A stretch of DNA of 64,000 bases, taken from the NCBI GenBank assembly GCA_030530865.1, contig JAUMUC010000002.1, positions 1-64,000 of the forward strand, in the 5' to 3' direction. Both the position numbers and the translations under genes were made by a program. The notes under the pieces were generated by a model that was not told the DNA's origin, did not search any database, and saw nothing but the letters and a program-made list of their open reading frames with translations. The stretch is from Lactobacillus sp. Its GTDB lineage: Bacteria > Bacillota > Bacilli > Lactobacillales > Lactobacillaceae. Positions 1 to 64,000 of the stretch are shown here, piece after piece; within the stretch, counting starts at the first letter, position 1, and the number at the start of each line of letters is the position of its first letter.

Positions 1-29
1 AGTATCTTTGATGTCAGTATCTTCTTTTT

Positions 30-422
30 TTGCTTTTTTCTTTTTATGATGATGAAGATGATTCTTCAGTTGAATTAGACTACGGTACAGAGGCAGATTA
101 TTCTCCAGTTGATTATCAAAAGATGTTGAGAAATGCTGATGACATTATGGGAGATGGTGTTAAAGTAGTTGGTACTGTCTTGCAAATTGAGAATAATAAA
201 TATAGCAATTCATACTGTCTTGTTGAGATGAATGGTGATGTTGATCAATTAGTTTTGGTAAGAATTGAAGATAAATATTATCCAAAGAACAAAATTATTA
301 AAGGTGACCATGTAACTATTTGCGGAATTTTATCCGGAACTAAAGAATATGAAACAGTATTAGGTGACGAAAATGAAGTCCCTTATGTAGATGCATGTAT
401 TAAGGTAAGAAATTCACAATAA
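30..422 (+). CDS. OB-fold-like small protein, 5' end uncertain or frameshifted
   Basis: About 130 residues. After an acidic, low-complexity start (YDDEDDSSVELDYG), residues 40-128 look like a small beta-rich OB-fold (tRNA_anti-like) domain with alternating hydrophobic residues (VKVVGTVLQIENN ... DHVTICGILSG). The only in-frame start is TTG at 30 and there is no Shine-Dalgarno sequence before it. An in-frame TGA lies at 9-11. A second frame is open from the window edge to the TGA at 47-49 and encodes a Phe-rich hydrophobic stretch. The two frames overlap across T-rich runs (24-31, 34-45). The gene may therefore begin outside the window with a membrane anchor and carry a frameshift here. It ends one base before htpX and is probably cotranscribed with it. 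Function unknown. Confidence 0.5.
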   Translation: MLFSFYDDEDDSSVELDYGTEADYSPVDYQKMLRNADDIMGDGVKVVGTVLQIENNKYSNSYCLVEMNGDVDQLVLVRIEDKYYPKNKIIKGDHVTICGILSGTKEYETVLGDENEVPYVDACIKVRNSQ

Positions 423-423
423 A

Positions 424-1356
424 ATGTTATACGAACAAATAAGAAGAAATAAAAGAAATAGCATAATAGTCCTAGTTTTATATGGAATTATTATGCTTTC
501 AATTGCAGGTTTATTTTCAATTGCGAGTTGGAAATTGGGTGTAGCTTTCGTTGTTTGCTCTATTGCGTATATCGTTTATTATTATTTCTATTCATGCAAG
601 TACTTAATGAAAGTTTTAGGAGCATATCAAATAGAAAAGAAAGACAATCCTACTCTTTATAATATTGTTGAGGAATTAAGTATTGCTGCTGGAATTCCTG
701 TACCTAAGATCTATATTTGTGATGACTTAATACCGAATGCTTTTGCAACTGGATATGACCCACAACATGCCAGTATAGCAATTACGGCAGGCTTATTAGA
801 AATAATGAATGAAAAAGAACTTAGGGGCGTAGTAGGACATGAACTTTCTCATATCCGAAATTACGATATACGTTTGACAACTGTCTTATGCTCTTTAGAT
901 CGAATAATTTTTAATTGTGGAGTCTATTTAATAGTAGCTGTTTTAGGAATGTTATATTCATTATTCGAAGGTGAATTTTCAATAGCAAAAATTGTCATTT
1001 TCGTTTTTGTTGCTCCTGTAGCTCTATTCTTTGGTGTGCCAATCGCATTTATCGGTATTCCATTATCAAAAATACTTTATATTTTCTTTTCTAAAGAAAG
1101 AGAATATTTAGCTGATGTTGGTTCTATTGATCTAACCAGAGATGGAAGTAATATAATTGGTGCTTTGCAAAAGCTAGAACGTTATGATGAAATTATAGAA
1201 GAAAAAGGTGTAGATACTGATTACTTCTATAATGATACGTTAGTTAGTGGATTAGCATTAAACGTTAATAAGCCTAAAAATTGGCTAAAAAGTCTTGTTT
1301 CAGACCATCCACCATTAAATAAAAGAATTAAAAGACTTAAAGAAAGTGCAAATTAG
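424..1356 (+). CDS. htpX: HtpX-like M48 family membrane zinc protease
   Basis: Membrane-bound zinc metalloprotease of the M48B family, which degrades misfolded membrane proteins. Two predicted transmembrane helices lie at about residues 13-33 and 38-58 and two more at about 159-180 and 190-220. The zinc motif HELSH is at 139-143, and the downstream glutamate ligand is in EREYLAD, about residues 225-231. At 310 residues it is normal length for HtpX. The ATG follows the stop of the preceding gene by one base with only a weak Shine-Dalgarno sequence, which suggests translational coupling. A factor-independent terminator follows directly. Family assignment is firm; the substrate is unknown. Confidence 0.9.
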   Translation: MLYEQIRRNKRNSIIVLVLYGIIMLSIAGLFSIASWKLGVAFVVCSIAYIVYYYFYSCKYLMKVLGAYQIEKKDNPTLYNIVEELSIAAGIPVPKIYICDDLIPNAFATGYDPQHASIAITAGLLEIMNEKELRGVVGHELSHIRNYDIRLTTVLCSLDRIIFNCGVYLIVAVLGMLYSLFEGEFSIAKIVIFVFVAPVALFFGVPIAFIGIPLSKILYIFFSKEREYLADVGSIDLTRDGSNIIGALQKLERYDEIIEEKGVDTDYFYNDTLVSGLALNVNKPKNWLKSLVSDHPPLNKRIKRLKESAN

Positions 1357-1377
1357 AGATCGCAAGATCTCTTTTTT
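1355..1377 (+). terminator. Rho-independent terminator of htpX
   Basis: A perfect 7-bp stem AGAGATC/GATCTCT with a GCAA tetraloop is followed by six T residues. It overlaps the last bases of the htpX stop codon. Confidence 0.85.
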
Positions 1378-1495
1378 ATTTTTGCTTATCAAACATAACT
1401 AAATCTTAAATTTGTTTCTTATCTAATATATTTACCAAAAAATTAACTGATGATATCATATAGATATAGAGGTATTTAACAATTAGGAGGAGAAT

Positions 1496-2185
1496 ATGAA
1501 GAATTTAAAGCATAAAGTGTGGGCTAGATGGGCACTTGGCATTGTTGCTTTGTTCCTCATCTCAGCATTAGGTTTTTCATTTGTACACAAAACCGAAAAT
1601 GCAGCCCCAATTCAACAAATAGCTACAGTTAAATTAAACAAATTAGCCGTTAAGGTAAATAAAAAACGTAATGTGAAGCCAAAGAAATTGGCTCCAGTTA
1701 AAAAGGTCAAGAAGACTAAAAAAGTTGATCCAGTTACTCCAACAGGACTTGTGATTAACTACGTAAACGTTACTGCTATCAAGGGTAACGGTCGTGGTCA
1801 ATTCGTGTTCAAAGGAGTTACCAGTGCACCTAAGGGTTCAAGAGTATTCTTAATCAAGAAGGATGACACTAGCATTAACTTGTTAAGAGGTAAGAGAGGT
1901 TTCTGGGCTTCAGTTGACAAGTCTGGTAAGTTTGTAGGTTTTGCTGACGCTAAAACTGTTCTTCGGGGTGGGGATGATGATTCTACACCACGTAAGGGTG
2001 ACACTGCAGACGTGTACATCTTCGCAGTACCACAAAATGTTGCCAACAATCCAAAGAAATTTGATACTTCAGCAAATGTTGCAGTAATTCAAGCATTTAA
2101 CAAGGCAGATGTTAACCCAACTAAGGTTTCAACAGATAACTTGGTAAACAAGTACTTCAACAAGATGCGTAAGAGATTTCATTAA
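1496..2185 (+). CDS. Membrane-anchored cationic extracellular protein, unknown function
   Basis: 229 residues with a strong AGGAGGAG ribosome binding site 5 bases upstream of the ATG. One N-terminal hydrophobic segment (about 15-31) after a basic start indicates a signal anchor or signal peptide. A Lys/Pro/Val-rich linker follows (about 45-80, for example KKVKKTKKVDPVTP), probably crossing the cell wall. The C-terminal domain (about 82-200) is beta-rich, with Gly-Ser-Lys turns and an acidic GGDDDSTP loop. There is no LPxTG motif, SLAP repeat or lipobox. A clear terminator follows, so it is probably monocistronic. I do not recognise the domain; it could be an adhesin-like or cell-wall-associated factor. 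Confidence 0.75.
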   Translation: MKNLKHKVWARWALGIVALFLISALGFSFVHKTENAAPIQQIATVKLNKLAVKVNKKRNVKPKKLAPVKKVKKTKKVDPVTPTGLVINYVNVTAIKGNGRGQFVFKGVTSAPKGSRVFLIKKDDTSINLLRGKRGFWASVDKSGKFVGFADAKTVLRGGDDDSTPRKGDTADVYIFAVPQNVANNPKKFDTSANVAVIQAFNKADVNPTKVSTDNLVNKYFNKMRKRFH

Positions 2186-2190
2186 ATAAT

Positions 2191-2226
2191 AAAAAGCAGT
2201 AAATGTAAAAGTTTACTGCTTTTTTT
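2191..2226 (+). terminator. Rho-independent terminator
   Basis: Stem AGCAGTAAA (2195-2203) pairs with TTTACTGCT (2212-2220) around an 8-base loop. Flanking A and T runs extend the helix and six further T residues follow. Confidence 0.9.
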
Positions 2227-2286
2227 ATTTACAAAACATACTTTGTAATGCTAAATTAATTGTAATTAAAAAGTGGGGTAAAAAGA

Positions 2287-3756
2287 ATGAATAAAATTAC
2301 GAAATTAGCGTTATTAAGTATGAGTGCATTGGTCTTATTACCAAATACTGTTTATGCAAAAAAAGTAAACAAAGTAAGTGGCTATGCATATGTAAAAGGC
2401 AAGAAAAAGGTTCGTTTAGTTTCAAGCAAAGGCAAGAAAACAAAGCATTATTTGAGAATCAAGAGAAAGTATCATTTCACTGCTAAGAAGAGATTCAAAA
2501 AGCTAGGAATGAGCTACAAGTTAGCAAAGCATAATTGGTGGGTACCAATGAGCAAGCTAAGATTTGTTGTTGCTAAAAAGACTAGCAAAGTCACTAAAAA
2601 GGCAACTAGTGGTAAAACTTCTACTACAAGTAATGCAAAATCTACCAGTGCTGTAAGTAATTCAAGTTCAAACAATACTCCATCAAATACTCAATCAAAG
2701 ACTACAAACGCTAACTTAACTAGTGGTTATGTAAACAAGAATAAAGCTGTCCATTTATATGATGATAATGGGAAAGCTACTTTCTACATGGCTGAACCTA
2801 AGGTTGAATACAAATTTGATAAGACTGCTAATATTCCTGGTATTGGTAAGGCTTATCGTTTGGTTAGTGCTGATAAGTACATTACTGGTTCTTGGGTCAA
2901 AGCTAGTGATATTTCTGAAACTGATCCATTTGCAGGTATAGATGATATTGATGATCATGTCTTTACTTATGTAATTGATAAATCAACTGGCAACTTGAAA
3001 AAAGTAGTTGGTGATCACCGTGATTATCACTTTGATAATGATCATATTGAAGATACTGATTTAGTTAATGGATTGAATGTAAAAACAAGAACAACGTATT
3101 ATTTCCAAAATGAAAAGGCTAGAGATAAAGCTTTTAACATTGGAAGAGATGATAATGAAGTTTATTACACTGATAAGCAATTGGAAGTTATCAAGGCTAA
3201 TATGTGGAATTTGATTAATCAATATCGAAAAGATCATGGATTGACTGAATTAAAGCATAATGATGAATTACAAAAATATGCAGACTACATTACCTATGTT
3301 TCTACTCCAAATCAAGGTACTCTAGAATGGAATAGTGCTGTCTCCGCCTTTTGTGGTGGTGGTGGTACGCCAGATGTAACTCAACAAGCTCCTAAGTTGA
3401 CTGAATTATACAAGACTACTACTAATGATAAAATTGGTGTTCCTAGCTCTTATACAGGTGTCTTTGATCAAAATACTTGGCAAATTGTATTTCCTACTAA
3501 TGCTAAAGGTGTTCGTGGTAAAGATGCGACTGATTTAAATAAAGTTGCTCAAAATTATTTTAATGCAATCATTGAAAGAAATAATAAAGTATTTTTAGGT
3601 AAAGATAACTATAAAGACGATTATGCTTTTGCTGGTTTAAGTCTTAGAATTGGTCAACCTGGTGGTAATGGACTCTACTCACACTTGATCTTTGCTTTTA
3701 ACATGATGAGTGCTAATAATGATCAATGGAATCAAGTTTGGACTAATGCCCAATAA
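2287..3756 (+). CDS. SLAP-domain secreted protein with CAP-like C-terminal region
   Basis: 489 residues, surface protein. A signal peptide covers about residues 1-24 (hydrophobic core LALLSMSALVLLP, cleavage near VYA-KK). Residues 28-95 resemble a bacterial surface-layer (SLAP) repeat (SGYAYVKGKKKVRLVSSKGK), which normally binds the cell wall noncovalently. A Ser/Thr/Asn linker (about 100-145) leads to a second SLAP-like repeat, about 147-210. The C-terminal part begins with a CAP/SCP-like helix (NLINQYRKDHGLTELKHNDE ... LQKYADYI) but lacks the usual downstream active-site His pattern, so catalysis is doubtful. The family resembles 'SEC10/PgrA surface exclusion' CAP proteins of lactobacilli. 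The ribosome binding site is a weak GGGG and the gene looks monocistronic. Exact role unknown. Confidence 0.8.
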   Translation: MNKITKLALLSMSALVLLPNTVYAKKVNKVSGYAYVKGKKKVRLVSSKGKKTKHYLRIKRKYHFTAKKRFKKLGMSYKLAKHNWWVPMSKLRFVVAKKTSKVTKKATSGKTSTTSNAKSTSAVSNSSSNNTPSNTQSKTTNANLTSGYVNKNKAVHLYDDNGKATFYMAEPKVEYKFDKTANIPGIGKAYRLVSADKYITGSWVKASDISETDPFAGIDDIDDHVFTYVIDKSTGNLKKVVGDHRDYHFDNDHIEDTDLVNGLNVKTRTTYYFQNEKARDKAFNIGRDDNEVYYTDKQLEVIKANMWNLINQYRKDHGLTELKHNDELQKYADYITYVSTPNQGTLEWNSAVSAFCGGGGTPDVTQQAPKLTELYKTTTNDKIGVPSSYTGVFDQNTWQIVFPTNAKGVRGKDATDLNKVAQNYFNAIIERNNKVFLGKDNYKDDYAFAGLSLRIGQPGGNGLYSHLIFAFNMMSANNDQWNQVWTNAQ

Positions 3757-3796
3757 CTAATACTATTTCGTAAATAAAATATTCATAAAAGATTTT

Positions 3797-3829
3797 AAAG
3801 ACAATCAATTAAGTTTGGTTGTCTTTTTT
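3797..3829 (+). terminator. Terminator-like hairpin just ahead of the next gene
   Basis: A 10-bp stem (3797-3806 with 3817-3826, including one G-T pair) and a T run to 3829. It ends only about 20 bases before the ATG at 3849, so it either terminates the upstream gene or lies within the leader of the downstream surface-protein gene. Confidence 0.75.
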
Positions 3830-3848
3830 ATTTTTAGAAAGGAAAAAC

Positions 3849-5978
3849 ATGAAATTTAATTCAAAGAAGTTAAGAAATCTGGCAGTTGTCGGTTTGTTAG
3901 GTACTTCTATGAGCATGGGTGTCTTGAACACCTTAGTTACTACAACACATGTAGTACATGCCGATGCTGACAAGGGTGACGCTCCAATTAGCACCATGCC
4001 TAAATATATCAACAACAAGGGCTATACTATTCCTGGTAAATACGGTACTAGCATAAGAGTTACTGATGAAACTAAGATTATTCCGTTTAGTGGAAATAAT
4101 GGTGATTGGGCTAAAGCTACTTCACATACAGACCATATTCCAGGGTCTAACAAAGATGCCACTTACCACTGGTATGCCTTTGATGTTAGTGATAACAAGA
4201 GTAAAAAGGGAACGATTGGTGTAAAGTACACTAATGTTGGTTCTTATAATGGTCACAAGTTAGATTTAAAGATTACTGCATTAGATTGGGATATTGATTC
4301 TTACTATTATGCAGATATTGATGATGACGGTGATAAGGAAAAACAAGAATTACAACGTCCATTTATTGCCTTTTCAGGAACAAATGATTTAAATAACTTT
4401 GCAATTTTTACCCCAGGTACTGGTAGAGTTAAGTATCGGATCGATTATCTAGATCATGATACTGGTGATCCAATTAAGATTACTGGTCAAAATACCTTCA
4501 ACGATATTGATGGTAATCAATGGGTTGGTTTAGATTCATCTACTTTTAATGGACTTGATCAAATCTCTGTAGGTGATGTTAAGACTGGTGATTCATGGCT
4601 TTCATACAAAAAGATTGCAGGTGTCAATTACATTTATTCTGATGCAAATCAACATAATACTGATATAGGTGGTAATGGTACTTTAACTTCTGATGACGGT
4701 CGTGGTTCATTTACTACAATGTTTAGTGATAAATCATCTTTAACTTTTGATTGGGCTTATGGTATTACTACTGGTAAACATGCACCAGAAGATCAAACTG
4801 AAGTTGAAAAGAAATTAAAGAAGATTATGGTAGGTAACTATGATCCAGATGCCGATAAGAATACAATTGATACCAAATCATTAAATTCTATTAGCCCAAT
4901 GGTCTTTAATCACGCATTCTTAACTTTCTCAGGTCCATTGCCAAATGATATGACCCCGCAAGCACCTAAGAAATATGTTTCAGATAGTGATGAAGGTACT
5001 AATGTACCTACAGAAATTGGTGAAAAGTCAGTAACTTCAGATACCTTGAAAGATCGTAATGAAACCTTCCATTATCAAATTACTGATGATGTACCACTTT
5101 TAGATGGTAAATTCTTCTGGGATAGTTATGAAATTACCGACCAATTGGATAAGATCTTGGATGCCGATAATGTGCATGTGTATGATAATTCTGGTAAGGA
5201 CGTAACTTATAAGTTCCATACAAGTATTAGTTCTGGAAACAGATTGAAAATTTCAGCTGATTTAGAATACTTAAACACATTAGATTTCTATAATCAAACG
5301 TATAGAGTGACATTTGATGCCAGAATCAAGGACGGTGCCAGTTTGGAAGATTACAGAGATCCAAAGCATGCGGATCAATATGTAATTCCAAACGATAAGG
5401 CAACCGTTTCAACAAATACAGGATCAGCAGATTCCAATGGAACAAAGACCTATGTCAAGGCAACAAATACCAGTATTCATAAGACCGTTTCATATGATGG
5501 AAATGGCAATGATGAAAAGTTGACTGGTATTCCATTTGGTAAGGAATTTACTTATAGAGTAGATGTTTCAACAAGTGACAATGATAAGGTTGATCATTTA
5601 GAAATTTCTGATCAATTGGAAAAGGTGCTCAACTTGGGCGAAGTTCATGTTTATGATTCAAACGGTAATGATGTCACTGATCAAGGTAACTTGGATCGAA
5701 ATGAAGACTCAAAGAGTGTCCACTGGACTGCAAAGGATCCAAATCACTGGGCTGGTAAGTCTTTGTCAATGAAGATCAAAGCTAATATCATGAATACACC
5801 AGATTTAGCTAAGTACTTGACTAACGGAATTTCAGAAATTCCAAACACGGCAAACTTTAACTTGAATGGTAAGGATCACCCATCAAATAAGGTAATCGTA
5901 AGCCCAGAAACAGTGAAGTCAGATATTACAAAGTTTATTGAAGTAATTCCAAATGGAACGGAAAACTGTGATCCTTAG
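3849..5978 (+). CDS. Fimbrial/adhesin-like surface protein with isopeptide-type repeats, no cell-wall anchor
   Basis: 709 residues. I chose the ATG at 3849 because AGAAAGGA lies 7 bases upstream and a typical signal peptide follows (KKLRNLAVVGLLGTSMSMGV, cleavage near VHA-DA). An upstream in-frame TTG at 3819 has no ribosome binding site. Residues about 40-370 form a large Ca-site-like, Asp/Gly-rich head domain. Two tandem repeats follow (about 385-540 and 545-690). Each runs KSVTSD or KTVSYD, then FHYQI or FTYRV, then EI(T/S)DQL(D/E)K, then VHVYD, as in isopeptide-forming fimbrial backbone domains. The protein stops after the second repeat (ending TENCDP) without LPxTG, a membrane tail or SLAP domains. 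It may be secreted or may be a truncated form of a longer adhesin. Confidence 0.8.
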   Translation: MKFNSKKLRNLAVVGLLGTSMSMGVLNTLVTTTHVVHADADKGDAPISTMPKYINNKGYTIPGKYGTSIRVTDETKIIPFSGNNGDWAKATSHTDHIPGSNKDATYHWYAFDVSDNKSKKGTIGVKYTNVGSYNGHKLDLKITALDWDIDSYYYADIDDDGDKEKQELQRPFIAFSGTNDLNNFAIFTPGTGRVKYRIDYLDHDTGDPIKITGQNTFNDIDGNQWVGLDSSTFNGLDQISVGDVKTGDSWLSYKKIAGVNYIYSDANQHNTDIGGNGTLTSDDGRGSFTTMFSDKSSLTFDWAYGITTGKHAPEDQTEVEKKLKKIMVGNYDPDADKNTIDTKSLNSISPMVFNHAFLTFSGPLPNDMTPQAPKKYVSDSDEGTNVPTEIGEKSVTSDTLKDRNETFHYQITDDVPLLDGKFFWDSYEITDQLDKILDADNVHVYDNSGKDVTYKFHTSISSGNRLKISADLEYLNTLDFYNQTYRVTFDARIKDGASLEDYRDPKHADQYVIPNDKATVSTNTGSADSNGTKTYVKATNTSIHKTVSYDGNGNDEKLTGIPFGKEFTYRVDVSTSDNDKVDHLEISDQLEKVLNLGEVHVYDSNGNDVTDQGNLDRNEDSKSVHWTAKDPNHWAGKSLSMKIKANIMNTPDLAKYLTNGISEIPNTANFNLNGKDHPSNKVIVSPETVKSDITKFIEVIPNGTENCDP

Positions 5979-5982
5979 CAAC

Positions 5983-6015
5983 AAAACAAGAGCCTTAATC
6001 GGCTCTTGTTTTGCA
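5983..6015 (+). terminator. Rho-independent terminator of the adhesin-like gene
   Basis: A perfect 12-bp stem AAAACAAGAGCC/GGCTCTTGTTTT with a 6-base loop starts five bases after the stop codon. The trailing T tract is within the stem. Confidence 0.8.
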
Positions 6016-6032
6016 AAATTTATTCAGTTTAT

Positions 6033-6086
6033 TATTCATAAAACTATTCATGTTTTTATATATAAATATGAATAGTTTTATGAATA
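6033..6086. repeat. Long perfect AT-rich inverted repeat
   Basis: Two 19-base arms, 6033-6051 and 6068-6086, are exact reverse complements around a 16-base AT loop. G-T and A-T pairs extend the helix a few bases into the loop. Each arm contains two copies of ATTCAT. It lies in the 205-base gap between the adhesin terminator and the permease leader. I see no ORF in this stretch. It could be a mobile-element remnant, an operator or a cruciform-forming site; a TATAAT at 6087-6092 abuts it. Confidence 0.7.
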
Positions 6087-6160
6087 TATAATGGGCTTTT
6101 TTAGTTTTTAAAAAATTATATTGATAAAATTAGTGCTTAATGATAATCTATCTTAAAAAG

Positions 6161-6340
6161 AAAGCACGATGGAGGAGAGCAACATGAAAAAGCAAATCAT
6201 CTTAAATGCTCAATCACCTTCCTCAGTCTCTAATAACTTTGAGACTGAGTGATTTCGTGTGCTTTAATAATTATCGACTAACTATCGGGCAGACTAAATC
6301 ATTTGGTTTTATCCATTTGATTAGTAGGTCCGATTTTTTT
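6161..6340 (+). promoter_or_regulatory. Candidate transcription attenuator of the amino acid permease
   Basis: Hairpin 1:2 has CTCAGTCTC (6222-6230) pairing with GAGACTGAG (6241-6249), extended by AATCA (6212-6216) with TGATT (6250-6254). Terminator 3:4 has ATCGGGC (6284-6290) with GTCCGAT (6328-6334), plus inner ACTA/TAGT, ATCA/TGAT and TGG/CCA helices, then seven T residues (6334-6340). The alternative 2:3 pairing is 6241-6255 with 6296-6310: 15 contiguous pairs, five of them G-U, which would disrupt the terminator. An outer helix AAAGCACG (6161-6168) with CGT..GCTTT (6256-6265) may enclose the leader ORF. There is no T-box sequence. Confidence 0.65.
6184..6252 (+). CDS. 22-residue leader peptide with a serine-codon cluster
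   Basis: A short ORF (MKKQIILNAQSPSSVSNNFE plus TE) has an ideal GGAGGAG ribosome binding site at 6171-6177, six bases before the ATG. Four of six consecutive codons, 6214-6231, encode serine (TCA CCT TCC TCA GTC TCT). The coding sequence ends inside a strong hairpin, and a terminator lies 32 bases further on, just before a permease gene. That arrangement is typical of ribosome-controlled attenuation, and I infer this peptide is a sensor rather than a functional product. A longer out-of-frame ORF over the same DNA has no ribosome binding site. Confidence 0.65.
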   Translation: MKKQIILNAQSPSSVSNNFETE

Positions 6341-6363
6341 ATAAAAAGAATGGGGGAGTTGCA

Positions 6364-7680
6364 ATGGAAAAACAGCCTCAAGATGAATTGAAACGTTCAC
6401 TTGGTTTCTGGTCAGCTTTTTCAATTGTGATTGGGACAATTATTGGTTCAGGAATATTTTTTAAGCAAGGTTCAGTGCTAGATAGTGCAGGATCGTCAAG
6501 TTTAGCTATTGCAGCTTGGGTGTTTGGTGGCTTGATTACGTTGACTGGTGGGTTGACGATTGCTGAAATTGGTTCACAGATGCCATATACTGGTGGTTTG
6601 TACGTTTATATTGAAAATATTTATGGGCGAATTGCTGGATTTTTGGCGGGGTGGATGCAAGTAATTGTCTATGGACCAGCTATTACGGCGTCGGTTGCTG
6701 GATTTATGAGCATCTTGATGGCCAATTTCTTTGGACTTAGTGATGCATGGAGATTGCCGTTGGCATGTATTACGCTTCTAGCAATTGGTGCTATGAATCT
6801 GTTTGAAAATAAGGTAGGTGCAGCATTTTCTGTAATTACGACAATTGGTAAAATGATTCCAATTATCGCGATTATCGTTTTTGGATTATGCTTTGGACAA
6901 GAAAATGCCTTTGGACAAACAGTTTCTGAAGTTCATCGTGCGACTGGTGGCTTTGGTGTGGCTGTGTTAGCAACTTTATTTGGTTATGATGGCTGGATTT
7001 TAATTGCTAACTTAGGTGGAGAAATGAAAAATCCCCAAAAGTTATTGCCTAAAGCAATTATCGTGGGAATTTCTGCCGTGCTGGTGATTTATACGTTGAT
7101 TACTGTGGGAATTCTCAAATTCATGCCAGTTGAATTGATCCATGCTAAGGGTGATCAGGCGACTGCTTATATGGCAATGAAGGCGTTTGGTAGAATTGGT
7201 GGTAAGCTGTTGTCTGCTGGAATTATCATTTCCATGATGGGAACTTTGAATGGAAAATTAATTACTTTCCCTAGAATTGTTTATGCGATGGCTAAAAGAG
7301 GCGATTTGCCATTTTCAAAATTCTTGTCATTTGTGACACCTAAAGGAAAAGCTCCCGTGGTTGCAACTTTATTTATTAGTTGTTTAGCAATGATTATGAT
7401 GGTCTTGTTTGATCCGGATCACTTGTCTGACTTATGTGTGTTCACGGTTTATATTTTCTACTTGCTGGCATTTATTGGTATCTTTATTTTGCGTCGTCAG
7501 CATTCAAAACGGCCATTCAGTACACCGCTATATCCAATTGTGCCAATTATTGCCATTCTTGGTGGATTATTCGTCTTAGTTAGTGAAGTGATGAATGATC
7601 CTGCTGGAGTTATTCTGTTTATCGGTGTTGTGATTGTTGGCCTACCTATTCTTTATCTAGTTAAAAAAGTAAATAAATAA
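6364..7680 (+). CDS. APC-superfamily amino acid permease, LAT/SteT type (putative Ser/Thr exchanger)
   Basis: 438 residues with about 12 transmembrane helices. The N-terminal motif GTIIGSGIFFKQGSV is the unwound TM1 substrate site of APC transporters. TM3/TM6 contain GWMQVIVYGPA and GYDGW, the latter typical of L-type amino acid transporter relatives such as Bacillus SteT, a serine/threonine exchanger. The start is set by GGGGGAG at 6352-6358, five bases before the ATG. A leader peptide rich in serine codons and a conditional terminator lie immediately upstream, which suggests control by seryl-tRNA or serine supply. Family assignment is firm; serine/threonine specificity is inferred from resemblance plus the leader. 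Confidence 0.85.
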   Translation: MEKQPQDELKRSLGFWSAFSIVIGTIIGSGIFFKQGSVLDSAGSSSLAIAAWVFGGLITLTGGLTIAEIGSQMPYTGGLYVYIENIYGRIAGFLAGWMQVIVYGPAITASVAGFMSILMANFFGLSDAWRLPLACITLLAIGAMNLFENKVGAAFSVITTIGKMIPIIAIIVFGLCFGQENAFGQTVSEVHRATGGFGVAVLATLFGYDGWILIANLGGEMKNPQKLLPKAIIVGISAVLVIYTLITVGILKFMPVELIHAKGDQATAYMAMKAFGRIGGKLLSAGIIISMMGTLNGKLITFPRIVYAMAKRGDLPFSKFLSFVTPKGKAPVVATLFISCLAMIMMVLFDPDHLSDLCVFTVYIFYLLAFIGIFILRRQHSKRPFSTPLYPIVPIIAILGGLFVLVSEVMNDPAGVILFIGVVIVGLPILYLVKKVNK

Positions 7681-7707
7681 AAAAGAGCCAGTTTAAGGCT
7701 CTTTTTT
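7681..7707. terminator. Bidirectional terminator between permease and xerS
   Basis: Stem AAAAGAGCC/GGCTCTTTT (7681-7689 and 7697-7705) has A and T tails on either side, so it can serve both converging genes. The last codons of xerS run through its right arm. Confidence 0.85.
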
Positions 7708-8766
7708 CTGTTCACGACTAATTTCATCTAAGGCATTTCTTTGGATAGTTTGATCAACGTGAGTATATAAATCTGTAGCACTTGTCCCTTTTTGACCAAG
7801 TTGTTGACTGACTAAAACTTGATCTTTGGTGATGCTGTAGAGCTCACTAGCTAAGGTGTGTCGTAATTTGTGCGGAGTTAGTGGATGCCCAAAGGCAGTT
7901 GAGTACTTTTTAACCATTTTTTCGATGGAATTAGCGGTAATTCTCCGTGTCTCTCCATGATAAAGTGTTAAAAAGAACGCTTGATGCTTTTTGAGTGCAT
8001 GATATCGATCTTTACGAATGTCAGCATATTCCTTAATATAAGGAAGCGTCCAAGGTGCGATTGGCACACTATCTTGTTGTCCACCTTTTCTAGTAACGTC
8101 TAGCATGGCTTGCTTCCAGTTTAAATCACTCATGTTGACGTTGGCACATTCAGAGACCCGAATGCCAGTGCCTAAAATTAAGGCGATGATCGCTATGTCA
8201 CGTTCTTTGTTCATTTTGAATGCAGGGAGAGCTCTTTTATCGCATTCTTTTTCAAAATTGTTGTTAATGTACTCTAGAAAGTCAAATTTCATCTGTCCAC
8301 GATACATGTGGTTAGCTAGAGCGTGTGCACGGTAATTTAAAGTCTGGGTGTTGTTCAATGAGTCAATCTTGAGCATTACATTGCGTTCAAAATATGATTC
8401 ACCGTTGTTATTGTCTGAAGTGACCGTTAAAAACTTAAATAAGGAACGTAGTGCGTTAATTGAACGATTAATAGATGTAGGAGAGTTCAATTTACCACGA
8501 GCGTTGGTTGAGTTCTTAAGTAAGTCAATGTAGAGGATGATGTCATTACGACGTAAGTTCTCTAAATCACTTGTGGGAATTTCTTTGTTACTTTTGGCAT
8601 TTGAGATTTTAGTTTCTCTGAGCCAATTAAAAAATCTACGGATTTCTGTTAAGTATTGATAGCTAGTTGTGATTGAATGATTTGTTCCTAAATGAAATTC
8701 ATTTACATAGTCTGGTAAATTAGCTAATTCTTGATCAATTAATTTTAGATAGCGATCAGCTTCCAT
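7693..8766 (-). CDS. xerS: XerS-type tyrosine recombinase (chromosome dimer resolution)
   Basis: 357 residues, matching the single-recombinase XerS class of streptococci and lactococci (about 356) rather than the roughly 300 of XerC/XerD. The N-terminal SAM-like DNA-binding domain covers about 1-155. Catalytic residues seen are Arg in GTGIRVSE, Lys in VTRKGGQQDS, HxxR in PHKLRHTLA and the nucleophilic Tyr in TDLYTH. The second histidine position (LGH in XerS) is Gln here (QQLGQKG). An AGGAGGT ribosome binding site precedes the ATG. The leader of the gene contains a dif-like palindrome, the same arrangement as xerS/dif_SL. Predicted to resolve chromosome dimers with FtsK. It is not flanked by phage genes, so a prophage integrase is unlikely. 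Confidence 0.88.
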   Translation of the reverse strand: MEADRYLKLIDQELANLPDYVNEFHLGTNHSITTSYQYLTEIRRFFNWLRETKISNAKSNKEIPTSDLENLRRNDIILYIDLLKNSTNARGKLNSPTSINRSINALRSLFKFLTVTSDNNNGESYFERNVMLKIDSLNNTQTLNYRAHALANHMYRGQMKFDFLEYINNNFEKECDKRALPAFKMNKERDIAIIALILGTGIRVSECANVNMSDLNWKQAMLDVTRKGGQQDSVPIAPWTLPYIKEYADIRKDRYHALKKHQAFFLTLYHGETRRITANSIEKMVKKYSTAFGHPLTPHKLRHTLASELYSITKDQVLVSQQLGQKGTSATDLYTHVDQTIQRNALDEISREQKKEP

Positions 8767-8786
8767 TCCTAAAACCTCCTAATCGG

Positions 8787-8814
8787 TATCATTAAAACTA
8801 TAATTTTAATGACA
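8787..8814. other. Candidate dif site (Xer recombination site, replication terminus)
   Basis: A 28-bp site built of two 11-base arms (8787-8797 and 8804-8814) around a 6-base core, CTATAA. The inner nine bases of the arms (TCATTAAAA/TTTTAATGA) are perfect reverse complements and ten of eleven match overall. The arm-6-arm layout, the CTATAA core followed by TTTT, and the position directly upstream of xerS all match the dif_SL sites known for XerS. Confidence 0.75.
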
Positions 8815-8832
8815 GGTTGATCTGACTCCTCC

Positions 8833-8861
8833 ATTATAGCAAATAAAAAAAGCACTGTCAT
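8833..8861 (-). promoter_or_regulatory. xerS promoter
   Basis: On the minus strand, ATGACA (8856-8861) and TATAAT (8833-8838) are separated by 17 bases. The predicted transcript starts near 8826, which places the dif-like site inside the untranslated leader. The -35 box overlaps the degV terminator hairpin. Confidence 0.7.
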
Positions 8862-8876
8862 TAGCAGTACTTTTTT
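8846..8876 (-). terminator. degV terminator
   Basis: Hairpin AAAAAAG-C-ACTG against CAGT-A-CTTTTTT with a single mismatch, and A/T tails on both sides, two bases past the degV stop. Confidence 0.75.
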
Positions 8877-8878
8877 AT

Positions 8879-9736
8879 TTAAGCTTTTTCGTAATCAATC
8901 ATCCATGAGATTCCCAAAGATTTTTCTCCTAAGTGAACTGCAATGATTGGATTAAATTCGTCGACAATGATATTTGCATCTGGTAATTGTTGACGGATAA
9001 ATTCAGCAATTTGTTCAGCTTGTGCTTGGTCATTTGTTGAAAATACAAAAACCTTTAATTGAGCTTTATTTGGATGATTGTTGAATCTTTCGACTAATAA
9101 TTCTTGGATTCGCTTTAAAGCACGCTTCATTGAACGAATCTTTTCAAATGCGATGATTTTACCATCTTCAAAGGTCAATAATGGCTTAATGTGCAACATT
9201 GTACCAATGAAGGCACTAGCATTGCTTAAACGTCCACCTTTGCTGAGGTTCATTAAATCATCAACTACAAAGACAACGTCAATGCTCTTTTGGATTTCAT
9301 GCATCTTTTCGATGACTTGATCAACATCTAAGCCTTCGTTAGCAAATTTTCTTGCTGCTAAAGCTAAATCAGCTTGCATTCTAATGGTAATTTTTGAATC
9401 AAATGGACGTAAATTCCATTCAGGATTGTTGTGAGCTAGAGTTTCTAGTGTATTGTAGAATCCTGAGATACCTGATGAAAGTGAAATGGCAATGATTGCT
9501 TCGTATCCATCAGCGTGTAATTTTTCAAATAATTGGACTGCTTCACCAAAACTTGGTTGAGAAGTCTTAGGAAAACTCCCGGTTTCCTTTTGTAGTTTTA
9601 ATAATTCGCTAGTAGTAATATCTAGATATTCTTGATTATCAACTATTACAGGAATCTTTAATACGTGAATATCATTTTGAGCTGCCACTTCTTCTGTAAG
9701 TGAACATGAATTATCTGTTACAACAGCAATTTTCAT
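8879..9736 (-). CDS. DegV family fatty-acid-binding protein
   Basis: 285 residues, the usual DegV length. The N-terminus (KIAVVTDNSCSLTEEVAAQN) carries the conserved TDS/TDN motif. TSQPS at about residue 58 and ISLSSGISGFYNTL form the fatty-acid-binding pocket of the family, and the C-terminus has the GEKSLGISW-type end. Proteins of this family bind fatty acids and include FakB subunits of the fatty acid kinase; whether this one partners with a FakA is not visible here. It is probably transcribed alone, diverging from rqcH and ending in its own terminator. Confidence 0.88.
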   Translation of the reverse strand: MKIAVVTDNSCSLTEEVAAQNDIHVLKIPVIVDNQEYLDITTSELLKLQKETGSFPKTSQPSFGEAVQLFEKLHADGYEAIIAISLSSGISGFYNTLETLAHNNPEWNLRPFDSKITIRMQADLALAARKFANEGLDVDQVIEKMHEIQKSIDVVFVVDDLMNLSKGGRLSNASAFIGTMLHIKPLLTFEDGKIIAFEKIRSMKRALKRIQELLVERFNNHPNKAQLKVFVFSTNDQAQAEQIAEFIRQQLPDANIIVDEFNPIIAVHLGEKSLGISWMIDYEKA

Positions 9737-9788
9737 TTGTTTGGCAAACCTTTCTTAGAAACTATACTTTTAGAATTATAGCATATAA

Positions 9789-9818
9789 TTAACAAAGATT
9801 CTTATTAATTGTTATAAT
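9789..9818 (+). promoter_or_regulatory. rqcH promoter
   Basis: TTAACA (9789-9794) and TATAAT (9813-9818) with an 18-base spacer, about 28 bases before the ribosome binding site. Confidence 0.6.
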
Positions 9819-9853
9819 ACTACTTGTTGACAAAGTTTAAGGGAGGTTTTTTT

Positions 9854-11536
9854 ATGGCTTTTGATGGATTATTTATCCATAGCTTATTAGGCGAACTATC
9901 GTCACAAATCGTGTCTGGTCGTTTGTCAAAAATTGCACAACCTTTTGAATATGACTTAGTTTTGACTTTTCGAAAAGATCGACAAAACTACCCTTTATTG
10001 ATTTCGGCTAATGCTCAATATCCTAGAATGTATTTGACTAAGCAGTCAATTCAAAATCCTGACAAGGCTCCAACTTTTGTGATGGTTTTGAGAAAGTATC
10101 TTGAAGGTTCTGTTTTACAAAAAATTGAGCAAGTTGGCGTTGAAAGAATTGTTAACTTCCACTTCAGTAATCGCAATGAGCTTGGTGATGAAGTTAGCTT
10201 GATTTTGTCAGTAGAATTGATGGGTCGGCATAGTAATGTAATTTTGTATGATGCCAATGATGGAAAAATTATCGACCTGCTCAAGCGGATTAACCCTGAT
10301 GAAAACCGGGCGAGATTACTTTTGCCACGGGCTAAGTATGAGCTCCCTCCTCTTTTGGAAAAAATCAATCCTTTTGAGATTACAGCCGATAACTTTAATG
10401 AAATTGCTGATAGCCCTGCTGATTTTGCTCAAAAAATTGCCGGGGTTGATCGAGATGACCGCAATGAATTAGCTGGATATCTGGAAGATGATTTTTCATA
10501 TGAGAGTTTTAAAACTTTCTTGGATCACTTTGATCGTCCAAAAGCATATACTTTCCTCTCCCCTAACCATAAAAGAAGCATCTTCCCCTACCTTCCCTAC
10601 CACTTAGATTTGCAAAAAGAGGATGTTTATCAGAGCTTGAGTTATGGCTTGGATGAATTTTATGATTATCGAGCAAAAAGAGATTGGGTTAAGCAAAAAG
10701 CCAGCGTCATTAACCGCGTGATTAAGAATGAACAAAGTAAGTTAAGTAAGAAATTAAAGAAGTTAGCTAAGCAACTTGATCAGGCAGAAAATTCTGAAGA
10801 TTATCGGATCAAGGGTGAACTTTTGAATGTTAACTTGCATTTAGTGAAACCGGGAGCTGACGAAGCTGAGGTTCCTAATTATTATGAAGAAAATAAATTA
10901 GTTAAGATTAAGATTGACCCTGCCCTCTCTCCTGCTAAGAATGCTCAAAAGTATTTCAACAAGTATAAGAAGTTGCGAGATTCGATTATTCACGTCAAAG
11001 AACAAACCAAGCTAGCTGAAGATAATTTACGCTATTTTGATTCAGTTAAGACAGCCGTTGATAATGCTGATCCGCAAGATATTGATCAAATTCAGGAAGA
11101 ATTGATTAGTCAAGGTTATTTGAAAAAGCCAGCTACCAAGCAACGGAAAAAGCGAATTAAGGAAAATGATCTGCCAAGCTTTAAATTGTCATCAGGCCGT
11201 ATCGTGATGGTTGGTAAAAACAACTTACAAAACGATTGGCTGACTTTACGTAAGGCTAATAAGACCGACATGTGGTTCCACGTCAAAAACATGCCAGGTA
11301 GTCACGTTATTTTCCCATATTCAGATCCAAGTGATGAAGAATTAATTGAAGCTAGCGAAATTGCTGCTTACTTCTCTAAGGCACGTTTATCTGAAAACGT
11401 TCCAGTGGATCATGTACAAGTTAAACGAATTAAGAAACCTAATGGAGCTAAGCCAGGTTATGTCATTTACACTGGACAAAAAACATTGGTAGTTACTCCC
11501 CAGGAAGATGAAATTAAAGCAAAAAGACAGTCATAA
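9854..11536 (+). CDS. rqcH: RqcH/FbpA family NFACT protein (ribosome quality control; fibronectin-binding-like)
   Basis: 560 residues from the ATG at 9854, chosen because GGGAGG lies 8 bases upstream. An in-frame TTG at 9824 would only add ten residues. The N-terminal NFACT-N domain shows the VELMGRHSNVILYD signature. A long helical coiled coil (about 270-400, rich in KLKKLAKQLDQAE) follows, then the C-terminal NFACT-R domain with TDMWFHVKNMPGSHVIFPY. In Bacillus, RqcH adds alanine tails to peptides stalled on 50S subunits; older annotation calls these fibronectin-binding proteins. It is monocistronic, with its stop codon forming the loop of a bidirectional terminator. Confidence 0.92.
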   Translation: MAFDGLFIHSLLGELSSQIVSGRLSKIAQPFEYDLVLTFRKDRQNYPLLISANAQYPRMYLTKQSIQNPDKAPTFVMVLRKYLEGSVLQKIEQVGVERIVNFHFSNRNELGDEVSLILSVELMGRHSNVILYDANDGKIIDLLKRINPDENRARLLLPRAKYELPPLLEKINPFEITADNFNEIADSPADFAQKIAGVDRDDRNELAGYLEDDFSYESFKTFLDHFDRPKAYTFLSPNHKRSIFPYLPYHLDLQKEDVYQSLSYGLDEFYDYRAKRDWVKQKASVINRVIKNEQSKLSKKLKKLAKQLDQAENSEDYRIKGELLNVNLHLVKPGADEAEVPNYYEENKLVKIKIDPALSPAKNAQKYFNKYKKLRDSIIHVKEQTKLAEDNLRYFDSVKTAVDNADPQDIDQIQEELISQGYLKKPATKQRKKRIKENDLPSFKLSSGRIVMVGKNNLQNDWLTLRKANKTDMWFHVKNMPGSHVIFPYSDPSDEELIEASEIAAYFSKARLSENVPVDHVQVKRIKKPNGAKPGYVIYTGQKTLVVTPQEDEIKAKRQS

Positions 11537-11549
11537 TGACTGTCTTTTT
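11521..11549. terminator. Bidirectional terminator between rqcH and carB
   Basis: A perfect 13-bp stem (11521-11533 with 11537-11549) whose three-base loop is the TAA stop codon of rqcH. Poly-A and poly-T tails are on both sides, and carB ends at the next base. Confidence 0.9.
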
Positions 11550-14500
11550 TTAGATTGGTTGTGTAGTCAAAGCTAATGATTCAAGGACGGAAACGACCAT
11601 TTCAGCTGTATCAATAGTTGAACAAACTGGAATGTGCGTTGATAATGCTGCATCCCTAATCAAAATTGAGTCTTGACTAGCTTGATCTGACAAATTAGTA
11701 ATGTTGATAATCAGTCCAATTTGGTGCTTTCTAATCTTGGTAATTATGCTATTGGAATGATTATGCAATTTGGGAATTACTTCTGTCGTAATTCCGGCTT
11801 CAGCTAACATATTAGCAGTCCCTTCGGTCGCAACAATCTTGAACCCTAGGCGGTGGAAGCGACTAGCTAGGCCGTTAACTTTTTCTTTATCGGCATCCCT
11901 AACAGAAATGAAGATCGTTCCGTAGCTTGGAATCGCCAAGTCGCTAGCTTCATATCCTTTATATAATGCCTTATCCATTTGGGTATCACGACCCATAACA
12001 GAACCACTAGACTTCATGTGAGAATCGAAACTGCTGTGCCCTTCATAATCTAGGTAAGAAAAGACAGGCATTTTAACATGAATCAAGTTGTTGGCAGGCC
12101 ATAAGCCGATTGGACAATCAAGTGCGGACAATTTTTTGCCCATTAAAACTTGAGTAGCAATTCCGGTGACATCTTTACCAAAGGCTTGTGATAAAAAGGC
12201 AACGTTGTGTCCAGCATATGGCTTAATTTGTAACAGATAAATTCGACCTTCAAGCACCAAAAAGTGCAAGTTGAAAATTCCTGGTTGCCCTAATTGAGTT
12301 AGTAACTTGCTGGTACCGTCAACTAACGCCTGCTCATCTTCAGCCTTTAAATTTTGAGGTTTAAAAACCGCAATGGAGTCAGAAGCGTGACTTCCTGTTT
12401 GTTCCAAATGTTCAATAATTCCTGGAATGGTTACTTTGTTACCATCAGAAATCGCGGTAATTTCGTATTTGTTACCTTCAATGAATAATGAACAATACAT
12501 TTGATCGATTTTGTTTTCAGCCAAGTATTGATCAATTGCCGGTTTGTCATAAACGACCGCAGATTTAGATCTAAAGCCGTTTTGCATCCCCCCGATCAAT
12601 ATCGGATAACCATAGCGGTTCGCAAAATCGTAAATGTCCGTTTTCTTATCAGTTTGAATCCTTGGAACGCTTAACAATCCTTTTGGTAGATAGATCGATT
12701 CCAATAAGTTACCGTCGATTGAGACAACGTTTAAGCCCATTTCCTTCAATTTAGGAGCCATACCATTAATCTTTTTACCAGAAAATTGGACTAATACATC
12801 CTTAATTCCTTCTTGCTCAGTAATGTGCTTGATGGATTCAAGATTAATTGGCTCTAAATAAAGGCGATCAACATCAGGTGTGCTGGTTGAAACTGCTAAA
12901 GGATTGTTACTCAATAGAATTGTTACATAACCCATATTATGTAATTCTCGACAAGCGTGGGCAATCATATAGTCAAACTCACTCGTAACTGAGACTTGCA
13001 TTGGCAACATACCAATGATCAGTACTTTTTTACTATCTGGGTCTGGCTTTAAATCTGTCTCAACATTGTAGGTACTATAGAATGATTGGACATTAGGCGT
13101 ACTCATTCCCGCACTATTATCAATTCGCAAGTAGCTAGGATATAGTTGATATTCTCTGCATAACTTGGCGATATCATAGGCTGAATGACTAGTTAAGGCA
13201 CCAATCATTTCGTTTGAGAAACCTTTTTGTTTGGCTAATTCCAATAGCTCTTTAGAAAGCTGATCTTTATTAGTCATTAGCGTGCGACTAATTTGGACAA
13301 TAGCAGTTAACTTTTGATAATAAATTGGATTAATGTGCAAGATATCATCAATTGTTTCTAGACTGCTTCCTTTTGCCATGAGGCACAATAACTTGAGCCA
13401 GTGATATTGATCTAAAGCTTCATAATTATTGAGTAATTCTTGTGGGGATGTCTCGAGGGATTTACTGAAGTAATCGGCAATGATATTTTGGCCGATAGTA
13501 CTTGTCAAAGCTTTTAAAAAGGCACTTTCAAAGTTTCTACCTACCCCAACAACTTCCCCGCTGGCTTTCGGATGACTAGATAATTTATAGTGATTCTTGC
13601 CTGAATTTGATAATGACCAAAATGGCATCCGCACGCTGACACTATCTAAAACTGGTTCAATGACTGCGTTTTGTCCACTACCCTTGTCGATAATTTCATT
13701 TAAATGATAACCTAAAAGAATTTTACTTAAGACATAACCGACATTATAAGTAGTGGTTCTTTCTGACCAAATAGTTGATTTCGTGACCCGTGGGCTAATA
13801 TCTAAGAGACGGTATCGTAATTTTCCACCAGAACGCTTAACACCAAAATGGAAGCTACAAATACCTACTAAGTCGATAGCATTGGCAAGTTTTCTAGCAT
13901 TCTTTTTCAACATTTCAGTATCGTCATTATTTAGTGAAAGTGCTGGAATCACGTGTGTTGAATCTTCACTATCGATCATGACAGATTCTAGAGATTCAAC
14001 GATTGGTAAAAAGTGAAAATTGCCATCATTGTCACGTAACAGGTTGATAGTAATTTCTTCCCAATTACTTAAATCTTCAACGAAGGTATAATCAGAAATT
14101 TTTCCTAAATCAGCTTGCAGATCATTCTTGAATAAATTGACTAATTGTTCAGGATCGTTGATCCGGAAGTGACGATTGTGTGAATACTTTTGATGCTTAT
14201 TGACCAAAATTGGATATTGCAAGCTATTACTCCATTGCTCTAAATTGGCATAAGCTTGGTCACTCATCTTCCAATATTGGGCCATTGGCACCTTATTTTC
14301 TTCAGTCAGCTTCACTTGATTTTTAATGCGGTGCAAAGCTAACCCAGTTTGATTAATTCCCAATAACCGGATGCCCATTTCGGACAAAATACCGTCGTTA
14401 AGCAATTTTTGAGCAACTTTAATGGCAATCTTTGAACCCATAATTGGCAAAATAGCATCGGGTTCTTCCATGCGTAAAATCCGCTTCAAAAATGGCAAGG

Positions 14501-14708
14501 TCATTGGTTCTAGGTAAACTGTTACCCCTGCTCGCTTATCAGTAGAAACAGTGGCTGGGTTGGGGTTAACGAGGACGACTTCTACGCCTTCTTCAAGAAA
14601 GCCTTCCATTGCTTCCCAAACGACTGCATCCATTTCGGCTACATCCCCAACTAAGGCCGGACCAGACCCGATAATCAGAATTTTATTAAGATCAGTTTCT
14701 AAAGTCAT
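11550..14708 (-). CDS. carB: Carbamoyl-phosphate synthase large-subunit homolog with degenerate ATP-grasp sites
   Basis: 1052 residues, close to the canonical 1060-1070, and collinear with CarB: Rossmann start (ILIIGSGPALVGDVAEMD), two ATP-grasp halves and a C-terminal MGS-like allosteric domain (about 929-1045). The catalytic positions are largely lost. In the first half the ATP loop GGQTGLN has become MGSKIAI (90-95) and the Arg of VRPAF is Asn170. GIHTGDS is MIDSEDS (244-250) and the metal-binding ExNPR is DISPR (303-307). In the second half the RPS Arg is Gly706 and ExNPRA is QIKPYA (827-832). EHLEQTGSH and the MGS domain are better conserved. The gene lies directly behind the carA homolog. 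I infer a pseudoenzyme, not a working synthase. Confidence 0.85.
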   Translation of the reverse strand: MTLETDLNKILIIGSGPALVGDVAEMDAVVWEAMEGFLEEGVEVVLVNPNPATVSTDKRAGVTVYLEPMTLPFLKRILRMEEPDAILPIMGSKIAIKVAQKLLNDGILSEMGIRLLGINQTGLALHRIKNQVKLTEENKVPMAQYWKMSDQAYANLEQWSNSLQYPILVNKHQKYSHNRHFRINDPEQLVNLFKNDLQADLGKISDYTFVEDLSNWEEITINLLRDNDGNFHFLPIVESLESVMIDSEDSTHVIPALSLNNDDTEMLKKNARKLANAIDLVGICSFHFGVKRSGGKLRYRLLDISPRVTKSTIWSERTTTYNVGYVLSKILLGYHLNEIIDKGSGQNAVIEPVLDSVSVRMPFWSLSNSGKNHYKLSSHPKASGEVVGVGRNFESAFLKALTSTIGQNIIADYFSKSLETSPQELLNNYEALDQYHWLKLLCLMAKGSSLETIDDILHINPIYYQKLTAIVQISRTLMTNKDQLSKELLELAKQKGFSNEMIGALTSHSAYDIAKLCREYQLYPSYLRIDNSAGMSTPNVQSFYSTYNVETDLKPDPDSKKVLIIGMLPMQVSVTSEFDYMIAHACRELHNMGYVTILLSNNPLAVSTSTPDVDRLYLEPINLESIKHITEQEGIKDVLVQFSGKKINGMAPKLKEMGLNVVSIDGNLLESIYLPKGLLSVPRIQTDKKTDIYDFANRYGYPILIGGMQNGFRSKSAVVYDKPAIDQYLAENKIDQMYCSLFIEGNKYEITAISDGNKVTIPGIIEHLEQTGSHASDSIAVFKPQNLKAEDEQALVDGTSKLLTQLGQPGIFNLHFLVLEGRIYLLQIKPYAGHNVAFLSQAFGKDVTGIATQVLMGKKLSALDCPIGLWPANNLIHVKMPVFSYLDYEGHSSFDSHMKSSGSVMGRDTQMDKALYKGYEASDLAIPSYGTIFISVRDADKEKVNGLASRFHRLGFKIVATEGTANMLAEAGITTEVIPKLHNHSNSIITKIRKHQIGLIINITNLSDQASQDSILIRDAALSTHIPVCSTIDTAEMVVSVLESLALTTQPI

Positions 14709-15773
14709 CTAAGCCCTCCGATCTATCATTTCAATGAAGTAGTCAAAAATTTTGCTACCGCCCCATCCCCCTGGAGCTCCTTCAGGATTAAAGGCTGCTG
14801 CTAACAACAAATTTTTGTTGTCTTGAAAACCACATACAAGGTCAGTATGAATATCGAAGAAAAGTCGATCCATTCCAGACTTGATACTATCAGGATAGAC
14901 TAATTCATCGATGTTCATTGAACTTTGGAAAAGCCACTTGCTATTTTGTTCAATCACTGGGAAGTTAACCCCATTAAATGGGTGTGGCAACTCAGCTCGT
15001 TCAAATTTTAAGAATTCAGCTAATGCTAAAAAGCCTAAACCGATGCCTAAAATCGGCAATTTGCCATAGTATTTATCAATAATTTCATATAAACTAGCCG
15101 GTAATTCAGACACTGAGCCAGGGCCATTTGAAATAACAATGGCTTTTGGACGAAGATTGTCTAAATCTTCAGCTTGGGCATTATAAGGCAACACGGTAAT
15201 GTTGGCTTTTCTCAAAGATAATGACCGCAATAATGAGTGCTTTAAACCTAAATCAATTACGGCAATTGCATGACCAACGTTTGGTGCAGCATAGGCATTT
15301 TTAGTCGAAATGTTGGCCGACTTGTTTTTAGGTAAAACTAACGCCTTAATTTGATCAAAGGCATGTTCGTCATTAGTATCCATGAGCGAAACTTTCAGGT
15401 CCTTTGAGCGTTTATAGCGTTTGACTAAAGCTCGAGTGTCGACATCGCAAATTCCAGGAATTTGCTTTTCAGTCAAGAATTGTTCTAAATCGTGGAAATC
15501 AGAAATACCGGTGACATTTGAAATTAGGTCGTTAAAAATAACCCCTTTAACTACGGGATTAATACTTTCATAATCCATGGCATTAATTCCTGTTCCACCT
15601 ACTACTGGCGTAGTAAAAACAAGAATTTTTCCGGCATTAGTTGGATCTGTTAAGGCTTCTTGAAAACCATAATTTCCTGTGAAAAAAGCTAATTCACCAG
15701 TTGCAATAATTGGTGAACCTATGGCTTTTCCTTGATAAAAGGTGCCATCTTCCACGATTAAGTACTTTTTCAT
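14709..15773 (-). CDS. carA: Carbamoyl-phosphate synthase small-subunit homolog lacking the glutaminase nucleophile
   Basis: 354 residues, normal CarA length. The N-terminal CarA-specific domain is well preserved (FTGNYGFQEALTDPTNAGKI, GICDVDTRALVKRY), and the class I glutaminase fold is recognisable (VISNGPGSVSELP). The catalytic GICLGHQ has become GIGLGFL, so Cys is Gly245 and His/Gln are Phe248/Leu249. The triad His in FHPEASPG is Asn329 (FNPEGAPG); Glu331 remains. Glutamine hydrolysis therefore looks impossible. The ATG overlaps the rluD stop by 4 bases and the stop abuts the carB start, so it is in the lspA-rluD operon, where pyr genes sit in Bacillus. The intact frame argues for a retained non-catalytic role. 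Confidence 0.87.
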   Translation of the reverse strand: MKKYLIVEDGTFYQGKAIGSPIIATGELAFFTGNYGFQEALTDPTNAGKILVFTTPVVGGTGINAMDYESINPVVKGVIFNDLISNVTGISDFHDLEQFLTEKQIPGICDVDTRALVKRYKRSKDLKVSLMDTNDEHAFDQIKALVLPKNKSANISTKNAYAAPNVGHAIAVIDLGLKHSLLRSLSLRKANITVLPYNAQAEDLDNLRPKAIVISNGPGSVSELPASLYEIIDKYYGKLPILGIGLGFLALAEFLKFERAELPHPFNGVNFPVIEQNSKWLFQSSMNIDELVYPDSIKSGMDRLFFDIHTDLVCGFQDNKNLLLAAAFNPEGAPGGWGGSKIFDYFIEMIDRRA

Positions 15774-16681
15774 GCTTGATCCTTTCTTAAGCTGTCTAAA
15801 GTTTGTTGGAAAATTGCTGGAACATCAACGGAAAATTCTAGCATTTCACCAGTGACCGGATGTTTGAAACCTAGTGTTTTGGCATGCAAGAATTGTCCGT
15901 GCCCTTTCAAAGTCTTTTTAGGACCATAAAGTGGATCGCCAGCTACTGGATGTCCAATATAAGCTAAGTGAACCCGGATTTGGTGCGTGCGACCTGTTTC
16001 TAAGCGACATTCAATTAAACTATAACCTTTGAATGACTCTAAGACTTTAAAATGGGTAATTGCTTTTTTCCCATTTTCGACTACGGCCATTTTTTTGCGA
16101 TCTTTAGGGTCACGTCCGATTGGTGCATCGATTTTACCAGCATTTTCACCAAAATTGCCGTGAACAATTGCCCAGTAGCAACGTTTATTACTCTTTTCGG
16201 CTAATTGCTTTTCTAAAGAAATCCGTGCATTAGCATTTTTAGCAATCATCAATAAGCCACTTGTATCCTTATCAATGCGGTGCACAATTCCTGGCCGGAA
16301 AACTTCATCGCTAGCGGCTAACTTCGAAGTATGGCCTAATAAGGCATTAACTAAGGTGTGATTTGGATGTCCTGCAGAAGGATGCACGACCATTCCTTGG
16401 GGCTTATTTACCACAATTACGTCATCGTCTTCATAAACGATATCTAAGGGGATGTCCTCACCCACTAATTCAAGTGGTTCTGGATCAGGAATTTCGACTG
16501 AAATTTCATCTCCAGGAACCAATTTATAAGAGACTTTGGTTTTTTGATTATTAACCAAAATATGACCTGACTTAATCAGATCTTTGATTTGTGTTCTAGA
16601 AAGCTTATCTATTTTTTCAGCTAAGGCTCGATCAATTCTTCCCCCTGCTTGGTCAGCAGTTAAATTGATGGTTTCTGACAT
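15770..16681 (-). CDS. rluD: RluD-family 23S rRNA pseudouridine synthase
   Basis: 303 residues. The N-terminal S4 RNA-binding domain covers about 12-75 (GRIDRALAEKIDKLSRTQIK). The catalytic domain contains HRIDKDTSGLLMIAKN, the conserved RluA-family motif with the catalytic Asp, and the GRTHQIRVHLAYIGHPVAGD signature near residues 225-245. It probably makes pseudouridines in helix 69 of 23S rRNA. It starts two bases after the lspA stop and overlaps carA, as in the lspA-rluD-pyr arrangement of other Firmicutes. Confidence 0.92.
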   Translation of the reverse strand: MSETINLTADQAGGRIDRALAEKIDKLSRTQIKDLIKSGHILVNNQKTKVSYKLVPGDEISVEIPDPEPLELVGEDIPLDIVYEDDDVIVVNKPQGMVVHPSAGHPNHTLVNALLGHTSKLAASDEVFRPGIVHRIDKDTSGLLMIAKNANARISLEKQLAEKSNKRCYWAIVHGNFGENAGKIDAPIGRDPKDRKKMAVVENGKKAITHFKVLESFKGYSLIECRLETGRTHQIRVHLAYIGHPVAGDPLYGPKKTLKGHGQFLHAKTLGFKHPVTGEMLEFSVDVPAIFQQTLDSLRKDQA

Positions 16682-16683
16682 AA

Positions 16684-17118
16684 TTACTCCTTCTTAAATA
16701 ATAAATAAGCAATCAAGATGATCACTCCAATTGTAATGGCAGTGTCGGCAATATTAAAAATAGGAAAATCGATAAATTTGAATTGGAACATATCAACTAC
16801 ATAGTGAAAACGAAGTCGATCTAACCAGTTACCGATAATTCCGCCCATTAAGAGTGCCAGACTAATTCTTAAAATAGCATCTTTGTTTTTGATGAAATAA
16901 TAGCCAATTGCTACTAAGGCTACGATTGAAATCAAGCTAAATAAAAGTTGTTGTCCAATCATCATTGACCAGGCAGCTCCGTAGTTTTTGACATAAGTTA
17001 ATGACAAAAAGTGTGGAATAATATTGATTTCGCCGCCCATGGGGATGTTATTGACGGTATAACTTTTTAATAGTTGATCAAGAATTAGGGTGATTATTGG
17101 AATGATTAGGTAGTACAT
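16684..17118 (-). CDS. lspA: Lipoprotein signal peptidase (signal peptidase II)
   Basis: 144 residues with four transmembrane helices, the usual size. Conserved blocks are NYGAAWSM (about 45-52), GNWLDR (96-101), VVDM with catalytic Asp109 and FNIADTAI with catalytic Asp125. It cleaves prolipoprotein signal peptides after diacylglyceryl modification. It is followed two bases later by rluD and preceded by a small membrane protein gene on the same strand, forming one operon. Confidence 0.94.
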   Translation of the reverse strand: MYYLIIPIITLILDQLLKSYTVNNIPMGGEINIIPHFLSLTYVKNYGAAWSMMIGQQLLFSLISIVALVAIGYYFIKNKDAILRISLALLMGGIIGNWLDRLRFHYVVDMFQFKFIDFPIFNIADTAITIGVIILIAYLLFKKE

Positions 17119-17127
17119 TAATGTCCT

Positions 17128-17454
17128 CTACTTAAATAAGAATAGTTTTACTTGACGCTTTTCAAGGGTAAATTGGCAAAGTTCCCATTTTTTACCAGAC
17201 TTGAGAACTTTTTTCTCACTGTAGCTAAAGCGTCCATGACTATATGGTAAGTGCACATCTTTGTCGGTTGCATTTGTTGCTCCAACGGCATGACCTAACC
17301 ACATAATAAAGATCACTAAAAAAGTGATAGCCCATGGATCGAAGCTTGTTTTACTTTCATAAAATAAAATTAATGAAATTAGTAAACAAATTAGCATCCC
17401 TAAAATGGCGATCCAACCAGTATTTCCTAAATAAAATCCATATTGCTTTTTCAT
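17128..17454 (-). CDS. Small membrane protein of unknown function
   Basis: 108 residues from the ATG at 17454 (MKKQYGFYLGNTG). I prefer it because GGGAAG lies 8 bases upstream; an upstream in-frame start at 17475 would overlap the methyltransferase gene by 19 bases and has no ribosome binding site. Two hydrophobic helices (about 11-29 and 35-57) are followed by a basic, soluble C-terminus (KKVLKSGKKWELCQFTLEKR). It lies between an rRNA methyltransferase and lspA on the same strand. I do not recognise the family. Confidence 0.7.
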   Translation of the reverse strand: MKKQYGFYLGNTGWIAILGMLICLLISLILFYESKTSFDPWAITFLVIFIMWLGHAVGATNATDKDVHLPYSHGRFSYSEKKVLKSGKKWELCQFTLEKRQVKLFLFK

Positions 17455-17456
17455 GA

Positions 17457-18581
17457 TTAATACTTCCCTGCCCAATATTGGTAGAAATCTACCCGTAGAT
17501 TTCCGTTGAATAATTTTCGTTTCTTATTGGCCTTGAGTCCAAAAGCAGCTTCAAAGTAATTAGCTGCAGTCAAATAATATTGACTAAAATCAGTCATTTG
17601 ACCAAGCGTTGAACCCATTTCTTCATAGACTTGCTTAGCACCGTCCCGATCCTTTAACCGTTTACCATATGGTGGGTTCGACAAAATAATGCCGTTTTTC
17701 AGATCGGTCTTAAAGTCTTTGACAGCTATTTGCTTAAAAGTGATATCATTCAAGACTCCAGCGTTGTGAGCATTTAGCTTAGCAACGGAAAGAATGCTTT
17801 GGTCGATATCAGAAGCAAAAATTGGTGCAATCTCAGTCTTTTCTTGGCTTCTAGCTTCTTCAATGGCTGTCAGTTTTAATTTTGGATCAATCCAGTCGAA
17901 ACTTTCATAGGCAAAATCCCGGTTGATTCCAGGAGCTACATTTTTTGCTAATAAAGCGGCTTCGATAGCAATCGTACCCGAACCAGTCATTGGATCAATA
18001 AAGGGGTGTGTACCGTTAAATGGTGTTAATTGAATTAATCCAGCTGCAAAGTTTTCTTTCAAAGGTGCCCCACCGTGCTCTACACGGTAGCCACGCTTGA
18101 AGAGTGAACTTCCAGTTGTATCTAATGAAATTCTCGCAACATCTTTATAGATCCGAATATCAAGTGGATATTTAGGACCAGTTTCTGGTAAACAATTTTG
18201 GCGATGATAAGCCTGCATCATGCAGTCAACGATCGCTTTTTTAGTAATTGCTTGGACATCAGGTTCTGAGTGTAACTTAGATTTGACGGCCTTACCTTTA
18301 ACTGGAAAGTTAGCATCAACTGGTAGAATCATTGGCCAGTCGATTGCTTTAATTTGATCATAAAGCTCGCTAAAGTCTCTTGCTGGAAATTCTTTTAAGA
18401 GAATTTTGATGCGGTCAGCTGATCTAAGCCAGAGATTCGTTTTAACGATATCTGCTTCAGTTCCAGTAAAAAAGACACGTCCATTTTCGCTACGGGTTTC
18501 GTATCCTAAAGCCTTGAGCTCTTGATTAACTACGCTTTCAAACCCAGCACCCATTGTTGCATAAAGTGTATATTTTGCCAT
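17457..18581 (-). CDS. THUMP-domain 23S rRNA (guanine-N2)-methyltransferase, RlmL/YpsC type
   Basis: 374 residues. The N-terminal ferredoxin-like/THUMP region (about 1-160) binds RNA. The Rossmann methyltransferase domain has motif I DPMTGSGTIAIEAALLAKN, ASDID as the SAM ribose contact and NPPYGKRL as the N2-guanine catalytic motif IV. It is predicted to methylate guanine N2 in 23S rRNA. In Bacillus the ortholog ypsC sits next to ypsB/gpsB and rnpB, and the same neighbourhood is kept here. Confidence 0.9.
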   Translation of the reverse strand: MAKYTLYATMGAGFESVVNQELKALGYETRSENGRVFFTGTEADIVKTNLWLRSADRIKILLKEFPARDFSELYDQIKAIDWPMILPVDANFPVKGKAVKSKLHSEPDVQAITKKAIVDCMMQAYHRQNCLPETGPKYPLDIRIYKDVARISLDTTGSSLFKRGYRVEHGGAPLKENFAAGLIQLTPFNGTHPFIDPMTGSGTIAIEAALLAKNVAPGINRDFAYESFDWIDPKLKLTAIEEARSQEKTEIAPIFASDIDQSILSVAKLNAHNAGVLNDITFKQIAVKDFKTDLKNGIILSNPPYGKRLKDRDGAKQVYEEMGSTLGQMTDFSQYYLTAANYFEAAFGLKANKKRKLFNGNLRVDFYQYWAGKY

Positions 18582-18604
18582 AAAAAATCTTTCTAAAAAG
18601 TAAT

Positions 18605-18633
18605 AAAAAAAGTTGAGCTAAAACAGCTCAACT
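18605..18633 (-). terminator. rnpB terminator
   Basis: A perfect 9-bp stem AGTTGAGCT/AGCTCAACT (18611-18619 with 18625-18633), followed on the minus strand by seven T residues. Confidence 0.9.
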
Positions 18634-19012
18634 CTGCCATACAAGTTTCTATAAGCCACGTTTTGTTCCAATAAGTTTGGCAAACTTATCTTCAGTAGTC
18701 ATCTATCTTTATTAAAAATAATCCGACTCATCGTTCAATTCCTTAAGTCGAGATGCCCCTACCAAATTTGGGTTACACGCTCGCAGGGTTTACCTCGTTC
18801 CACCAAACTCGTTTCCAAGTTTGCTCCGTCACTGTGGCACTTCCAGGATATTCACGCATGTCTAAAAAGATTTAGCGTTTTTTCCGCCGTCAAGTTCCTA
18901 AGAACTTCCTCCAGCTTATTAGGCTGAATACGAACACTACAAGCATCGCAGCTTGTGCGTGCGTGGACTTTCCTCAGCTAGCAGATGCTAACCGCGACTA
19001 CTCGAGACTTGC
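18634..19012 (-). ncRNA. rnpB: RNase P RNA, bacterial type B
   Basis: The minus strand contains the universal GAGGAAAGTCCACGC near the 5' end (18961-18975) and the matching 3' element ATGGCAGAG, about 18635-18643. The internal AGGGTAAACC-like and GTAGGGGCATCTCGAC segments also belong to the type-B (Bacillus) core. It is the catalytic RNA that matures tRNA 5' ends. The 450-base gap between gpsB and the methyltransferase holds only this gene, its promoter and its terminator. The 5' end is placed from the TATAAT position and the 3' end from the terminator; both are accurate to a few bases. Confidence 0.93.
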
Positions 19013-19018
19013 TAATAA

Positions 19019-19047
19019 ATTATATCAAATCTTACTTATCTTGTAAG
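19019..19047 (-). promoter_or_regulatory. rnpB promoter
   Basis: On the minus strand, CTTACA (19042-19047) lies 17 bases before TATAAT (19019-19024). The -35 box is inside the 3' end of gpsB. Confidence 0.65.
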
Positions 19048-19382
19048 CCATAGATATGCTGTTCTAGATTATAAACTTTTCTTTCTAGAGTTGAAAGACG
19101 TTGAATGATTGCCATATTGGTTGAAATTTCACCACTATGATTTTCCACTTCACGAGTTTCAACTGGTTGAGGAGCTGTTCTTTTAGCATCCATTAATTGG
19201 CGTTGCAAAGTACCAATTTGGCCATAAAGATCTTCAATCACATTAGAAAAGGTTTCGTAATCAGCGATGATTTGATCCAAAAAGCTATCTACTTCATCTG
19301 GATCATAACCCTTAACCTTGGTTCTAAATTGCTTCTTTAGAATCTGTTGGGTTGTTAACTTAAATTTACTTAAATCTTCCAT
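19032..19382 (-). CDS. gpsB: Cell-cycle protein GpsB
   Basis: 116 residues from the ATG at 19382, which has AAGGAGA 8 bases upstream; the longer reading frame to 19421 lacks a ribosome binding site. The DivIVA-like N-terminal domain (about 1-65) contains FRTKVKGYDPDEVDSFLDQI, followed by a coiled coil. The C-terminus (about 88-116) holds the trimerisation helix. GpsB shuttles between septum and side wall and recruits PBP1 in Bacillus. The PBP1A gene ponA lies nearby on the opposite strand. Confidence 0.93.
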   Translation of the reverse strand: MEDLSKFKLTTQQILKKQFRTKVKGYDPDEVDSFLDQIIADYETFSNVIEDLYGQIGTLQRQLMDAKRTAPQPVETREVENHSGEISTNMAIIQRLSTLERKVYNLEQHIYGLQDK

Positions 19383-19440
19383 GTAATAATCTCCTTTTTT
19401 TACCATACTACATTTTAGCAAAAACTAGCTTAGAAAACTA

Positions 19441-19974
19441 TTATGAGGGGTAACTTTCTTCCGATAATTCTCTAGCATAATCTTCAAGTTCGTAGAAATC
19501 TAATAAGTGGCAAGGATAATCATGCCCTTTTTGATATTGTTGAATTGCTTGATAAGAATACTTTGGCTTACCTTCATGTTCAGGATCATACAATAGTAAA
19601 GCTTCATCTGTATGTTCTAACATGAATTTTTGGTATTGAATTAATTGACCAGGATTCTGATATTTTTCATTAGAAATCGTTAAATCAAAGTCGCAAGCAA
19701 CAATTAATTCTTGTAAGTGAGCTTGATTTGCTTCATTCCAACGACTAGCAAATTCTTGATAAGGACTGATAATGGCCAAATTGACATCCAAGTTTAGAGC
19801 AACTTCACTTGCCCATTGTTCAGTACCAAGGTTTGGGCCAGTGAGGACCCAATCGACTGGGTTATTTTTCAAATATGATTGCAGTGCATATTTGATAACT
19901 TTAATTTTTGGATCTTTATTTCCGAAAGTGTTTAGTTCAAAATTTCGATATCCACTAATCCAGATACGCTTCAC
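19441..19974 (-). CDS. ypsA: YpsA, SLOG-fold (DUF1273) protein
   Basis: 177 residues. It starts MKRIWISGYRNFELNTFG and contains the glycine-rich VLTGPNLGTEQWASEVALN, both typical of the SLOG/Rossmann-like YpsA family. In Bacillus and Staphylococcus, YpsA affects cell division and is always next to gpsB, as here. The ligand is not established; SLOG proteins are thought to bind nucleotide-derived molecules. The gene is divergent from recU, with 61 bases between the two starts. Confidence 0.9.
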   Translation of the reverse strand: MKRIWISGYRNFELNTFGNKDPKIKVIKYALQSYLKNNPVDWVLTGPNLGTEQWASEVALNLDVNLAIISPYQEFASRWNEANQAHLQELIVACDFDLTISNEKYQNPGQLIQYQKFMLEHTDEALLLYDPEHEGKPKYSYQAIQQYQKGHDYPCHLLDFYELEDYARELSEESYPS

Positions 19975-19987
19975 AGAATTCTCCTAC

Positions 19988-20016
19988 TTAAAAATAAGCT
20001 GCTTGTTTGGTATAAT
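19988..20016 (+). promoter_or_regulatory. recU-ponA promoter
   Basis: TATAAT at 20011-20016, with a weak TTAAAA 17 bases upstream. It is the only good -10 box in the divergent ypsA/recU gap. Confidence 0.55.
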
Positions 20017-20035
20017 GCTATCAGGAGTGAAGCTA

Positions 20036-20632
20036 ATGGTCAAATATCCCAATGGACTTGAAGCCAACTTTCCAGTCAAAAAAGAGCAAGCAACGAAACG
20101 CCTCTCTTTTTCTGATCGTGGAATGACTTTGGAAGAACAAATAAATGAGTCCAATGAATACTATTTAGAAAAACAGATTGCGGTTGTTCACAAAAAGCCT
20201 ACTCCTGTTCAAATAGTAAAGGTAGATTATCCTAAAAGATCAAAGGCAGTTATTCGGGAAGCTTATTTTAGACAAGCCTCAACAACTGACTACAATGGAG
20301 TTTACCGTGGCTATTATTTGGATTTTGAGGCTAAGGAAACAAGGAACAAACGCTCTTTTCCCTTGAAAAATTTTCATGAACACCAAATTGTTCACTTGGA
20401 AAACTGCTTGAAGCAGCAAGGTATTTGTTTTACTTTAATCAAATTTACAACGTTTGATCGTTATTTTGTATATCCTGCATCTCAACTAATTACTTATTAT
20501 CGGAATCCAAAATTAAAATCGATTCCGTTAACTGAAATAGAAAATTCAGGAATTGAGATTAGTTGTGGTTATCGTCCTACCCTACCGTACCTTGATGCAG
20601 TAGATTCTTTAATAAAAGATAGGAAGAAATGA
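20036..20632 (+). CDS. recU: Holliday junction resolvase RecU
   Basis: 198 residues from the ATG at 20036, set by AGGAGTG 8 bases upstream; the open frame extends further 5' into ypsA but has no start signal. The nuclease core shows GVYRGYYLDFEAKETR, with the Asp/Glu/Lys triad of the RecU fold, and PLKNFHEHQI. It resolves recombination intermediates and modulates RecA. It is the first gene of a two-gene operon with ponA, an arrangement conserved in Firmicutes. Confidence 0.94.
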   Translation: MVKYPNGLEANFPVKKEQATKRLSFSDRGMTLEEQINESNEYYLEKQIAVVHKKPTPVQIVKVDYPKRSKAVIREAYFRQASTTDYNGVYRGYYLDFEAKETRNKRSFPLKNFHEHQIVHLENCLKQQGICFTLIKFTTFDRYFVYPASQLITYYRNPKLKSIPLTEIENSGIEISCGYRPTLPYLDAVDSLIKDRKK

Positions 20633-20633
20633 T

Positions 20634-22931
20634 ATGAACGAAGTTAACAATACGCCCCAGAGACGGCGAAGAGTTAAGAAGGATGAACCTTGGAAAAGGT
20701 ATTTATCCCACGCTATTAAATGGGGCTTAATGCTTATCTTGATCCTGATTGTTTCAGGGATCGGTGTCTTTGCTTACTATGCCAAAGATGCTCCAGAAAT
20801 TAGTCAATCACAATTACAAAGTGGAGGAACAAGTAGCCTTTACACTAAAGATGGTAGTTTCTTGATGTCATTAGGTTCAGAAAATCGTATCTATGTGAAG
20901 TCAAAAGAAATTCCACAAGTGTTAAAAGACGCCATAGTTTCTGTTGAAGATAAGCGTTTCTACAGCAATAAATTGGGTGTTGACCCTATTAGAATTATTG
21001 GATCAATGGTGACTAACGCCAGATCAAGTTCGATTGCTGCCGGTGGTTCAACGATTACGCAACAATTAGTTAAGTTGACAGTTTTCAGTACCGCTAACTC
21101 ACAAAGAACTATCAAGCGTAAAGCTCAAGAAGCTTGGCTTGCGATGAAAGTTGCCAGAGATTACAGTAAAGAACAAATCTTGGAATTTTACATCAACAAG
21201 GTTTACATGAACTATGGTAACTATGGTATGGGTACTGCAAGTAAGTACTACTATGGTAAGAGTTTGGATAAGCTTGATTTAGCCCAAACTGCTTTAATTG
21301 CAGGTATGCCAAACGCCCCAGTTTCTTATGACCCATATCTTTACCCTAAGACTGCTAAGTGGCGTCGTGATATTGTGCTTAGAGCGATGTACCAAAATGG
21401 TAAGATCACTAAAAAGCAAATGAATGCTGCTTTAAAGGAAAACATCAAAAAAGGCTTAGTTAAGCAACAAAACAAGTCTGAATCAACTTTGCGTAAGATT
21501 GATGATCCATATATCAAGGAAGTAATCAATGAAGTTCAAAGCAAAGGTTTTGATCCATATAATGACAATTTGAAGATTACCGTTAATATTGATCAAGCAG
21601 CTCAAAAGAAGCTATATCAACTTGCTAATAACGGTACGGTGCCTTTTACTAACAATAAGATGCAAATTGGTTCAGCTATTGTTGACCCAAGCAATGGGGA
21701 TGTTGTGGCCATTATTGGTGGACGGAAGTTACCTTCGGTTCAATTAGGACTTGACCGTGCGGTTCAAACTAGTCGTTCAACTGGTTCATCAATTAAGCCA
21801 TTACTTGATTATGGTCCAGCCATTGAATACTTACACTGGTCAACAGCGAAGATGTTAAACGATAGTAAGTATGTCTACCCTGGTACTAATATTCAATTGT
21901 ACGACTGGGATAACACTTATCCAGGTTGGATGACCATGAGATATGCTCTTGAACAATCTCGTAACGTTCCCGCTGTTAAGACTTTGCAAAAAGTTGGCTT
22001 AACTAGAGCTTCCGCTTTTGTTAAGAAGATGGGCATTAAGATCGATAAAAATGCTGGTTTATCAGTAGCGATCGGTGCCAATGCCTCTGCCCTTCAAATG
22101 GCTGCTGGCTTTGCAGCCATTTCAAACGGTGGTATTTACTACAAGCCACACTTTGTTTCTAAGATTGAGTCATTGGATGGAATTACTAGAAACTATAGTT
22201 CAGACGGCGTGAGAGTCATGAATAAGTCTACAGCTTACATGTTGACTGACATGCTCAAGGGTGTCTTGACTAGAGGTTCAGGTACAACTGCTAAGATCAA
22301 TAACCTTCATGAAGCTGGTAAGACTGGTACAGTTAAGTACTCAGATCAAGATTTGAAGACTTATCCTGCTTATGCCAATACGCCAAAGGATTCTTGGTTT
22401 GTTGGTTACACTAAGAAATACTCAATGGGTATTTGGACAGGATTTGATAATTTGAAGGACGGTACGATTTCAGGACAAGGTCAATATGCTGCTCAATTGA
22501 TGTACAAGAATATGATGTCATATTTGATGCAAGGCAAGACTAATTCTGATTGGACTAAACCTTCAACCGTTATTCGAGCTCGTGTCGTTAAAAACTCTCG
22601 CCCAATTCGTTTAGCCTACTCAGGCAACAACTGGGAATTGTTTGTCAAAGGCTATGCTCCAGCAGGTGCAACTGACGGAACGCCAAGCTATGATGATAGC
22701 GATGCTGCAGCAACTAGCTCATCAACTAACACAACTCGTAAATCAGTCACAACTACGAAGAAAAAGAAGAGTACTGAATCATCTGAAGCTGGCTCTACTA
22801 AGCAATCTGATAAGAAATCATCAAATGATGATGACAATAAAGATCAAGATACCAATACCGATACTAATAAAGACAACGGTAAGACCGAGAATCAAGACCA
22901 AGACAAAGATAAAGGTAAAAATGATCAATAA
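20634..22931 (+). CDS. ponA: Penicillin-binding protein 1A (bifunctional glycosyltransferase/transpeptidase)
   Basis: 765 residues, starting one base after the recU stop with AGGAAG upstream. A cytoplasmic basic tail leads into one transmembrane helix (about 29-49). The GT51 domain has VSVEDKRFY with catalytic Glu105 and GGSTITQQLVK (138-148). The transpeptidase domain has STGSSIKP (catalytic Ser385 in SxxK), SRN, and KTGT near residue 565. The last 80 residues are a Ser/Thr/Lys/Asp/Asn/Gln low-complexity extracellular tail. It polymerises and cross-links peptidoglycan; GpsB, encoded nearby, is its likely partner. Confidence 0.95.
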   Translation: MNEVNNTPQRRRRVKKDEPWKRYLSHAIKWGLMLILILIVSGIGVFAYYAKDAPEISQSQLQSGGTSSLYTKDGSFLMSLGSENRIYVKSKEIPQVLKDAIVSVEDKRFYSNKLGVDPIRIIGSMVTNARSSSIAAGGSTITQQLVKLTVFSTANSQRTIKRKAQEAWLAMKVARDYSKEQILEFYINKVYMNYGNYGMGTASKYYYGKSLDKLDLAQTALIAGMPNAPVSYDPYLYPKTAKWRRDIVLRAMYQNGKITKKQMNAALKENIKKGLVKQQNKSESTLRKIDDPYIKEVINEVQSKGFDPYNDNLKITVNIDQAAQKKLYQLANNGTVPFTNNKMQIGSAIVDPSNGDVVAIIGGRKLPSVQLGLDRAVQTSRSTGSSIKPLLDYGPAIEYLHWSTAKMLNDSKYVYPGTNIQLYDWDNTYPGWMTMRYALEQSRNVPAVKTLQKVGLTRASAFVKKMGIKIDKNAGLSVAIGANASALQMAAGFAAISNGGIYYKPHFVSKIESLDGITRNYSSDGVRVMNKSTAYMLTDMLKGVLTRGSGTTAKINNLHEAGKTGTVKYSDQDLKTYPAYANTPKDSWFVGYTKKYSMGIWTGFDNLKDGTISGQGQYAAQLMYKNMMSYLMQGKTNSDWTKPSTVIRARVVKNSRPIRLAYSGNNWELFVKGYAPAGATDGTPSYDDSDAAATSSSTNTTRKSVTTTKKKKSTESSEAGSTKQSDKKSSNDDDNKDQDTNTDTNKDNGKTENQDQDKDKGKNDQ

Positions 22932-22932
22932 T

Positions 22933-22964
22933 AAAAAAGCTATGTGTTATCACATAGCTTTTTT
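22933..22964. terminator. Bidirectional terminator between ponA and nth
   Basis: A perfect 14-bp stem (22933-22946 with 22951-22964), a TTAT loop and A/T tails. It starts two bases past the ponA stop and overlaps the nth stop. Confidence 0.92.
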
Positions 22965-23589
22965 ATTTTGCTTCAATAAAGTTGCGAGGATCTTCATGCT
23001 TTTTTCTAGCCGGATAATTGTTTCTACCAAAATAAATCAAAGCATGGTGTAATTCAATCCACTCTTTTTTAGGCATTAAATTTTGTAAATAGAGCTTAAT
23101 TTCATGAGCGTCCGCATTTTCAGGTACCATTTTAAAAGCCTTAGTAATTCTCGTGATATGAGTATCTACGGCAATTTGTGGTATTTTGAAGCCGTCAGAT
23201 AAAACTACACTGGCAGTCTTCTCTCCCACTCCTGCTAAGCTAGTTAAAGCTTCCATGGTATCAGGGACTTGGCCATCATATTCTTTGACAAGTTGCTTAG
23301 CCATTTTTCTGAGGTGCTCTGCTTTAGAATGATACAAGCCTAACCGATTAATGACTGCTTCGATATCAGAGATGCTGGCCTGACTTAATTCAAATGCGGT
23401 TGGAAACTTTTCAGTAAATTCCGGCATGATACGATTGACCATGCGATCCGTTGTTTGAGCACTCATTAACACCGCACATAACAAATGAAAGCGAGTATCC
23501 CACAATAAAGATCCTTCACTATTTGGATACATTTTGATGATGGCTCGTAGATATTTACGAGCTTCCCGGTCTGAAATTAATTCTGTCAT
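22963..23589 (-). CDS. nth: Endonuclease III-like DNA glycosylase lacking the Fe-S cluster
   Basis: 208 residues from the ATG at 23589, which overlaps the dnaD stop by one base; a longer frame to 23652 lies wholly within dnaD. The helix-hairpin-helix carries the catalytic Lys (LAGVGEKTASVVL) and is followed by VDTHI with the catalytic Asp. The C-terminal segment ends HHALIYFGRNNYPARKKHED and contains none of the four cysteines of the C-x6-C-x2-C-x5-C cluster. It should remove oxidised pyrimidines, but without a 4Fe-4S cluster. It is translationally coupled to dnaD. Confidence 0.92.
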   Translation of the reverse strand: MTELISDREARKYLRAIIKMYPNSEGSLLWDTRFHLLCAVLMSAQTTDRMVNRIMPEFTEKFPTAFELSQASISDIEAVINRLGLYHSKAEHLRKMAKQLVKEYDGQVPDTMEALTSLAGVGEKTASVVLSDGFKIPQIAVDTHITRITKAFKMVPENADAHEIKLYLQNLMPKKEWIELHHALIYFGRNNYPARKKHEDPRNFIEAK

Positions 23590-24224
23590 TATTGATTTCT
23601 CTTTAAATATCGCTTTACTTCTTGGACAGTTTTCAGGTTTTGACGTGACCAATTTAACAAGATCCGATCAATGTATTTCAAACTGTAAACTTGCGTCAAA
23701 ATCGATTCACGCAAAGCCAATTTGATGATTTCAATTGGATAATGATCTTCTTGTAACCATCCTTGTACTTGTTGCCTTTCAATCGGACTTAAGAAACGGC
23801 CAAATTCCATTTCGAATGCTTTCACTAGATCATTCAATGGATCAGCTTTGGTGAGACTAATTGTTTCTGAAGTGTCAGTTACATCTTGACTGTGTTCATT
23901 AATCATCAATTGATCTAATTTTTCATACAAAGGATCAAGATTGTAACGGTTTCCATATTGGCCTGCATTATTGCGTGTTTGCTCTAAGTTTAACAATTTT
24001 TTATCTAATAAGCGTTGCAGGATACCAGCAACGGTTTGTTCAGATAAGTTGAGATTTTTCGCCAACATTTGATTGTCGGGAAAAGTTTCCCCTTTTTGGT
24101 AGTAAGCTTCTAATTCAATGATTAAGACTAATTCTTCTAAAGAAATGCCCAGCTTACTGAAGTAAGCTAACAGCCCATTACTAATTGTTGTAAAACCTAA
24201 ACGACGATAAGTTGAATATTTCAT
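23589..24224 (-). CDS. dnaD: Replication initiation/restart protein DnaD
   Basis: 211 residues. An N-terminal winged-helix domain (about 1-100: DNQMLAKNLNLSEQTVAGIL) is joined by a linker to the C-terminal DnaD/DnaB-II helical domain (about 130-200, ending YIDRILLNWSRQNLKTVQEV with the YxxxI/W signature). It works with DnaB and DnaI to load the replicative helicase. The asnS-dnaD-nth order is the Bacillus arrangement; asnS is upstream on the same strand but separated by a terminator. Confidence 0.92.
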   Translation of the reverse strand: MKYSTYRRLGFTTISNGLLAYFSKLGISLEELVLIIELEAYYQKGETFPDNQMLAKNLNLSEQTVAGILQRLLDKKLLNLEQTRNNAGQYGNRYNLDPLYEKLDQLMINEHSQDVTDTSETISLTKADPLNDLVKAFEMEFGRFLSPIERQQVQGWLQEDHYPIEIIKLALRESILTQVYSLKYIDRILLNWSRQNLKTVQEVKRYLKRNQ

Positions 24225-24241
24225 AGATATCCCCTGAAAAT

Positions 24242-24269
24242 AAAAAAGCTGAACAAATGCTGTTCAACT
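24242..24269 (-). terminator. asnS terminator
   Basis: Stem AGCTGAACA/TGTTCAACT (24247-24255 with 24261-24269, one mismatch), followed on the minus strand by six T residues. Confidence 0.75.
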
Positions 24270-24278
24270 TTAGAAAAA

Positions 24279-25577
24279 TTAAGGTTCGATTCTAGTCATC
24301 ATTCTTGGGAATGGAATAGCTTCACGAACGTGATCTAATTTACAAATCCAAGCAATAACTCTTTCAAATCCCATACCGAAACCTGAGTGAGGCACTGAAC
24401 CGTAACGACGTAAGTCAAGGTACCAGTTGTAAGTTTCAAGTGACAAACCAGCTTCTTCAAGTTGAGCCTTAAGTACTTCGTAATCACTTTCACGTTCACT
24501 ACCACCCATAATTTCACCGTAACCTTCTGGTGCTAAAACGTCAGCACAAAGGTAAGTCTTTGGATTTTCTGGGTTCTTCTTCATGTAAAATGGCTTAATT
24601 GCAGTTGGGTAATTTACGATGAAGAATGGACGGTCGAATTGGTTAGCAAGATATGCTTCATCTGGAGCACCGAAGTCATCGCCCCATTGAATTTCACGAC
24701 CAGCTTCTTGCAACATCTTGATAGCTTCACCGTAGTCAAGACGAACGAAGTTACCTTCTGTAGTTGGACGAAGCTTTTCAGGATCACGACCTAAAATTTC
24801 CAATTCATATTGGTTCTTTTCAAGCACTTGACCTGTGATGTAAGCTAAGAATCTTTCTTGAAGATCCAATGATTCATCTTGGTGCATCCAAGCCATTTCA
24901 GGTTCCATCATCCAGAATTCAGTTAAGTGACGACGAGTCTTAGAAGCTTCAGCACGGAAAGTTGGACCGAAAGTAAAGATTTTACCGAAAGCTTCAGCCC
25001 CTACTTCACCGTATAATTGACCAGATTGTGATAAGTAAGCATCTGTTTCAAAGTATTCAGTGTGGAATAATTCGGTAGTACCTTCTGGTGCTGTGTGCAT
25101 CAATAAAGGTGCATCAAATTTGATGAAACCTTCTTTTTCGAAGAAGTCAACAGTAGCTTTAAATAAAGTATTTCTGATTTGCATAATTGCAAATGGACGA
25201 CGGCTTCTAAGCCATAAATGTCTGTGATCCAATAAGAAATCAATACCGTGTTCCTTATTAGTTACAGGGAAGCCTTCACGATTTGAAACGACTTCCAAGT
25301 CAGAAATTTGTAATTCGTAACCAAACTTAGAACGCTTGTCTTCGTTAATAGTACCAGTTACATAAAAACTAGCTTCTTGGTGAAGACCTTTGGCAGTTTG
25401 GAAAGTTTCTTCACTTACATCTTCCTTGCGGATAACTCCTTGGAAAAATGCTGAACCATCACGTAATTGAAGGAACATGATTTTCCCACTTGAACGTTTA
25501 TCAGTAAGCCAAACATGCATTTTGACGGTTTCGCCAACGTGTTTAGCACTGTCTTTAATTGCTACATATTCTGTCAT
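24279..25577 (-). CDS. asnS: Asparaginyl-tRNA synthetase
   Basis: 432 residues, class IIb synthetase. The N-terminal OB-fold anticodon-binding domain covers about 1-105. The catalytic core has motif 2 [20 protein letters not shown] and motif 3 [12 protein letters not shown]. The FW(M)MEPE pattern after motif 2 is typical of AsnRS rather than AspRS, and a separate full-length aspS is present in this window. I saw no T-box in the short upstream region, unlike glyQS and hisS-aspS here. Confidence 0.94.
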
Positions 25578-25637
25578 TTTTGTTTCATCACCTTTTAAAA
25601 ATTACATTTCAATGCTACCAAAAAAAGCTTTTCTTGT

Positions 25638-26117
25638 CTATTTATTCTTACTATTTGTTTGGAATGGGTAAAGTTGATATCCCAAATTTCCATTACCCGT
25701 TGTATAAGCAATTTCCCACATTGCTTGTTTTTTCACCCAGCCTAAATTTACGCCAGTAATTTTCGCATTAGCATGTTGGCTTTTGAAAAGATTGATTACA
25801 GCCGTTTCGCTTCTGCCATCTTGTTCACCATAAACCACTGCTCTTTTAGAATGTGGAATATAGATGACATATTTAGTTTGACCATTGGTCTTACCAACGA
25901 CAGTGTAAGAGCTGACGCCTCGATCAAGATGATAATTTTTGATAATTTCTGTAATACCAGCTTTTTGCTTAGCAATTTGATCAGCTTGGGCATTAGCTCC
26001 ACGACTTTTAGCTCCAGCAGACCAAAAAATGAAGACAAAAAAGCAATATAAAAGTACTAGAAGACCTAATACCCAAAGGATGAATTTAATTAAGAGTGAT
26101 TTTTCATATTGAGTCAT
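25638..26117 (-). CDS. YpmB/TseB-like membrane-anchored PepSY-type protein (DUF5590)
   Basis: 159 residues. One N-terminal transmembrane helix (about 10-31) is followed by an extracellular region with an alternating beta pattern (SSYTVVGKTNGQTKYVIYIP). It matches the YpmB family by sequence style and position: between dinG and asnS, as in Bacillus. Bacillus YpmB (TseB) influences PBP2A and cell elongation. The start overlaps dinG by 14 bases, so the two are cotranscribed. Confidence 0.75.
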   Translation of the reverse strand: MTQYEKSLLIKFILWVLGLLVLLYCFFVFIFWSAGAKSRGANAQADQIAKQKAGITEIIKNYHLDRGVSSYTVVGKTNGQTKYVIYIPHSKRAVVYGEQDGRSETAVINLFKSQHANAKITGVNLGWVKKQAMWEIAYTTGNGNLGYQLYPFQTNSKNK

Positions 26118-28827
26118 AATGTTTTAAATTCGTTTCTACATCTTTTAATTTAACTTTTTGGACTTTGACCGGAATTGTTTTTAAGAAATTATTGCCATAA
26201 TCCTTCGTCCAAATTCTAGGATCGAGAATCATGAAGATCCCATGATCGTCTTCACCACGGATTAAACGGCCCATTCCCTGCCTAAATTTGATAACTGCTC
26301 GAGGTAAGCTATCAGAATTGAAGTCACCTTTTCGCAATTTAACTTCGGGTTGATCCGGATTCTCAAATGGCAATTTAGTTGCCACCACAATGTCTAATTG
26401 ACTATCGTGGAAATCAACACCTTCCCAAAAGCTATCAGCCGCAATTAAGATCGCCTGACTAGCAAGTTTGAAACGTTTGATCAATTTTTGATTTGAGCCA
26501 GAAATCCCTTGGGCAATAATTTCATGCTCTTTTAAGAGAGGCTCATTAACAATGGCTGAATAAAGTTCCTGAATTTTACTCAAATTAGTCATTAGAATCA
26601 GCACATGGCTTTGCGTTTGAAAACTATCGATAATCAAATTTGCTAATTTACTAATGAAATCATTTTGATCAGCCGTTGGAAAATCAGTGACTGATAAGAC
26701 ATGCAGCTTATTTTGATAATTGAAGCCTTGTTTGACCAAAATTGTTTCAGCATTGGTTACAGCCAATTGCTTTTTAGCAAAATCAAAACTGCGTCCATCT
26801 GACAAAGTTGCACTAACAAAAGCTGGATGATCAAAACGGCGATAAAGGCCAGTCAATTCTTCTGTTGGATCAAGATTCATCCAACTTAAATTAGCACTGA
26901 ACGGGTCGTCACGATTAGTTAAAGTAACCGTAAAGCCCATATTTTCTAGCTTTTCTTGATCAGTAATGAGATCTGATAGCTCAAATGATTTTTCCATATA
27001 AAAATCTAACTGATCAATCGTCGACAAAATGTCATCCACTAAGGATGTAGCTTTTTGCTGAATTAATTTGAAAACTAATTCGTCCGTTTTTTGTCTAAGC
27101 TCTTCAATTAAGCGATTAAAGCCGGATAATTCTGTTTGAAAATTAGGGCTGTTAAATAGATCCTTACCCGCAAAACTGAATGATACTTGCTTTAAATATT
27201 CGCTACGCTGACCAGCTTTATTTTCAACCAAAATCTTTTGTAAACGATTGATCTTGTTGATGAGATTATTAGATTCCTCATCCAAAATGGCTAATGGATC
27301 GGTAAAAGTTGGCTCGTCGCGGAATTGCAAGGCAACAGAATTAGGATTGAAAAAGAGCAAATTACGTAAGTGACTAATTTGTCCCCAAAGACTTTCAAAC
27401 TGCAAGCCATCACTGAGTGACTTTTCAAAAGCATCACGTAAACGATGAGCTTCATCGACAACTAAATATGGATGTGCTCCCCAAATCGTTTCTTGATAAT
27501 GGCTAGCTAAATAAGCGTGGTTAGTCACTAAAATATCTGCTTGTTCTTGTCTAAGTCTGGCTAAGTTCCAAAAATCGACATCAGAAAAGAGTGAACCGAC
27601 CCGGGCATCCCCAGGATGGATCACTTTTTTAAAGAGCGGATTTTGAAAATTAGTCAGCTCAAGTTCGTCTAAATCCCCTGTTTCAGTTTCAGTCAACCAG
27701 ACTAATAATTGCATTTGCAAAACTAGCGTTGGCAAGTTAGTCGTTTTCTCTTGTAAAGTTTGGTAAAAGCCGTCTAAATCAAGATAGTGACGACTTGACT
27801 TGACTGATTCAGCGGACAAATCTAGTCCAGTAATCTTTTTTACTTTGGGTATTTCGACATTGATTAATTGATTTTGTAAGACTCTAGTGGGCGTACTGAT
27901 GACTAGTTTTTTATTATTTTTCAAAGCATAAACATAGCCTAACAAGTAAGACAGCGTCTTCCCTGTCCCATTGGGAGCTTCAATCAACAATGGATGACTG
28001 TCGGTTTGTAAAAATGAGTGGAGCTGATTAATTAGCTCGAATTGACATTGTCTGAATGTTAGCTTTTTAGTTAACAGATTTTTTAGCTGAGACTTTTTAG
28101 GAAAGTTTTTGTAATTTTCCCTGGCTGGCAAGTCGGTAATTTGCTTTTTTAAAACTAAATTACGCACTTGCATTAATCCCTTATCTAAAGGACGTTTATC
28201 TTGACGCAATTCATCACTAATCACTTTAAAAATCCAAGAAGTATCTCTTAATAAGTTCTTAGAAAGACTTCGTAACTGATTCAAAGTGGATTGTGGTAAA
28301 CTAGCTAATTTGTTGAAAATGTCCAATAGCAAAATTGCTGTCCCATAAGCATCAGAATCAGCTTGATGTGGATTTAGGTGCTTGATATCTAAGCGATTAG
28401 TTAAATCCACTAACCGATATGATGGTAAGGTTGGAAAAGCAATTTTGGCTAATTGCACTGTATCAATTGCTCGCCCCTTAAATTCTGGCAAGCCAGCATT
28501 TTTCAATTCATGGTTTAAAAATGGTAAGTCAAAGTTAATATTATGAGCTACGAAAACCGTATTCTCTAATATTTGGCTGATCTTTGGTGCAATTTCTTTA
28601 AAAAGTGGTGCATCTTTAACATCATCATTAGAGATGCCTGTTAAGTTTTGCACTGAAATGGGGATGTCCTTTTCGGGGTTGATCATTATGGAATAAGTTT
28701 CGGCTACTTGAAAATTGCGAATGATGGCACATCCAAATTGAATGATCCGATCACCTTGCTCTTTACTAGTACCGGTAGTTTCCAAATCGACAACAGCGAA
28801 ATTGGTCTCCTTGAGCACTTGGATCAT
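26104..28827 (-). CDS. dinG: DinG-family helicase fused to a DnaQ-like 3'-5' exonuclease
   Basis: 907 residues in two parts. The DEDD exonuclease domain at the N-terminus (about 1-170) shows FAVVDLETTGTSKEQGDRII and HNINFDLPFLNHE. The XPD/DinG-like helicase follows, with Walker A EAPNGTGKTLSYLLGY, the DEAH box VVDEAHRLR and the late motif RQGMGRLIRGEDDHG. No cysteine cluster is present between motifs I and II, so this is the Fe-S-free Gram-positive form. It may act as a nuclease/ATPase in repair. It is the last gene after rexB-rexA, separated by 14 bases. Confidence 0.92.
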   Translation of the reverse strand: MIQVLKETNFAVVDLETTGTSKEQGDRIIQFGCAIIRNFQVAETYSIMINPEKDIPISVQNLTGISNDDVKDAPLFKEIAPKISQILENTVFVAHNINFDLPFLNHELKNAGLPEFKGRAIDTVQLAKIAFPTLPSYRLVDLTNRLDIKHLNPHQADSDAYGTAILLLDIFNKLASLPQSTLNQLRSLSKNLLRDTSWIFKVISDELRQDKRPLDKGLMQVRNLVLKKQITDLPARENYKNFPKKSQLKNLLTKKLTFRQCQFELINQLHSFLQTDSHPLLIEAPNGTGKTLSYLLGYVYALKNNKKLVISTPTRVLQNQLINVEIPKVKKITGLDLSAESVKSSRHYLDLDGFYQTLQEKTTNLPTLVLQMQLLVWLTETETGDLDELELTNFQNPLFKKVIHPGDARVGSLFSDVDFWNLARLRQEQADILVTNHAYLASHYQETIWGAHPYLVVDEAHRLRDAFEKSLSDGLQFESLWGQISHLRNLLFFNPNSVALQFRDEPTFTDPLAILDEESNNLINKINRLQKILVENKAGQRSEYLKQVSFSFAGKDLFNSPNFQTELSGFNRLIEELRQKTDELVFKLIQQKATSLVDDILSTIDQLDFYMEKSFELSDLITDQEKLENMGFTVTLTNRDDPFSANLSWMNLDPTEELTGLYRRFDHPAFVSATLSDGRSFDFAKKQLAVTNAETILVKQGFNYQNKLHVLSVTDFPTADQNDFISKLANLIIDSFQTQSHVLILMTNLSKIQELYSAIVNEPLLKEHEIIAQGISGSNQKLIKRFKLASQAILIAADSFWEGVDFHDSQLDIVVATKLPFENPDQPEVKLRKGDFNSDSLPRAVIKFRQGMGRLIRGEDDHGIFMILDPRIWTKDYGNNFLKTIPVKVQKVKLKDVETNLKHYDSI

Positions 28828-28841
28828 GACTTACCTCCTTT

Positions 28842-31800
28842 CTAAACGGGTACGATTTGCTGACAATCTAACAAGATCAGATACTTCTTAATAACTGACT
28901 TTTGACTAAATTCCGAGAGAGCTTTTTCATATAGGCGAAGCTGACCCTGATATTTTTCTTGCAGTTTCTTAATTGCCAAATCTTGATTCTTTCGATCGAC
29001 ATGATCCGTCTTGTAGTCAAATAAAATAATACCATTCTTTGTGACAAAATAACCATCGATCGTACCGTGAATTAAAACTTTTGCATCAGGATCACTGAAA
29101 TTGTGGGCTAATAAGTCAGCTTTAATCGTGCTTGAGAATGATTCTTCTCTAAATAATTGCTCAGGATTTTGATAAAACGGCTTGGCAAAATCTGATGCTA
29201 AAAACCACTTGATAGCGTCAATTGGCAATTTCTTAGCTAACTCTGCCTGGAGCAAATTCTTGTCAACTAAGGCTTGAATTTGGGCTTCTAAGCTGATTTC
29301 TGGATGATCATATTGATAATATTGCAAAACTAAGTGTGTTGCTGAACCAATTTCGGCACCAGTGAAGTTTTCTTTATATAAAAAATTAGGTTCTCGTTCA
29401 ATTGGTTGCAAATAATGATTATGCGACTTAATCAAATGAGCATTTTCTAGCTCGGTCTCATCGTCAGAAAATGAAGCTTTAACTTCAGAAACAGACTGAT
29501 AACTAGTCATTTCAGTTGCATCTTGATGATCATACTGAAAATCAAACATTTTCTTAGCAAATTTATCTAGATCATAGCTGATGATTGAAGGTTTAGCAGC
29601 AAGATTTTGAGTTTGATCTTGCGTAATTGCTTGAGCCTTAATGGCTTTGAAAAATTGGCTATCTCGACCTAGTGGCATTGCGCCAGCAATCAATTTTAAT
29701 GGCGTAGAAGCAGCTAATTTTTCTTGCAAACTGATACCTAATTCTCGTTGGCTATTAATCAATTCCATCGTATTATCCAGATTGTTGAAAGTAGCAGGAA
29801 TAATTAATTTTTGCTTAGCTCTAGTCAAAGCAACGTATAAAACACGGGTTTCTTCTTCCAGTTCAGCCTTGGTTTTAATGAAGTTACCATAGCTTTTAAC
29901 GAGGGTGTTAATTCGCCATTCTTGGCCAGTAATCGTAATACCTAAGCCTGATTGATTAATAATGTAATTGTTATACAGGTCACTCTTTTGAAAACGTTTG
30001 TTGAGTCCTAGATAAAAGACAACTGGGAATTCAAGCCCTTTAGAACCGTGAATCGTCATTAATTGGATGCAATTATTGCTTTCACTTGCCACAATTGGCT
30101 GAGCTAAATCTTTTTGGCGTTCTTGCATTCTGGAAATAAAGTTGATGAATTGGAAAATCCCTTTAAAACCAGCAGTTTCGTAACTTTTTGCTCGATCAAA
30201 AAGTGCTTCCAGATTAACTCTTCTTTGGGCACCTCCAGGCAATTGTGTCATCAATTCCAATAAATCAGTTTCTTCATAGATATGCCAAATTAGTTCAGAA
30301 ATTCGATGAGCATTTGCGTAGGCTCTAAATTGACTTAGTTCGTTTAAAAAGGACCGCAAACGAACTGCTAAATCGTCATCTTCACCTGCCCGTTTAGTTA
30401 CGGCTTGATAAAAGTTACCCCGCTTACTGTAGACCCGGATTCTCGCTAAGTCATTTTCACTAAAGTTGTAAAGTGGACTACGCATGACAGCAACTAGCGG
30501 GATATCTTGAATTGGATTATCAATGATCTTCAAATATGACATGATAATCGTCAATTCAGTGGTTTGAAAATAATTCTTGGTGTCAGACACTAAAACTGGA
30601 ATATTGGCAGCTTCAAGTGCCTTAATAATTTCGAGATTTTCGCCCCGCCCTCTTTCTAGGAGAACAATATCGCGATATTCGATTGGTCGTTTTTGCTTGG
30701 TTTTGACATCATAAATCAAGGTTTTTTCCGCAATTAACTTTTTAATGCGGTTAACAATTAAGTCGATTTGAGAAAACTCATCTTCTGAATAGTAGAGTTC
30801 GCTGGCACAATCAAGATCGCTAGGATAATAGCTCGCCCCAAAGACTAATTGACCTTCTTTTTGATAATCAATACCACCAAAGTTTTCGGTCATTAATGGA
30901 TTGAAAATCTGATTAACCGTGTTAACGACACCAGTAGTGGATCTGAAATTATCTTTCAAAATGATCTTTGTATCAGGACCACTAGCTTGATAACTTTGAT
31001 ATTTAGCAAGGAATAATTGCGGTTCAGCTTGGCGGAAACCGTAAATTGATTGCTTCACATCCCCAACAACGAAAGAGCGGTTATCCGCTTTTAATGCAGT
31101 CAGAATACTTTCTTGCAATGGGTTAATATCTTGATATTCATCAACTAAAACTTCTTTGAATTTTTGTTGATAAAAATGCTTCGACATCGCACTTTCAGTT
31201 GTATCGCTAGTGAATAAATCACTGGTTAATTGTTCTAAATCAGTAAAGTCAAGCAAGTTGTTGCGTTTCTTAAGTGCTTGATACTGTTTGATAAAGGCCA
31301 ATTCCACTTGATAAATCGTTTCGACAATTTGCTGACCTTGATGCATCACCTCAATTTGTTGGGCTTCATCAGTGGCATAAAAGCTACTATATAAATCTTT
31401 AGCTTGGCCGATAATCACTTTATGGAAGTTCAACATTTGCTTGAAGTAGCTTTTATCAAGTTCATCCATCTTCTTTGGGGTAACTACCCGATTGAAGTTC
31501 TTGATTTGGGCCAAATTAGCTCGTTGTTCATTATATGGCTGATCAGTTTTGAGGCTGGTGAGGTAGTTGTTGATCAAAAGCTTAAACTTTTCAGTTCGAT
31601 CAACTAATTTTTCAAAACCTTCTTTAGCAAAATGTGGATCATTTGATAAAAGAGCCAATTGGTGACTAAGTTCGTTGATACTAGTGTATAAGTATGCTTT
31701 GATCTTCTTTTGCCAAAGTTCAGTTTTAACCAAAGAATCGGCTACTTCATAGTCACGAGGTAATTCTTTTAGCCATTCTCGGTAATTAGCCTTGGTCATA

Positions 31801-32318
31801 GCAAAGTTATAAAGACTCAGCAAAAGTTCTCTTGCAGTTTGCGAATCCTTGGCATCGCTGAAATTATCATAAAAGGCCAAAAATGCAGGATCATTCAACT
31901 TTTCCTTTTCAATCATCCCCAAGGCTTCTTCACGCAAAAGTTCAGCTTGCGTTTCATCTGTTAAAAGACTAAATGATGGATCCAAATCTAAGCAGTAATA
32001 GAATCGCTTCAAGACTTGCAAACAAAAGGCATCAATTGTCGAAATGTTGGCTGATTCTAGCTTAGTCAATTGCGTTTTAAAGCGATCATCCTCAGCAGCT
32101 AATTTAGTGAGTTCAAGCTTTAAACGAGTTTTCATTTCCAATGCAGCCGCATTAGTAAAAGTCACAATTAGGAGTTCGTCGACATTAATTCCATTTTTGA
32201 TTAGCTTCAAAACCCGCTCAACTAGTACAGTTGTTTTACCACTACCAGCAGAAGCTGAAACTAAAATATTTGGTGCCAAACAATCCATTGCTGCTTGTTG
32301 TTCTTTAGTAAATGGCAT
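28842..32318 (-). CDS. addA: ATP-dependent helicase/nuclease subunit A (RexA/AddA)
   Basis: 1158 residues, UvrD-like superfamily 1 helicase with a C-terminal nuclease. Walker A is SASAGSGKTTVLVERV (about 17-32), motif II is LVDEYQDINPLQE and motif III region GDVKQSIYGFRQAEP. The helicase motif TRVLYVALTRAKQKLI is near residue 825. The RecB-type nuclease motif IILFDYKTDHV is near residue 1095. With RexB it processes double-strand breaks and loads RecA at Chi. Its start overlaps the rexB stop by one base (TAATG). Confidence 0.94.
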   Translation of the reverse strand: MPFTKEQQAAMDCLAPNILVSASAGSGKTTVLVERVLKLIKNGINVDELLIVTFTNAAALEMKTRLKLELTKLAAEDDRFKTQLTKLESANISTIDAFCLQVLKRFYYCLDLDPSFSLLTDETQAELLREEALGMIEKEKLNDPAFLAFYDNFSDAKDSQTARELLLSLYNFAMTKANYREWLKELPRDYEVADSLVKTELWQKKIKAYLYTSINELSHQLALLSNDPHFAKEGFEKLVDRTEKFKLLINNYLTSLKTDQPYNEQRANLAQIKNFNRVVTPKKMDELDKSYFKQMLNFHKVIIGQAKDLYSSFYATDEAQQIEVMHQGQQIVETIYQVELAFIKQYQALKKRNNLLDFTDLEQLTSDLFTSDTTESAMSKHFYQQKFKEVLVDEYQDINPLQESILTALKADNRSFVVGDVKQSIYGFRQAEPQLFLAKYQSYQASGPDTKIILKDNFRSTTGVVNTVNQIFNPLMTENFGGIDYQKEGQLVFGASYYPSDLDCASELYYSEDEFSQIDLIVNRIKKLIAEKTLIYDVKTKQKRPIEYRDIVLLERGRGENLEIIKALEAANIPVLVSDTKNYFQTTELTIIMSYLKIIDNPIQDIPLVAVMRSPLYNFSENDLARIRVYSKRGNFYQAVTKRAGEDDDLAVRLRSFLNELSQFRAYANAHRISELIWHIYEETDLLELMTQLPGGAQRRVNLEALFDRAKSYETAGFKGIFQFINFISRMQERQKDLAQPIVASESNNCIQLMTIHGSKGLEFPVVFYLGLNKRFQKSDLYNNYIINQSGLGITITGQEWRINTLVKSYGNFIKTKAELEEETRVLYVALTRAKQKLIIPATFNNLDNTMELINSQRELGISLQEKLAASTPLKLIAGAMPLGRDSQFFKAIKAQAITQDQTQNLAAKPSIISYDLDKFAKKMFDFQYDHQDATEMTSYQSVSEVKASFSDDETELENAHLIKSHNHYLQPIEREPNFLYKENFTGAEIGSATHLVLQYYQYDHPEISLEAQIQALVDKNLLQAELAKKLPIDAIKWFLASDFAKPFYQNPEQLFREESFSSTIKADLLAHNFSDPDAKVLIHGTIDGYFVTKNGIILFDYKTDHVDRKNQDLAIKKLQEKYQGQLRLYEKALSEFSQKSVIKKYLILLDCQQIVPV

Positions 32319-35300
32319 TAATCAGCGTCTCCTTTCATTTCTGTTAGTAATTCATCACGACTTTGTGGCGTAATTTCACGATATTGATTATTAGCGAACA
32401 TATGGTCAAAAAAGAAAATATCCTTATAGTCAGAGTATGTTAAACCATTTCTTCTTTGATCAATGCGATATGGATTCAAAGCTAATTTACCGCTCAGAAT
32501 ATCCTGGCCAGCTTCTTTGATCAGCTTTTCATTTTGCTTGAGTAGCAGTTCAAATTCAGCCTGTGTGAAATTAGCCGTTTTTGAGCGTAATTTAGCATAG
32601 TTATCATTGTTAGCCCGGTGATCAATATAAATACCGAAGTATTTGAGGTTTTTATGATCATTTGGCTTTAAAACGAGATCTTTATTGAAGTTATCTGCTC
32701 GATTGATTAAAGGTAAACTTCTGGTGAAATGTTGGTAAAGTCCACCAATGAGCTGCTCATCAGCTTGCAAACGATTATTGATCACAGCTAGATAAGTCAT
32801 CATTTGTAAAGAAAGGCCATAGTAGAATTCTTTTAAGTCAAATTCATGGTGAGAAGACTTATAGTCGATAACTTGGAAATCATGGGCATTTCGATCTAAG
32901 CGGTCAATCTTACCTCTAATATTAATCTCCCCTAGTTGTCCAAGATCATATTTGAGGCCAGGCATTTTTTCACCAAGACCGAAAGTTAATTCTGATGAGA
33001 CTGGCAATAATGCTTGATCATCATTTTGGATCTTTTCTAACAAGTTTTGAGCAACTACCGAGCTAGTTTTGTCCAGACATCTAAAGAGATATTGATTGAA
33101 CTTATCACGCTTTAAATAGCGATATTCGGCTTGTTCTTTGAGTTTATCTTGCACTTGAGCTAAAATAACCGCCAATTTATCTGCTGATAAGTCAGCAAAG
33201 TTCAACTTCGCTTTTTGAACAGTTTTGACTAAAAGGTCCATTGTGGCGTGTAAGTAGTTCCCCGCTTGAATACTATCGAATTCATTTTTGTTCCGGGGAT
33301 GCAATTTTAAGCCGTACTTTAAAAAGTATTCAAATGAATTTTGATAGTAAGACTCTAATTGGGAAACTGAAGCAGATAAGCTGTTACCATACAATCTTTG
33401 AGCTAATTCTGGACTTAAATCTTCTGGATTATTGTCATAGCGTAAAGCTTTTTGAATGTTAGTGACTTTAGTTGCAATGTATTGTTTGATAGTTTCGAGT
33501 AACTGATGCGTTAAGCTAGTTGCATTAACACTATTCAGGTATGCCAAAAAGCCTAAACTAGCGTTAGGATTTGTCAGATATTTGGCTAATTCAGTTTCAT
33601 CATTAGGTAAATCATGTTGCGTCGTCACTGGAGCTTGCCAATTCTTAAATTTCAGCCAATAAAACGATGGCTCAATCGCTTCATTTTGTGAGTTAAAAAA
33701 AGGATAAGTTAAGTGCAATTTTTGACTAATGGCCATAATATTGCCGAATTGATAGGCTTGATCCAAGGTATTTAATTCACGTTGATCATCAATTTCGAAT
33801 TGAGCCACATTTTCTGGAGTTAAATAGCCAGGATTTTGACTGTTTTTTGGCAAATCTTGGCCAGTTGCCCCAATGATGAAAACTTCTTGATATTCCCCTG
33901 CTTGGCTAATGCCGAATTCAGAAAAAGTCACCGCATCTAAAGTAGCAGGAATTTGTGAAAATTGAGCTTCAGAAAAGCCTGATACCAGCAAGTTGAAGAA
34001 ATCTTTGACATCAAATTTTTGCTCTTCAATCAACAAATAATCGTGTAATAAATTAAGCAATAAATCCCACAATTGCTTTGGTTGAGCTTGTACTTGCAAT
34101 TCGGTACTTTCATTTCTGATTTCGTCTAATCGATCAGGCAGACCGATTTGCTTAATCCAATTGAAGAAGGCACTAACTCCTTTTTGAGGATCGGTTGTTT
34201 TTAATTTGGCTAGTAAATCTTCAAGTTGATTAACGATTTCTTGTCGCAATTTTTCGACGCCATCAGAAATTGTTAGATCAGCCCATTCATCACAATTAAC
34301 ATGCCATAGTTGACCATTAATTCCCCCAGCTAATGCCAAGTTTTCTAATTGATCAAGATCTAGCAATAGTTGCTCATTATTTTGGTAAAAAGCTGGTCGC
34401 CACAAAGCAGTTTTTAACATGGCAAAAATATTGCTTGATTGATAAGGATGTTCGATGAATTCGGCTAGATTTTCTAAGAAAATAACTAAAGGATGATACT
34501 TCATTTCCTTTTCTAAGTCATTGAAGTATGGGATTCCCATTTGTCGTAAAACTGGATCTAGATATGATTCATATTTTCTTAAATCGGGTGCTAAAACCAA
34601 AAAGTCTTTAAATCTAGCTTGACCTAAACTCACCTTTTGATAGATCGTTCTAGCAGCATAATAGACTTCACTGTAGCGTGAATCCGCAATTACTAGTTGA
34701 GGATTGGTCATGTCAGTTAGTTCGCTAATTTGACCACTCCAAAGTCGTAAGAGTGAATTTTGACTAGTTGGCAAGCTTTGATAATTGACTTTAATTGACC
34801 GCTTTTTACAAAAATCAGTAATGCGATAAATGGTCTTTTGGCAGACATAGTCATAATCTTCTTTTTGAGCAAAATAATGACTGCCGTCTTTAGTTTGAAA
34901 GCCCAGACAAACCGTCTTGGCTTTTTTGATTAAGGCAAAAATGGTCGTTAATTCAGTCTTAGTAAAGTAAGAAAAATGTGCAAAGAAGAAATGACTGTTA
35001 GCTAATTGATCGAGTTCAGGGATTAATTTATTAAATTGCATCACTAGATCAGATTTAGTTGAAAACTTATCATTAATCCTTTTCAGCAATTCCAAATTAA
35101 TAATTGCTAAATCTTGCAACTTTAATTTAGTTTCTTCATCAATCTCTAAAGCTTCAATGTCACTTAAATCGACTTGATTTTCTTTTAATTGATTGATTGT
35201 TTGGTATAATTGCTTAATTAATCCTGGTGTAATTGTTTGAGATTTAAGCAAAGTCAATTGACTCTTTTTCTCAGTGATAATTTTGGCTAAAAGCATGCTA

Positions 35301-35587
35301 ATGGCACTGTCATCCAAACTTTGCAGGATTTTAGCACCAGTTTGATTTAAGAAATACCAGGCTAAACGTGAAAATGACAGAACATGTAAATTATTAACGC
35401 TAGTTGTTTCCTTACCTTGAGCCTTTGCTAAAGTATTTAGCGCTTTAACTTCTGTGGTAAACTTAAGGTGATTTGGAACAATTAAAAAGACTGGTTCGTC
35501 AGTTTGGTAAGTTTTAATCGCTTGGTTTAAAACTTCATCGGCAACATGGCCAGCTTGGTCGCTAAGTATCAATTTAATGTTGTTCAT
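32318..35587 (-). CDS. rexB: ATP-dependent nuclease subunit B (RexB type of AddB)
   Basis: 1089 residues, matching RexB of lactic acid bacteria. The N-terminus (LILSDQAGHVADEVLNQAIK) occupies the AddB helicase position but has no Walker A GxGKT, and the cysteines of the AddB Fe-S cluster are absent. The C-terminal nuclease has FQVIDYKSSHHEFDLKEFYY. It forms the heterodimeric RexAB nuclease with the downstream gene. It is the first gene of rexB-rexA-dinG and divergent from the mevalonate operon, with 65 bases between starts. Confidence 0.92.
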   Translation of the reverse strand: MNNIKLILSDQAGHVADEVLNQAIKTYQTDEPVFLIVPNHLKFTTEVKALNTLAKAQGKETTSVNNLHVLSFSRLAWYFLNQTGAKILQSLDDSAISMLLAKIITEKKSQLTLLKSQTITPGLIKQLYQTINQLKENQVDLSDIEALEIDEETKLKLQDLAIINLELLKRINDKFSTKSDLVMQFNKLIPELDQLANSHFFFAHFSYFTKTELTTIFALIKKAKTVCLGFQTKDGSHYFAQKEDYDYVCQKTIYRITDFCKKRSIKVNYQSLPTSQNSLLRLWSGQISELTDMTNPQLVIADSRYSEVYYAARTIYQKVSLGQARFKDFLVLAPDLRKYESYLDPVLRQMGIPYFNDLEKEMKYHPLVIFLENLAEFIEHPYQSSNIFAMLKTALWRPAFYQNNEQLLLDLDQLENLALAGGINGQLWHVNCDEWADLTISDGVEKLRQEIVNQLEDLLAKLKTTDPQKGVSAFFNWIKQIGLPDRLDEIRNESTELQVQAQPKQLWDLLLNLLHDYLLIEEQKFDVKDFFNLLVSGFSEAQFSQIPATLDAVTFSEFGISQAGEYQEVFIIGATGQDLPKNSQNPGYLTPENVAQFEIDDQRELNTLDQAYQFGNIMAISQKLHLTYPFFNSQNEAIEPSFYWLKFKNWQAPVTTQHDLPNDETELAKYLTNPNASLGFLAYLNSVNATSLTHQLLETIKQYIATKVTNIQKALRYDNNPEDLSPELAQRLYGNSLSASVSQLESYYQNSFEYFLKYGLKLHPRNKNEFDSIQAGNYLHATMDLLVKTVQKAKLNFADLSADKLAVILAQVQDKLKEQAEYRYLKRDKFNQYLFRCLDKTSSVVAQNLLEKIQNDDQALLPVSSELTFGLGEKMPGLKYDLGQLGEINIRGKIDRLDRNAHDFQVIDYKSSHHEFDLKEFYYGLSLQMMTYLAVINNRLQADEQLIGGLYQHFTRSLPLINRADNFNKDLVLKPNDHKNLKYFGIYIDHRANNDNYAKLRSKTANFTQAEFELLLKQNEKLIKEAGQDILSGKLALNPYRIDQRRNGLTYSDYKDIFFFDHMFANNQYREITPQSRDELLTEMKGDAD

Positions 35588-35652
35588 GTCAATTTCCTCC
35601 TTTCAACATTTTAGCATAGAGGAAACAATCATTTATTAATGTAGGAGAAAAA

Positions 35653-36543
35653 ATGCAAGTTTCAAATAGAGCTCATGGGAAAGTAATTATTATGGGTGAA
35701 CATGCGGTAGTTTATGGTGCCAATGCCTTAGCTATCCCAATTAAATCATTGCAAATTAAGACAACGGTTTCAACTTGTTCGGAACTGATCATGAAGTCAA
35801 AAAATTATGAAGGCTTAGTTGAAGAAGCTCCAAGTGAGTATGCTGGATTAGTTGATTTAATTAAAAAGCTAACTAAGGGCAAAACTTGTCGCCTTGTTTT
35901 TGAGGGCGAAATTCCGATTGCCAGAGGCTTAGGATCAAGTGCAACGGTCGCTTTATCTACAGCTAGAGCTTTAAATGATTTTTGGTCACTGGGCCTATCT
36001 GAAAGTGATATTTTGCGTTTAACCAATGAAGCAGAAATGATCAATCATGGGAAAGCTAGTGGCTTAGATGCAGCGGTGGTCAATTCTAACGCACCAATTT
36101 TCTTCAATAAAGAAACCGGTGCTCATCAATTCAATGCTAGTTTAAAGAGTCATTTATTAATTATGGACACAGGTCAGATTGGTAATACTAAAGAAGCTGT
36201 GATGCTAGTTAAATCAGAATTAGCTGGTGAAAAAGTTAAATTGATGGATGAATTGAGTACTCTCCCCGACTTAACTAAAGAAGCATGGATTAATAATGAA
36301 CCTGAAAAAGTTGGCCAATATTTTAGAAAAGCCCAAACGATTTTGAGTTCATTTAAGCTTTCAACTAAGAGAATTGATAAAATAGTGGAAATTAGTGATC
36401 AGTTTGCCTTTGGTACGAAAATCTCAGGTGGTGGCTTAGGTGGAATTGTAATCGCCTTATGCCCTTCTTTTGAAATTTGTGAAAAAATCGCCAAACTCTG
36501 TACTGATGAAATTGATCAATACTGGATTGAGGACTTATCATGA
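35653..36543 (+). CDS. mvk: Mevalonate kinase
   Basis: 296 residues, GHMP kinase family. It begins HGKVIIMGEHAVVYGANALA (substrate-binding motif 1), has the ATP loop ARGLGSSATVALSTARAL near residue 90 and the C-terminal GGGLGGIVIAL motif. It phosphorylates mevalonate, the first step of this four-gene isoprenoid operon. A clear GTAGGAG lies 6 bases before the ATG. The stop overlaps the mvaD start as ATGA. Confidence 0.95.
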   Translation: MQVSNRAHGKVIIMGEHAVVYGANALAIPIKSLQIKTTVSTCSELIMKSKNYEGLVEEAPSEYAGLVDLIKKLTKGKTCRLVFEGEIPIARGLGSSATVALSTARALNDFWSLGLSESDILRLTNEAEMINHGKASGLDAAVVNSNAPIFFNKETGAHQFNASLKSHLLIMDTGQIGNTKEAVMLVKSELAGEKVKLMDELSTLPDLTKEAWINNEPEKVGQYFRKAQTILSSFKLSTKRIDKIVEISDQFAFGTKISGGGLGGIVIALCPSFEICEKIAKLCTDEIDQYWIEDLS

Positions 36544-37490
36544 GAAAAATTGCTAGAGCTCATACTAATATTGCGTTAATTAAATACTGGGGTAAACAAG
36601 ATCCTGCATTACGCTTACCTTTAATGTCGAGCATCTCCATGACACTAGATAATTTTTACACTGACACTTATCTAGAGAAAAGCTCAGAAAATCAATTTAT
36701 TCTGAACGGACAAGTGATGGATAACAAGTTAAGCAAGCGAGTTTTTGACTATTTAGACCTGCTCAAAAGAGAATTTGGGATTAGTGAAAATTTAAAAGTA
36801 GTTAGTGAAAATCACGTGCCAACTGGTGCAGGTTTGGCTTCTTCCAGTTCAGCTTTTGCTGCTCTAGCCTATGCATTTAGTAGCTATTTTGACTTAGCTT
36901 TGGACAAGCAAGAATTATCGCGTTTAGCTAGAATCGGATCGGGTTCTGCTACTAGATCGATTTACGGCGGTTTTGTTAAATGGCAAAAAGGCGATGATCA
37001 AACTTCAGTTGCGATTCCGCTTGATGAGCATCCTACTCTACCGATGCATTTATTAGCAATTGAGCTTAATAAGGCTCCTAAGAAGTTGAGCTCTACTAAG
37101 GGGATGCAATTAGCTGAAAAGTCGCCTTTTTATAAAACTTGGCTTGACTTAAATGATCAGCAAATTGCGGACATGGAATTGGCAATTAAAGAGCAAGATT
37201 TCACTAAAATTGGTACTTTAGCTGAAGAAAGTGCTATGCAAATGCATGCCATTAATTTTGCTAGTCGGCCATTCTTTACTTACTTTGAACCTGATACTTT
37301 AAAGGTTTTAGCTATTTTACAAGAATTAAAGCAATCAGTTGAGTTATACGTAACAATTGATGCTGGACCAAACGTTAAAGTGCTCTGTTTAGCTAAAGAT
37401 GTCGAATTTATTTCTAAATATTTAAAAAAGCATTTAGAATCGGTTGAATTGGTAGACACAAGCTTTGGTCAAGGGGTACAATTGCTTTGA
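36540..37490 (+). CDS. mvaD: Diphosphomevalonate decarboxylase
   Basis: 316 residues. It starts with ARAHTNIALIKYWGKQD, the diagnostic N-terminus of the family (Asn and Lys contacting substrate), and has the phosphate loop GAGLASSSSAFAALAYAFS. IGSGSATRSIYGGFVKW follows and TIDAGPNVKVL lies near the C-terminus with the catalytic Asp. It converts mevalonate 5-diphosphate to isopentenyl diphosphate. The start codon overlaps the mvk stop by 4 bases. Confidence 0.95.
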   Translation: MRKIARAHTNIALIKYWGKQDPALRLPLMSSISMTLDNFYTDTYLEKSSENQFILNGQVMDNKLSKRVFDYLDLLKREFGISENLKVVSENHVPTGAGLASSSSAFAALAYAFSSYFDLALDKQELSRLARIGSGSATRSIYGGFVKWQKGDDQTSVAIPLDEHPTLPMHLLAIELNKAPKKLSSTKGMQLAEKSPFYKTWLDLNDQQIADMELAIKEQDFTKIGTLAEESAMQMHAINFASRPFFTYFEPDTLKVLAILQELKQSVELYVTIDAGPNVKVLCLAKDVEFISKYLKKHLESVELVDTSFGQGVQLL

Positions 37491-37517
37491 TATTTTAAAC
37501 AGATTAGAGGGATATGC

Positions 37518-38582
37518 TTGATTTCGGAAAAGGCTCCAGGAAAGCTTTTTATTGCTGGCGAATACGCGGTTTTAGACAATAAATGTCCAGCAGTTATCGT
37601 TGGATTAGATCAATATGTTTACGTTTCGATTGAAGAAGCAACAGACGGTTTAATCAGTTCAAAACAATATCCAGATCAACTTGTATCTTGGACTCACCAG
37701 CAAGGAAAAATCGTTGCTAGTGAAAATAATTTTGCTTATGTTTTAACTGCAATGAGTTTTGCAGAACAATACGCTCTAACTAAGGGTAAAAGTTTGAAGA
37801 CTTATCATTTATCAATTGATTCTGATTTGGATTCTCAAGATGGTAAAAAATTCGGACTTGGCTCAAGTGCTGCGATTACGGTGGCAACAGTTAAGGCAGT
37901 TTTGCATTTTTATGATCTAAAACTTGATGAAGCTACTGTCTACAAGATTGCTACCCTTTCCCACTACACGGTTCAAGGTAGCGGTTCATGTGGAGATATC
38001 GCAGCTAGTGTGTATGGTGGCTGGATTGCCTACCAAACTTTTAAGAAAAAATGGCTCTTAAAAATGATTAAACATGGTCATTTAATCGACTTAGTCGATC
38101 GTGATTGGCCCGGTCTTCATATCAAGCGTTTAACTCCACCTGAAGATTTACAACTTTTGATTGGTTGGAGCCAAATCCCTGCTTCAACTTCAGATCTTTT
38201 AAAAGAAACGAAAAGACATTCAAAGAGTTTAACTTGGATGTTTTATAAAGCTTCTCGACGTTGTGTTTTGAAAATGATTCGTGGTTTTGAAACACACAAT
38301 ATTGAACTTATTAAAAAGCAAATTAGAATTAATCGTCACTTGCTTCACTGGTATGCGAAGTTAAACAATATTCAAATTGAAATTGCCCCATTAACTCGTT
38401 TAATTAAAATCGGTGAAAAGTACTCAGGAGCTGCTAAGACTTCTGGTGCTGGTAATGGTGACTGTGGTATCGTAATTTTAGATAAGAAAAAAGAAGATGC
38501 CCAAGAAGTTTACCAAGAATGGCAAAAGAATGGGATTTTGCCTTTGGACTTCAAGGTTAAACAAGATAGCTTGGAGAAATAG
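37518..38582 (+). CDS. mvaK2: Phosphomevalonate kinase
   Basis: 354 residues, GHMP kinase. I take the TTG at 37518 as start because GAGGG lies about 6 bases upstream and the protein then begins ISEKAPGKLFIAGEYAVLD, the family's usual N-terminus. The ATP loop is KKFGLGSSAAITVATVKA and the C-terminal motif is SGAGNGDCGIVIL. It makes mevalonate 5-diphosphate for mvaD. It lies 27 bases after mvaD and its stop directly abuts the fni start. Confidence 0.94.
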   Translation: MISEKAPGKLFIAGEYAVLDNKCPAVIVGLDQYVYVSIEEATDGLISSKQYPDQLVSWTHQQGKIVASENNFAYVLTAMSFAEQYALTKGKSLKTYHLSIDSDLDSQDGKKFGLGSSAAITVATVKAVLHFYDLKLDEATVYKIATLSHYTVQGSGSCGDIAASVYGGWIAYQTFKKKWLLKMIKHGHLIDLVDRDWPGLHIKRLTPPEDLQLLIGWSQIPASTSDLLKETKRHSKSLTWMFYKASRRCVLKMIRGFETHNIELIKKQIRINRHLLHWYAKLNNIQIEIAPLTRLIKIGEKYSGAAKTSGAGNGDCGIVILDKKKEDAQEVYQEWQKNGILPLDFKVKQDSLEK

Positions 38583-39602
38583 ATGTCAATTAGATCTAAT
38601 CGAAAAGATGAACACCTCGCTTTAGCAAATAAATTTTTTGCTAACCGTTTAAATAGTTTTGATAAGATGCATCTTATGCGCCCTAGTCTGCCAGAAACGT
38701 CAGTTGATGATGTGCAGATTGAGCGCATTATTTTTGATAAAAAAGTTGCACCTTTTTACATTAATGCGATGACTGGTGGCTCAGATCAAGCAGAAAAAAT
38801 TAATCGTGACCTAGCCAGTTTAGCTAATCGTTATCATTTAGCAATGGCGTTAGGATCTGCTAGCATTGTTGAAAAAGAAGCTGAATGGTTAGATAGTTTT
38901 GTTGTTGCTAGAAAAGCTAATCCGGATGGTTTAATTTTTGCCAACGTTAATCCGTTAACTTCTGTTAAAACAGCTAAGCTGGTGTGCGATGAATTAGCTG
39001 CCGACGCTTTGCAAATTCATTTAAATGTGGTTCAAGAAGTGGCAATGCCTGAGGGAGACCGTGATTTTCGCTGGCTAGACAAGCTTTTAGCAATTCGCCA
39101 AGCACTTACCTGCCCGATTATTATTAAAGAAGTTGGTCAAGGCTTAGATCAAAAATCAATTAAACGATTATCTAAAGCAGGTTTTGAATTCTTTGATCTT
39201 GCTGGATTTGGTGGAACTAATTTTGCTCAAATCGAAAATGCGAGAGATCATAGAAAACATGATTATTTAGAAAATATCGGTTTAGACACGGTTCTTGCTG
39301 CCTTAGGAGCTAGAGATTGCCAAGTTAATTACTTTGTCTCAGGTGGAATTCGTCATCCGTTAGATATTGTAAAAGCTTATGCTTTAGGTGGCCAATTAGC
39401 TGGTATTTCGGGGGCATTTTTAAATGAATATTTGGAACATGGCATTGATGCTTTAGCAGAAAAAATTGCAGATTACTTGGAAATGACCAAAAAATTATTA
39501 GCAATGTATGGCGTTGAAAAAATTGCAGATGCGAGCCAAATCCCCTTCTATTTAGATCAAGATCTTGCTTATGAATATGAACAAATAAAAAAGCACCAAT
39601 AA
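38583..39602 (+). CDS. fni: Type 2 isopentenyl-diphosphate delta-isomerase
   Basis: 339 residues, FMN- and NADPH-dependent TIM-barrel isomerase. RKDEHLALANK at the N-terminus, INAMTGGSDQAEKINRDLAS (FMN site), LQIHLNVVQE, IIIKEVGQG, DLAGFGGTNFAQIE and SGGIRHPLDIVKAY are the expected signatures. It interconverts IPP and DMAPP. It is the last gene of the mevalonate operon. The ATG follows the mvaK2 stop with no gap, so it is probably translationally coupled (GGAGAAA just upstream). Confidence 0.95.
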   Translation: MSIRSNRKDEHLALANKFFANRLNSFDKMHLMRPSLPETSVDDVQIERIIFDKKVAPFYINAMTGGSDQAEKINRDLASLANRYHLAMALGSASIVEKEAEWLDSFVVARKANPDGLIFANVNPLTSVKTAKLVCDELAADALQIHLNVVQEVAMPEGDRDFRWLDKLLAIRQALTCPIIIKEVGQGLDQKSIKRLSKAGFEFFDLAGFGGTNFAQIENARDHRKHDYLENIGLDTVLAALGARDCQVNYFVSGGIRHPLDIVKAYALGGQLAGISGAFLNEYLEHGIDALAEKIADYLEMTKKLLAMYGVEKIADASQIPFYLDQDLAYEYEQIKKHQ

Positions 39603-39614
39603 GGTGCTTTTTTT
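39587..39614. terminator. Bidirectional terminator between fni and the Cof phosphatase gene
   Basis: Stem AAAAAAGCACC/GGTGCTTTTTT with a five-base loop that includes the fni stop codon, and T-rich tails for both directions. Confidence 0.9.
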
Positions 39615-40401
39615 ATTTGTTGTTTTTAAGAATTTCGTACAATTCCTTTTGAACTGCACTGTCATTATTGCTACCAATAATTTTGTTAGCAACTCTTTTT
39701 GCTTCAGGCAAAGCTTGGGCAGTTACATATGCCCGACCAACGTAGCGTAACATTTCAACGTCATTACCACTATCACCGAAGGCAATCATTTCCTTTGGTG
39801 AAATCCCTAATTTCTTAGATAAGAATTTCAAACCATCAGCTTTAGAAAGTCCAGCTGTTGCTAAATCGATTGTTTCTGGCCCAGCAGATACGATTCCGAT
39901 AGTTGGTAAATTCTTACATAAATCATCATACAAAGCCAAACGCTTGTCAGAATCAACTAGGACACTTAATTTGAAGATCTTATCTTCAACATCACGTAAT
40001 GAAGAAACCTTTTTCAACTTATGGTAAAACCGTTGCATTGAAACGTACATTTCATCAGTAGTCACGTAACCGTAGTTGAGTCCAGCAGCGACAACTGGAT
40101 ATTCGTATTTGTCCAACTGATCTAAAATCTTAGTCAAATCTTCCTTAGAAAGAACGTTAGTTTTTAAAACATTGGTTCCTTCTGCTACTAAACCACCATT
40201 TTCTGCTACATAGTAGATGTCCTTGTGCATCTCTGGAAAACGAGTTTGTAAATTCTCGAATTGATTACCACTAGCAACGACAAACTTAACATCTTGCTCT
40301 TGCATCAATTTGAATGATTTCATAAAAAGATCGTGATCGTAAGTTTTCTCATCAGTCAACCAAGTACCATCCATGTCAGTTGCAACTAATTTTACAGTCA
40401 T
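39613..40401 (-). CDS. Cof-type HAD-superfamily sugar-phosphate/FMN phosphatase
   Basis: 262 residues. HAD motif I is VATDMDGTWLTDEKTYD with the nucleophilic Asp8. The motif II region is VVASGNQ and motif IV is IAFGDSGNDVEMLRYVG. The C2-type cap domain lies between them (about 85-190). It probably dephosphorylates a small phosphorylated metabolite; the substrate cannot be read from the sequence. AAGGAGG precedes the ATG. It appears to be transcribed alone. Confidence 0.9.
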   Translation of the reverse strand: MTVKLVATDMDGTWLTDEKTYDHDLFMKSFKLMQEQDVKFVVASGNQFENLQTRFPEMHKDIYYVAENGGLVAEGTNVLKTNVLSKEDLTKILDQLDKYEYPVVAAGLNYGYVTTDEMYVSMQRFYHKLKKVSSLRDVEDKIFKLSVLVDSDKRLALYDDLCKNLPTIGIVSAGPETIDLATAGLSKADGLKFLSKKLGISPKEMIAFGDSGNDVEMLRYVGRAYVTAQALPEAKRVANKIIGSNNDSAVQKELYEILKNNK

Positions 40402-40444
40402 ATGATTTCCTCCTTGTTATTTTACTTTATTATATCAAAGTGTC

Positions 40445-41749
40445 TTATTGACGTAAGCCCTTTGGATAGAAATTCTTTATTTGACCATTAACAATTTTTC
40501 CAAAACTAAAGATTAGACCTTGATGGCTTACTAAAATAAAGCCAGATAAATCTGATTTAACGCGGACAGTTTCGCCGTGTAAATAGTGATTGTACTCATC
40601 TTCGTTCAGCTCAATTGCTAATACATTAGCCTTTTTACCTAAGTAAAGTGCCAATTGATGACTCGGTTCAAAACGATTCTTTTTTAAGATTCCTAGATCT
40701 AGGCCATTATTAAGAATTTTAATTCCAGTTAAGTCATTTGCTAATGCAGGAATAAAAACATGATCGTTTCGGATTACTGCGTCGCTTAAATCAAGTTCTG
40801 GATAATTAACAAGTGCTTTTTTGACTAGAGTAGCATCTTTGCCTAATTTTTTAGCTTTGAGTGGCTTTAACTTTTTAGCTGAATTTTCACCATGAAAAGT
40901 TAAATGAGCAGCAAATTGCCCTTCACCGAGCCCTGGCCAGAAACGAAAAGTTTTTTCGAGTTCGCTTGAGCCGATTCCTGGCTTGATTTTTGGATGATCA
41001 AGTTCTTTTTTATCAATTGAGAAATCTTTTGTTGTAAGCCATTCGACGATTTCTTCGTCTTCTTCTGGTGAAAAAGTACAGGTTGCATAAACCAGCTTTC
41101 CACCACTTTTTAGCATTTTTATGGCACTTTCTAAGATCTCTTTTTGCCGAGTTTGGCATTCTAGAACGTAATCTTGACTCCAATATTGAATAGCGTCATG
41201 ATCTTTTCTGAACATGCCTTCTCCACTACATGGTGCGTCCACAATGATTTTGTCAAAAAATCCGGTAAAGTATTTGACTAATTTGGCAGGACTAGCACAA
41301 GTAATCAGGCTGTTTTTAACCCCCCAACGTTCAATATTTTCCTTTAAAATTTTGGCTCTGCCAGGATTAATTTCATTTGAGACTAATACCCCTTCATTTG
41401 CAAGATTCTCTAGGATGGCGGTCGATTTTCCACCAGGTGCAGCACATAGATCTAAGATCTTTTCTCCAGGTTGTGCATCTAATAGATAAGCTGGAAACAT
41501 AGCTGCGGGATCTTGTGAATAGACATAGCCACCCGTCCATGCACTATCATGCCCAGAAATTTGTCCATAATAGGCGTTGCCGATAATTGGCACTGGCTTT
41601 GACAAATCATATGGCACGGTTTGATTGGCTAGTTTATTGATTCTGAAGGCCTTTTTAGCGGGTTCATCAAATGATTTTACGAATTGTTCATAGTCGTCAT
41701 GACTCAATATTGACTGATATTTATTTAAAAACTCACTTGGTAGTTGCAT
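40445..41749 (-). CDS. RsmF/RsmB-family 16S rRNA m5C methyltransferase
   Basis: 434 residues. The N-terminal RNA-binding region is followed by the SAM domain (about 85-290): LDLCAAPGGKSTAI (motif I), IIVDAPCSGEGMFRKD (motif IV, first catalytic Cys) and VYATCTFSPEEDEE (motif VI, second Cys). The C-terminal about 150 residues are a PUA-like domain (DLSGFILVSHQGLIFSFGK), as in RsmF/YebU-type enzymes. It probably methylates a cytosine of 16S rRNA. The start overlaps the upstream membrane protein gene by 17 bases. Confidence 0.9.
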   Translation of the reverse strand: MQLPSEFLNKYQSILSHDDYEQFVKSFDEPAKKAFRINKLANQTVPYDLSKPVPIIGNAYYGQISGHDSAWTGGYVYSQDPAAMFPAYLLDAQPGEKILDLCAAPGGKSTAILENLANEGVLVSNEINPGRAKILKENIERWGVKNSLITCASPAKLVKYFTGFFDKIIVDAPCSGEGMFRKDHDAIQYWSQDYVLECQTRQKEILESAIKMLKSGGKLVYATCTFSPEEDEEIVEWLTTKDFSIDKKELDHPKIKPGIGSSELEKTFRFWPGLGEGQFAAHLTFHGENSAKKLKPLKAKKLGKDATLVKKALVNYPELDLSDAVIRNDHVFIPALANDLTGIKILNNGLDLGILKKNRFEPSHQLALYLGKKANVLAIELNEDEYNHYLHGETVRVKSDLSGFILVSHQGLIFSFGKIVNGQIKNFYPKGLRQ

Positions 41750-42611
41750 GCTTTCTCCTACTTTGATAAATCGCGATTGCGGAAATGACGAATTCAGCGG
41801 ACATCAAGCCCAATAAGAAAAGTAAGTTTGAATAGAAAACAAAATGAGATAACAACATATTGGTTATTATGTAAACTACTAATACACCCACGATTGCTTC
41901 CCAATACTTTTTGAACTCTTTAGCGATGGTATAACTTAAATCCCAATTAAGGAAAGTTAGAAATGCTAAAATGGCTGTCATGATCATGATATAGTCCCAA
42001 CGAGGTTGATAATTTTTTACAAAATTTGGCACTTGCAATTTATATTGCTTGCTCAGGTTCTTTAAAAGCTTCTTTGGACCATCAACATAGACAGTATAGT
42101 TAGATAGTAAATCTAAGCTAGTAGCTTGCTTTAAACCGGTTGTTAGATAGTAATTATTGCTCTTAGGTTTAATCTCCCCTATAACGGGATAATAGGTATT
42201 ATTGGCAATTAAATACTTATTTCCTTGCAATTGCCGTGTATTTAACTTGGCACCATATTCAACTGCTGCCACCGTTACCCGGCCAGAGAATTCATCTAAT
42301 GAAAAATAGCGTCCAGAATAAGTTGGCATCTGCCTAATTTCTTTATTTGCCCAGATCAATTTAGCGTGTTTGTTATAAATGTTTGAAAAATAAAGTTGAA
42401 CATTCTTGTAGCGATTAACTTTTTTGATAAATTGGCGGATGGTCGTCTCATTATCATCAGTTTGGAAATATCTAGTGTCTGGACTTAAGCCATATGCTTT
42501 AATCAATTCATTTGCTTGGTGAGTTTCGATTTTTGAAACCATAATGCCACACAAGGCCATCAAGCAAAATAGGTAAAATAGAAAGCTATAGCGTCGTTTA
42601 ATTTTTAACAT
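41733..42611 (-). CDS. Membrane protein of unknown function
   Basis: 292 residues. A transmembrane helix (about 10-28) is followed by an extracytoplasmic region of about 175 residues (YFQTDDNETTIRQFIKKVNR, TRQLQGNKYLIANNTYYPV). Three more helices follow, about 210-226, 238-254 and 260-280. The layout, one helix, an outside domain and a helical bundle, resembles MacB/FtsX-type permease domains but no signature is clear. It overlaps both neighbours (7 bases upstream, 17 downstream), so it is translated with the methyltransferase-like gene and the rRNA methyltransferase. Function unknown. Confidence 0.75.
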   Translation of the reverse strand: MLKIKRRYSFLFYLFCLMALCGIMVSKIETHQANELIKAYGLSPDTRYFQTDDNETTIRQFIKKVNRYKNVQLYFSNIYNKHAKLIWANKEIRQMPTYSGRYFSLDEFSGRVTVAAVEYGAKLNTRQLQGNKYLIANNTYYPVIGEIKPKSNNYYLTTGLKQATSLDLLSNYTVYVDGPKKLLKNLSKQYKLQVPNFVKNYQPRWDYIMIMTAILAFLTFLNWDLSYTIAKEFKKYWEAIVGVLVVYIITNMLLSHFVFYSNLLFLLGLMSAEFVISAIAIYQSRRKHATTK

Positions 42612-43279
42612 ATAACTTGAAAAATCTCCTCATCAATAAAGTCAAAGCTTGGAAAATCAATCGGTACTCGCTCTAATTTAACTTCTTGCCAGAATTCTGG
42701 TGAGTTAGTTGCACCCTCTTTTTCTCCAATGAAGAATAATTTTGGCCTGTTGGCTAATTTTCGCCAAGCATTGACTAATTCAAGATCACTTTTGCCAAAA
42801 TTCGGTGACCAACTAACTAGGATAAAGTCTACATCTTGATACTTTTCTAAGGCTTCGAGTGCGTTTAAAGATTCTACAGGGAAAATTGGCTGACTACCAG
42901 TTTTAGAACTGATTGACCAGCGCAAATTATCAGTCGCAATCATCTTGACCCCTACTTCACTTAAAGCTTTTGACCAATAAGCATTGCCAGCCATTAATTC
43001 TAGTCCTTGCTTCAAATTGAATAATTTTTTCAAGGCACGAGCTTTGACCAAATCGGGCAAAGACCAGATTCCGTAATGTAAAGATAAGTATTGCCGAAAT
43101 GAACTAATTAAATTTTGGGCCACCGGATCAGCATAATAGCCTAGTTTTTTGGGAGAAACGGTTGGTAACTTTCCTTGGTCCAATAGTTCAACAATCTGCT
43201 TGATCTCATTTATTTGTCTATTTAGTTCGGGATTATTTATATTTAGTAATTTTAAAGTTTTATTTAAATATGAGCTCAT
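42605..43279 (-). CDS. Methyltransferase-like protein of unknown function
   Basis: 224 residues. The N-terminal half is helical. From about residue 112 a class I methyltransferase-like core can be seen: GLELMAGNAYWSKALSEVGV (motif I position), KMIATDNLRW (acidic end of strand 2) and VDFILVSWSPNFGKSD (motif IV position). PKLFFIGEKEGATNSPEFW follows. The glycine loop is atypical (LMAGNA rather than GxGxG), so SAM binding is uncertain. It is the first gene of a three-gene overlapping set with a membrane protein and an rRNA methyltransferase, divergent from lepB. Confidence 0.72.
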   Translation of the reverse strand: MSSYLNKTLKLLNINNPELNRQINEIKQIVELLDQGKLPTVSPKKLGYYADPVAQNLISSFRQYLSLHYGIWSLPDLVKARALKKLFNLKQGLELMAGNAYWSKALSEVGVKMIATDNLRWSISSKTGSQPIFPVESLNALEALEKYQDVDFILVSWSPNFGKSDLELVNAWRKLANRPKLFFIGEKEGATNSPEFWQEVKLERVPIDFPSFDFIDEEIFQVIC

Positions 43280-43300
43280 AACAATAACCTAACATGATTT

Positions 43301-43332
43301 TACCATTCAATTAGATCTAAATCAGTTATAAT
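43301..43332 (+). promoter_or_regulatory. lepB promoter
   Basis: TATAAT at 43327-43332 with a weak TTTACC at 43301-43306 (20-base spacer), ahead of the AGGAGA ribosome binding site. Confidence 0.45.
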
Positions 43333-43366
43333 AGAAAAGTAAAACCATAAATTGAGGAGATTTAAT

Positions 43367-43933
43367 ATGGTAGAAGAAAAGAAAGAAACTCAACCAGAAG
43401 AAAAGAAAGGCTTGTTGCGTTCTACAGCTGAAGTTGCTGGATTAACGATTTTGATGTTCGCCATTTGGTACGTTGTTTTCACCTTTATTTTGGCAAACGA
43501 TTCAGTTTCTGGTCCATCAATGCAACCTACTTTTGAAAATAATGACCGCATTATTTCTATTCGTCACTTCACAAAGAAACGCGGTCAAGTAGTCGTAATT
43601 AAAGCCCCTGACCAACCAAACACTCTTTACATTAAACGTTTAATTGGATTGCCTGGTGATACAGTTGAGTCAAAGAATGATCATCTTTACGTTAATGGTA
43701 AGGAAGTCAATCAAAGTTATTTAAGTAAAAAATGGATTGCTAACGCTCACGCAGCTGGCATGAAATATACTAATGACTTTAAAGTAACTGTACCAAAGGG
43801 CTACTACTGGGTTATGGGAGATCACCGTGATGTTTCAAATGACTCAAGACGCTTTGGCCCTGTTAAAGCAAACAAGATTGTCAGTGAAGTTAAACTTCGC
43901 TACTGGCCTTTAACTGATATTAGTTGGTTCTAA
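43367..43933 (+). CDS. lepB: Type I signal peptidase
   Basis: 188 residues from the ATG at 43367, placed 8 bases after GAGGAGA; an earlier in-frame start at 43352 precedes that site. One transmembrane helix lies at about residues 22-43. Box B DSVSGPSMQPTF contains catalytic Ser51 and box D NTLYIKRLIGLPGD contains general base Lys90. Box E is VMGDHRDVSNDSRRFGPV. It removes signal peptides from exported proteins such as the surface proteins at the start of this window. It is followed one base later by a 60-residue ORF. Confidence 0.94.
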   Translation: MVEEKKETQPEEKKGLLRSTAEVAGLTILMFAIWYVVFTFILANDSVSGPSMQPTFENNDRIISIRHFTKKRGQVVVIKAPDQPNTLYIKRLIGLPGDTVESKNDHLYVNGKEVNQSYLSKKWIANAHAAGMKYTNDFKVTVPKGYYWVMGDHRDVSNDSRRFGPVKANKIVSEVKLRYWPLTDISWF

Positions 43934-43934
43934 G

Positions 43935-44117
43935 ATGAATAAAGAACAAATTGCTGATTTAGTAATCAGTTTTGAACTCGATGCTAAAGTTAATGATACT
44001 GAACTTGCTTTTGGAAGCAAGCTCACGGTTGAGAAAATTCACCAAGTCAAGAATCAAAAAACTAACTTGACTGAAGATGAGCTACATCAACTTGTTGATT
44101 TCATTTCATATTATTAG
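43935..44117 (+). CDS. Small helical protein coupled to lepB, unknown function
   Basis: 60 residues (MNKEQIADLVISFELDAKVN ...), acidic and predicted mostly helical, with a helix-turn-helix-like pattern but no recognised family. It begins one base after the lepB stop, has no separate promoter and ends ahead of a strong terminator, so it is the second gene of the lepB transcript. Codon use is like that of its neighbours. Short length leaves some doubt that it is a gene. Confidence 0.6.
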   Translation: MNKEQIADLVISFELDAKVNDTELAFGSKLTVEKIHQVKNQKTNLTEDELHQLVDFISYY

Positions 44118-44156
44118 GCTCCTGTTTCACGGTGTCGATTTTGAGGTTAAAAAATA

Positions 44157-44208
44157 AATAAGAGGCTGAGAACCTTATGTAACTAGGTTCTACAGCCTCT
44201 TATTTTTT
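44157..44208 (+). terminator. Large imperfect-stem terminator after lepB operon
   Basis: A 12-bp stem AATAAGAGGCTG/CAGCCTCTTATT (44157-44168 with 44193-44204) continues through AGAACCT/AGGTTCT with one bulged A, around a 9-base loop, then a T run. The GAGGCTG...CAGCCTC core resembles a hairpin found repeatedly in Gram-positive intergenic regions. The rest of the gap to pepT holds a 14-bp palindrome GTGATTTAAATCAC (44272-44285) and a 9-bp inverted repeat around TAAGTGAAT (44219-44227). Confidence 0.8.
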
Positions 44209-44334
44209 GCTTGTGGTATAAGTGAATAACTTAAGATTTGTTAAATGTAAACGCAATCATTCACTTATCATGTGATTTAAATCACTTAACGAAGTCTTCG
44301 GCTTTTAGGCGATTTTTTCATGAATTTTGTTTCA

Positions 44335-45573
44335 CTATTTTGCACTTTGAGCATTTAGCTTGATCATTTCAATAATAACATCACAAGCTAAATACATAGA
44401 TTCTAAGACAGTGTATTCAAAACGTCCGTGCATATTTTCTTCACCAGCGAAGATGTTTGGACATGGCAATCCCATGTATGTTAGTTGTGAACCGTCGGTT
44501 CCCCCTCTAACTGGATCTTCAACTGGAGTTAAGCCACAATTCTTGTAAGCTTGACGTGCTAAGTTAACTACATCCATGTGATCCTTCAAAACATCAGCCA
44601 TGTTGTAGTATTGATCACGCATTGCTAGTTTAATACGATCAGTCTTGAATTCTTCATTCATCTTGTCGACAATTTTCTTCACAAGAGCTTTTCTTGATTC
44701 CAAGCCTTCACGCTTAAAGTCACGAATAATGTATTCAGCGTGTGCACTATCGACATCACCAGTTAATTTAGTTAAGTGGTAGAAACCTTGATCGCCACTG
44801 GTATGTTCTGGACGTTCACTTTGAGGTAATTGATTATGGAAGTCAATGGCAACCTGCATCGCATTAATCATTTGACCCTTGGCTACAGCTGGGTGAACAT
44901 TAACACCTTGAATATCGATTGAAAAAGCAGCTGCACTGAATGTACCCCAGTCTAATTTACCAGGACCTTCCCCATCAACTGTATAAGCAAAATCTGCACC
45001 GAATTCGTCAACATCAAAGTGAGTTACCCCAGTACCAATTTCTTCATCCGGTGTAAAGGCAAAGCGAATCTTTCCGTGCTTAATTTCTGGGTGTGCCAAT
45101 AAGTATTCGGCAACAGTTACTAATTCACTGACACCACATTTATCGTCTCCTCCAAGCAAAGTATCGCCTGAAGCAGTGATTAATGTTTGTCCAACATATT
45201 TTTTCATATTAGGAAAAACTTCAGGATCTAAGTAAAAATCAGAGTCGCCTAAACGAAGCTTTGAACCGTCATAATTTTCATGAACAATTGGGCGAACATT
45301 TTCAGCGTTAAAATCAGCCGTATCACAGTGAGCCAATAATCCCATTACTGGTACATCTGCATCGATATTTGCTGGTAATTCAGCAATGACACAGCCAGAC
45401 TTTTGGTTGTAATGCACATCTGACAAGCCTAATTCTTCTAGATCTTTCATAATGACTTCTTTTTGGAATTTTTCTTGTCTTTCTGTTGATGGAAAACGGT
45501 CTGAATATTCGTCAGAACGAGAATTTACTTTTACGTATTTTAAAAATCTATCTAATAAATTTGGGTATTCCAT
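44335..45573 (-). CDS. pepT: Peptidase T (tripeptide aminopeptidase)
   Basis: 412 residues, M20B metallopeptidase. Metal ligands and catalytic residues are seen in LAHCDTADFN, LLGGDDKCGVSEL (bridging Asp) and FTPDEEIGTGVTHFD (catalytic Glu). The family signature RGGTDGSQLTYMGLPCPNIF is near residue 358. It removes N-terminal residues from tripeptides in the cytoplasm, fitting the peptide-dependent nutrition of lactobacilli. The ATG is preceded by AGGAGG, ten bases after the Nif3-like gene boundary. Confidence 0.95.
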   Translation of the reverse strand: MEYPNLLDRFLKYVKVNSRSDEYSDRFPSTERQEKFQKEVIMKDLEELGLSDVHYNQKSGCVIAELPANIDADVPVMGLLAHCDTADFNAENVRPIVHENYDGSKLRLGDSDFYLDPEVFPNMKKYVGQTLITASGDTLLGGDDKCGVSELVTVAEYLLAHPEIKHGKIRFAFTPDEEIGTGVTHFDVDEFGADFAYTVDGEGPGKLDWGTFSAAAFSIDIQGVNVHPAVAKGQMINAMQVAIDFHNQLPQSERPEHTSGDQGFYHLTKLTGDVDSAHAEYIIRDFKREGLESRKALVKKIVDKMNEEFKTDRIKLAMRDQYYNMADVLKDHMDVVNLARQAYKNCGLTPVEDPVRGGTDGSQLTYMGLPCPNIFAGEENMHGRFEYTVLESMYLACDVIIEMIKLNAQSAK

Positions 45574-45582
45574 TGTTTCCTC

Positions 45583-46380
45583 CTAAAAAAGATCAATAAA
45601 TGGATTGGTTGAAACTTGTGATACATACAAGTCAGCTGTCCAATTATATTTGGCTTTCCAGTCGTTGAGGATTTCTGCTAACTTGTCCTTGAAAAGACTT
45701 TCAGTGTAGTGTCCAGGATCAACTACTGTTAAGCCAGATGAAATGATATCGTGGCCCACGTGGTAGTAAATATCACCGGTGATAAAGGCATCTACCCCAT
45801 CATGTAAGGCTTCTCTCCAGTATTTTCCTCCGTCTCCACAGATGAAAGCGACGCTTTTAATTTGCTTATTAACATCGCTAGTAATCAAGCGAGACATTTG
45901 GTTTCCTAAATGGTCCTTAACATAGTAGGCAAAATCCTTAGCAGACATTGCTTCTTTCAACTCACCCTTGCGACCAATCGCAATACCATCGGTATCAAGA
46001 GCAAAATCAGTTACATTTTGTAAATCCAATGCTTGTGCTTGCCAATCGCTTGAACCATCTTTTGCCTTGTCGCTGTTGGTGTGAATTGAGTAAACAGTAA
46101 TGCCGTGGGCAATTAGTTTACCGTACATCGCATTTTGTGGGTTAGAAAAGTCCAAGTTTTTGGCCGGCATAAACATTACTGGGTGGTGGCTAATAATGAA
46201 ATTAATGCCGTGTTCGATAGCTTCATCAACTACTTCTGGACGAACATCAAGTGTAGTCATAACGCCAGTAACTTCAAAGTCTAAGCTACCAATTTGCAGA
46301 CCAACTGGATCGCCTTGGCTAGCGATTTCTTTAGGAAAACGTTCTTCTAATTTTTCGACAATTTCAAGTGCTTTAGTCAT
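45583..46380 (-). CDS. Nif3-like dinuclear metal-centre protein (YqfO family, short form)
   Basis: 265 residues without the PII-like insertion found in longer Bacillus YqfO. Metal ligands lie in NFIISHHPVMF (His-His), VYSIHTNSDKAKDGSSDWQA (His and Asp) and VVDPGHYTES (His and Glu). The family is widespread and has been proposed as a GTP cyclohydrolase-like or hydrolase enzyme, but the true reaction is unsettled. It overlaps trmK by 8 bases, the usual pairing in Firmicutes. Confidence 0.92.
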   Translation of the reverse strand: MTKALEIVEKLEERFPKEIASQGDPVGLQIGSLDFEVTGVMTTLDVRPEVVDEAIEHGINFIISHHPVMFMPAKNLDFSNPQNAMYGKLIAHGITVYSIHTNSDKAKDGSSDWQAQALDLQNVTDFALDTDGIAIGRKGELKEAMSAKDFAYYVKDHLGNQMSRLITSDVNKQIKSVAFICGDGGKYWREALHDGVDAFITGDIYYHVGHDIISSGLTVVDPGHYTESLFKDKLAEILNDWKAKYNWTADLYVSQVSTNPFIDLF

Positions 46381-47053
46381 TTAATTCCTCCTGAATCATT
46401 TGCAACTGTTGTTTAATATCGGTAATTCTTGCTGAGTCTGGTTTTTTGGCCATATTCAACTTATCAAGTAAGTTTTCTAAATATTTAGCTTGTGCTTGCC
46501 ACTTTTCAAAGAAAACAGCATTTTTTTCGGCTAAAATCTTAGGACCAAAATAAAGCTCTTTAGGGCTCAATGGCTCAGTGACACCGTAGTTTGCTTTAAT
46601 AATTTCGTAGCGGTGCCCAGATTGAGCTAATAAAGCTTCATCAACAATTTGATAATGATGCTTCATCAACCAAGTTCGAACATTGATTTCACCAATGTTA
46701 GGACCAAGGACTAGTTCTTTAAAAAGCAGTCCACGCTTTCGAGCCGCTTCGAGAATTTCGACAATTAGTTTGCCACCCATACCAGCGATCACTACAGTTT
46801 CAATTTTGTCCTGTTCGCTAATCGTATCAAGTCCTGCTCCTAGACGAGTTTCAATTTTATCTGAAAGTCCCGCCTGAAAAATGTCTTCTTTGGCATTTTC
46901 TAAGGGCCCTTTGGCAATATCACTAGCAATTGCAAAAGGTATTTTATTATTTTTCACAAGATCAATTGGCAAATAGGCGTGATCTGTACCGATGTCTGCT
47001 AGACGATGGCCAGCTGTTACGAAATCAGCCAATTTTGATAGGCGTTTATCCAT
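46373..47053 (-). CDS. trmK: tRNA (adenine22-N1)-methyltransferase
   Basis: 226 residues. It begins with RLSKLADFVTAGHRLADIGT, the TrmK N-terminus merging into SAM motif I (ADIGTDHAYLP). VVIAGMGGKLIVEIL (motif IV region) and LVLGPNIGEINVRTWL follow, with a helical C-terminal coiled coil. It methylates A22 in class II-type tRNAs. The sigA-trmK-yqfO order is that of Bacillus. It is downstream of rpoD but separated by a strong terminator. Confidence 0.93.
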   Translation of the reverse strand: MDKRLSKLADFVTAGHRLADIGTDHAYLPIDLVKNNKIPFAIASDIAKGPLENAKEDIFQAGLSDKIETRLGAGLDTISEQDKIETVVIAGMGGKLIVEILEAARKRGLLFKELVLGPNIGEINVRTWLMKHHYQIVDEALLAQSGHRYEIIKANYGVTEPLSPKELYFGPKILAEKNAVFFEKWQAQAKYLENLLDKLNMAKKPDSARITDIKQQLQMIQEELND

Positions 47054-47096
47054 AATTCAACTCTTTCTTAAGTGTTTAGTTCTAATATACCAAAAA

Positions 47097-47132
47097 AAGT
47101 AAAAAGACTGTACTAAAACAGTACAGTCTTTT
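47097..47132 (-). terminator. Terminator after rpoD
   Basis: A perfect 13-bp stem (47102-47114 with 47120-47132), a 5-base loop, and a T-rich tail on the minus strand. It starts two bases past the rpoD stop. Confidence 0.92.
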
Positions 47133-47134
47133 GC

Positions 47135-48235
47135 TTAATCTAAAAAGTCTTTCAATTGATTTGAACGGCTTGGATGACGAAGCTTTCTAAGAGCTTTTGC
47201 TTCAATTTGACGAATTCTTTCTCGAGTAACGCCAAAGACACGTCCTACTTCTTCCAAGGTTCTAGTACGTCCATCATCTAATCCGAAACGTAAACGAAGT
47301 ACGTTTTCTTCACGGTCAGTTAAAGTATCAAGCACTTCTTCAAGTTGTTCCTTTAACATTTCGTATGAAGCATGTTGTTCTGGACTAGTGGCATCTTTAT
47401 CTTCAATGAAATCACCTAAGTGTGAATCATCTTCTTCACCGATTGGTGTTTCTAATGATACAGGTTCTTGAGCAATCTTCAAGATGTCGCGAACTTTTGC
47501 AGTTGGCATATCCATTTCAGCCCCAATTTCTTCTGGAGTTGGTTCACGACCTAGATCTTGCAATAATTGACGTTGAATTCTGATCAACTTGTTGATGGTT
47601 TCAACCATATGAACAGGAATTCTGATTGTTCTAGCTTGGTCAGCAATGGCACGGGTGATTGCTTGTCTGATCCACCAAGTTGCATAAGTTGAAAACTTGA
47701 ATCCCAAACGGTAGTCAAACTTATCTACCGCCTTCATCAAGCCCATGTTACCTTCTTGAATCAAGTCCAAGAATGACATACCACGACCAACGTAACGCTT
47801 GGCAATAGAAACAACCAAACGCAAGTTAGCTTCAGCTAATTCTTGCTTAGCTTCTTGATCTTCTTTTTCAATTCTTTTAGCTAATTCAATTTCTTGATCA
47901 GCATTAAGCAAAGGCACACGACCGATTTCCTTGAGGTACATCCGAACAGGGTCATTCATCCGTACACTAGTTGGAGCAGTTAAGCTAGTGTCTTCTTTTT
48001 CAGCAACTTCAGTTTCCTTCTTTAGGGAAAGTTGAGAAGGTTCACCTTTTTCGTCAACAATACTAATACCGTTGTCTTCGAAATCTTCAACTAATTTGGT
48101 GACAGCTTCTTTTTCAAGTTTGAAAGGATCGATTACTTTTTCTTTTAAAACAGATTCTTGTAGAACCTTGTCTTTTTTAACTTCTTTAGTTAATTCATTG
48201 ACAACTTGTTCTAATGTTTTCTTAGTTTCTGCCAA
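47135..48235 (-). CDS. rpoD: Primary RNA polymerase sigma factor
   Basis: 366 residues. A short region 1.1 precedes the core. Region 2 is [20 protein letters not shown] and [20 protein letters not shown], the -10 recognition helix. Region 3 covers about 215-290, and region 4 has [20 protein letters not shown] (the -35 recognition helix) and [17 protein letters not shown]. This is the housekeeping sigma-70 whose TTGACA/TATAAT sites are seen elsewhere in the window. It is cotranscribed with dnaG, with a two-base gap. Confidence 0.96.
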
Positions 48236-48237
48236 AG

Positions 48238-50031
48238 TTAGTCCTCCTTCTGATATTTTTCAATTTCTTTTTTGAGTCTCAAAATATTTTTGGTTGAATT
48301 AAAGATACCCTCAGCATCGTTAGCAGCTTTTGCTAAATCTAATTGCTCTTTTTGCTCTTTAATTGCTTGGTCAAATTTTCTGAGATCAATGGCCCGAATT
48401 TGATTATTTATTTCATCAAATGTAAATGTATCCGGATGATTACTTAATTCAATATTAACTATTATACTCTGAAGTTCGTCAGAAATGAAATTAATAAACT
48501 CATTCACTGAGGGATTTTCTGCTTTATTTATATAGTCTAACCATGCAGTTGCTAATTCTTGATACTCACCGGTTGTGAATTCAAATGAATTTTCAAGCAA
48601 ATAATCGCGAGCTTCAGGTTCATGAATAAATAAGTATAACAGACGATCTTGCAGTTTGTCATTGTGAAAGCTTACGGCTTGTTCAACTTCTGGAATAGGA
48701 GCTTCATAAGTTGGCACACTATTTTGTCGTCTTTTAGCTGTTTGTAATCGGCGACGCTCCTTGGCCAAAGTTGATTTCAATGATTCTTTGGAGACATTTA
48801 ATTGCTTTTGCAAACGATCAATATATAGCTCTTGTTCAATTGAACTTGATACTGCAGCAATAATTTTAATCGCTTCATTTGAATAAAGTAGTTTTTCACG
48901 GTCATTATTCAAATTGTATTGCTTCGCTAATTGTCTTAATGCAAAGTCAGTGGTCGTTAATGCACCATGTAATGCATCCAAATAGGCTTGTGCACCATTA
49001 GCTTTGATGTATTCATCTGGATCTTGGCCATTTGGCAAGAGCACAATTCCTAAGTTGACATCGTCAGAAAACATTTCGCTAGCTCTTTGAGCTGCATGGA
49101 TTCCGGCACTGTCTCCATCGTAGTTCACAATGACATTTTTGGTAATTCGCTTAATAATCCAGACTTGTTCTTTGGTTAAACTTGTTCCCATGGAAGCAAT
49201 TCCGGATTTTACGCCTGCTTTATAGGCAGCGATTACATCCATATATCCTTCGTATAGGATTAAATGTTCTTCGGTTTTTACCGCTCTTTTAGCTTCGTTT
49301 AAGTGGAAAAGGTTTTTTGACTTTTTAAAAAGTGGTGTTTCTGGTGAATTGACATATTTAGCTTCCGTCTTGTCATCGGTAATGCGACGACCAGAAAAAG
49401 CAATAACATGCCCATTTTCGTCTCCTAATGGAAACATGAGTCGATTTCTAAAACGGTCATATAATTCTCCATTTTTAGTTTCGACAAATAAGCCACTATT
49501 TTTTAATTGTTCATCAGAAAAACCTTGTCCAGTCAAATAAGTGTACAAGACGCGATCATTGTTTGGTGCGAAACCAATTCTAAAATGATCTAGTAGTTCG
49601 CCATCAAGTTCACGATCCTTAGCGTATTGACGGCCATCCTCCCCTGCCTTAGTTGCAGTTAAAACCTGTTGATAGAATTTGCAAGCAAGGTCTTGAATCT
49701 TTAATTCAGGACGCAATTCTCTAGTTCCAGCAACTGATTCTGGTAAGTTAAAGCCTGTCATTTTAGCTAATTCAACGACAGCTTCTGGAAAACTCAGATT
49801 GTCTTGATACATTAAAAAGCTGAAGACATTACCACCTTTACCGCATCCGAAACATTTGAAAAATTGCTTTTCGGGACTAACAGTAAATGATGGAGTTTTT
49901 TCTTGGTGGAATGGGCATAAGCCAAGATAATCTTTACCCTTACGGCTAAGAGAAACATATTGGCTGATGATGTCAACAATATTAACTTGTTTGAGCAAGT
50001 CATTGATATAAGTTTCTGGAATTCTTGGCAT
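48238..50031 (-). CDS. dnaG: DNA primase
   Basis: 597 residues. The zinc-binding domain has [12 protein letters not shown] and [11 protein letters not shown] (Cys39, His42, Cys60, Cys63). The TOPRIM catalytic core follows, with [20 protein letters not shown] (Glu) and [16 protein letters not shown] (DxD-like). The C-terminal helicase-binding domain, about 440-597, is divergent, as usual. It makes RNA primers for replication. It forms the dnaG-rpoD macromolecular synthesis operon, 21 bases after glyS. Confidence 0.95.
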
Positions 50032-50052
50032 ATCCCCACTCCTTTCTTTAGA

Positions 50053-52110
50053 TTATTTGATGACTAATTTGTTAAGATCACCCAATTTTGTAGCTAATTG
50101 TTCAATTTTAGCTAATTGAGTTAATCTGTTCAATTTAATTGCTTCATCCTTATCCATGATCATATTAGCTGAGAAGTAAGCATCGATAAATGGTTGCAAT
50201 GCAATGAAACCATCAAATAATTCAGTGAAGTTTTCCTTTTCAGTCAAAGCCATGTAAGCATCATAAAGCTTTTGTTCACTTGCATCAGCGAATAAATCTG
50301 CTTTGACGTCGCCAGTTAATTTAGTATCAGCTTTCTTCAAGATGTTTGAAATTCTGACTAAACTTTCAACCACTGGCTTAAAGTCAGCATCATCGTGGTG
50401 CTTTTCAAGAACATCGGCAGCCATAACGATTTGCTTTGGATCTTGTTGAGTTGAAGCTAAGCTGGCATCGATAACATCGTACTTGTAGTTGTTCTTTTGT
50501 AAGTATTGTTTTACACGGTCACGAATGAATTGAGCCAAGTCATCTGTATCTTCAGGTAATTTTGCCTTAGTCTTTCCTGCTAATTTATCAGCTAATTCTG
50601 GTAAAACTTCAGTGAAGTTCAATGACCAGTTTTCGCCTAAAAGAATTCTAACGATACCGTAAGCGAATCTTCTCAAGGCATAAGGGTCGTTAGATGATGA
50701 AGGAATCATATCTGCCCCAAAGAAAGTCATTAAAGTATCTAACTTATCGGCAACTGAAAGTAATGAACCGATAGTAGTTTCTGGCAATTCACCTTCAGCA
50801 GTGGTTGGCATGTAGTGTTCCTTGATTGCAAGACAAACGTCTTCTTTTTCACCAGCTAAACGAGCATAGTGCATACCCATCACACCTTGTAATTCAGCAA
50901 ATTCACCAACCATGTCAGTAACTAAATCGAACTTGTAAAGTTCAGTAGCACGTTTAAAGTCAGGAACGAGTTTGCTATCTAAACCAAGCTTATTAATTAA
51001 GTATTCACCAATGATGTCAACACGTGCCATCTTTTCAGCCATTGAACCGATCTTATCGTGGAATGAAACGTTAGTTAAACGATCGACAAAGTGACTTAAT
51101 GGGTACTTTTGGTCTTCATCATAGAAGAATTGAGCATCATCCAAACGAGCAACCAAAACTTTTTCGTTACCCTTAATCACATTTTCAATGTATTCACTGT
51201 TACCGTTTCTGACAGAGATAAAGTGATTAATTAGCTTGCCATTTTCATCATAAACTTCAAAGTAACGTTGATTATCCTTCATTGAAGTAATCAAAACTTC
51301 TTCTGGAATGTTCAAGTACTTCTTGTCAAAACTACCAGCAAAGACTGTTGGATACTCAACTAAGTTGTTTACTTCTTCAAGTAAGTGTTGATCTAGGTTG
51401 ATCTTCCAGTTTTCCTTTTCAACAAGGGCATTAATTTGATCAACAATCATCTTCTTACGTTCATCCGCATTTACAATGACAAATTGATTCTTAAGTGCAT
51501 CTTCATAGTCTTTAGCGTTACCTAAAACAACGTCGTTACCTAAGAAACGGTGTCCTCTAGTCTTACGACCAGCTTCGATGTTTAAAATCTTCACTGGGAC
51601 AATTTCGTCATCTAAAAGTGAGACTAACCAGTGAATTGGACGAATGAATTCAAAAGTGTTGTTACCCCAACGCATTCTAGTTGGAAAAGTCATTGCTTTA
51701 ATAATGTCACTCATGCCAGCTAAAATTTCACTAGCCTTTTTACCTTCTTTTTTAACGTGAACATAAGCGTATTCTGTACCCTTAAGTTCTTCGAAGTATA
51801 AATCATCAACGGTCATGCCTTGGCCTCTAACGAAACCTTGAGCAGCTTTTGACCAGTTACCATCTTGATCTAAAGCGATCTTCTTTGATGGACCTTTTTT
51901 CACTTCGTCGATGTCTTCTTGCTTATCAGCTAATTCATCAACAACGATTGCTAATCTGCGAGGTGTTGAAAATGTCTTAATTTCATTGAATGATAAGCCA
52001 TTTTCAGTCAAGAACTTTTTAGTTAAGTCTGCTAGTTGTTTAACGCTACGGGTTACAACGTGTGCAGGCATTTCTTCAACGCCAATTTCAAATAAATATG
52101 TCTTAGGCAT
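50053..52110 (-). CDS. glyS: Glycyl-tRNA synthetase beta subunit
   Basis: 685 residues from the ATG at 52110 ([20 protein letters not shown]), the conserved N-terminus of GlyS; a longer frame to 52182 would overlap glyQ by 80 bases. [19 protein letters not shown] and [20 protein letters not shown] are family landmarks, and the C-terminal anticodon-binding DALR-like region covers about 560-680. It forms the alpha2-beta2 GlyRS with glyQ. It overlaps the glyQ stop by 8 bases. Confidence 0.95.
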
Positions 52111-53020
52111 TTTCTTGACTTCCTTTCTTTTCTTCTGCGGTCTTAAGTAGAGGGAAACCTCTCTTTTCTCTTTCTTCGACAAAGGCTTGAGCTACTTCAT
52201 GAGCCATTGAACGAATTCTTGATAAGTAACCTGCTCTTTCAGTAACTGAGACAGCACCACGAGCATCAAGCAAGTTGAAAGTATGTGAACACTTCAAAAT
52301 GTAGTCGTAAGCTGGGTGTACGAGATTTGCTTCAAGCAATCTGTGAGCAGTCTTTTCATATAAGTCAAACAAGTGAAGTAAGTTTTCTTGATTTGACATT
52401 TCGAATGCATATTTAGAATGTTCATATTCAGGTTCTTTGAAAATGTCGCGGTAAAGTACGCCATCGCTCCATTCAAGATCGAAAACGTCGTTAACGTTTT
52501 GAATGTATGAAGCTAAACGTTCAACACCGTAAGTGATTTCTGACATAGTTGGTTTAACTGGTAATTCACCAACAGTTTGGAAGTAAGTAAATTGTGTAAC
52601 TTCCATTCCGTCAAGCCAAACTTCCCAACCAACACCGGCACAACCCATTGATGGGTTTTCCCAGTTATCTTCGACGAAACGAATATCGTGTTCAAGTGGT
52701 TCAATACCCAACACACGTAATGAATCTAAGTAATATTGTTGAATTTCACTAGGTGCAGGCTTAATAACCACTTGGAATTGGTGGTGTTGGAACAAACGGT
52801 TAGGGTTTTCACCGTAACGTCCATCGGCAGGACGACGACTTGGTTCTACATAACAAGCAGCCCAAGGTTCTGGTCCAATTGCCCGTAAAAAAGTATATGG
52901 GTTCATGGTACCGGCTCCCTTTTCAACATCGTATGATGGCATAATCATACAACCCTTGGAGCTCCAAAACTGTTCTAGCTTGAAAATCATATCTTGAATG
53001 GTAATTTTCTCTTTTGACAT
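52103..53020 (-). CDS. glyQ: Glycyl-tRNA synthetase alpha subunit
   Basis: 305 residues from the ATG at 53020, with AGGAAGGA about 7 bases upstream; the in-frame extension to 53065 lies in the T-box terminator region. It shows [40 protein letters not shown] and [13 protein letters not shown], the class II motifs of GlyQ. It carries the catalytic site for glycyl-adenylate. Transcription is controlled by the T-box leader directly upstream. Confidence 0.96.
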
Positions 53021-53045
53021 TGTTTTTTCCTTCCTAAAACATAGG

Positions 53046-53220
53046 CATAAAAAAAGCCTATGCAAACAGATTGCATAGGGACGATTACTCGCGGTTCCAC
53101 CCTAATTCAGGAATAAGTCCTGCACTTAATTAAAGCTGACTAGGGGTGCCTTTTCCCAGATGCCCTTTCACCGCACGGCATTCGCTAGACTGGTACTTTT
53201 TCCTTCCCCATCTTCATCAA
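53046..53220 (-). promoter_or_regulatory. Glycine T-box riboswitch controlling glyQS
   Basis: The minus strand carries the T-box sequence AGGGTGGAACCGCG (complement of 53091-53104). A terminator stem follows (AGCCTATGCAA, 53055-53065, with TTGCATAGG, 53071-53079), then T residues. Upstream lies a short stem I region with a GGC followed by A at 53162-53164 as the likely glycine specifier. Uncharged tRNA-Gly should favour the antiterminator. An extended -10 (TGTTATAAT) at 53228-53233 suggests transcription starts near 53221. Confidence 0.9.
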
Positions 53221-53228
53221 TGTACATA

Positions 53229-53981
53229 TTATAACATAGATTGATTCATCAGACGGAGTTCGTCCAAAAATTTTTTAGATCTTAAATTGAGGTCAACCGT
53301 GCGTCGATAAATTCGGTCGATAGCTTGTCTTGTCTCAAGCCTTAAAGCATTCGAAATGTTGATTTTGCCAATCTTATCTAGTGGAATTTTGGCTAAAGTA
53401 CGTAATAAACTAATCGCCTTGTCAGATAAGTGCAAGCGATGCGTTACTCTATTCCAATCCTTTTGACAAACTAAACCGCCAGCTTCGATGGAATAATCAA
53501 AGTTGCCAGTAGTTTCATGACAAAAAACACATGAATCCCATGCTGGTCCTACCCCAAAACTATTCAATAAATGGAGCTGACAAATCCAGCAAATTACTTC
53601 TGGGTCAATTTCTGCAGCAATTTTGGTTAAAGCAAATTTGGCTAAATTGTAGTCTTCTCCAACTGGGTGATGATCTAAATAAGCATGATCAATTAGATCA
53701 AAAATATATGCTAAATAGCTTGTCTTCTCAACATCAGAAAACAAGCTATCAGCTTGCCATATATCTTTGGTTGTTTTTAAAATGCTAAGCCCACTTTTAG
53801 GAATAATGATGAATTTTCCTGCGGTGTAAGTCAGACAGGCTGACTGTAACTTGGTTTTTGGTTTTAAAACACCTTTGGCAATCACGGAAATAATTCCTTG
53901 CTCTTTAGTCAAAATTTTTAGGATCAAATCAGAGTCATTGTATTTTTGACGCTTAAAAATAATCCCAGTAATTGTGATCAT
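53229..53981 (-). CDS. recO: DNA repair protein RecO
   Basis: 250 residues. The N-terminal OB-fold (about 1-80: GIIFKRQKYNDSDLILKILT) binds single-stranded DNA and is followed by a helical domain. The zinc-finger region has WDSCVFCHETTGNFDYSIEA and GGLVCQKDW, that is three cysteines; the fourth ligand position is Asp rather than Cys. It loads RecA with RecF/RecR. It directly follows era, whose stop overlaps the recO start by one base. Confidence 0.93.
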   Translation of the reverse strand: MITITGIIFKRQKYNDSDLILKILTKEQGIISVIAKGVLKPKTKLQSACLTYTAGKFIIIPKSGLSILKTTKDIWQADSLFSDVEKTSYLAYIFDLIDHAYLDHHPVGEDYNLAKFALTKIAAEIDPEVICWICQLHLLNSFGVGPAWDSCVFCHETTGNFDYSIEAGGLVCQKDWNRVTHRLHLSDKAISLLRTLAKIPLDKIGKINISNALRLETRQAIDRIYRRTVDLNLRSKKFLDELRLMNQSML

Positions 53982-54877
53982 TAGGATACATCCTTTGGAT
54001 CATAACCAATTTGTTTTAAGAAATTGGCATCTTCACGCCAATCTTTTTGTACTTTGACCCATAATTTAAGGTTAACTTTTTCACCAAGTAAAGCTTCAAT
54101 CTTTTTACGTGAGTTGATTCCAATTTGCTTTAACTTGCTGGCACCTTTGCCGACAATAATCCCCTTTTGACCTGGACGTTCGACATAGATGTTAGCAATA
54201 ACTTGCAATTTTCCTTGCTTGTATTCATTCATTTGTTCTACAAATACAGCGGTTGCGTGAGGTACTTCTTGACCAGTTAAGTGCAAAATTTGTTCACGAA
54301 TTAATTCGCCAACAATGAAATACTCAGGACGATCTGTCATTTGATCGTTGTCGTAATATTGTGGGCCTTCTGGCAAATACTTTTTCAAAGCCTTAATTAA
54401 TTCAGGAATACCTAAACCTTTTCTTGCACTAATTGGAATAATTTCCTTAATGGCATCAAGCTTAGAATATTCATCAATTAATGGCAAAAGCTTATCTGGA
54501 TGAATTTGATCAACTTTATTGATCACTAAAAAGACTGGAGTTTTACTTTCCTTCAGTTGATCGTAAATATATTGATCGCCTTGTCCTAAGCTTTCTGGTT
54601 CAACCATGAAAAGAATCAAATCAACATCAGTTAAGTTGTTGAGACTAGCTTTTCCCATGTATTGATCCAACTTTGAATGTGGTTTAAAGACTCCAGGGGT
54701 ATCTACGAAAATTGCTTGTAAATCTTTTTCAGTATAAATACCACTAATTCTATTTCTTGTTGTTTGTGGCTTATTTGAAGTAATTGCGATTTGTTCACCA
54801 ATGAGGTAATTCATCAATGTACTTTTACCAACATTGGGACGGCCAACTAAGGCCACAAAACCAGATTTATGAGCCAT
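53981..54877 (-). CDS. era: GTPase Era
   Basis: 298 residues. The GTPase domain has G1 [13 protein letters not shown]3 [15 protein letters not shown] and G4 VINKVDQIH. The C-terminal KH domain (about 205-290) contains [20 protein letters not shown]. Era binds the 3' end of 16S rRNA during 30S assembly. It lies between ybeY and recO with one-base overlaps on both sides, a classic Firmicutes order. Confidence 0.96.
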
Positions 54878-55392
54878 TATTTTCCTCTTCCTTCATCGAG
54901 CTGATCCTTATAAAGAGGTAGCCCGTAATCTTCAAGAACCTTTCCTTGAATGCCAAACATTTCTTTAGCTTCATCAGGTTCAATATGATCGTAACCGTTC
55001 AAGTGAAGATAGCCATGAACAACGGTATATCCGAATTCACGATCAAAACCTGTACCATATTCGACACTATGACGCTTAATCACATCAATACAGAAAAATA
55101 GGTCACCTAGATCTTCTACAAAGTCAGGTTCATCGATAAATTCAGCAAGATCTAAGCCATCGTCTCCATCACCAATAGCAAAACTAATGACATCAGTGGG
55201 ACGATCCTTGTCACGATAATCACGATTAATTTTTTGACTTTCTTCGCTATCAACAAAATTCATGCTTAACTCTTGAGCATTTTCTTTGCCGATTTCTTTT
55301 TTAGCTAACAAAAGTAGATCTTCAATCCACTTTTTGCGAGCTTCATCTAAAAAGTCAGTTTTATCTTGATAACTAATTTGTAGTTTTTCCAT
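54877..55392 (-). CDS. ybeY: Endoribonuclease YbeY
   Basis: 171 residues from the ATG at 55392 ([15 protein letters not shown]), with AAGGA upstream; a longer frame to 55434 lies inside phoH and lacks a ribosome binding site. The metal-binding motif [20 protein letters not shown] is the YbeY signature (HGxLHLxGYDH). It takes part in 16S rRNA 3' maturation and ribosome quality control. It overlaps phoH by 20 bases and era by one. Confidence 0.95.
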
Positions 55393-56341
55393 CGTGATGT
55401 CCTTGTTCATAAGCATTGATAATTTTGGCAACAACTGGGTGACGTACTACGTCAGCTTCAGTAAAAGTAATGAAGTCAATTTGTGGTACATCTTTCAAAA
55501 AGAGTTGAGCTTCTCGTAAACCACTGATTCTTTGGCCTGGTAAATCGACTTGCGTTAAGTCTCCGTTCACAACCATTTTTGAATTAAATCCAAGACGGGT
55601 TAAGAACATTTTCATTTGGGCACTTGAAGTGTTTTGAGCTTCATCCAAAATAACGAAAGCTTCATCCAAAGTCCGTCCACGCATGTAAGCTAGTGGTGCG
55701 ATTTCGATGACTCCTCTTTCCATCAAACGATCAGTTGTACTTTGTCCCATGATTGTGTATAAAGCGTCATAAATTGGCCGTAAATATGGGTCAACTTTTT
55801 CTTTCAAATCCCCTGGCAAGAATCCGAGTGACTCTCCTGCTTCAACTGCAGGTCTTGTCAAAATGATTCGAGATACTTCACCCTTTTTAAAAGCACTAAC
55901 AGCACAAGCAACAGCTAAAAATGTTTTACCAGTACCAGCTGGTCCGATCCCGAAAACAATGTCTTGGTGCTTAATGGCATTAACATACGCCTTTTGTCCT
56001 AAAGTCTTAACTCTTACCGGTCTACCTTTAGCATCCCGAATAATAATTTGACTGTATAATTCACCAAAATATTCTAATGTTCCCTTGTCAGCCATCTTGA
56101 TTGCACTGGCAATATCTGGTGCAGAAATCATGACACCTTTATCAATTACTTTTTCTAAGGAAATCAGAATTTCTTGCACTAAATGACAGTCAGGATTTTT
56201 CCCAGAAATTGAAATTTCTCGACCATCGTTGTTGAGCGTTACGTCATAATGCATTTCAAACAGACGTAAGTTGCTGTCATTTACACCAACTAATTGTGGT
56301 AATAAATCAGGACTTTGGGGAGTAAATGTGCTCTTTTCCAA
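55373..56341 (-). CDS. phoH: PhoH-like ATPase
   Basis: 322 residues. A short N-terminal KH-like segment precedes the P-loop ATPase: Walker A GIGPAGTGKTFLAVACAV and Walker B DEAFVILDEAQNTSSAQMKM. LTRPAVEAGESLGFLPGDLK and GDLTQVDLP are further family motifs. PhoH is usually encoded next to ybeY and is thought to act in RNA metabolism; the precise role is not known. It is cotranscribed from yqeY through recO. Confidence 0.94.
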   Translation of the reverse strand: MEKSTFTPQSPDLLPQLVGVNDSNLRLFEMHYDVTLNNDGREISISGKNPDCHLVQEILISLEKVIDKGVMISAPDIASAIKMADKGTLEYFGELYSQIIIRDAKGRPVRVKTLGQKAYVNAIKHQDIVFGIGPAGTGKTFLAVACAVSAFKKGEVSRIILTRPAVEAGESLGFLPGDLKEKVDPYLRPIYDALYTIMGQSTTDRLMERGVIEIAPLAYMRGRTLDEAFVILDEAQNTSSAQMKMFLTRLGFNSKMVVNGDLTQVDLPGQRISGLREAQLFLKDVPQIDFITFTEADVVRHPVVAKIINAYEQGHHDGKTTN

Positions 56342-56354
56342 TCAATAAACTCCT

Positions 56355-56801
56355 TTATTTCAATTGCTCTTTGACAATTTCAGTAGCCATTTTACCGTCG
56401 GCACGGCCTTTGATTTTTGGCATCAAAACTTTCATGACTTTACCAAATTCTGAAACAGATGAAACTTGAGCTTCACTAATAGCTTCTTTAACAATTTCAG
56501 TTAATTCTTCCTTAGAAAGTTGCTTAGGCAAGTATTTTTCAACAATTGCGAGTTCAGCTTTCGTTTGTTCAATTAAATCTTCACGGTTACCCTTTTTGAA
56601 TTCTTCAATTGATTCTTCTCTTTGCTTCTTTTCACGAACCAAGATTTGTAAAGCTTCTTCATCTGAAAGATCATGACCAAGCTTGATTTTTTCGTTCATC
56701 AAAGCTGACTTAATCAAACGAACTGTGTTCAATTTGACTTGGTCGTGTTCCTTCATCGCAGTCTTTAAATCTTCCATTATTTGTTTTGTTAACATTGCCA
56801 T
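56355..56801 (-). CDS. yqeY: YqeY / GatB-like domain protein
   Basis: 148 residues, all-helical. It begins LTKQIMEDLKTAMKEHDQVK and ends KGRADGKMATEIVKEQLK, the YqeY pattern shared with the GatB tail. It probably interacts with tRNA or amidotransferase complexes; the role is unproven. The start could also be the second Met at 56795. It follows rpsU after a terminator and has its own extended -10 (TGCTATAAT, minus strand of 56828-56836). Confidence 0.88.
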   Translation of the reverse strand: MAMLTKQIMEDLKTAMKEHDQVKLNTVRLIKSALMNEKIKLGHDLSDEEALQILVREKKQREESIEEFKKGNREDLIEQTKAELAIVEKYLPKQLSKEELTEIVKEAISEAQVSSVSEFGKVMKVLMPKIKGRADGKMATEIVKEQLK

Positions 56802-56844
56802 TCACACTTTCTTTTTTCAATACTTTTATTATAGCAAAAGTATG

Positions 56845-56875
56845 CAAAAAACACTCGCCGATTTGACGAGTGTTT
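56845..56875 (-). terminator. rpsU terminator
   Basis: A perfect 9-bp stem AAACACTCG/CGAGTGTTT (56849-56857 with 56867-56875), followed on the minus strand by T residues. Confidence 0.85.
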
Positions 56876-56880
56876 AATGA

Positions 56881-57057
56881 TTAATAATGCTTACGCTTAC
56901 GTGCAGCTTCTGATTTAAGCTTTCTACGTACGCTTGGCTTTTCGTAGAATTCACGTTTACGGTATTCTTGCAAAGTACCACTTCTTGAAACGGAACGCTT
57001 GAAACGACGAAGAGCATCATCAATAGACTCATTTTCGTGAACGATTGTTTTAGCCAT
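56881..57057 (-). CDS. rpsU: 30S ribosomal protein S21
   Basis: 58 residues: [20 protein letters not shown] at the start and [14 protein letters not shown] at the end, unmistakable S21. AAGGAGG lies 8 bases before the ATG. It is a late-assembling 30S protein near the anti-Shine-Dalgarno site. It has its own strong promoter (57106-57133) and terminator, and heads the rpsU-yqeY-phoH-ybeY-era cluster. Confidence 0.97.
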
Positions 57058-57105
57058 GTCTGAACCCTCCTTCCATTTCTTGGCGTGTGCCGTACTATGA
57101 ATTCA

Positions 57106-57133
57106 ATTATAGCAGACTTTATTATTTGGTCAA
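57106..57133 (-). promoter_or_regulatory. rpsU promoter
   Basis: On the minus strand, TTGACC (57128-57133) and TATAAT (57106-57111) are separated by 16 bases, close to the sigma-A consensus. Confidence 0.8.
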
Positions 57134-57190
57134 CACATTTTCTTCTTTTTCTAAAAATTGTATAATTTAAATAGAAAGTGAGGGGTAAAT

Positions 57191-58018
57191 ATGACAGATA
57201 CTCAAAAGGAATTAAATTTAATCATCATTTCTGATGCTGCCGGTGAAACCGCTTACAAAAATGCCGTAGCCGCTGCAGCTCAATTTCCTACTGCTACCGT
57301 AAATTATCGCCGTTATCCATTCGTTACTAATGTTGAAAAATTGGAAAGCACTTTGGATGAAGTCAAAGAATTGTCAAACGTAGTAATTATCTATAGTTTA
57401 GTTAAAAGTGAATTGCAATTGCCAGTGATTAAGTTCTCTCGTGAAGCCAATATTCAAGCAATTGATATCCTTTCACCTACTGTTGAAGCTATTAATCAAG
57501 TAACTGGAATTAAGCCAGTAGAAATTAGTGGTGCTCAACACCAATTGAACCAAAATTACTTTGATCGTATTTCTGCGATGGAATTTGCTGTATTATATGA
57601 CGATGGTAAAGATCCAAAAGGTTTCTTAGAAGCAGACGTTGTCTTATTAGGGGTTTCAAGAACTTCGAAGACTCCTCTATCACTCTTCTTGGCTAATAAG
57701 AACTTGAAAGTTGCCAATTTACCTCTCGTACCTCAAACTCACATTCCAGACGAAATTTACAAGATTGATCCTAAGAAAATCATTGGTTTAACTAACGATG
57801 CCAAGGTCTTGAATGAAATTAGAGTTGCTCGTTTGAAGAGTTACGGTATTGAAGCTGATAACAGCTATTCAAACATGGATGCAATTAATGAAGAATTGAA
57901 TTCAGCTAAGAAACTTTTCGACAAGTTAGGCTGTTATGTCATTAATGTTTCTCATCGTTCAATCGAAGAAACAGCTGCTTTGATTATGAAGCATCTAGAA
58001 ATCGAAGATGAATTATAA
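57191..58018 (+). CDS. Pyruvate,phosphate dikinase/PEP synthase regulatory protein (DUF299)
   Basis: 275 residues. The family's P-loop-like motif LLGVSRTSKTPLSLFLANK is at about 152-170, and IISDAAGETAYKNAVAAA marks the N-terminus. Members are bifunctional kinase/pyrophosphorylases that switch PPDK or PEP synthase by threonine phosphorylation, using ADP. No PPDK gene is in this window. TATAAT at 57161-57166 and GAGGGG before the ATG suggest it is expressed alone. It is divergent from rpsU. Confidence 0.9.
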   Translation: MTDTQKELNLIIISDAAGETAYKNAVAAAAQFPTATVNYRRYPFVTNVEKLESTLDEVKELSNVVIIYSLVKSELQLPVIKFSREANIQAIDILSPTVEAINQVTGIKPVEISGAQHQLNQNYFDRISAMEFAVLYDDGKDPKGFLEADVVLLGVSRTSKTPLSLFLANKNLKVANLPLVPQTHIPDEIYKIDPKKIIGLTNDAKVLNEIRVARLKSYGIEADNSYSNMDAINEELNSAKKLFDKLGCYVINVSHRSIEETAALIMKHLEIEDEL

Positions 58019-58026
58019 TACAAAAT

Positions 58027-58055
58027 AAAAAAGCTCATTTGAGCTTTTTTTTTTT
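58027..58055. terminator. Bidirectional terminator
   Basis: Stem AAAAAAGCTCA/TGAGCTTTTTT with a two-base loop and a long T tract, between the converging DUF299 and yitT genes. Confidence 0.88.
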
Positions 58056-58932
58056 AGACTAATTCTTGTTCTTTGAAGCGACCATAAACTTTGGCCACTT
58101 CACTGATACTTACGAAGGCATATTCGTCATATTTGAAAATAATATTGTGAATATCATACATGTCGTAGCGGTCAATTACCATAAATAGAATGGTCTTTTC
58201 AGCATGTCCATATGCCCCTTCAACGTCGTGAATAATGGTAATTCCACGGTGCATTCTCTTTTGAATACCTTCAATAATATCTTGTGGATGTTCAGTAACC
58301 ACCATGACTTGCATTTTTTGGTGTTGCGTATAAACCGCATCGATTACCCGTCCATTAATGAAAATGTTTAAGGCGGTGTAAAGTGATCTGGTCCAGCCAA
58401 AAACGAAGCCAGCCGCAATCACGATGATTAAGTTAATCGCAATATTAATTGAGCCGAAACTTTGTCCAGTTTTCTTTCTTAAAATAATGCCAATAATATC
58501 TAATCCACCAGTTGAAATACCGCTCTTTAAAGCTAAACCGGTACCTACCCCATTGATAACTGCCCCGAAAATCGCACAAACTAGTGGATCAATGGTTGTT
58601 TGTAAAGGCGAAAGAGCATGGATAAAAATAGATGCAAGAAAGACTGCTAAAATTGTAAATAAGGTGAACTTTTTACCAATCTTGAACCAGCCCAAGATAA
58701 ATAAAGGCACGTTAAGTCCGAAATATAGAACTGATGTAGAAATTTCAAATGGAAAGTAACGTTGTGAAATTGAATTCACTAATTGAGCAAATCCCGTTAC
58801 CCCAGATGAATACATATGTCCCGGTTGCCAGAAAAAGTTTAAGGCAACTGCAACAGCTAAGGCATACAAAAATGCAGCTGAAATTTTGGATAATAAATTA
58901 TATCTTCTTGAGATACCTTCTAGTGATTCCAT
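58054..58932 (-). CDS. YitT family membrane protein (DUF161/DUF2179)
   Basis: 292 residues. Five or six transmembrane helices fill the first about 190 residues (for example FLYALAVAVALNFFWQPGHM and FGAVINGVGTGLALKSGIST, the conserved GxGxG...SGxSTGG region). The C-terminal cytoplasmic DUF2179 domain has VYTQHQKMQVMVVTEHP and GITIIHDVEGAYGHAEKTIL. Transport or signalling function is unknown. Its ribosome binding site GAAGG lies in the 3' arm of the msrAB terminator hairpin, seven T residues before the ATG. Confidence 0.9.
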   Translation of the reverse strand: MESLEGISRRYNLLSKISAAFLYALAVAVALNFFWQPGHMYSSGVTGFAQLVNSISQRYFPFEISTSVLYFGLNVPLFILGWFKIGKKFTLFTILAVFLASIFIHALSPLQTTIDPLVCAIFGAVINGVGTGLALKSGISTGGLDIIGIILRKKTGQSFGSINIAINLIIVIAAGFVFGWTRSLYTALNIFINGRVIDAVYTQHQKMQVMVVTEHPQDIIEGIQKRMHRGITIIHDVEGAYGHAEKTILFMVIDRYDMYDIHNIIFKYDEYAFVSISEVAKVYGRFKEQELV

Positions 58933-58989
58933 AAAAAAACCTTCATAAATTTAGTAACAATGTAAGTGTACCAAATTTAGAAGGTTTTT
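58933..58989 (-). terminator. msrAB terminator that also contains the yitT ribosome binding site
   Basis: AAAAACCTTC (58935-58944) is the reverse complement of GAAGGTTTTT (58980-58989), with an inner AAATTT/AAATTT pairing and a 20-base loop. On the minus strand the 3' arm is GAAGG followed by seven T residues and then the yitT ATG, so the same bases act as terminator and ribosome binding site. Confidence 0.75.
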
Positions 58990-58997
58990 GTTAATAA

Positions 58998-59516
58998 TTA
59001 TTTATTCCAATGACGCTTAATGAAATCGGCACGGCCACCTGATTCTTCCAATTCAAAACGTTCAGGATTTTTCTTGTAAAAGTTTTGATGATATTCTTCA
59101 GCTGGGTAAAATTCCTTGGCTGCTTCAATGCTAGTCACAATTGGCTTATCAAAGCGACCAGATGCTGCTAGTGCTTCTTTACTCTTAGTTGCAATTTCTT
59201 TTTGTTCTTCTGAATTGTAAAAAATCACAGGACGATAAGAATCACCACGATCTTGGAATTGACCCATAGCATCAGTTGGGTCAGTTACTTGCCAGTAGTA
59301 TTCAACTAACTTTTCATAAGGCATAATTTCTGGGTCAAAAGTGATCTTGACCGCTTCAGTGTGTCCGGTTATGTGAGAACAAACTTGTTCATAGGTTGGA
59401 TTAGCCACGTGGCCTCCAGTATAGCCAGATACAACGCTTTTGATTCCTGGCAAAGTATCAAATGGCTTTACCATGCACCAAAAACATCCTCCAGCAAAGA
59501 TAGCAGTATCTTCCAT
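58998..59516 (-). CDS. msrA: Peptide methionine (S)-S-oxide reductase
   Basis: 172 residues. The N-terminal [11 protein letters not shown] holds catalytic Cys11, and [20 protein letters not shown] is the family signature, followed by [12 protein letters not shown]. It reduces methionine-S-sulfoxide using thioredoxin. It is 4 bases after msrB in the same operon, covering both sulfoxide stereoisomers. Confidence 0.96.
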
Positions 59517-59520
59517 CTTA

Positions 59521-59955
59521 TTATTCCTCCAAATACTTTAAATATGCACCATATCCTTCAGCTTCCATTTTGCTTTTTGGAATAAAGCGTAGACTGGCTG
59601 AATTAATGCAATAACGTAAGCCACCTAATTCAGTAGGCCCGTCAGTGAAGACATGTCCTAAGTGAGAATCAGCATCCTTTGACCGCACTTCTACTCTTTC
59701 CATTCCGTGGCTTTGATCACGTTTTTCAACTAGCTTGGTAATTGGCTTAGAAAAAGCAGGCCAACCACAGCCAGAATCATATTTATCTGAGCTTGAAAAT
59801 AATGGCTCTCCAGATACAACATCAACATAAATTCCAGGTTCAAAGAAATCATCATATTGACCAGTAAATGGCATTTCTGTCCCCTGATGTTGGGTAACCT
59901 CTTTTTGTAAATCGGTTAATTTACTAATAGCTTCTTGTTTCTTCTTTTCATCCAT
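59521..59955 (-). CDS. msrB: Peptide methionine (R)-S-oxide reductase
   Basis: 144 residues from the ATG at 59955 (AGGTG six bases upstream); an in-frame GTG at 59964 with GGAAG upstream is an alternative that adds three residues. It shows [33 protein letters not shown] with the catalytic Cys, and [10 protein letters not shown]. The CxxC zinc pairs of some MsrBs are absent. It reduces methionine-R-sulfoxide. It is the first gene of the msrB-msrA operon. Confidence 0.94.
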
Positions 59956-60011
59956 ATCAATCACCTGTCTTCCTGCCTATAATCATACCTAGAAAAGCAT
60001 AAATAGCAAAT

Positions 60012-60044
60012 AAAAAAATCGTAAGAAATAAATCTTACGATTTT
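60012..60044 (-). terminator. Terminator after hisS-aspS
   Basis: A perfect 12-bp stem AAAATCGTAAGA/TCTTACGATTTT (60015-60026 with 60033-60044) and a T-rich minus-strand tail. Confidence 0.9.
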
Positions 60045-60048
60045 CTTA

Positions 60049-61818
60049 TTAATCCTTGTTAGGAACGTGCTTGATTTCAAGTTCAGCTAATTGTTCATCA
60101 TCAACTGGACTTGGTGATTTCATCATTGGTTCGCTAGCGTTTGAATTTTTAGGGAAGGCAGTCACATCTCTGATGTTATCCTTACCTGCTAACAACATTG
60201 CAAAACGGTCAAGACCGATTGCCAAACCTGCGTGAGGTGGGAATCCTAAGTCAAGAGCATCTAGCAAGAAACCAAATTGAGCATAAGCTCTTTCTTCAGT
60301 AAAGCCAAGAGCCTTGAACATCTTCATTTGGATGTCCTTCTTGTGGATCCGGATAGAACCACCACCAAGTTCGTAACCGTTCAAAACGATGTCGTATGAA
60401 CGAGCATGTGCTTTGTGAGGTTCAGTTTCCAATAATTCAATACCCTTGTCATCTGGCATGGTGAATGGGTGGTGAGCTGCGATCCAACGCTTGTCACCTT
60501 CGTCGTATTCAAATAATGGCCAGTCAACAACCCAAACGAAGTGGTAGTCATCTTTAGATACCATGTTTTGTTCCAAAGCGATAGCTCTTCTTAAGTAACC
60601 TAATGAGTCACAAACAACTTTCCATTGGTCAGCAACAAAGAGTAATAATTCTCCACCCTTTAAGTTGAAACGTTCCACTAACTTACTGCTTGCTTCTTCA
60701 GTAATAAATTTAGCAACTGGTCCTGAGAAAGCTCCATTTTCAAATTTAGCAAAAGCCAATCCTTTTGCACCAAATCTTTCGATGTATTCTTGCATCTTTT
60801 CAATGTGCTTTCTTGAGTAAGCCTTAGCACCTTCTGGCACGGCAATTGCACGAACGAAACCACCGTTTTCAATGGTTGAACTGAAGACTTTAAATTCACT
60901 GTCTTTAAAGATGTCGTTTAAGTCAGTAATCTTCATGTCGAAACGCATGTCTGGCTTATCGCTACCGTAGTAGTTCATGGCGTCATCCCAAGTAATTCTT
61001 GGTAAAGGCAATTTGATATCAATGCCCTTTACGTCATGCATAACTTTCTTCAAAAGGCCTTCAGTGTATTCTTGAACACCTTCTTCATCTAAGAATGAAG
61101 TTTCTAAGTCGACTTGCGTAAATTCAGGTTGACGGTCACCACGTAAGTCTTCGTCACGGAAACAACGAGCAATTTGGTAGTACTTGTCAAAACCTGCACC
61201 CATCAATAACTGCTTGAACAATTGTGGTGATTGAGGTAAAGCGTAGAAGCTACCTGGGTAAATTCTTGAAGGAACAAGGTAGTCACGAGCACCTTCTGGA
61301 GTTGATTTACCAAGGATTGGGGTTTCAATGTTAATGAATCCTGCTTGGTCGAAGTATGCGTGGATTGCAGTCAAAATCTTTGAACGCATAATTAAAGCTT
61401 TTTGCAAGCTTGGTCTTCTAAGGTCTAAGTAACGGTACTTCCAACGAGTTTGTTCACTGGCAGTTACGTCATCTTTTACTTCAAATGGCAATTGACCTGC
61501 ATGGTTCAAAACGTCGATCATTTTTGCATCAACTTCGATTTGACCAGTCTTCATATCTGGGTTTACGCTAGAACGCTTTCTAACTAAACCTTTAATTTCA
61601 ACGACGTCTTCGCTTGAAAGACTGTCAGCTTCGTCCATTAATTCTTTACCAGAATCTTGGTTAACTACAACTTGAACGATTCCTTCACGGTCTCTTAAGT
61701 CGATAAATACAAGGTTACCAAGGTTTCTTACCTTTTGAACCCATCCAAAAAGAGTAACTTCTTGGTCTAAATATTTTTCTGTGATATTTCCACAGTAGTC
61801 TGTACGTTTGTCCATCAT
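60049..61818 (-). CDS. aspS: Aspartyl-tRNA synthetase
   Basis: 589 residues, bacterial-type AspRS with the GAD insertion. The N-terminal OB-fold has [20 protein letters not shown] and motif 2 is [31 protein letters not shown] lies past the insertion and motif 3 is [19 protein letters not shown]. The ATG lies 9 bases after GGAGG; the next codon is also ATG. It is cotranscribed with hisS one base upstream under the same T-box. Confidence 0.96.
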
Positions 61819-61819
61819 C

Positions 61820-63100
61820 TTACCATTCCTCCAAAATTTGCTTAAAGTTAGCTAATTCTGTTAATTTAATTTCTTTTTGTTCACCGTCAGCCATTGATTT
61901 AACTTGAACGACACCATTTTCAAGATCTCGTTCACCAATGGTTAAAACGTATTTTGCATGTAAACGATCGGCCTTCTTGAATTGAGCCTTTAATTTCTTT
62001 TGATCAACATCATAAACAGTTGATAAACCTTGTTCACGTAAAGAACGTGCCATCTTAACTACTTCTGAGGTAGTCTTTTCACCGATGTTAGCGATGAAAA
62101 GATCAATGCCTGTGTCTTTGAAAAATTCTGGATTTTGCTTTTCCAAAACTAACATTAAACGTTCTTCACCAATTCCGAATCCAACTGCTGGTGTGTAAGG
62201 ACCATCAAATTCTTCAACCAAGTGGTTGTATCGTCCCCCACCTAAAATGGTGGTTGGGCTAGCCCAGAGACTTGTATCAGCGACTTCAAATTCAAAGATG
62301 ATGCCAGTGTAGTAGTCTAATCCACGAACTAGATCGTCATCGATAACATAGCTAATGCCTAGTTCATCGAGCATTGAAGTAACTTTTTCAAAGTTTTCTT
62401 TGCTGGCATCATCCAAATATTCACGAATTTTTGGTGCATTAGGCAAGAATTCTTTGTCCTTTTCATCTTTAGAGTCAAGAATTCTTAAAGGATTCTTTTC
62501 TAAACGACGTTGACTATCTTCAGATAATTGATCTTTAACTGGTGTGAAGTAGTCTACTAAAGCATCATGATATGCCTTTTGAACATCTGGGTTTCCAAGT
62601 GAATTTAAATGCAATTCATAATTTTTAACGCCTAATTCGCCAAGCAAATCATGACCCATCAAAATTGTTTCTAAATCAGCTAAGTAAGTATCGCTACCAA
62701 AGCTTTCTACCCCAATTTGGTGGAATTGACGTTGACGGCCAGCTTGTGGACGTTCGTATCTAAAAGTTGGTGAAATGTAGAAAACGTTGTATGGCTTAAC
62801 ATGTTCAGGTCCATATAACTTATCTTCAACATATGCTCTAACAACACCAGCTGTTCCTTCAGGTTTTAGTGCAATATGACGGCCACCTTTGTCATTGAAG
62901 TCATACATTTCTTTTTCAACAATATCACTTGTTTCTCCACTTGATCGTGAAAATACTTCATAGTTTTCAAAAATAGGCGTTCTTATTTCACCATATCCAG
63001 CTTTTTTGAAAAAGTTCTTTGCAATGCTTTCAACTTTGTTCCAATTAGTTGTATTTTCTGGTAACAGGTCAACTGTTCCCTTTGGTTTTTGAACTCGCAT
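61820..63100 (-). CDS. hisS: Histidyl-tRNA synthetase
   Basis: 426 residues. Class II motif 1 region is [20 protein letters not shown] and motif 2 is [20 protein letters not shown]. The histidine-specific signature is [15 protein letters not shown] and motif 3 is [16 protein letters not shown]. The C-terminal anticodon domain covers about 330-426. It is the first gene of hisS-aspS, behind a T-box leader and a strong promoter inside the dtd 3' end. Confidence 0.96.
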
Positions 63101-63114
63101 TTTTTCACCTTATC

Positions 63115-63322
63115 TTTCGAATAAAAAAGCGCCACTTGAACTATGTCAAGGGCGCAAACTGCACGGTACCACCTTATTAAATCCTACGATTAACGCTCGC
63201 GAAACGGGATAACTCTGAAGGTGTCACGGATCTAAATCTGGTATCTTTTCACCTAACCGATACTCTCTGAAGCAGATTATTAATCCTCATTTCTTCGTCT
63301 TTGTTATCTTGTGGTTTAAATA
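63115..63322 (-). promoter_or_regulatory. T-box riboswitch controlling hisS-aspS
   Basis: The minus strand carries the T-box AAGGTGGTACCGTG (complement of 63161-63174), followed by a GC-rich terminator stem (AGCGCCACTTGA, 63128-63139, with TCAAGGGCGC) and T residues. Stem I features are seen around AGAGAGTATCGG and GGTGAAAAGATACC. In the specifier region the minus strand reads CGTGACACC, which contains both GAC (Asp) and CAC (His). Either or both could be the specifier codon, matching the two genes controlled. Confidence 0.88.
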
Positions 63323-63329
63323 TGTTTTC

Positions 63330-63358
63330 ATTTTATGCTTGTTATTCAGTCAAGTCAA
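63330..63358 (-). promoter_or_regulatory. hisS-aspS promoter
   Basis: On the minus strand, TTGACT (63353-63358) and TAAAAT (63330-63335) are separated by 17 bases. The -35 box lies within the last codons of dtd. Confidence 0.75.
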
Positions 63359-63785
63359 GGGCAATTGTAAATGGACCATCATTTTCCAATAGCACTTTCA
63401 TATCGGCACCAAAATGGCCAGTTTCTACATGAAAACCGTAATTTTCTAATTCAGAATTGAAAAATTCCCAGTATTCCTTAGCCTGATCTGGTTGCATGGC
63501 ACTAGTAAAACTTGGGCGATTACCCTTTTTAGTATCAGCTAGTAAGGTAAATTGACTAACTGATAAAATCTCACCTTGAATGTCGTGCAGACTTAAATTA
63601 GTTTTGCCATTATCATCTTCAAAAATCCGCATCTTACTAATTTTTTGAGCAGCTTTTTTGACAACGTCTTTGGAGTCGCCTTCACCCAAGCCAACTAATA
63701 GTAGTAGTCCTCGATTGATTTTTCCAACAACTTCATTGTCGATGGTAACTTGGGCATGGTTAACTCTTTGAATGACAACTTTCAT
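63342..63785 (-). CDS. dtd: D-aminoacyl-tRNA deacylase
   Basis: 147 residues. [20 protein letters not shown] contains both conserved catalytic segments (SQ-type and the Thr of FTSA). The C-terminus reads [20 protein letters not shown], ending in the cross-subunit GP-containing region. It removes D-amino acids and glycine mischarged onto tRNAs. Its start overlaps the relA stop by one base, the usual relA-dtd coupling in Firmicutes. Confidence 0.95.
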
Positions 63786-64000
63786 TAATTAATTGACCTC
63801 TTAGTTTCATAAACATCAGGTAAATCACGTAATTTTTGCAAAATATCTTGCAATTGTGTGGCGTTTTTCACTGATAGTGTGATGTAGATGTGAGCTACAT
63901 TATCATCATTGACCTTACCTGAAATGTTAGTTATGTTGCTGGTCAATGAATTTAGTTTGTTGATGACGTCACTTAATAAGTTAGAACGATTGTAGCCGAA
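63785..64000 (-). CDS. relA: RelA/SpoT-family (p)ppGpp synthetase, C-terminal ACT domain (partial)
   Basis: The last 71 codons are present; the gene runs off the right edge. The translation [20 protein letters not shown] continues to VYETKRSIN and matches the C-terminal ACT domain of long RelA/SpoT proteins (…RxGLLxDVxxxL… ending in R.…N). The synthetase and hydrolase domains are outside the window. The TAA overlaps the dtd ATG as TAATG. Confidence 0.88.

Follow-up and report, generated by a model that had tools for sequence, protein, structure and literature searches.

The gene for a putative serine-type permease in Lactobacillus sp. is very probably preceded by a ribosome-mediated transcription attenuator, which would sense seryl-tRNA through the codons of a short leader open reading frame (ORF). 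The leader lies in a 64,000-nucleotide stretch of assembly GCA_030530865.1 (contig JAUMUC010000002.1, positions 1 to 64,000), here referred to as the window, and all coordinates are those of its + strand unless marked otherwise. At the level of sequence, the comparisons described below demonstrate the anatomy of this leader, its conservation, compensatory changes in its pairing, and a match between leader codons and permease type across paralogs.

The permease gene and its leader ORF

The gene downstream of the leader (6364-7680) encodes a 438-amino-acid permease of the APC superfamily that is LAT/SteT-like (Pfam PF13520, 9.4e-60). Its best NCBIfam match was TIGR00911, an L-type transporter (1.2e-58), which, like all 20 NCBIfam matches, scored under the curated cutoff. 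The nearest solved structures were 9h76 (7e-88) and 6f2g (7.7e-88, about 8e-88), both of which we take to be BasC, an Ala-Ser-Cys exchanger. The structure search listed 6F2W with the same sequence as 6f2g, and 6F2W is the structure named in the report on BasC as an Ala-Ser-Cys exchanger (PMC6472337). The protein thus resembles the LAT and SteT/BasC carriers (PF13520, 6f2g), and from this similarity, we infer that serine would be a substrate.

Upstream of this gene is a predicted ORF of 22 codons, MKKQIILNAQSPSSVSNNFETE, which runs from an ATG at 6184 to a TGA at 6250-6252 and is preceded by the Shine-Dalgarno sequence GGAGGAG (6171-6177; duplex with the anti-Shine-Dalgarno sequence, −9.3 kcal/mol). 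The start at 6184 was chosen because it is the one preceded by the Shine-Dalgarno sequence; a longer version starting at 6169 is present in the ORF list. The regulatory codons (6214-6231) read TCA CCT TCC TCA GTC TCT, with the Ser codons starting at 6214, 6220, 6223, and 6229. Both the 22-codon ORF with its ideal ribosome binding site and the four Ser codons in six had been described in the first-pass annotation of this DNA, and both were read again here. A putative promoter, weak in the window, is located at 6121-6149 (TTGATA, a 17-nt spacer, and TAATCT with an upstream TG); in many relatives, the corresponding stretch is TTGCnn ... TGGTATTCTAA or a similar sequence.

Alternative structures of the leader RNA

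Segment 1 (6220-6230), which the regulatory Ser codons overlap, forms the 5' arm of hairpin 1:2, with a predicted energy of −15.6 kcal/mol and a core in which 6220-6230 pairs with 6241-6252. The hairpin had initially been drawn as 6212-6230 with 6241-6254; its core was recovered, while the extension through 6212-6219 was absent from the fold. Segment 2 (6241-6255) contains the sequence GAGTGAT and the TGA of the leader ORF, and can pair either with segment 1 or with segment 3 (6296-6310), which itself lies inside the 5' half and loop of the terminator. The proposed helix 2:3 was found as described, with 15 of 15 positions paired and five G-U pairs, and the antiterminator built on it (6240-6311) folded at −22.6 kcal/mol. 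The intrinsic terminator 3:4 (6284-6340), also part of the initial reading, folded at −22.4 kcal/mol (6284-6334), ends in a T-run (6334-6340), and has a stem that covaries among relatives. A strict consensus scan flagged neither this terminator nor a promoter on the + strand of the window, and both assignments therefore rest on folding and conservation.

A fold of 6158-6268 (−30.7 kcal/mol) additionally revealed an outer stem, P0, that encloses the ORF. Its 5' strand (6161-6174) consists of 6161-6167, paired with 6259-6265, and 6169-6174, which continues into the Shine-Dalgarno sequence and pairs with 6253-6258; in the window, the 3' strand (6256-6265) also lengthens the antiterminator. The entire leader was more stable than 200 of 200 dinucleotide shuffles (z, −3.6), and the z-scores of the single helices against 100 shuffles were −4.4 for 1:2, −3.2 for 2:3, and −3.3 for the terminator. 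The antiterminator and the terminator are almost equal in energy in the window. Among the 25 leaders folded, the terminator was the more stable structure in the other 24, and the switch there must therefore depend on the order of synthesis.

No match at the Rfam gathering score was obtained for the window leader, and none of the low-scoring matches at an E value of ≤10 was a T-box. A T-box or other known Rfam RNA at this position was rejected, as there was no covariance-model match for RF00230; the earlier statement that there is no T-box here was thus right by Rfam search, and T-boxes are present elsewhere in the same genome, including one before serS.

Covariation and strand-exchange tests

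RNAalifold predicted 18 pairs from 30 aligned leaders, located in hairpin 1:2 and the base of the terminator, and 12 of these had pair-keeping changes on both sides; in the terminator base, all eight predicted pairs had changed on both sides. Hairpin 1:2 and the terminator outperformed 100 shuffles in 30/30 leaders, with z-scores of −2.0 or lower. When the 2:3 duplex alone was compared with shuffles, z was −3 or lower in 6/30 leaders, −2 or lower in 10/30, and about 0 in L021 and L023.

Since segment 3 changes register among clades, we used an exchange test, in which the energies of own strand pairs are compared with those of swapped strands over 5000 permutations. This was applied to 19 leaders with <80% similarity, chosen from 31, and it ignores phylogeny. 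The own pairs were equaled by 0/5000 permutations for hairpin 1:2, by 1/5000 for helix 2:3, and by 0/5000 for the outer stem. When the partner was the fold-defined 5' arm of the terminator, the count was 0/5000 both for segment 2 and for segment 2 lengthened by the outer-stem 3' strand (the extended antiterminator); for the latter strand by itself, it was 327/5000, which is not significant. Covariation across relatives had been suggested at the outset as a check, and compensatory change in RNAalifold and the exchange tests supports both alternative helices. Folding and exchange tests also indicate in silico that helix 2:3 excludes the terminator 3:4.

It could be argued that the same sensor acts mainly on translation, either by sequestering and freeing the permease ribosome binding site or through reinitiation. 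The Shine-Dalgarno sequence of the permease (6352-6358) sits ~11 nt past the T-run, and in the minimum-energy fold, ~6353-6361 pairs weakly with ~6275-6283. However, a T-run follows the hairpin, covariation is seen in the stem, and the permease Shine-Dalgarno sequence lies outside this structure. We consider such a translational output very improbable; fold and covariation point to an intrinsic terminator ahead of the permease.

Conservation of the serine leader

A scan of relatives for the window permease provided 49 homologous loci. In 29 of these, as in the window, a short predicted ORF with its own Shine-Dalgarno sequence is present upstream of the permease; it is rich in Ser, lies ~170 to 215 nt upstream, and is followed by similar hairpins. 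All but one of the 29 loci (L025) carry Lactobacillus or Limosilactobacillus titles. The contig of L025 is titled as a Bacteroides sp. metagenome-assembled genome and has a Lactobacillus-type permease with a Ser leader; it is probably mislabeled or misbinned. Three of the 49 loci, from Weissella, have an Asn/Asp-rich ORF, and the ORF and upstream scan found no leader in the remaining 17. Among 80 further family loci, which overlap the 49, Ser leaders were present in 26/31 loci of genera g1 and g6 and in 0/49 loci of other genera (G005, at a contig edge, and a second match in G378 were left out of the g1/g6 set). The 17 loci without a leader, together with the patchy occurrence of the permease in g1 (see below), mean that this type of control is lineage restricted.

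The orthologous leaders contain five to nine Ser residues each, ranging up to MFILHTMQFSSSSSSSSS, and the window leader, with four, is the poorest in Ser of those counted. To score residue runs, we required at least 4 of 7 residues to be the same in 116 Shine-Dalgarno-preceded ORFs of 12 to 40 amino acids, taken from 162 upstream regions (the window, both locus sets, and g19). By this rule, Ser runs were found in 57 ORFs, Asn runs in 12, Asp runs in 2, and Phe and Thr runs in 1 each. The 57 Ser-run ORFs represent 40 distinct peptides, one of them from the Weissella Thr/Ser group described below, and use 224 TCN and 38 AGY codons. Because Ser is written with both codon families over 40 distinct peptides, selection seems to act on the amino acid itself, beyond RNA pairing alone. 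The GAGTGAT of segment 2 is nearly invariant in the 30 aligned leaders, and the ORF ends 2, 6, or 11 nt after the start of this sequence in 30/30 (allowed range, −10 to +30). A chance ORF was rejected on the basis of the conserved ORF and hairpins, the strand-exchange test, and the Ser-run codon counts.

When 397 family genomes were searched with a covariance model of the 5' domain, which was built from Ser leaders and hence leans toward Ser, 28 places in 24 genomes matched, all of g1 and g6. The model missed three Ser leaders that the ORF scan had found (L079, L082, and L083). The orthologous SteT-like permease follows 24 of the 28 matches, each of which has a Ser-rich ORF, and the other four have a Thr/Ser-run ORF. 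Hairpins kept without the ORF or its Ser codons, which the first-pass annotation had named as evidence against its own reading, were therefore not seen at SteT-like loci (24/24 Ser-rich) with this Ser-built model.

The strong, conserved structure without an Rfam family might also suggest an undescribed riboswitch or a protein-binding leader in which the ORF is incidental. We find this extremely improbable, as the Shine-Dalgarno sequence, the Ser stretch with its TCN and AGY codons, and the position of the stop are kept, whereas the N-terminal part of the peptide varies. Furthermore, other paralogs have different codon runs ahead of a similar set of hairpins.

Related leaders and T-boxes at other permeases

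The four remaining matches of the covariance model were weak (E values of 1e-4 to 9e-4, all in g6) and precede a ThrP-like permease. At L213, the one of these four loci that was scanned, the permease had ThrP, a bifunctional Thr/Ser transporter, as its best NCBIfam match, under the cutoff, and the leader before the ThrP-like permease reads LTSTSTTTT. A search of 201 genomes gave a ThrP-like match in 134, and 19 of the best 30 loci (L220-L249) had a Thr-run leader; these span seven genera (g5, g6, g9, g14, g19, g23, and g25). The 11 of the best 30 without one include all five loci of g1. The Thr-run leaders are an independent candidate for leader-peptide attenuation. It is of note that the ThrP-like genes of four g16 genomes (G053, G159, G111, and G135) each contain a single in-frame TAG within the region that matched.

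In g19 (Weissella), a paralog of the window permease (L147-L161 among its loci) has an Asn-run leader, which is Asp/Asn rich in two loci, in a total of 13/22 loci, and these Asn leaders suggest that the substrate has shifted. A second g19 paralog has Thr/Ser leaders (TSSDST and variants) in 9 to 10 of 10 loci (L169-L178, of which L177 is doubtful; 10 of the 13 listed), and only 1 of these 10 satisfies the 4-of-7 rule for a single residue. The exchange test was not significant in these side groups (Thr, 310/5000; Asn, 3349/5000; Thr/Ser, 878/5000; partial Thr runs, 470/5000 and 1520/5000), and the case there therefore rests on the ORF, the codon run, and the terminator. No Ser, Thr, or Asn run was found before the other permease paralogs of the window genome at L002-L004 and L215-L218 (the start of L003 is poorly placed, L005 is identical to L215, and L006 was left out).

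T-boxes occupy the corresponding position in genus g27, where one immediately precedes the permease homolog in 8/8 loci (L179-L186; 8 of 10 g27 genomes with a match). All of these T-boxes score under the Rfam gathering score. Read by hand, their specifier is GCC in six and ACC in two, and their UGGA bulge is that of the thrS T-box in the window genome; we presume that this bulge does not suit Ala. Two tandem T-box matches were observed at L180 and L182.

These relatives also bear on whether the leader could be an attenuator that responds to translation stress in general or to antibiotics, like those of erm and ABC-F genes, with the Ser codons as incidental slow spots and serine not the signal. 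A 22-codon leader with a terminator would suit either reading, and antibiotic-responsive leaders are known in Firmicutes (erm, vmlR, and msrD). Nonetheless, the codons track the permease: SteT-like permeases have Ser, ThrP-like ones Thr, and the two paralogs of Weissella Asn or Thr/Ser; moreover, the target is a transporter, not a resistance gene. We therefore think a stress or antibiotic signal very unlikely. Seryl-tRNA sensing agrees with a codon run for the amino acid of the downstream gene, that amino acid being assigned by the similarity of the permease alone.

Taken together, these leaders probably represent one modular type of leader-peptide attenuator that precedes amino acid permeases in the Lactobacillaceae. 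In this class, the codon run (Ser, Thr, Thr/Ser, or Asn) would reprogram the sensed residue while the architecture is kept, would report the physiological substrate, and would swap with T-boxes at homologous genes.

Host genome and origin of the locus

The host genome (1.06 Mb, 82% complete) belongs to g1 and has 11 T-box matches at an E value of ≤1e-3, one of them above the Rfam cutoff. Four downstream genes were scanned, and serS, thrS, and asnA were assigned above curated cutoffs. As a T-box before serS and a Ser leader before the permease occur in the same genome, seryl-tRNA charging would be sensed twice. Two T-box matches under the Rfam gathering score are located in the window itself, at 63145-63310 (−) and 53074-53217 (−), and are followed by ORFs that we take to be hisS and glyQ, respectively.

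In a phylogenetic tree, the window permease nests within the Limosilactobacillus clade as a sister to L007 (support, 100/97), and at the threshold used, the permease was present in only 9/24 other g1 genomes sampled. Because the permease groups with Limosilactobacillus while its host is of another genus, in which the gene is patchy, this suggests that the permease and its leader moved horizontally between genera. A plasmid copy of the locus was rejected, since the plasmid collection had no near match. Two features were observed upstream of the leader: a perfect 17-base inverted repeat (6035-6051/6068-6084), located between the terminator-like hairpin of the upstream gene and the leader, and, at 3819-5978, a gene for a fimbrial or antigen-like protein (RrgB_K2N isopeptide domain and AgI_II_C2) that has no obvious sortase motif at its end and may be truncated.

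Discussion

The conserved Ser ORF, the hairpins, and their compensatory pairing support the trp-type logic of pause, antiterminator, and terminator that the first reading had proposed. In the following model, ribosome stalling, the serine response, and the substrate of the permease are what we infer. As RNA polymerase makes the leader, a ribosome would load on the short ORF. With ample seryl-tRNA(Ser), it would pass the Ser codons, reach the stop in segment 2, and mask this segment, so that segment 3 would pair with segment 4 and transcription would end before the permease gene. When seryl-tRNA is scarce, the ribosome would stall at the Ser codons and mask segment 1, thereby releasing segment 2; this would then form the antiterminator with segment 3 (in the window, the 3' strand of P0 lengthens the helix), and in the absence of a terminator the permease gene would be transcribed. 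If the ORF is not translated, segment 2 would stay sequestered by P0 and hairpin 1:2, leaving the switch off by default.

In the trp, his, thr, leu, and phe attenuators of Proteobacteria, segment 1 of a translated leader carries codons for the amino acid of the pathway, the pairings 1:2, 2:3, and 3:4 are mutually exclusive, and an intrinsic terminator is present. The window leader has in common with them the cognate (here, Ser) codons in segment 1, the exclusive helices, and the terminator. It differs in that the amino acid is Ser, the target is a permease, the host is a lactobacillus that uses T-boxes, and an outer stem surrounds the ORF and its Shine-Dalgarno sequence. T-boxes, which bind tRNA directly, are the usual sensors of tRNA charging in lactobacilli. 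The T-box (RF00230) resembles the proposed function of the window leader as a sensor of tRNA charging with a terminator/antiterminator output, but the window leader contains none.

Leader peptides have been described in other Firmicutes. According to a report on the ilv-leu operon of S. aureus, this operon has a leucine-rich attenuator peptide that is backed by mutants and reporters (PMC5794164). By analogy, this indicates that leader-peptide control can work in a Firmicute. As in the window, transcription attenuation there involves a leader peptide; unlike in the window, it uses Leu codons and controls a branched-chain biosynthesis operon, and the two are likened here by mechanism. His leader peptides before hisS* and hisZ in bacilli were presented, to the knowledge of their authors, as the first regular examples from beyond Proteobacteria and Actinobacteria (PMC2965389), and further His leaders were described before the his operons of the Bacillus cereus group, Eubacteriales, and Erysipelotrichales in a paper which also reports that his genes in Lactobacillales are most commonly controlled by T-boxes (PMC9413887). 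For His, both papers agree on the T-box as the usual sensor. These His leaders resemble that of the window in being predicted regular leader peptides in Firmicutes that use T-boxes, and they differ in their amino acid, histidine, and in preceding synthetase or biosynthesis genes. Finally, Ser (TCN) codons in sinR of Bacillus subtilis act as a sensor of growth conditions, for which AGY codons reportedly cannot replace TCN (PMC3862929). In both sinR and the window leader, Ser codons would report changed growth conditions; however, the sinR sensor lies within a coding gene, acts at the protein level, and uses TCN only, while the Ser leaders use TCN and AGY. Among the records listed by searches of open-licence PMC literature only, none described a comparable leader for Ser, Thr, or Asn in lactobacilli. 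Judged from sequence, the finding is best read as a Ser variant of known ribosome-mediated attenuation, and it now extends beyond the single leader to a set of permease attenuators at the level of the family.

One report describes runaway transcription, in which RNA polymerase moves ahead of the ribosomes, in some species, with assays in B. subtilis (PMC13323073). If true of lactobacilli, this would weaken the leader-peptide mechanism. The modular class, if true, conversely implies that transcription and translation are tightly coupled on leaders in a Firmicute lineage, and the leader would be a natural reporter of whether ribosomes keep pace with RNA polymerase in lactobacilli. If our reading is correct, these cells would have, in the conserved Ser leader and its relatives for Thr and Asn, a second means of sensing tRNA charging, and the codon run would offer a guide, readable from sequence, to what the permeases of lactobacilli transport.
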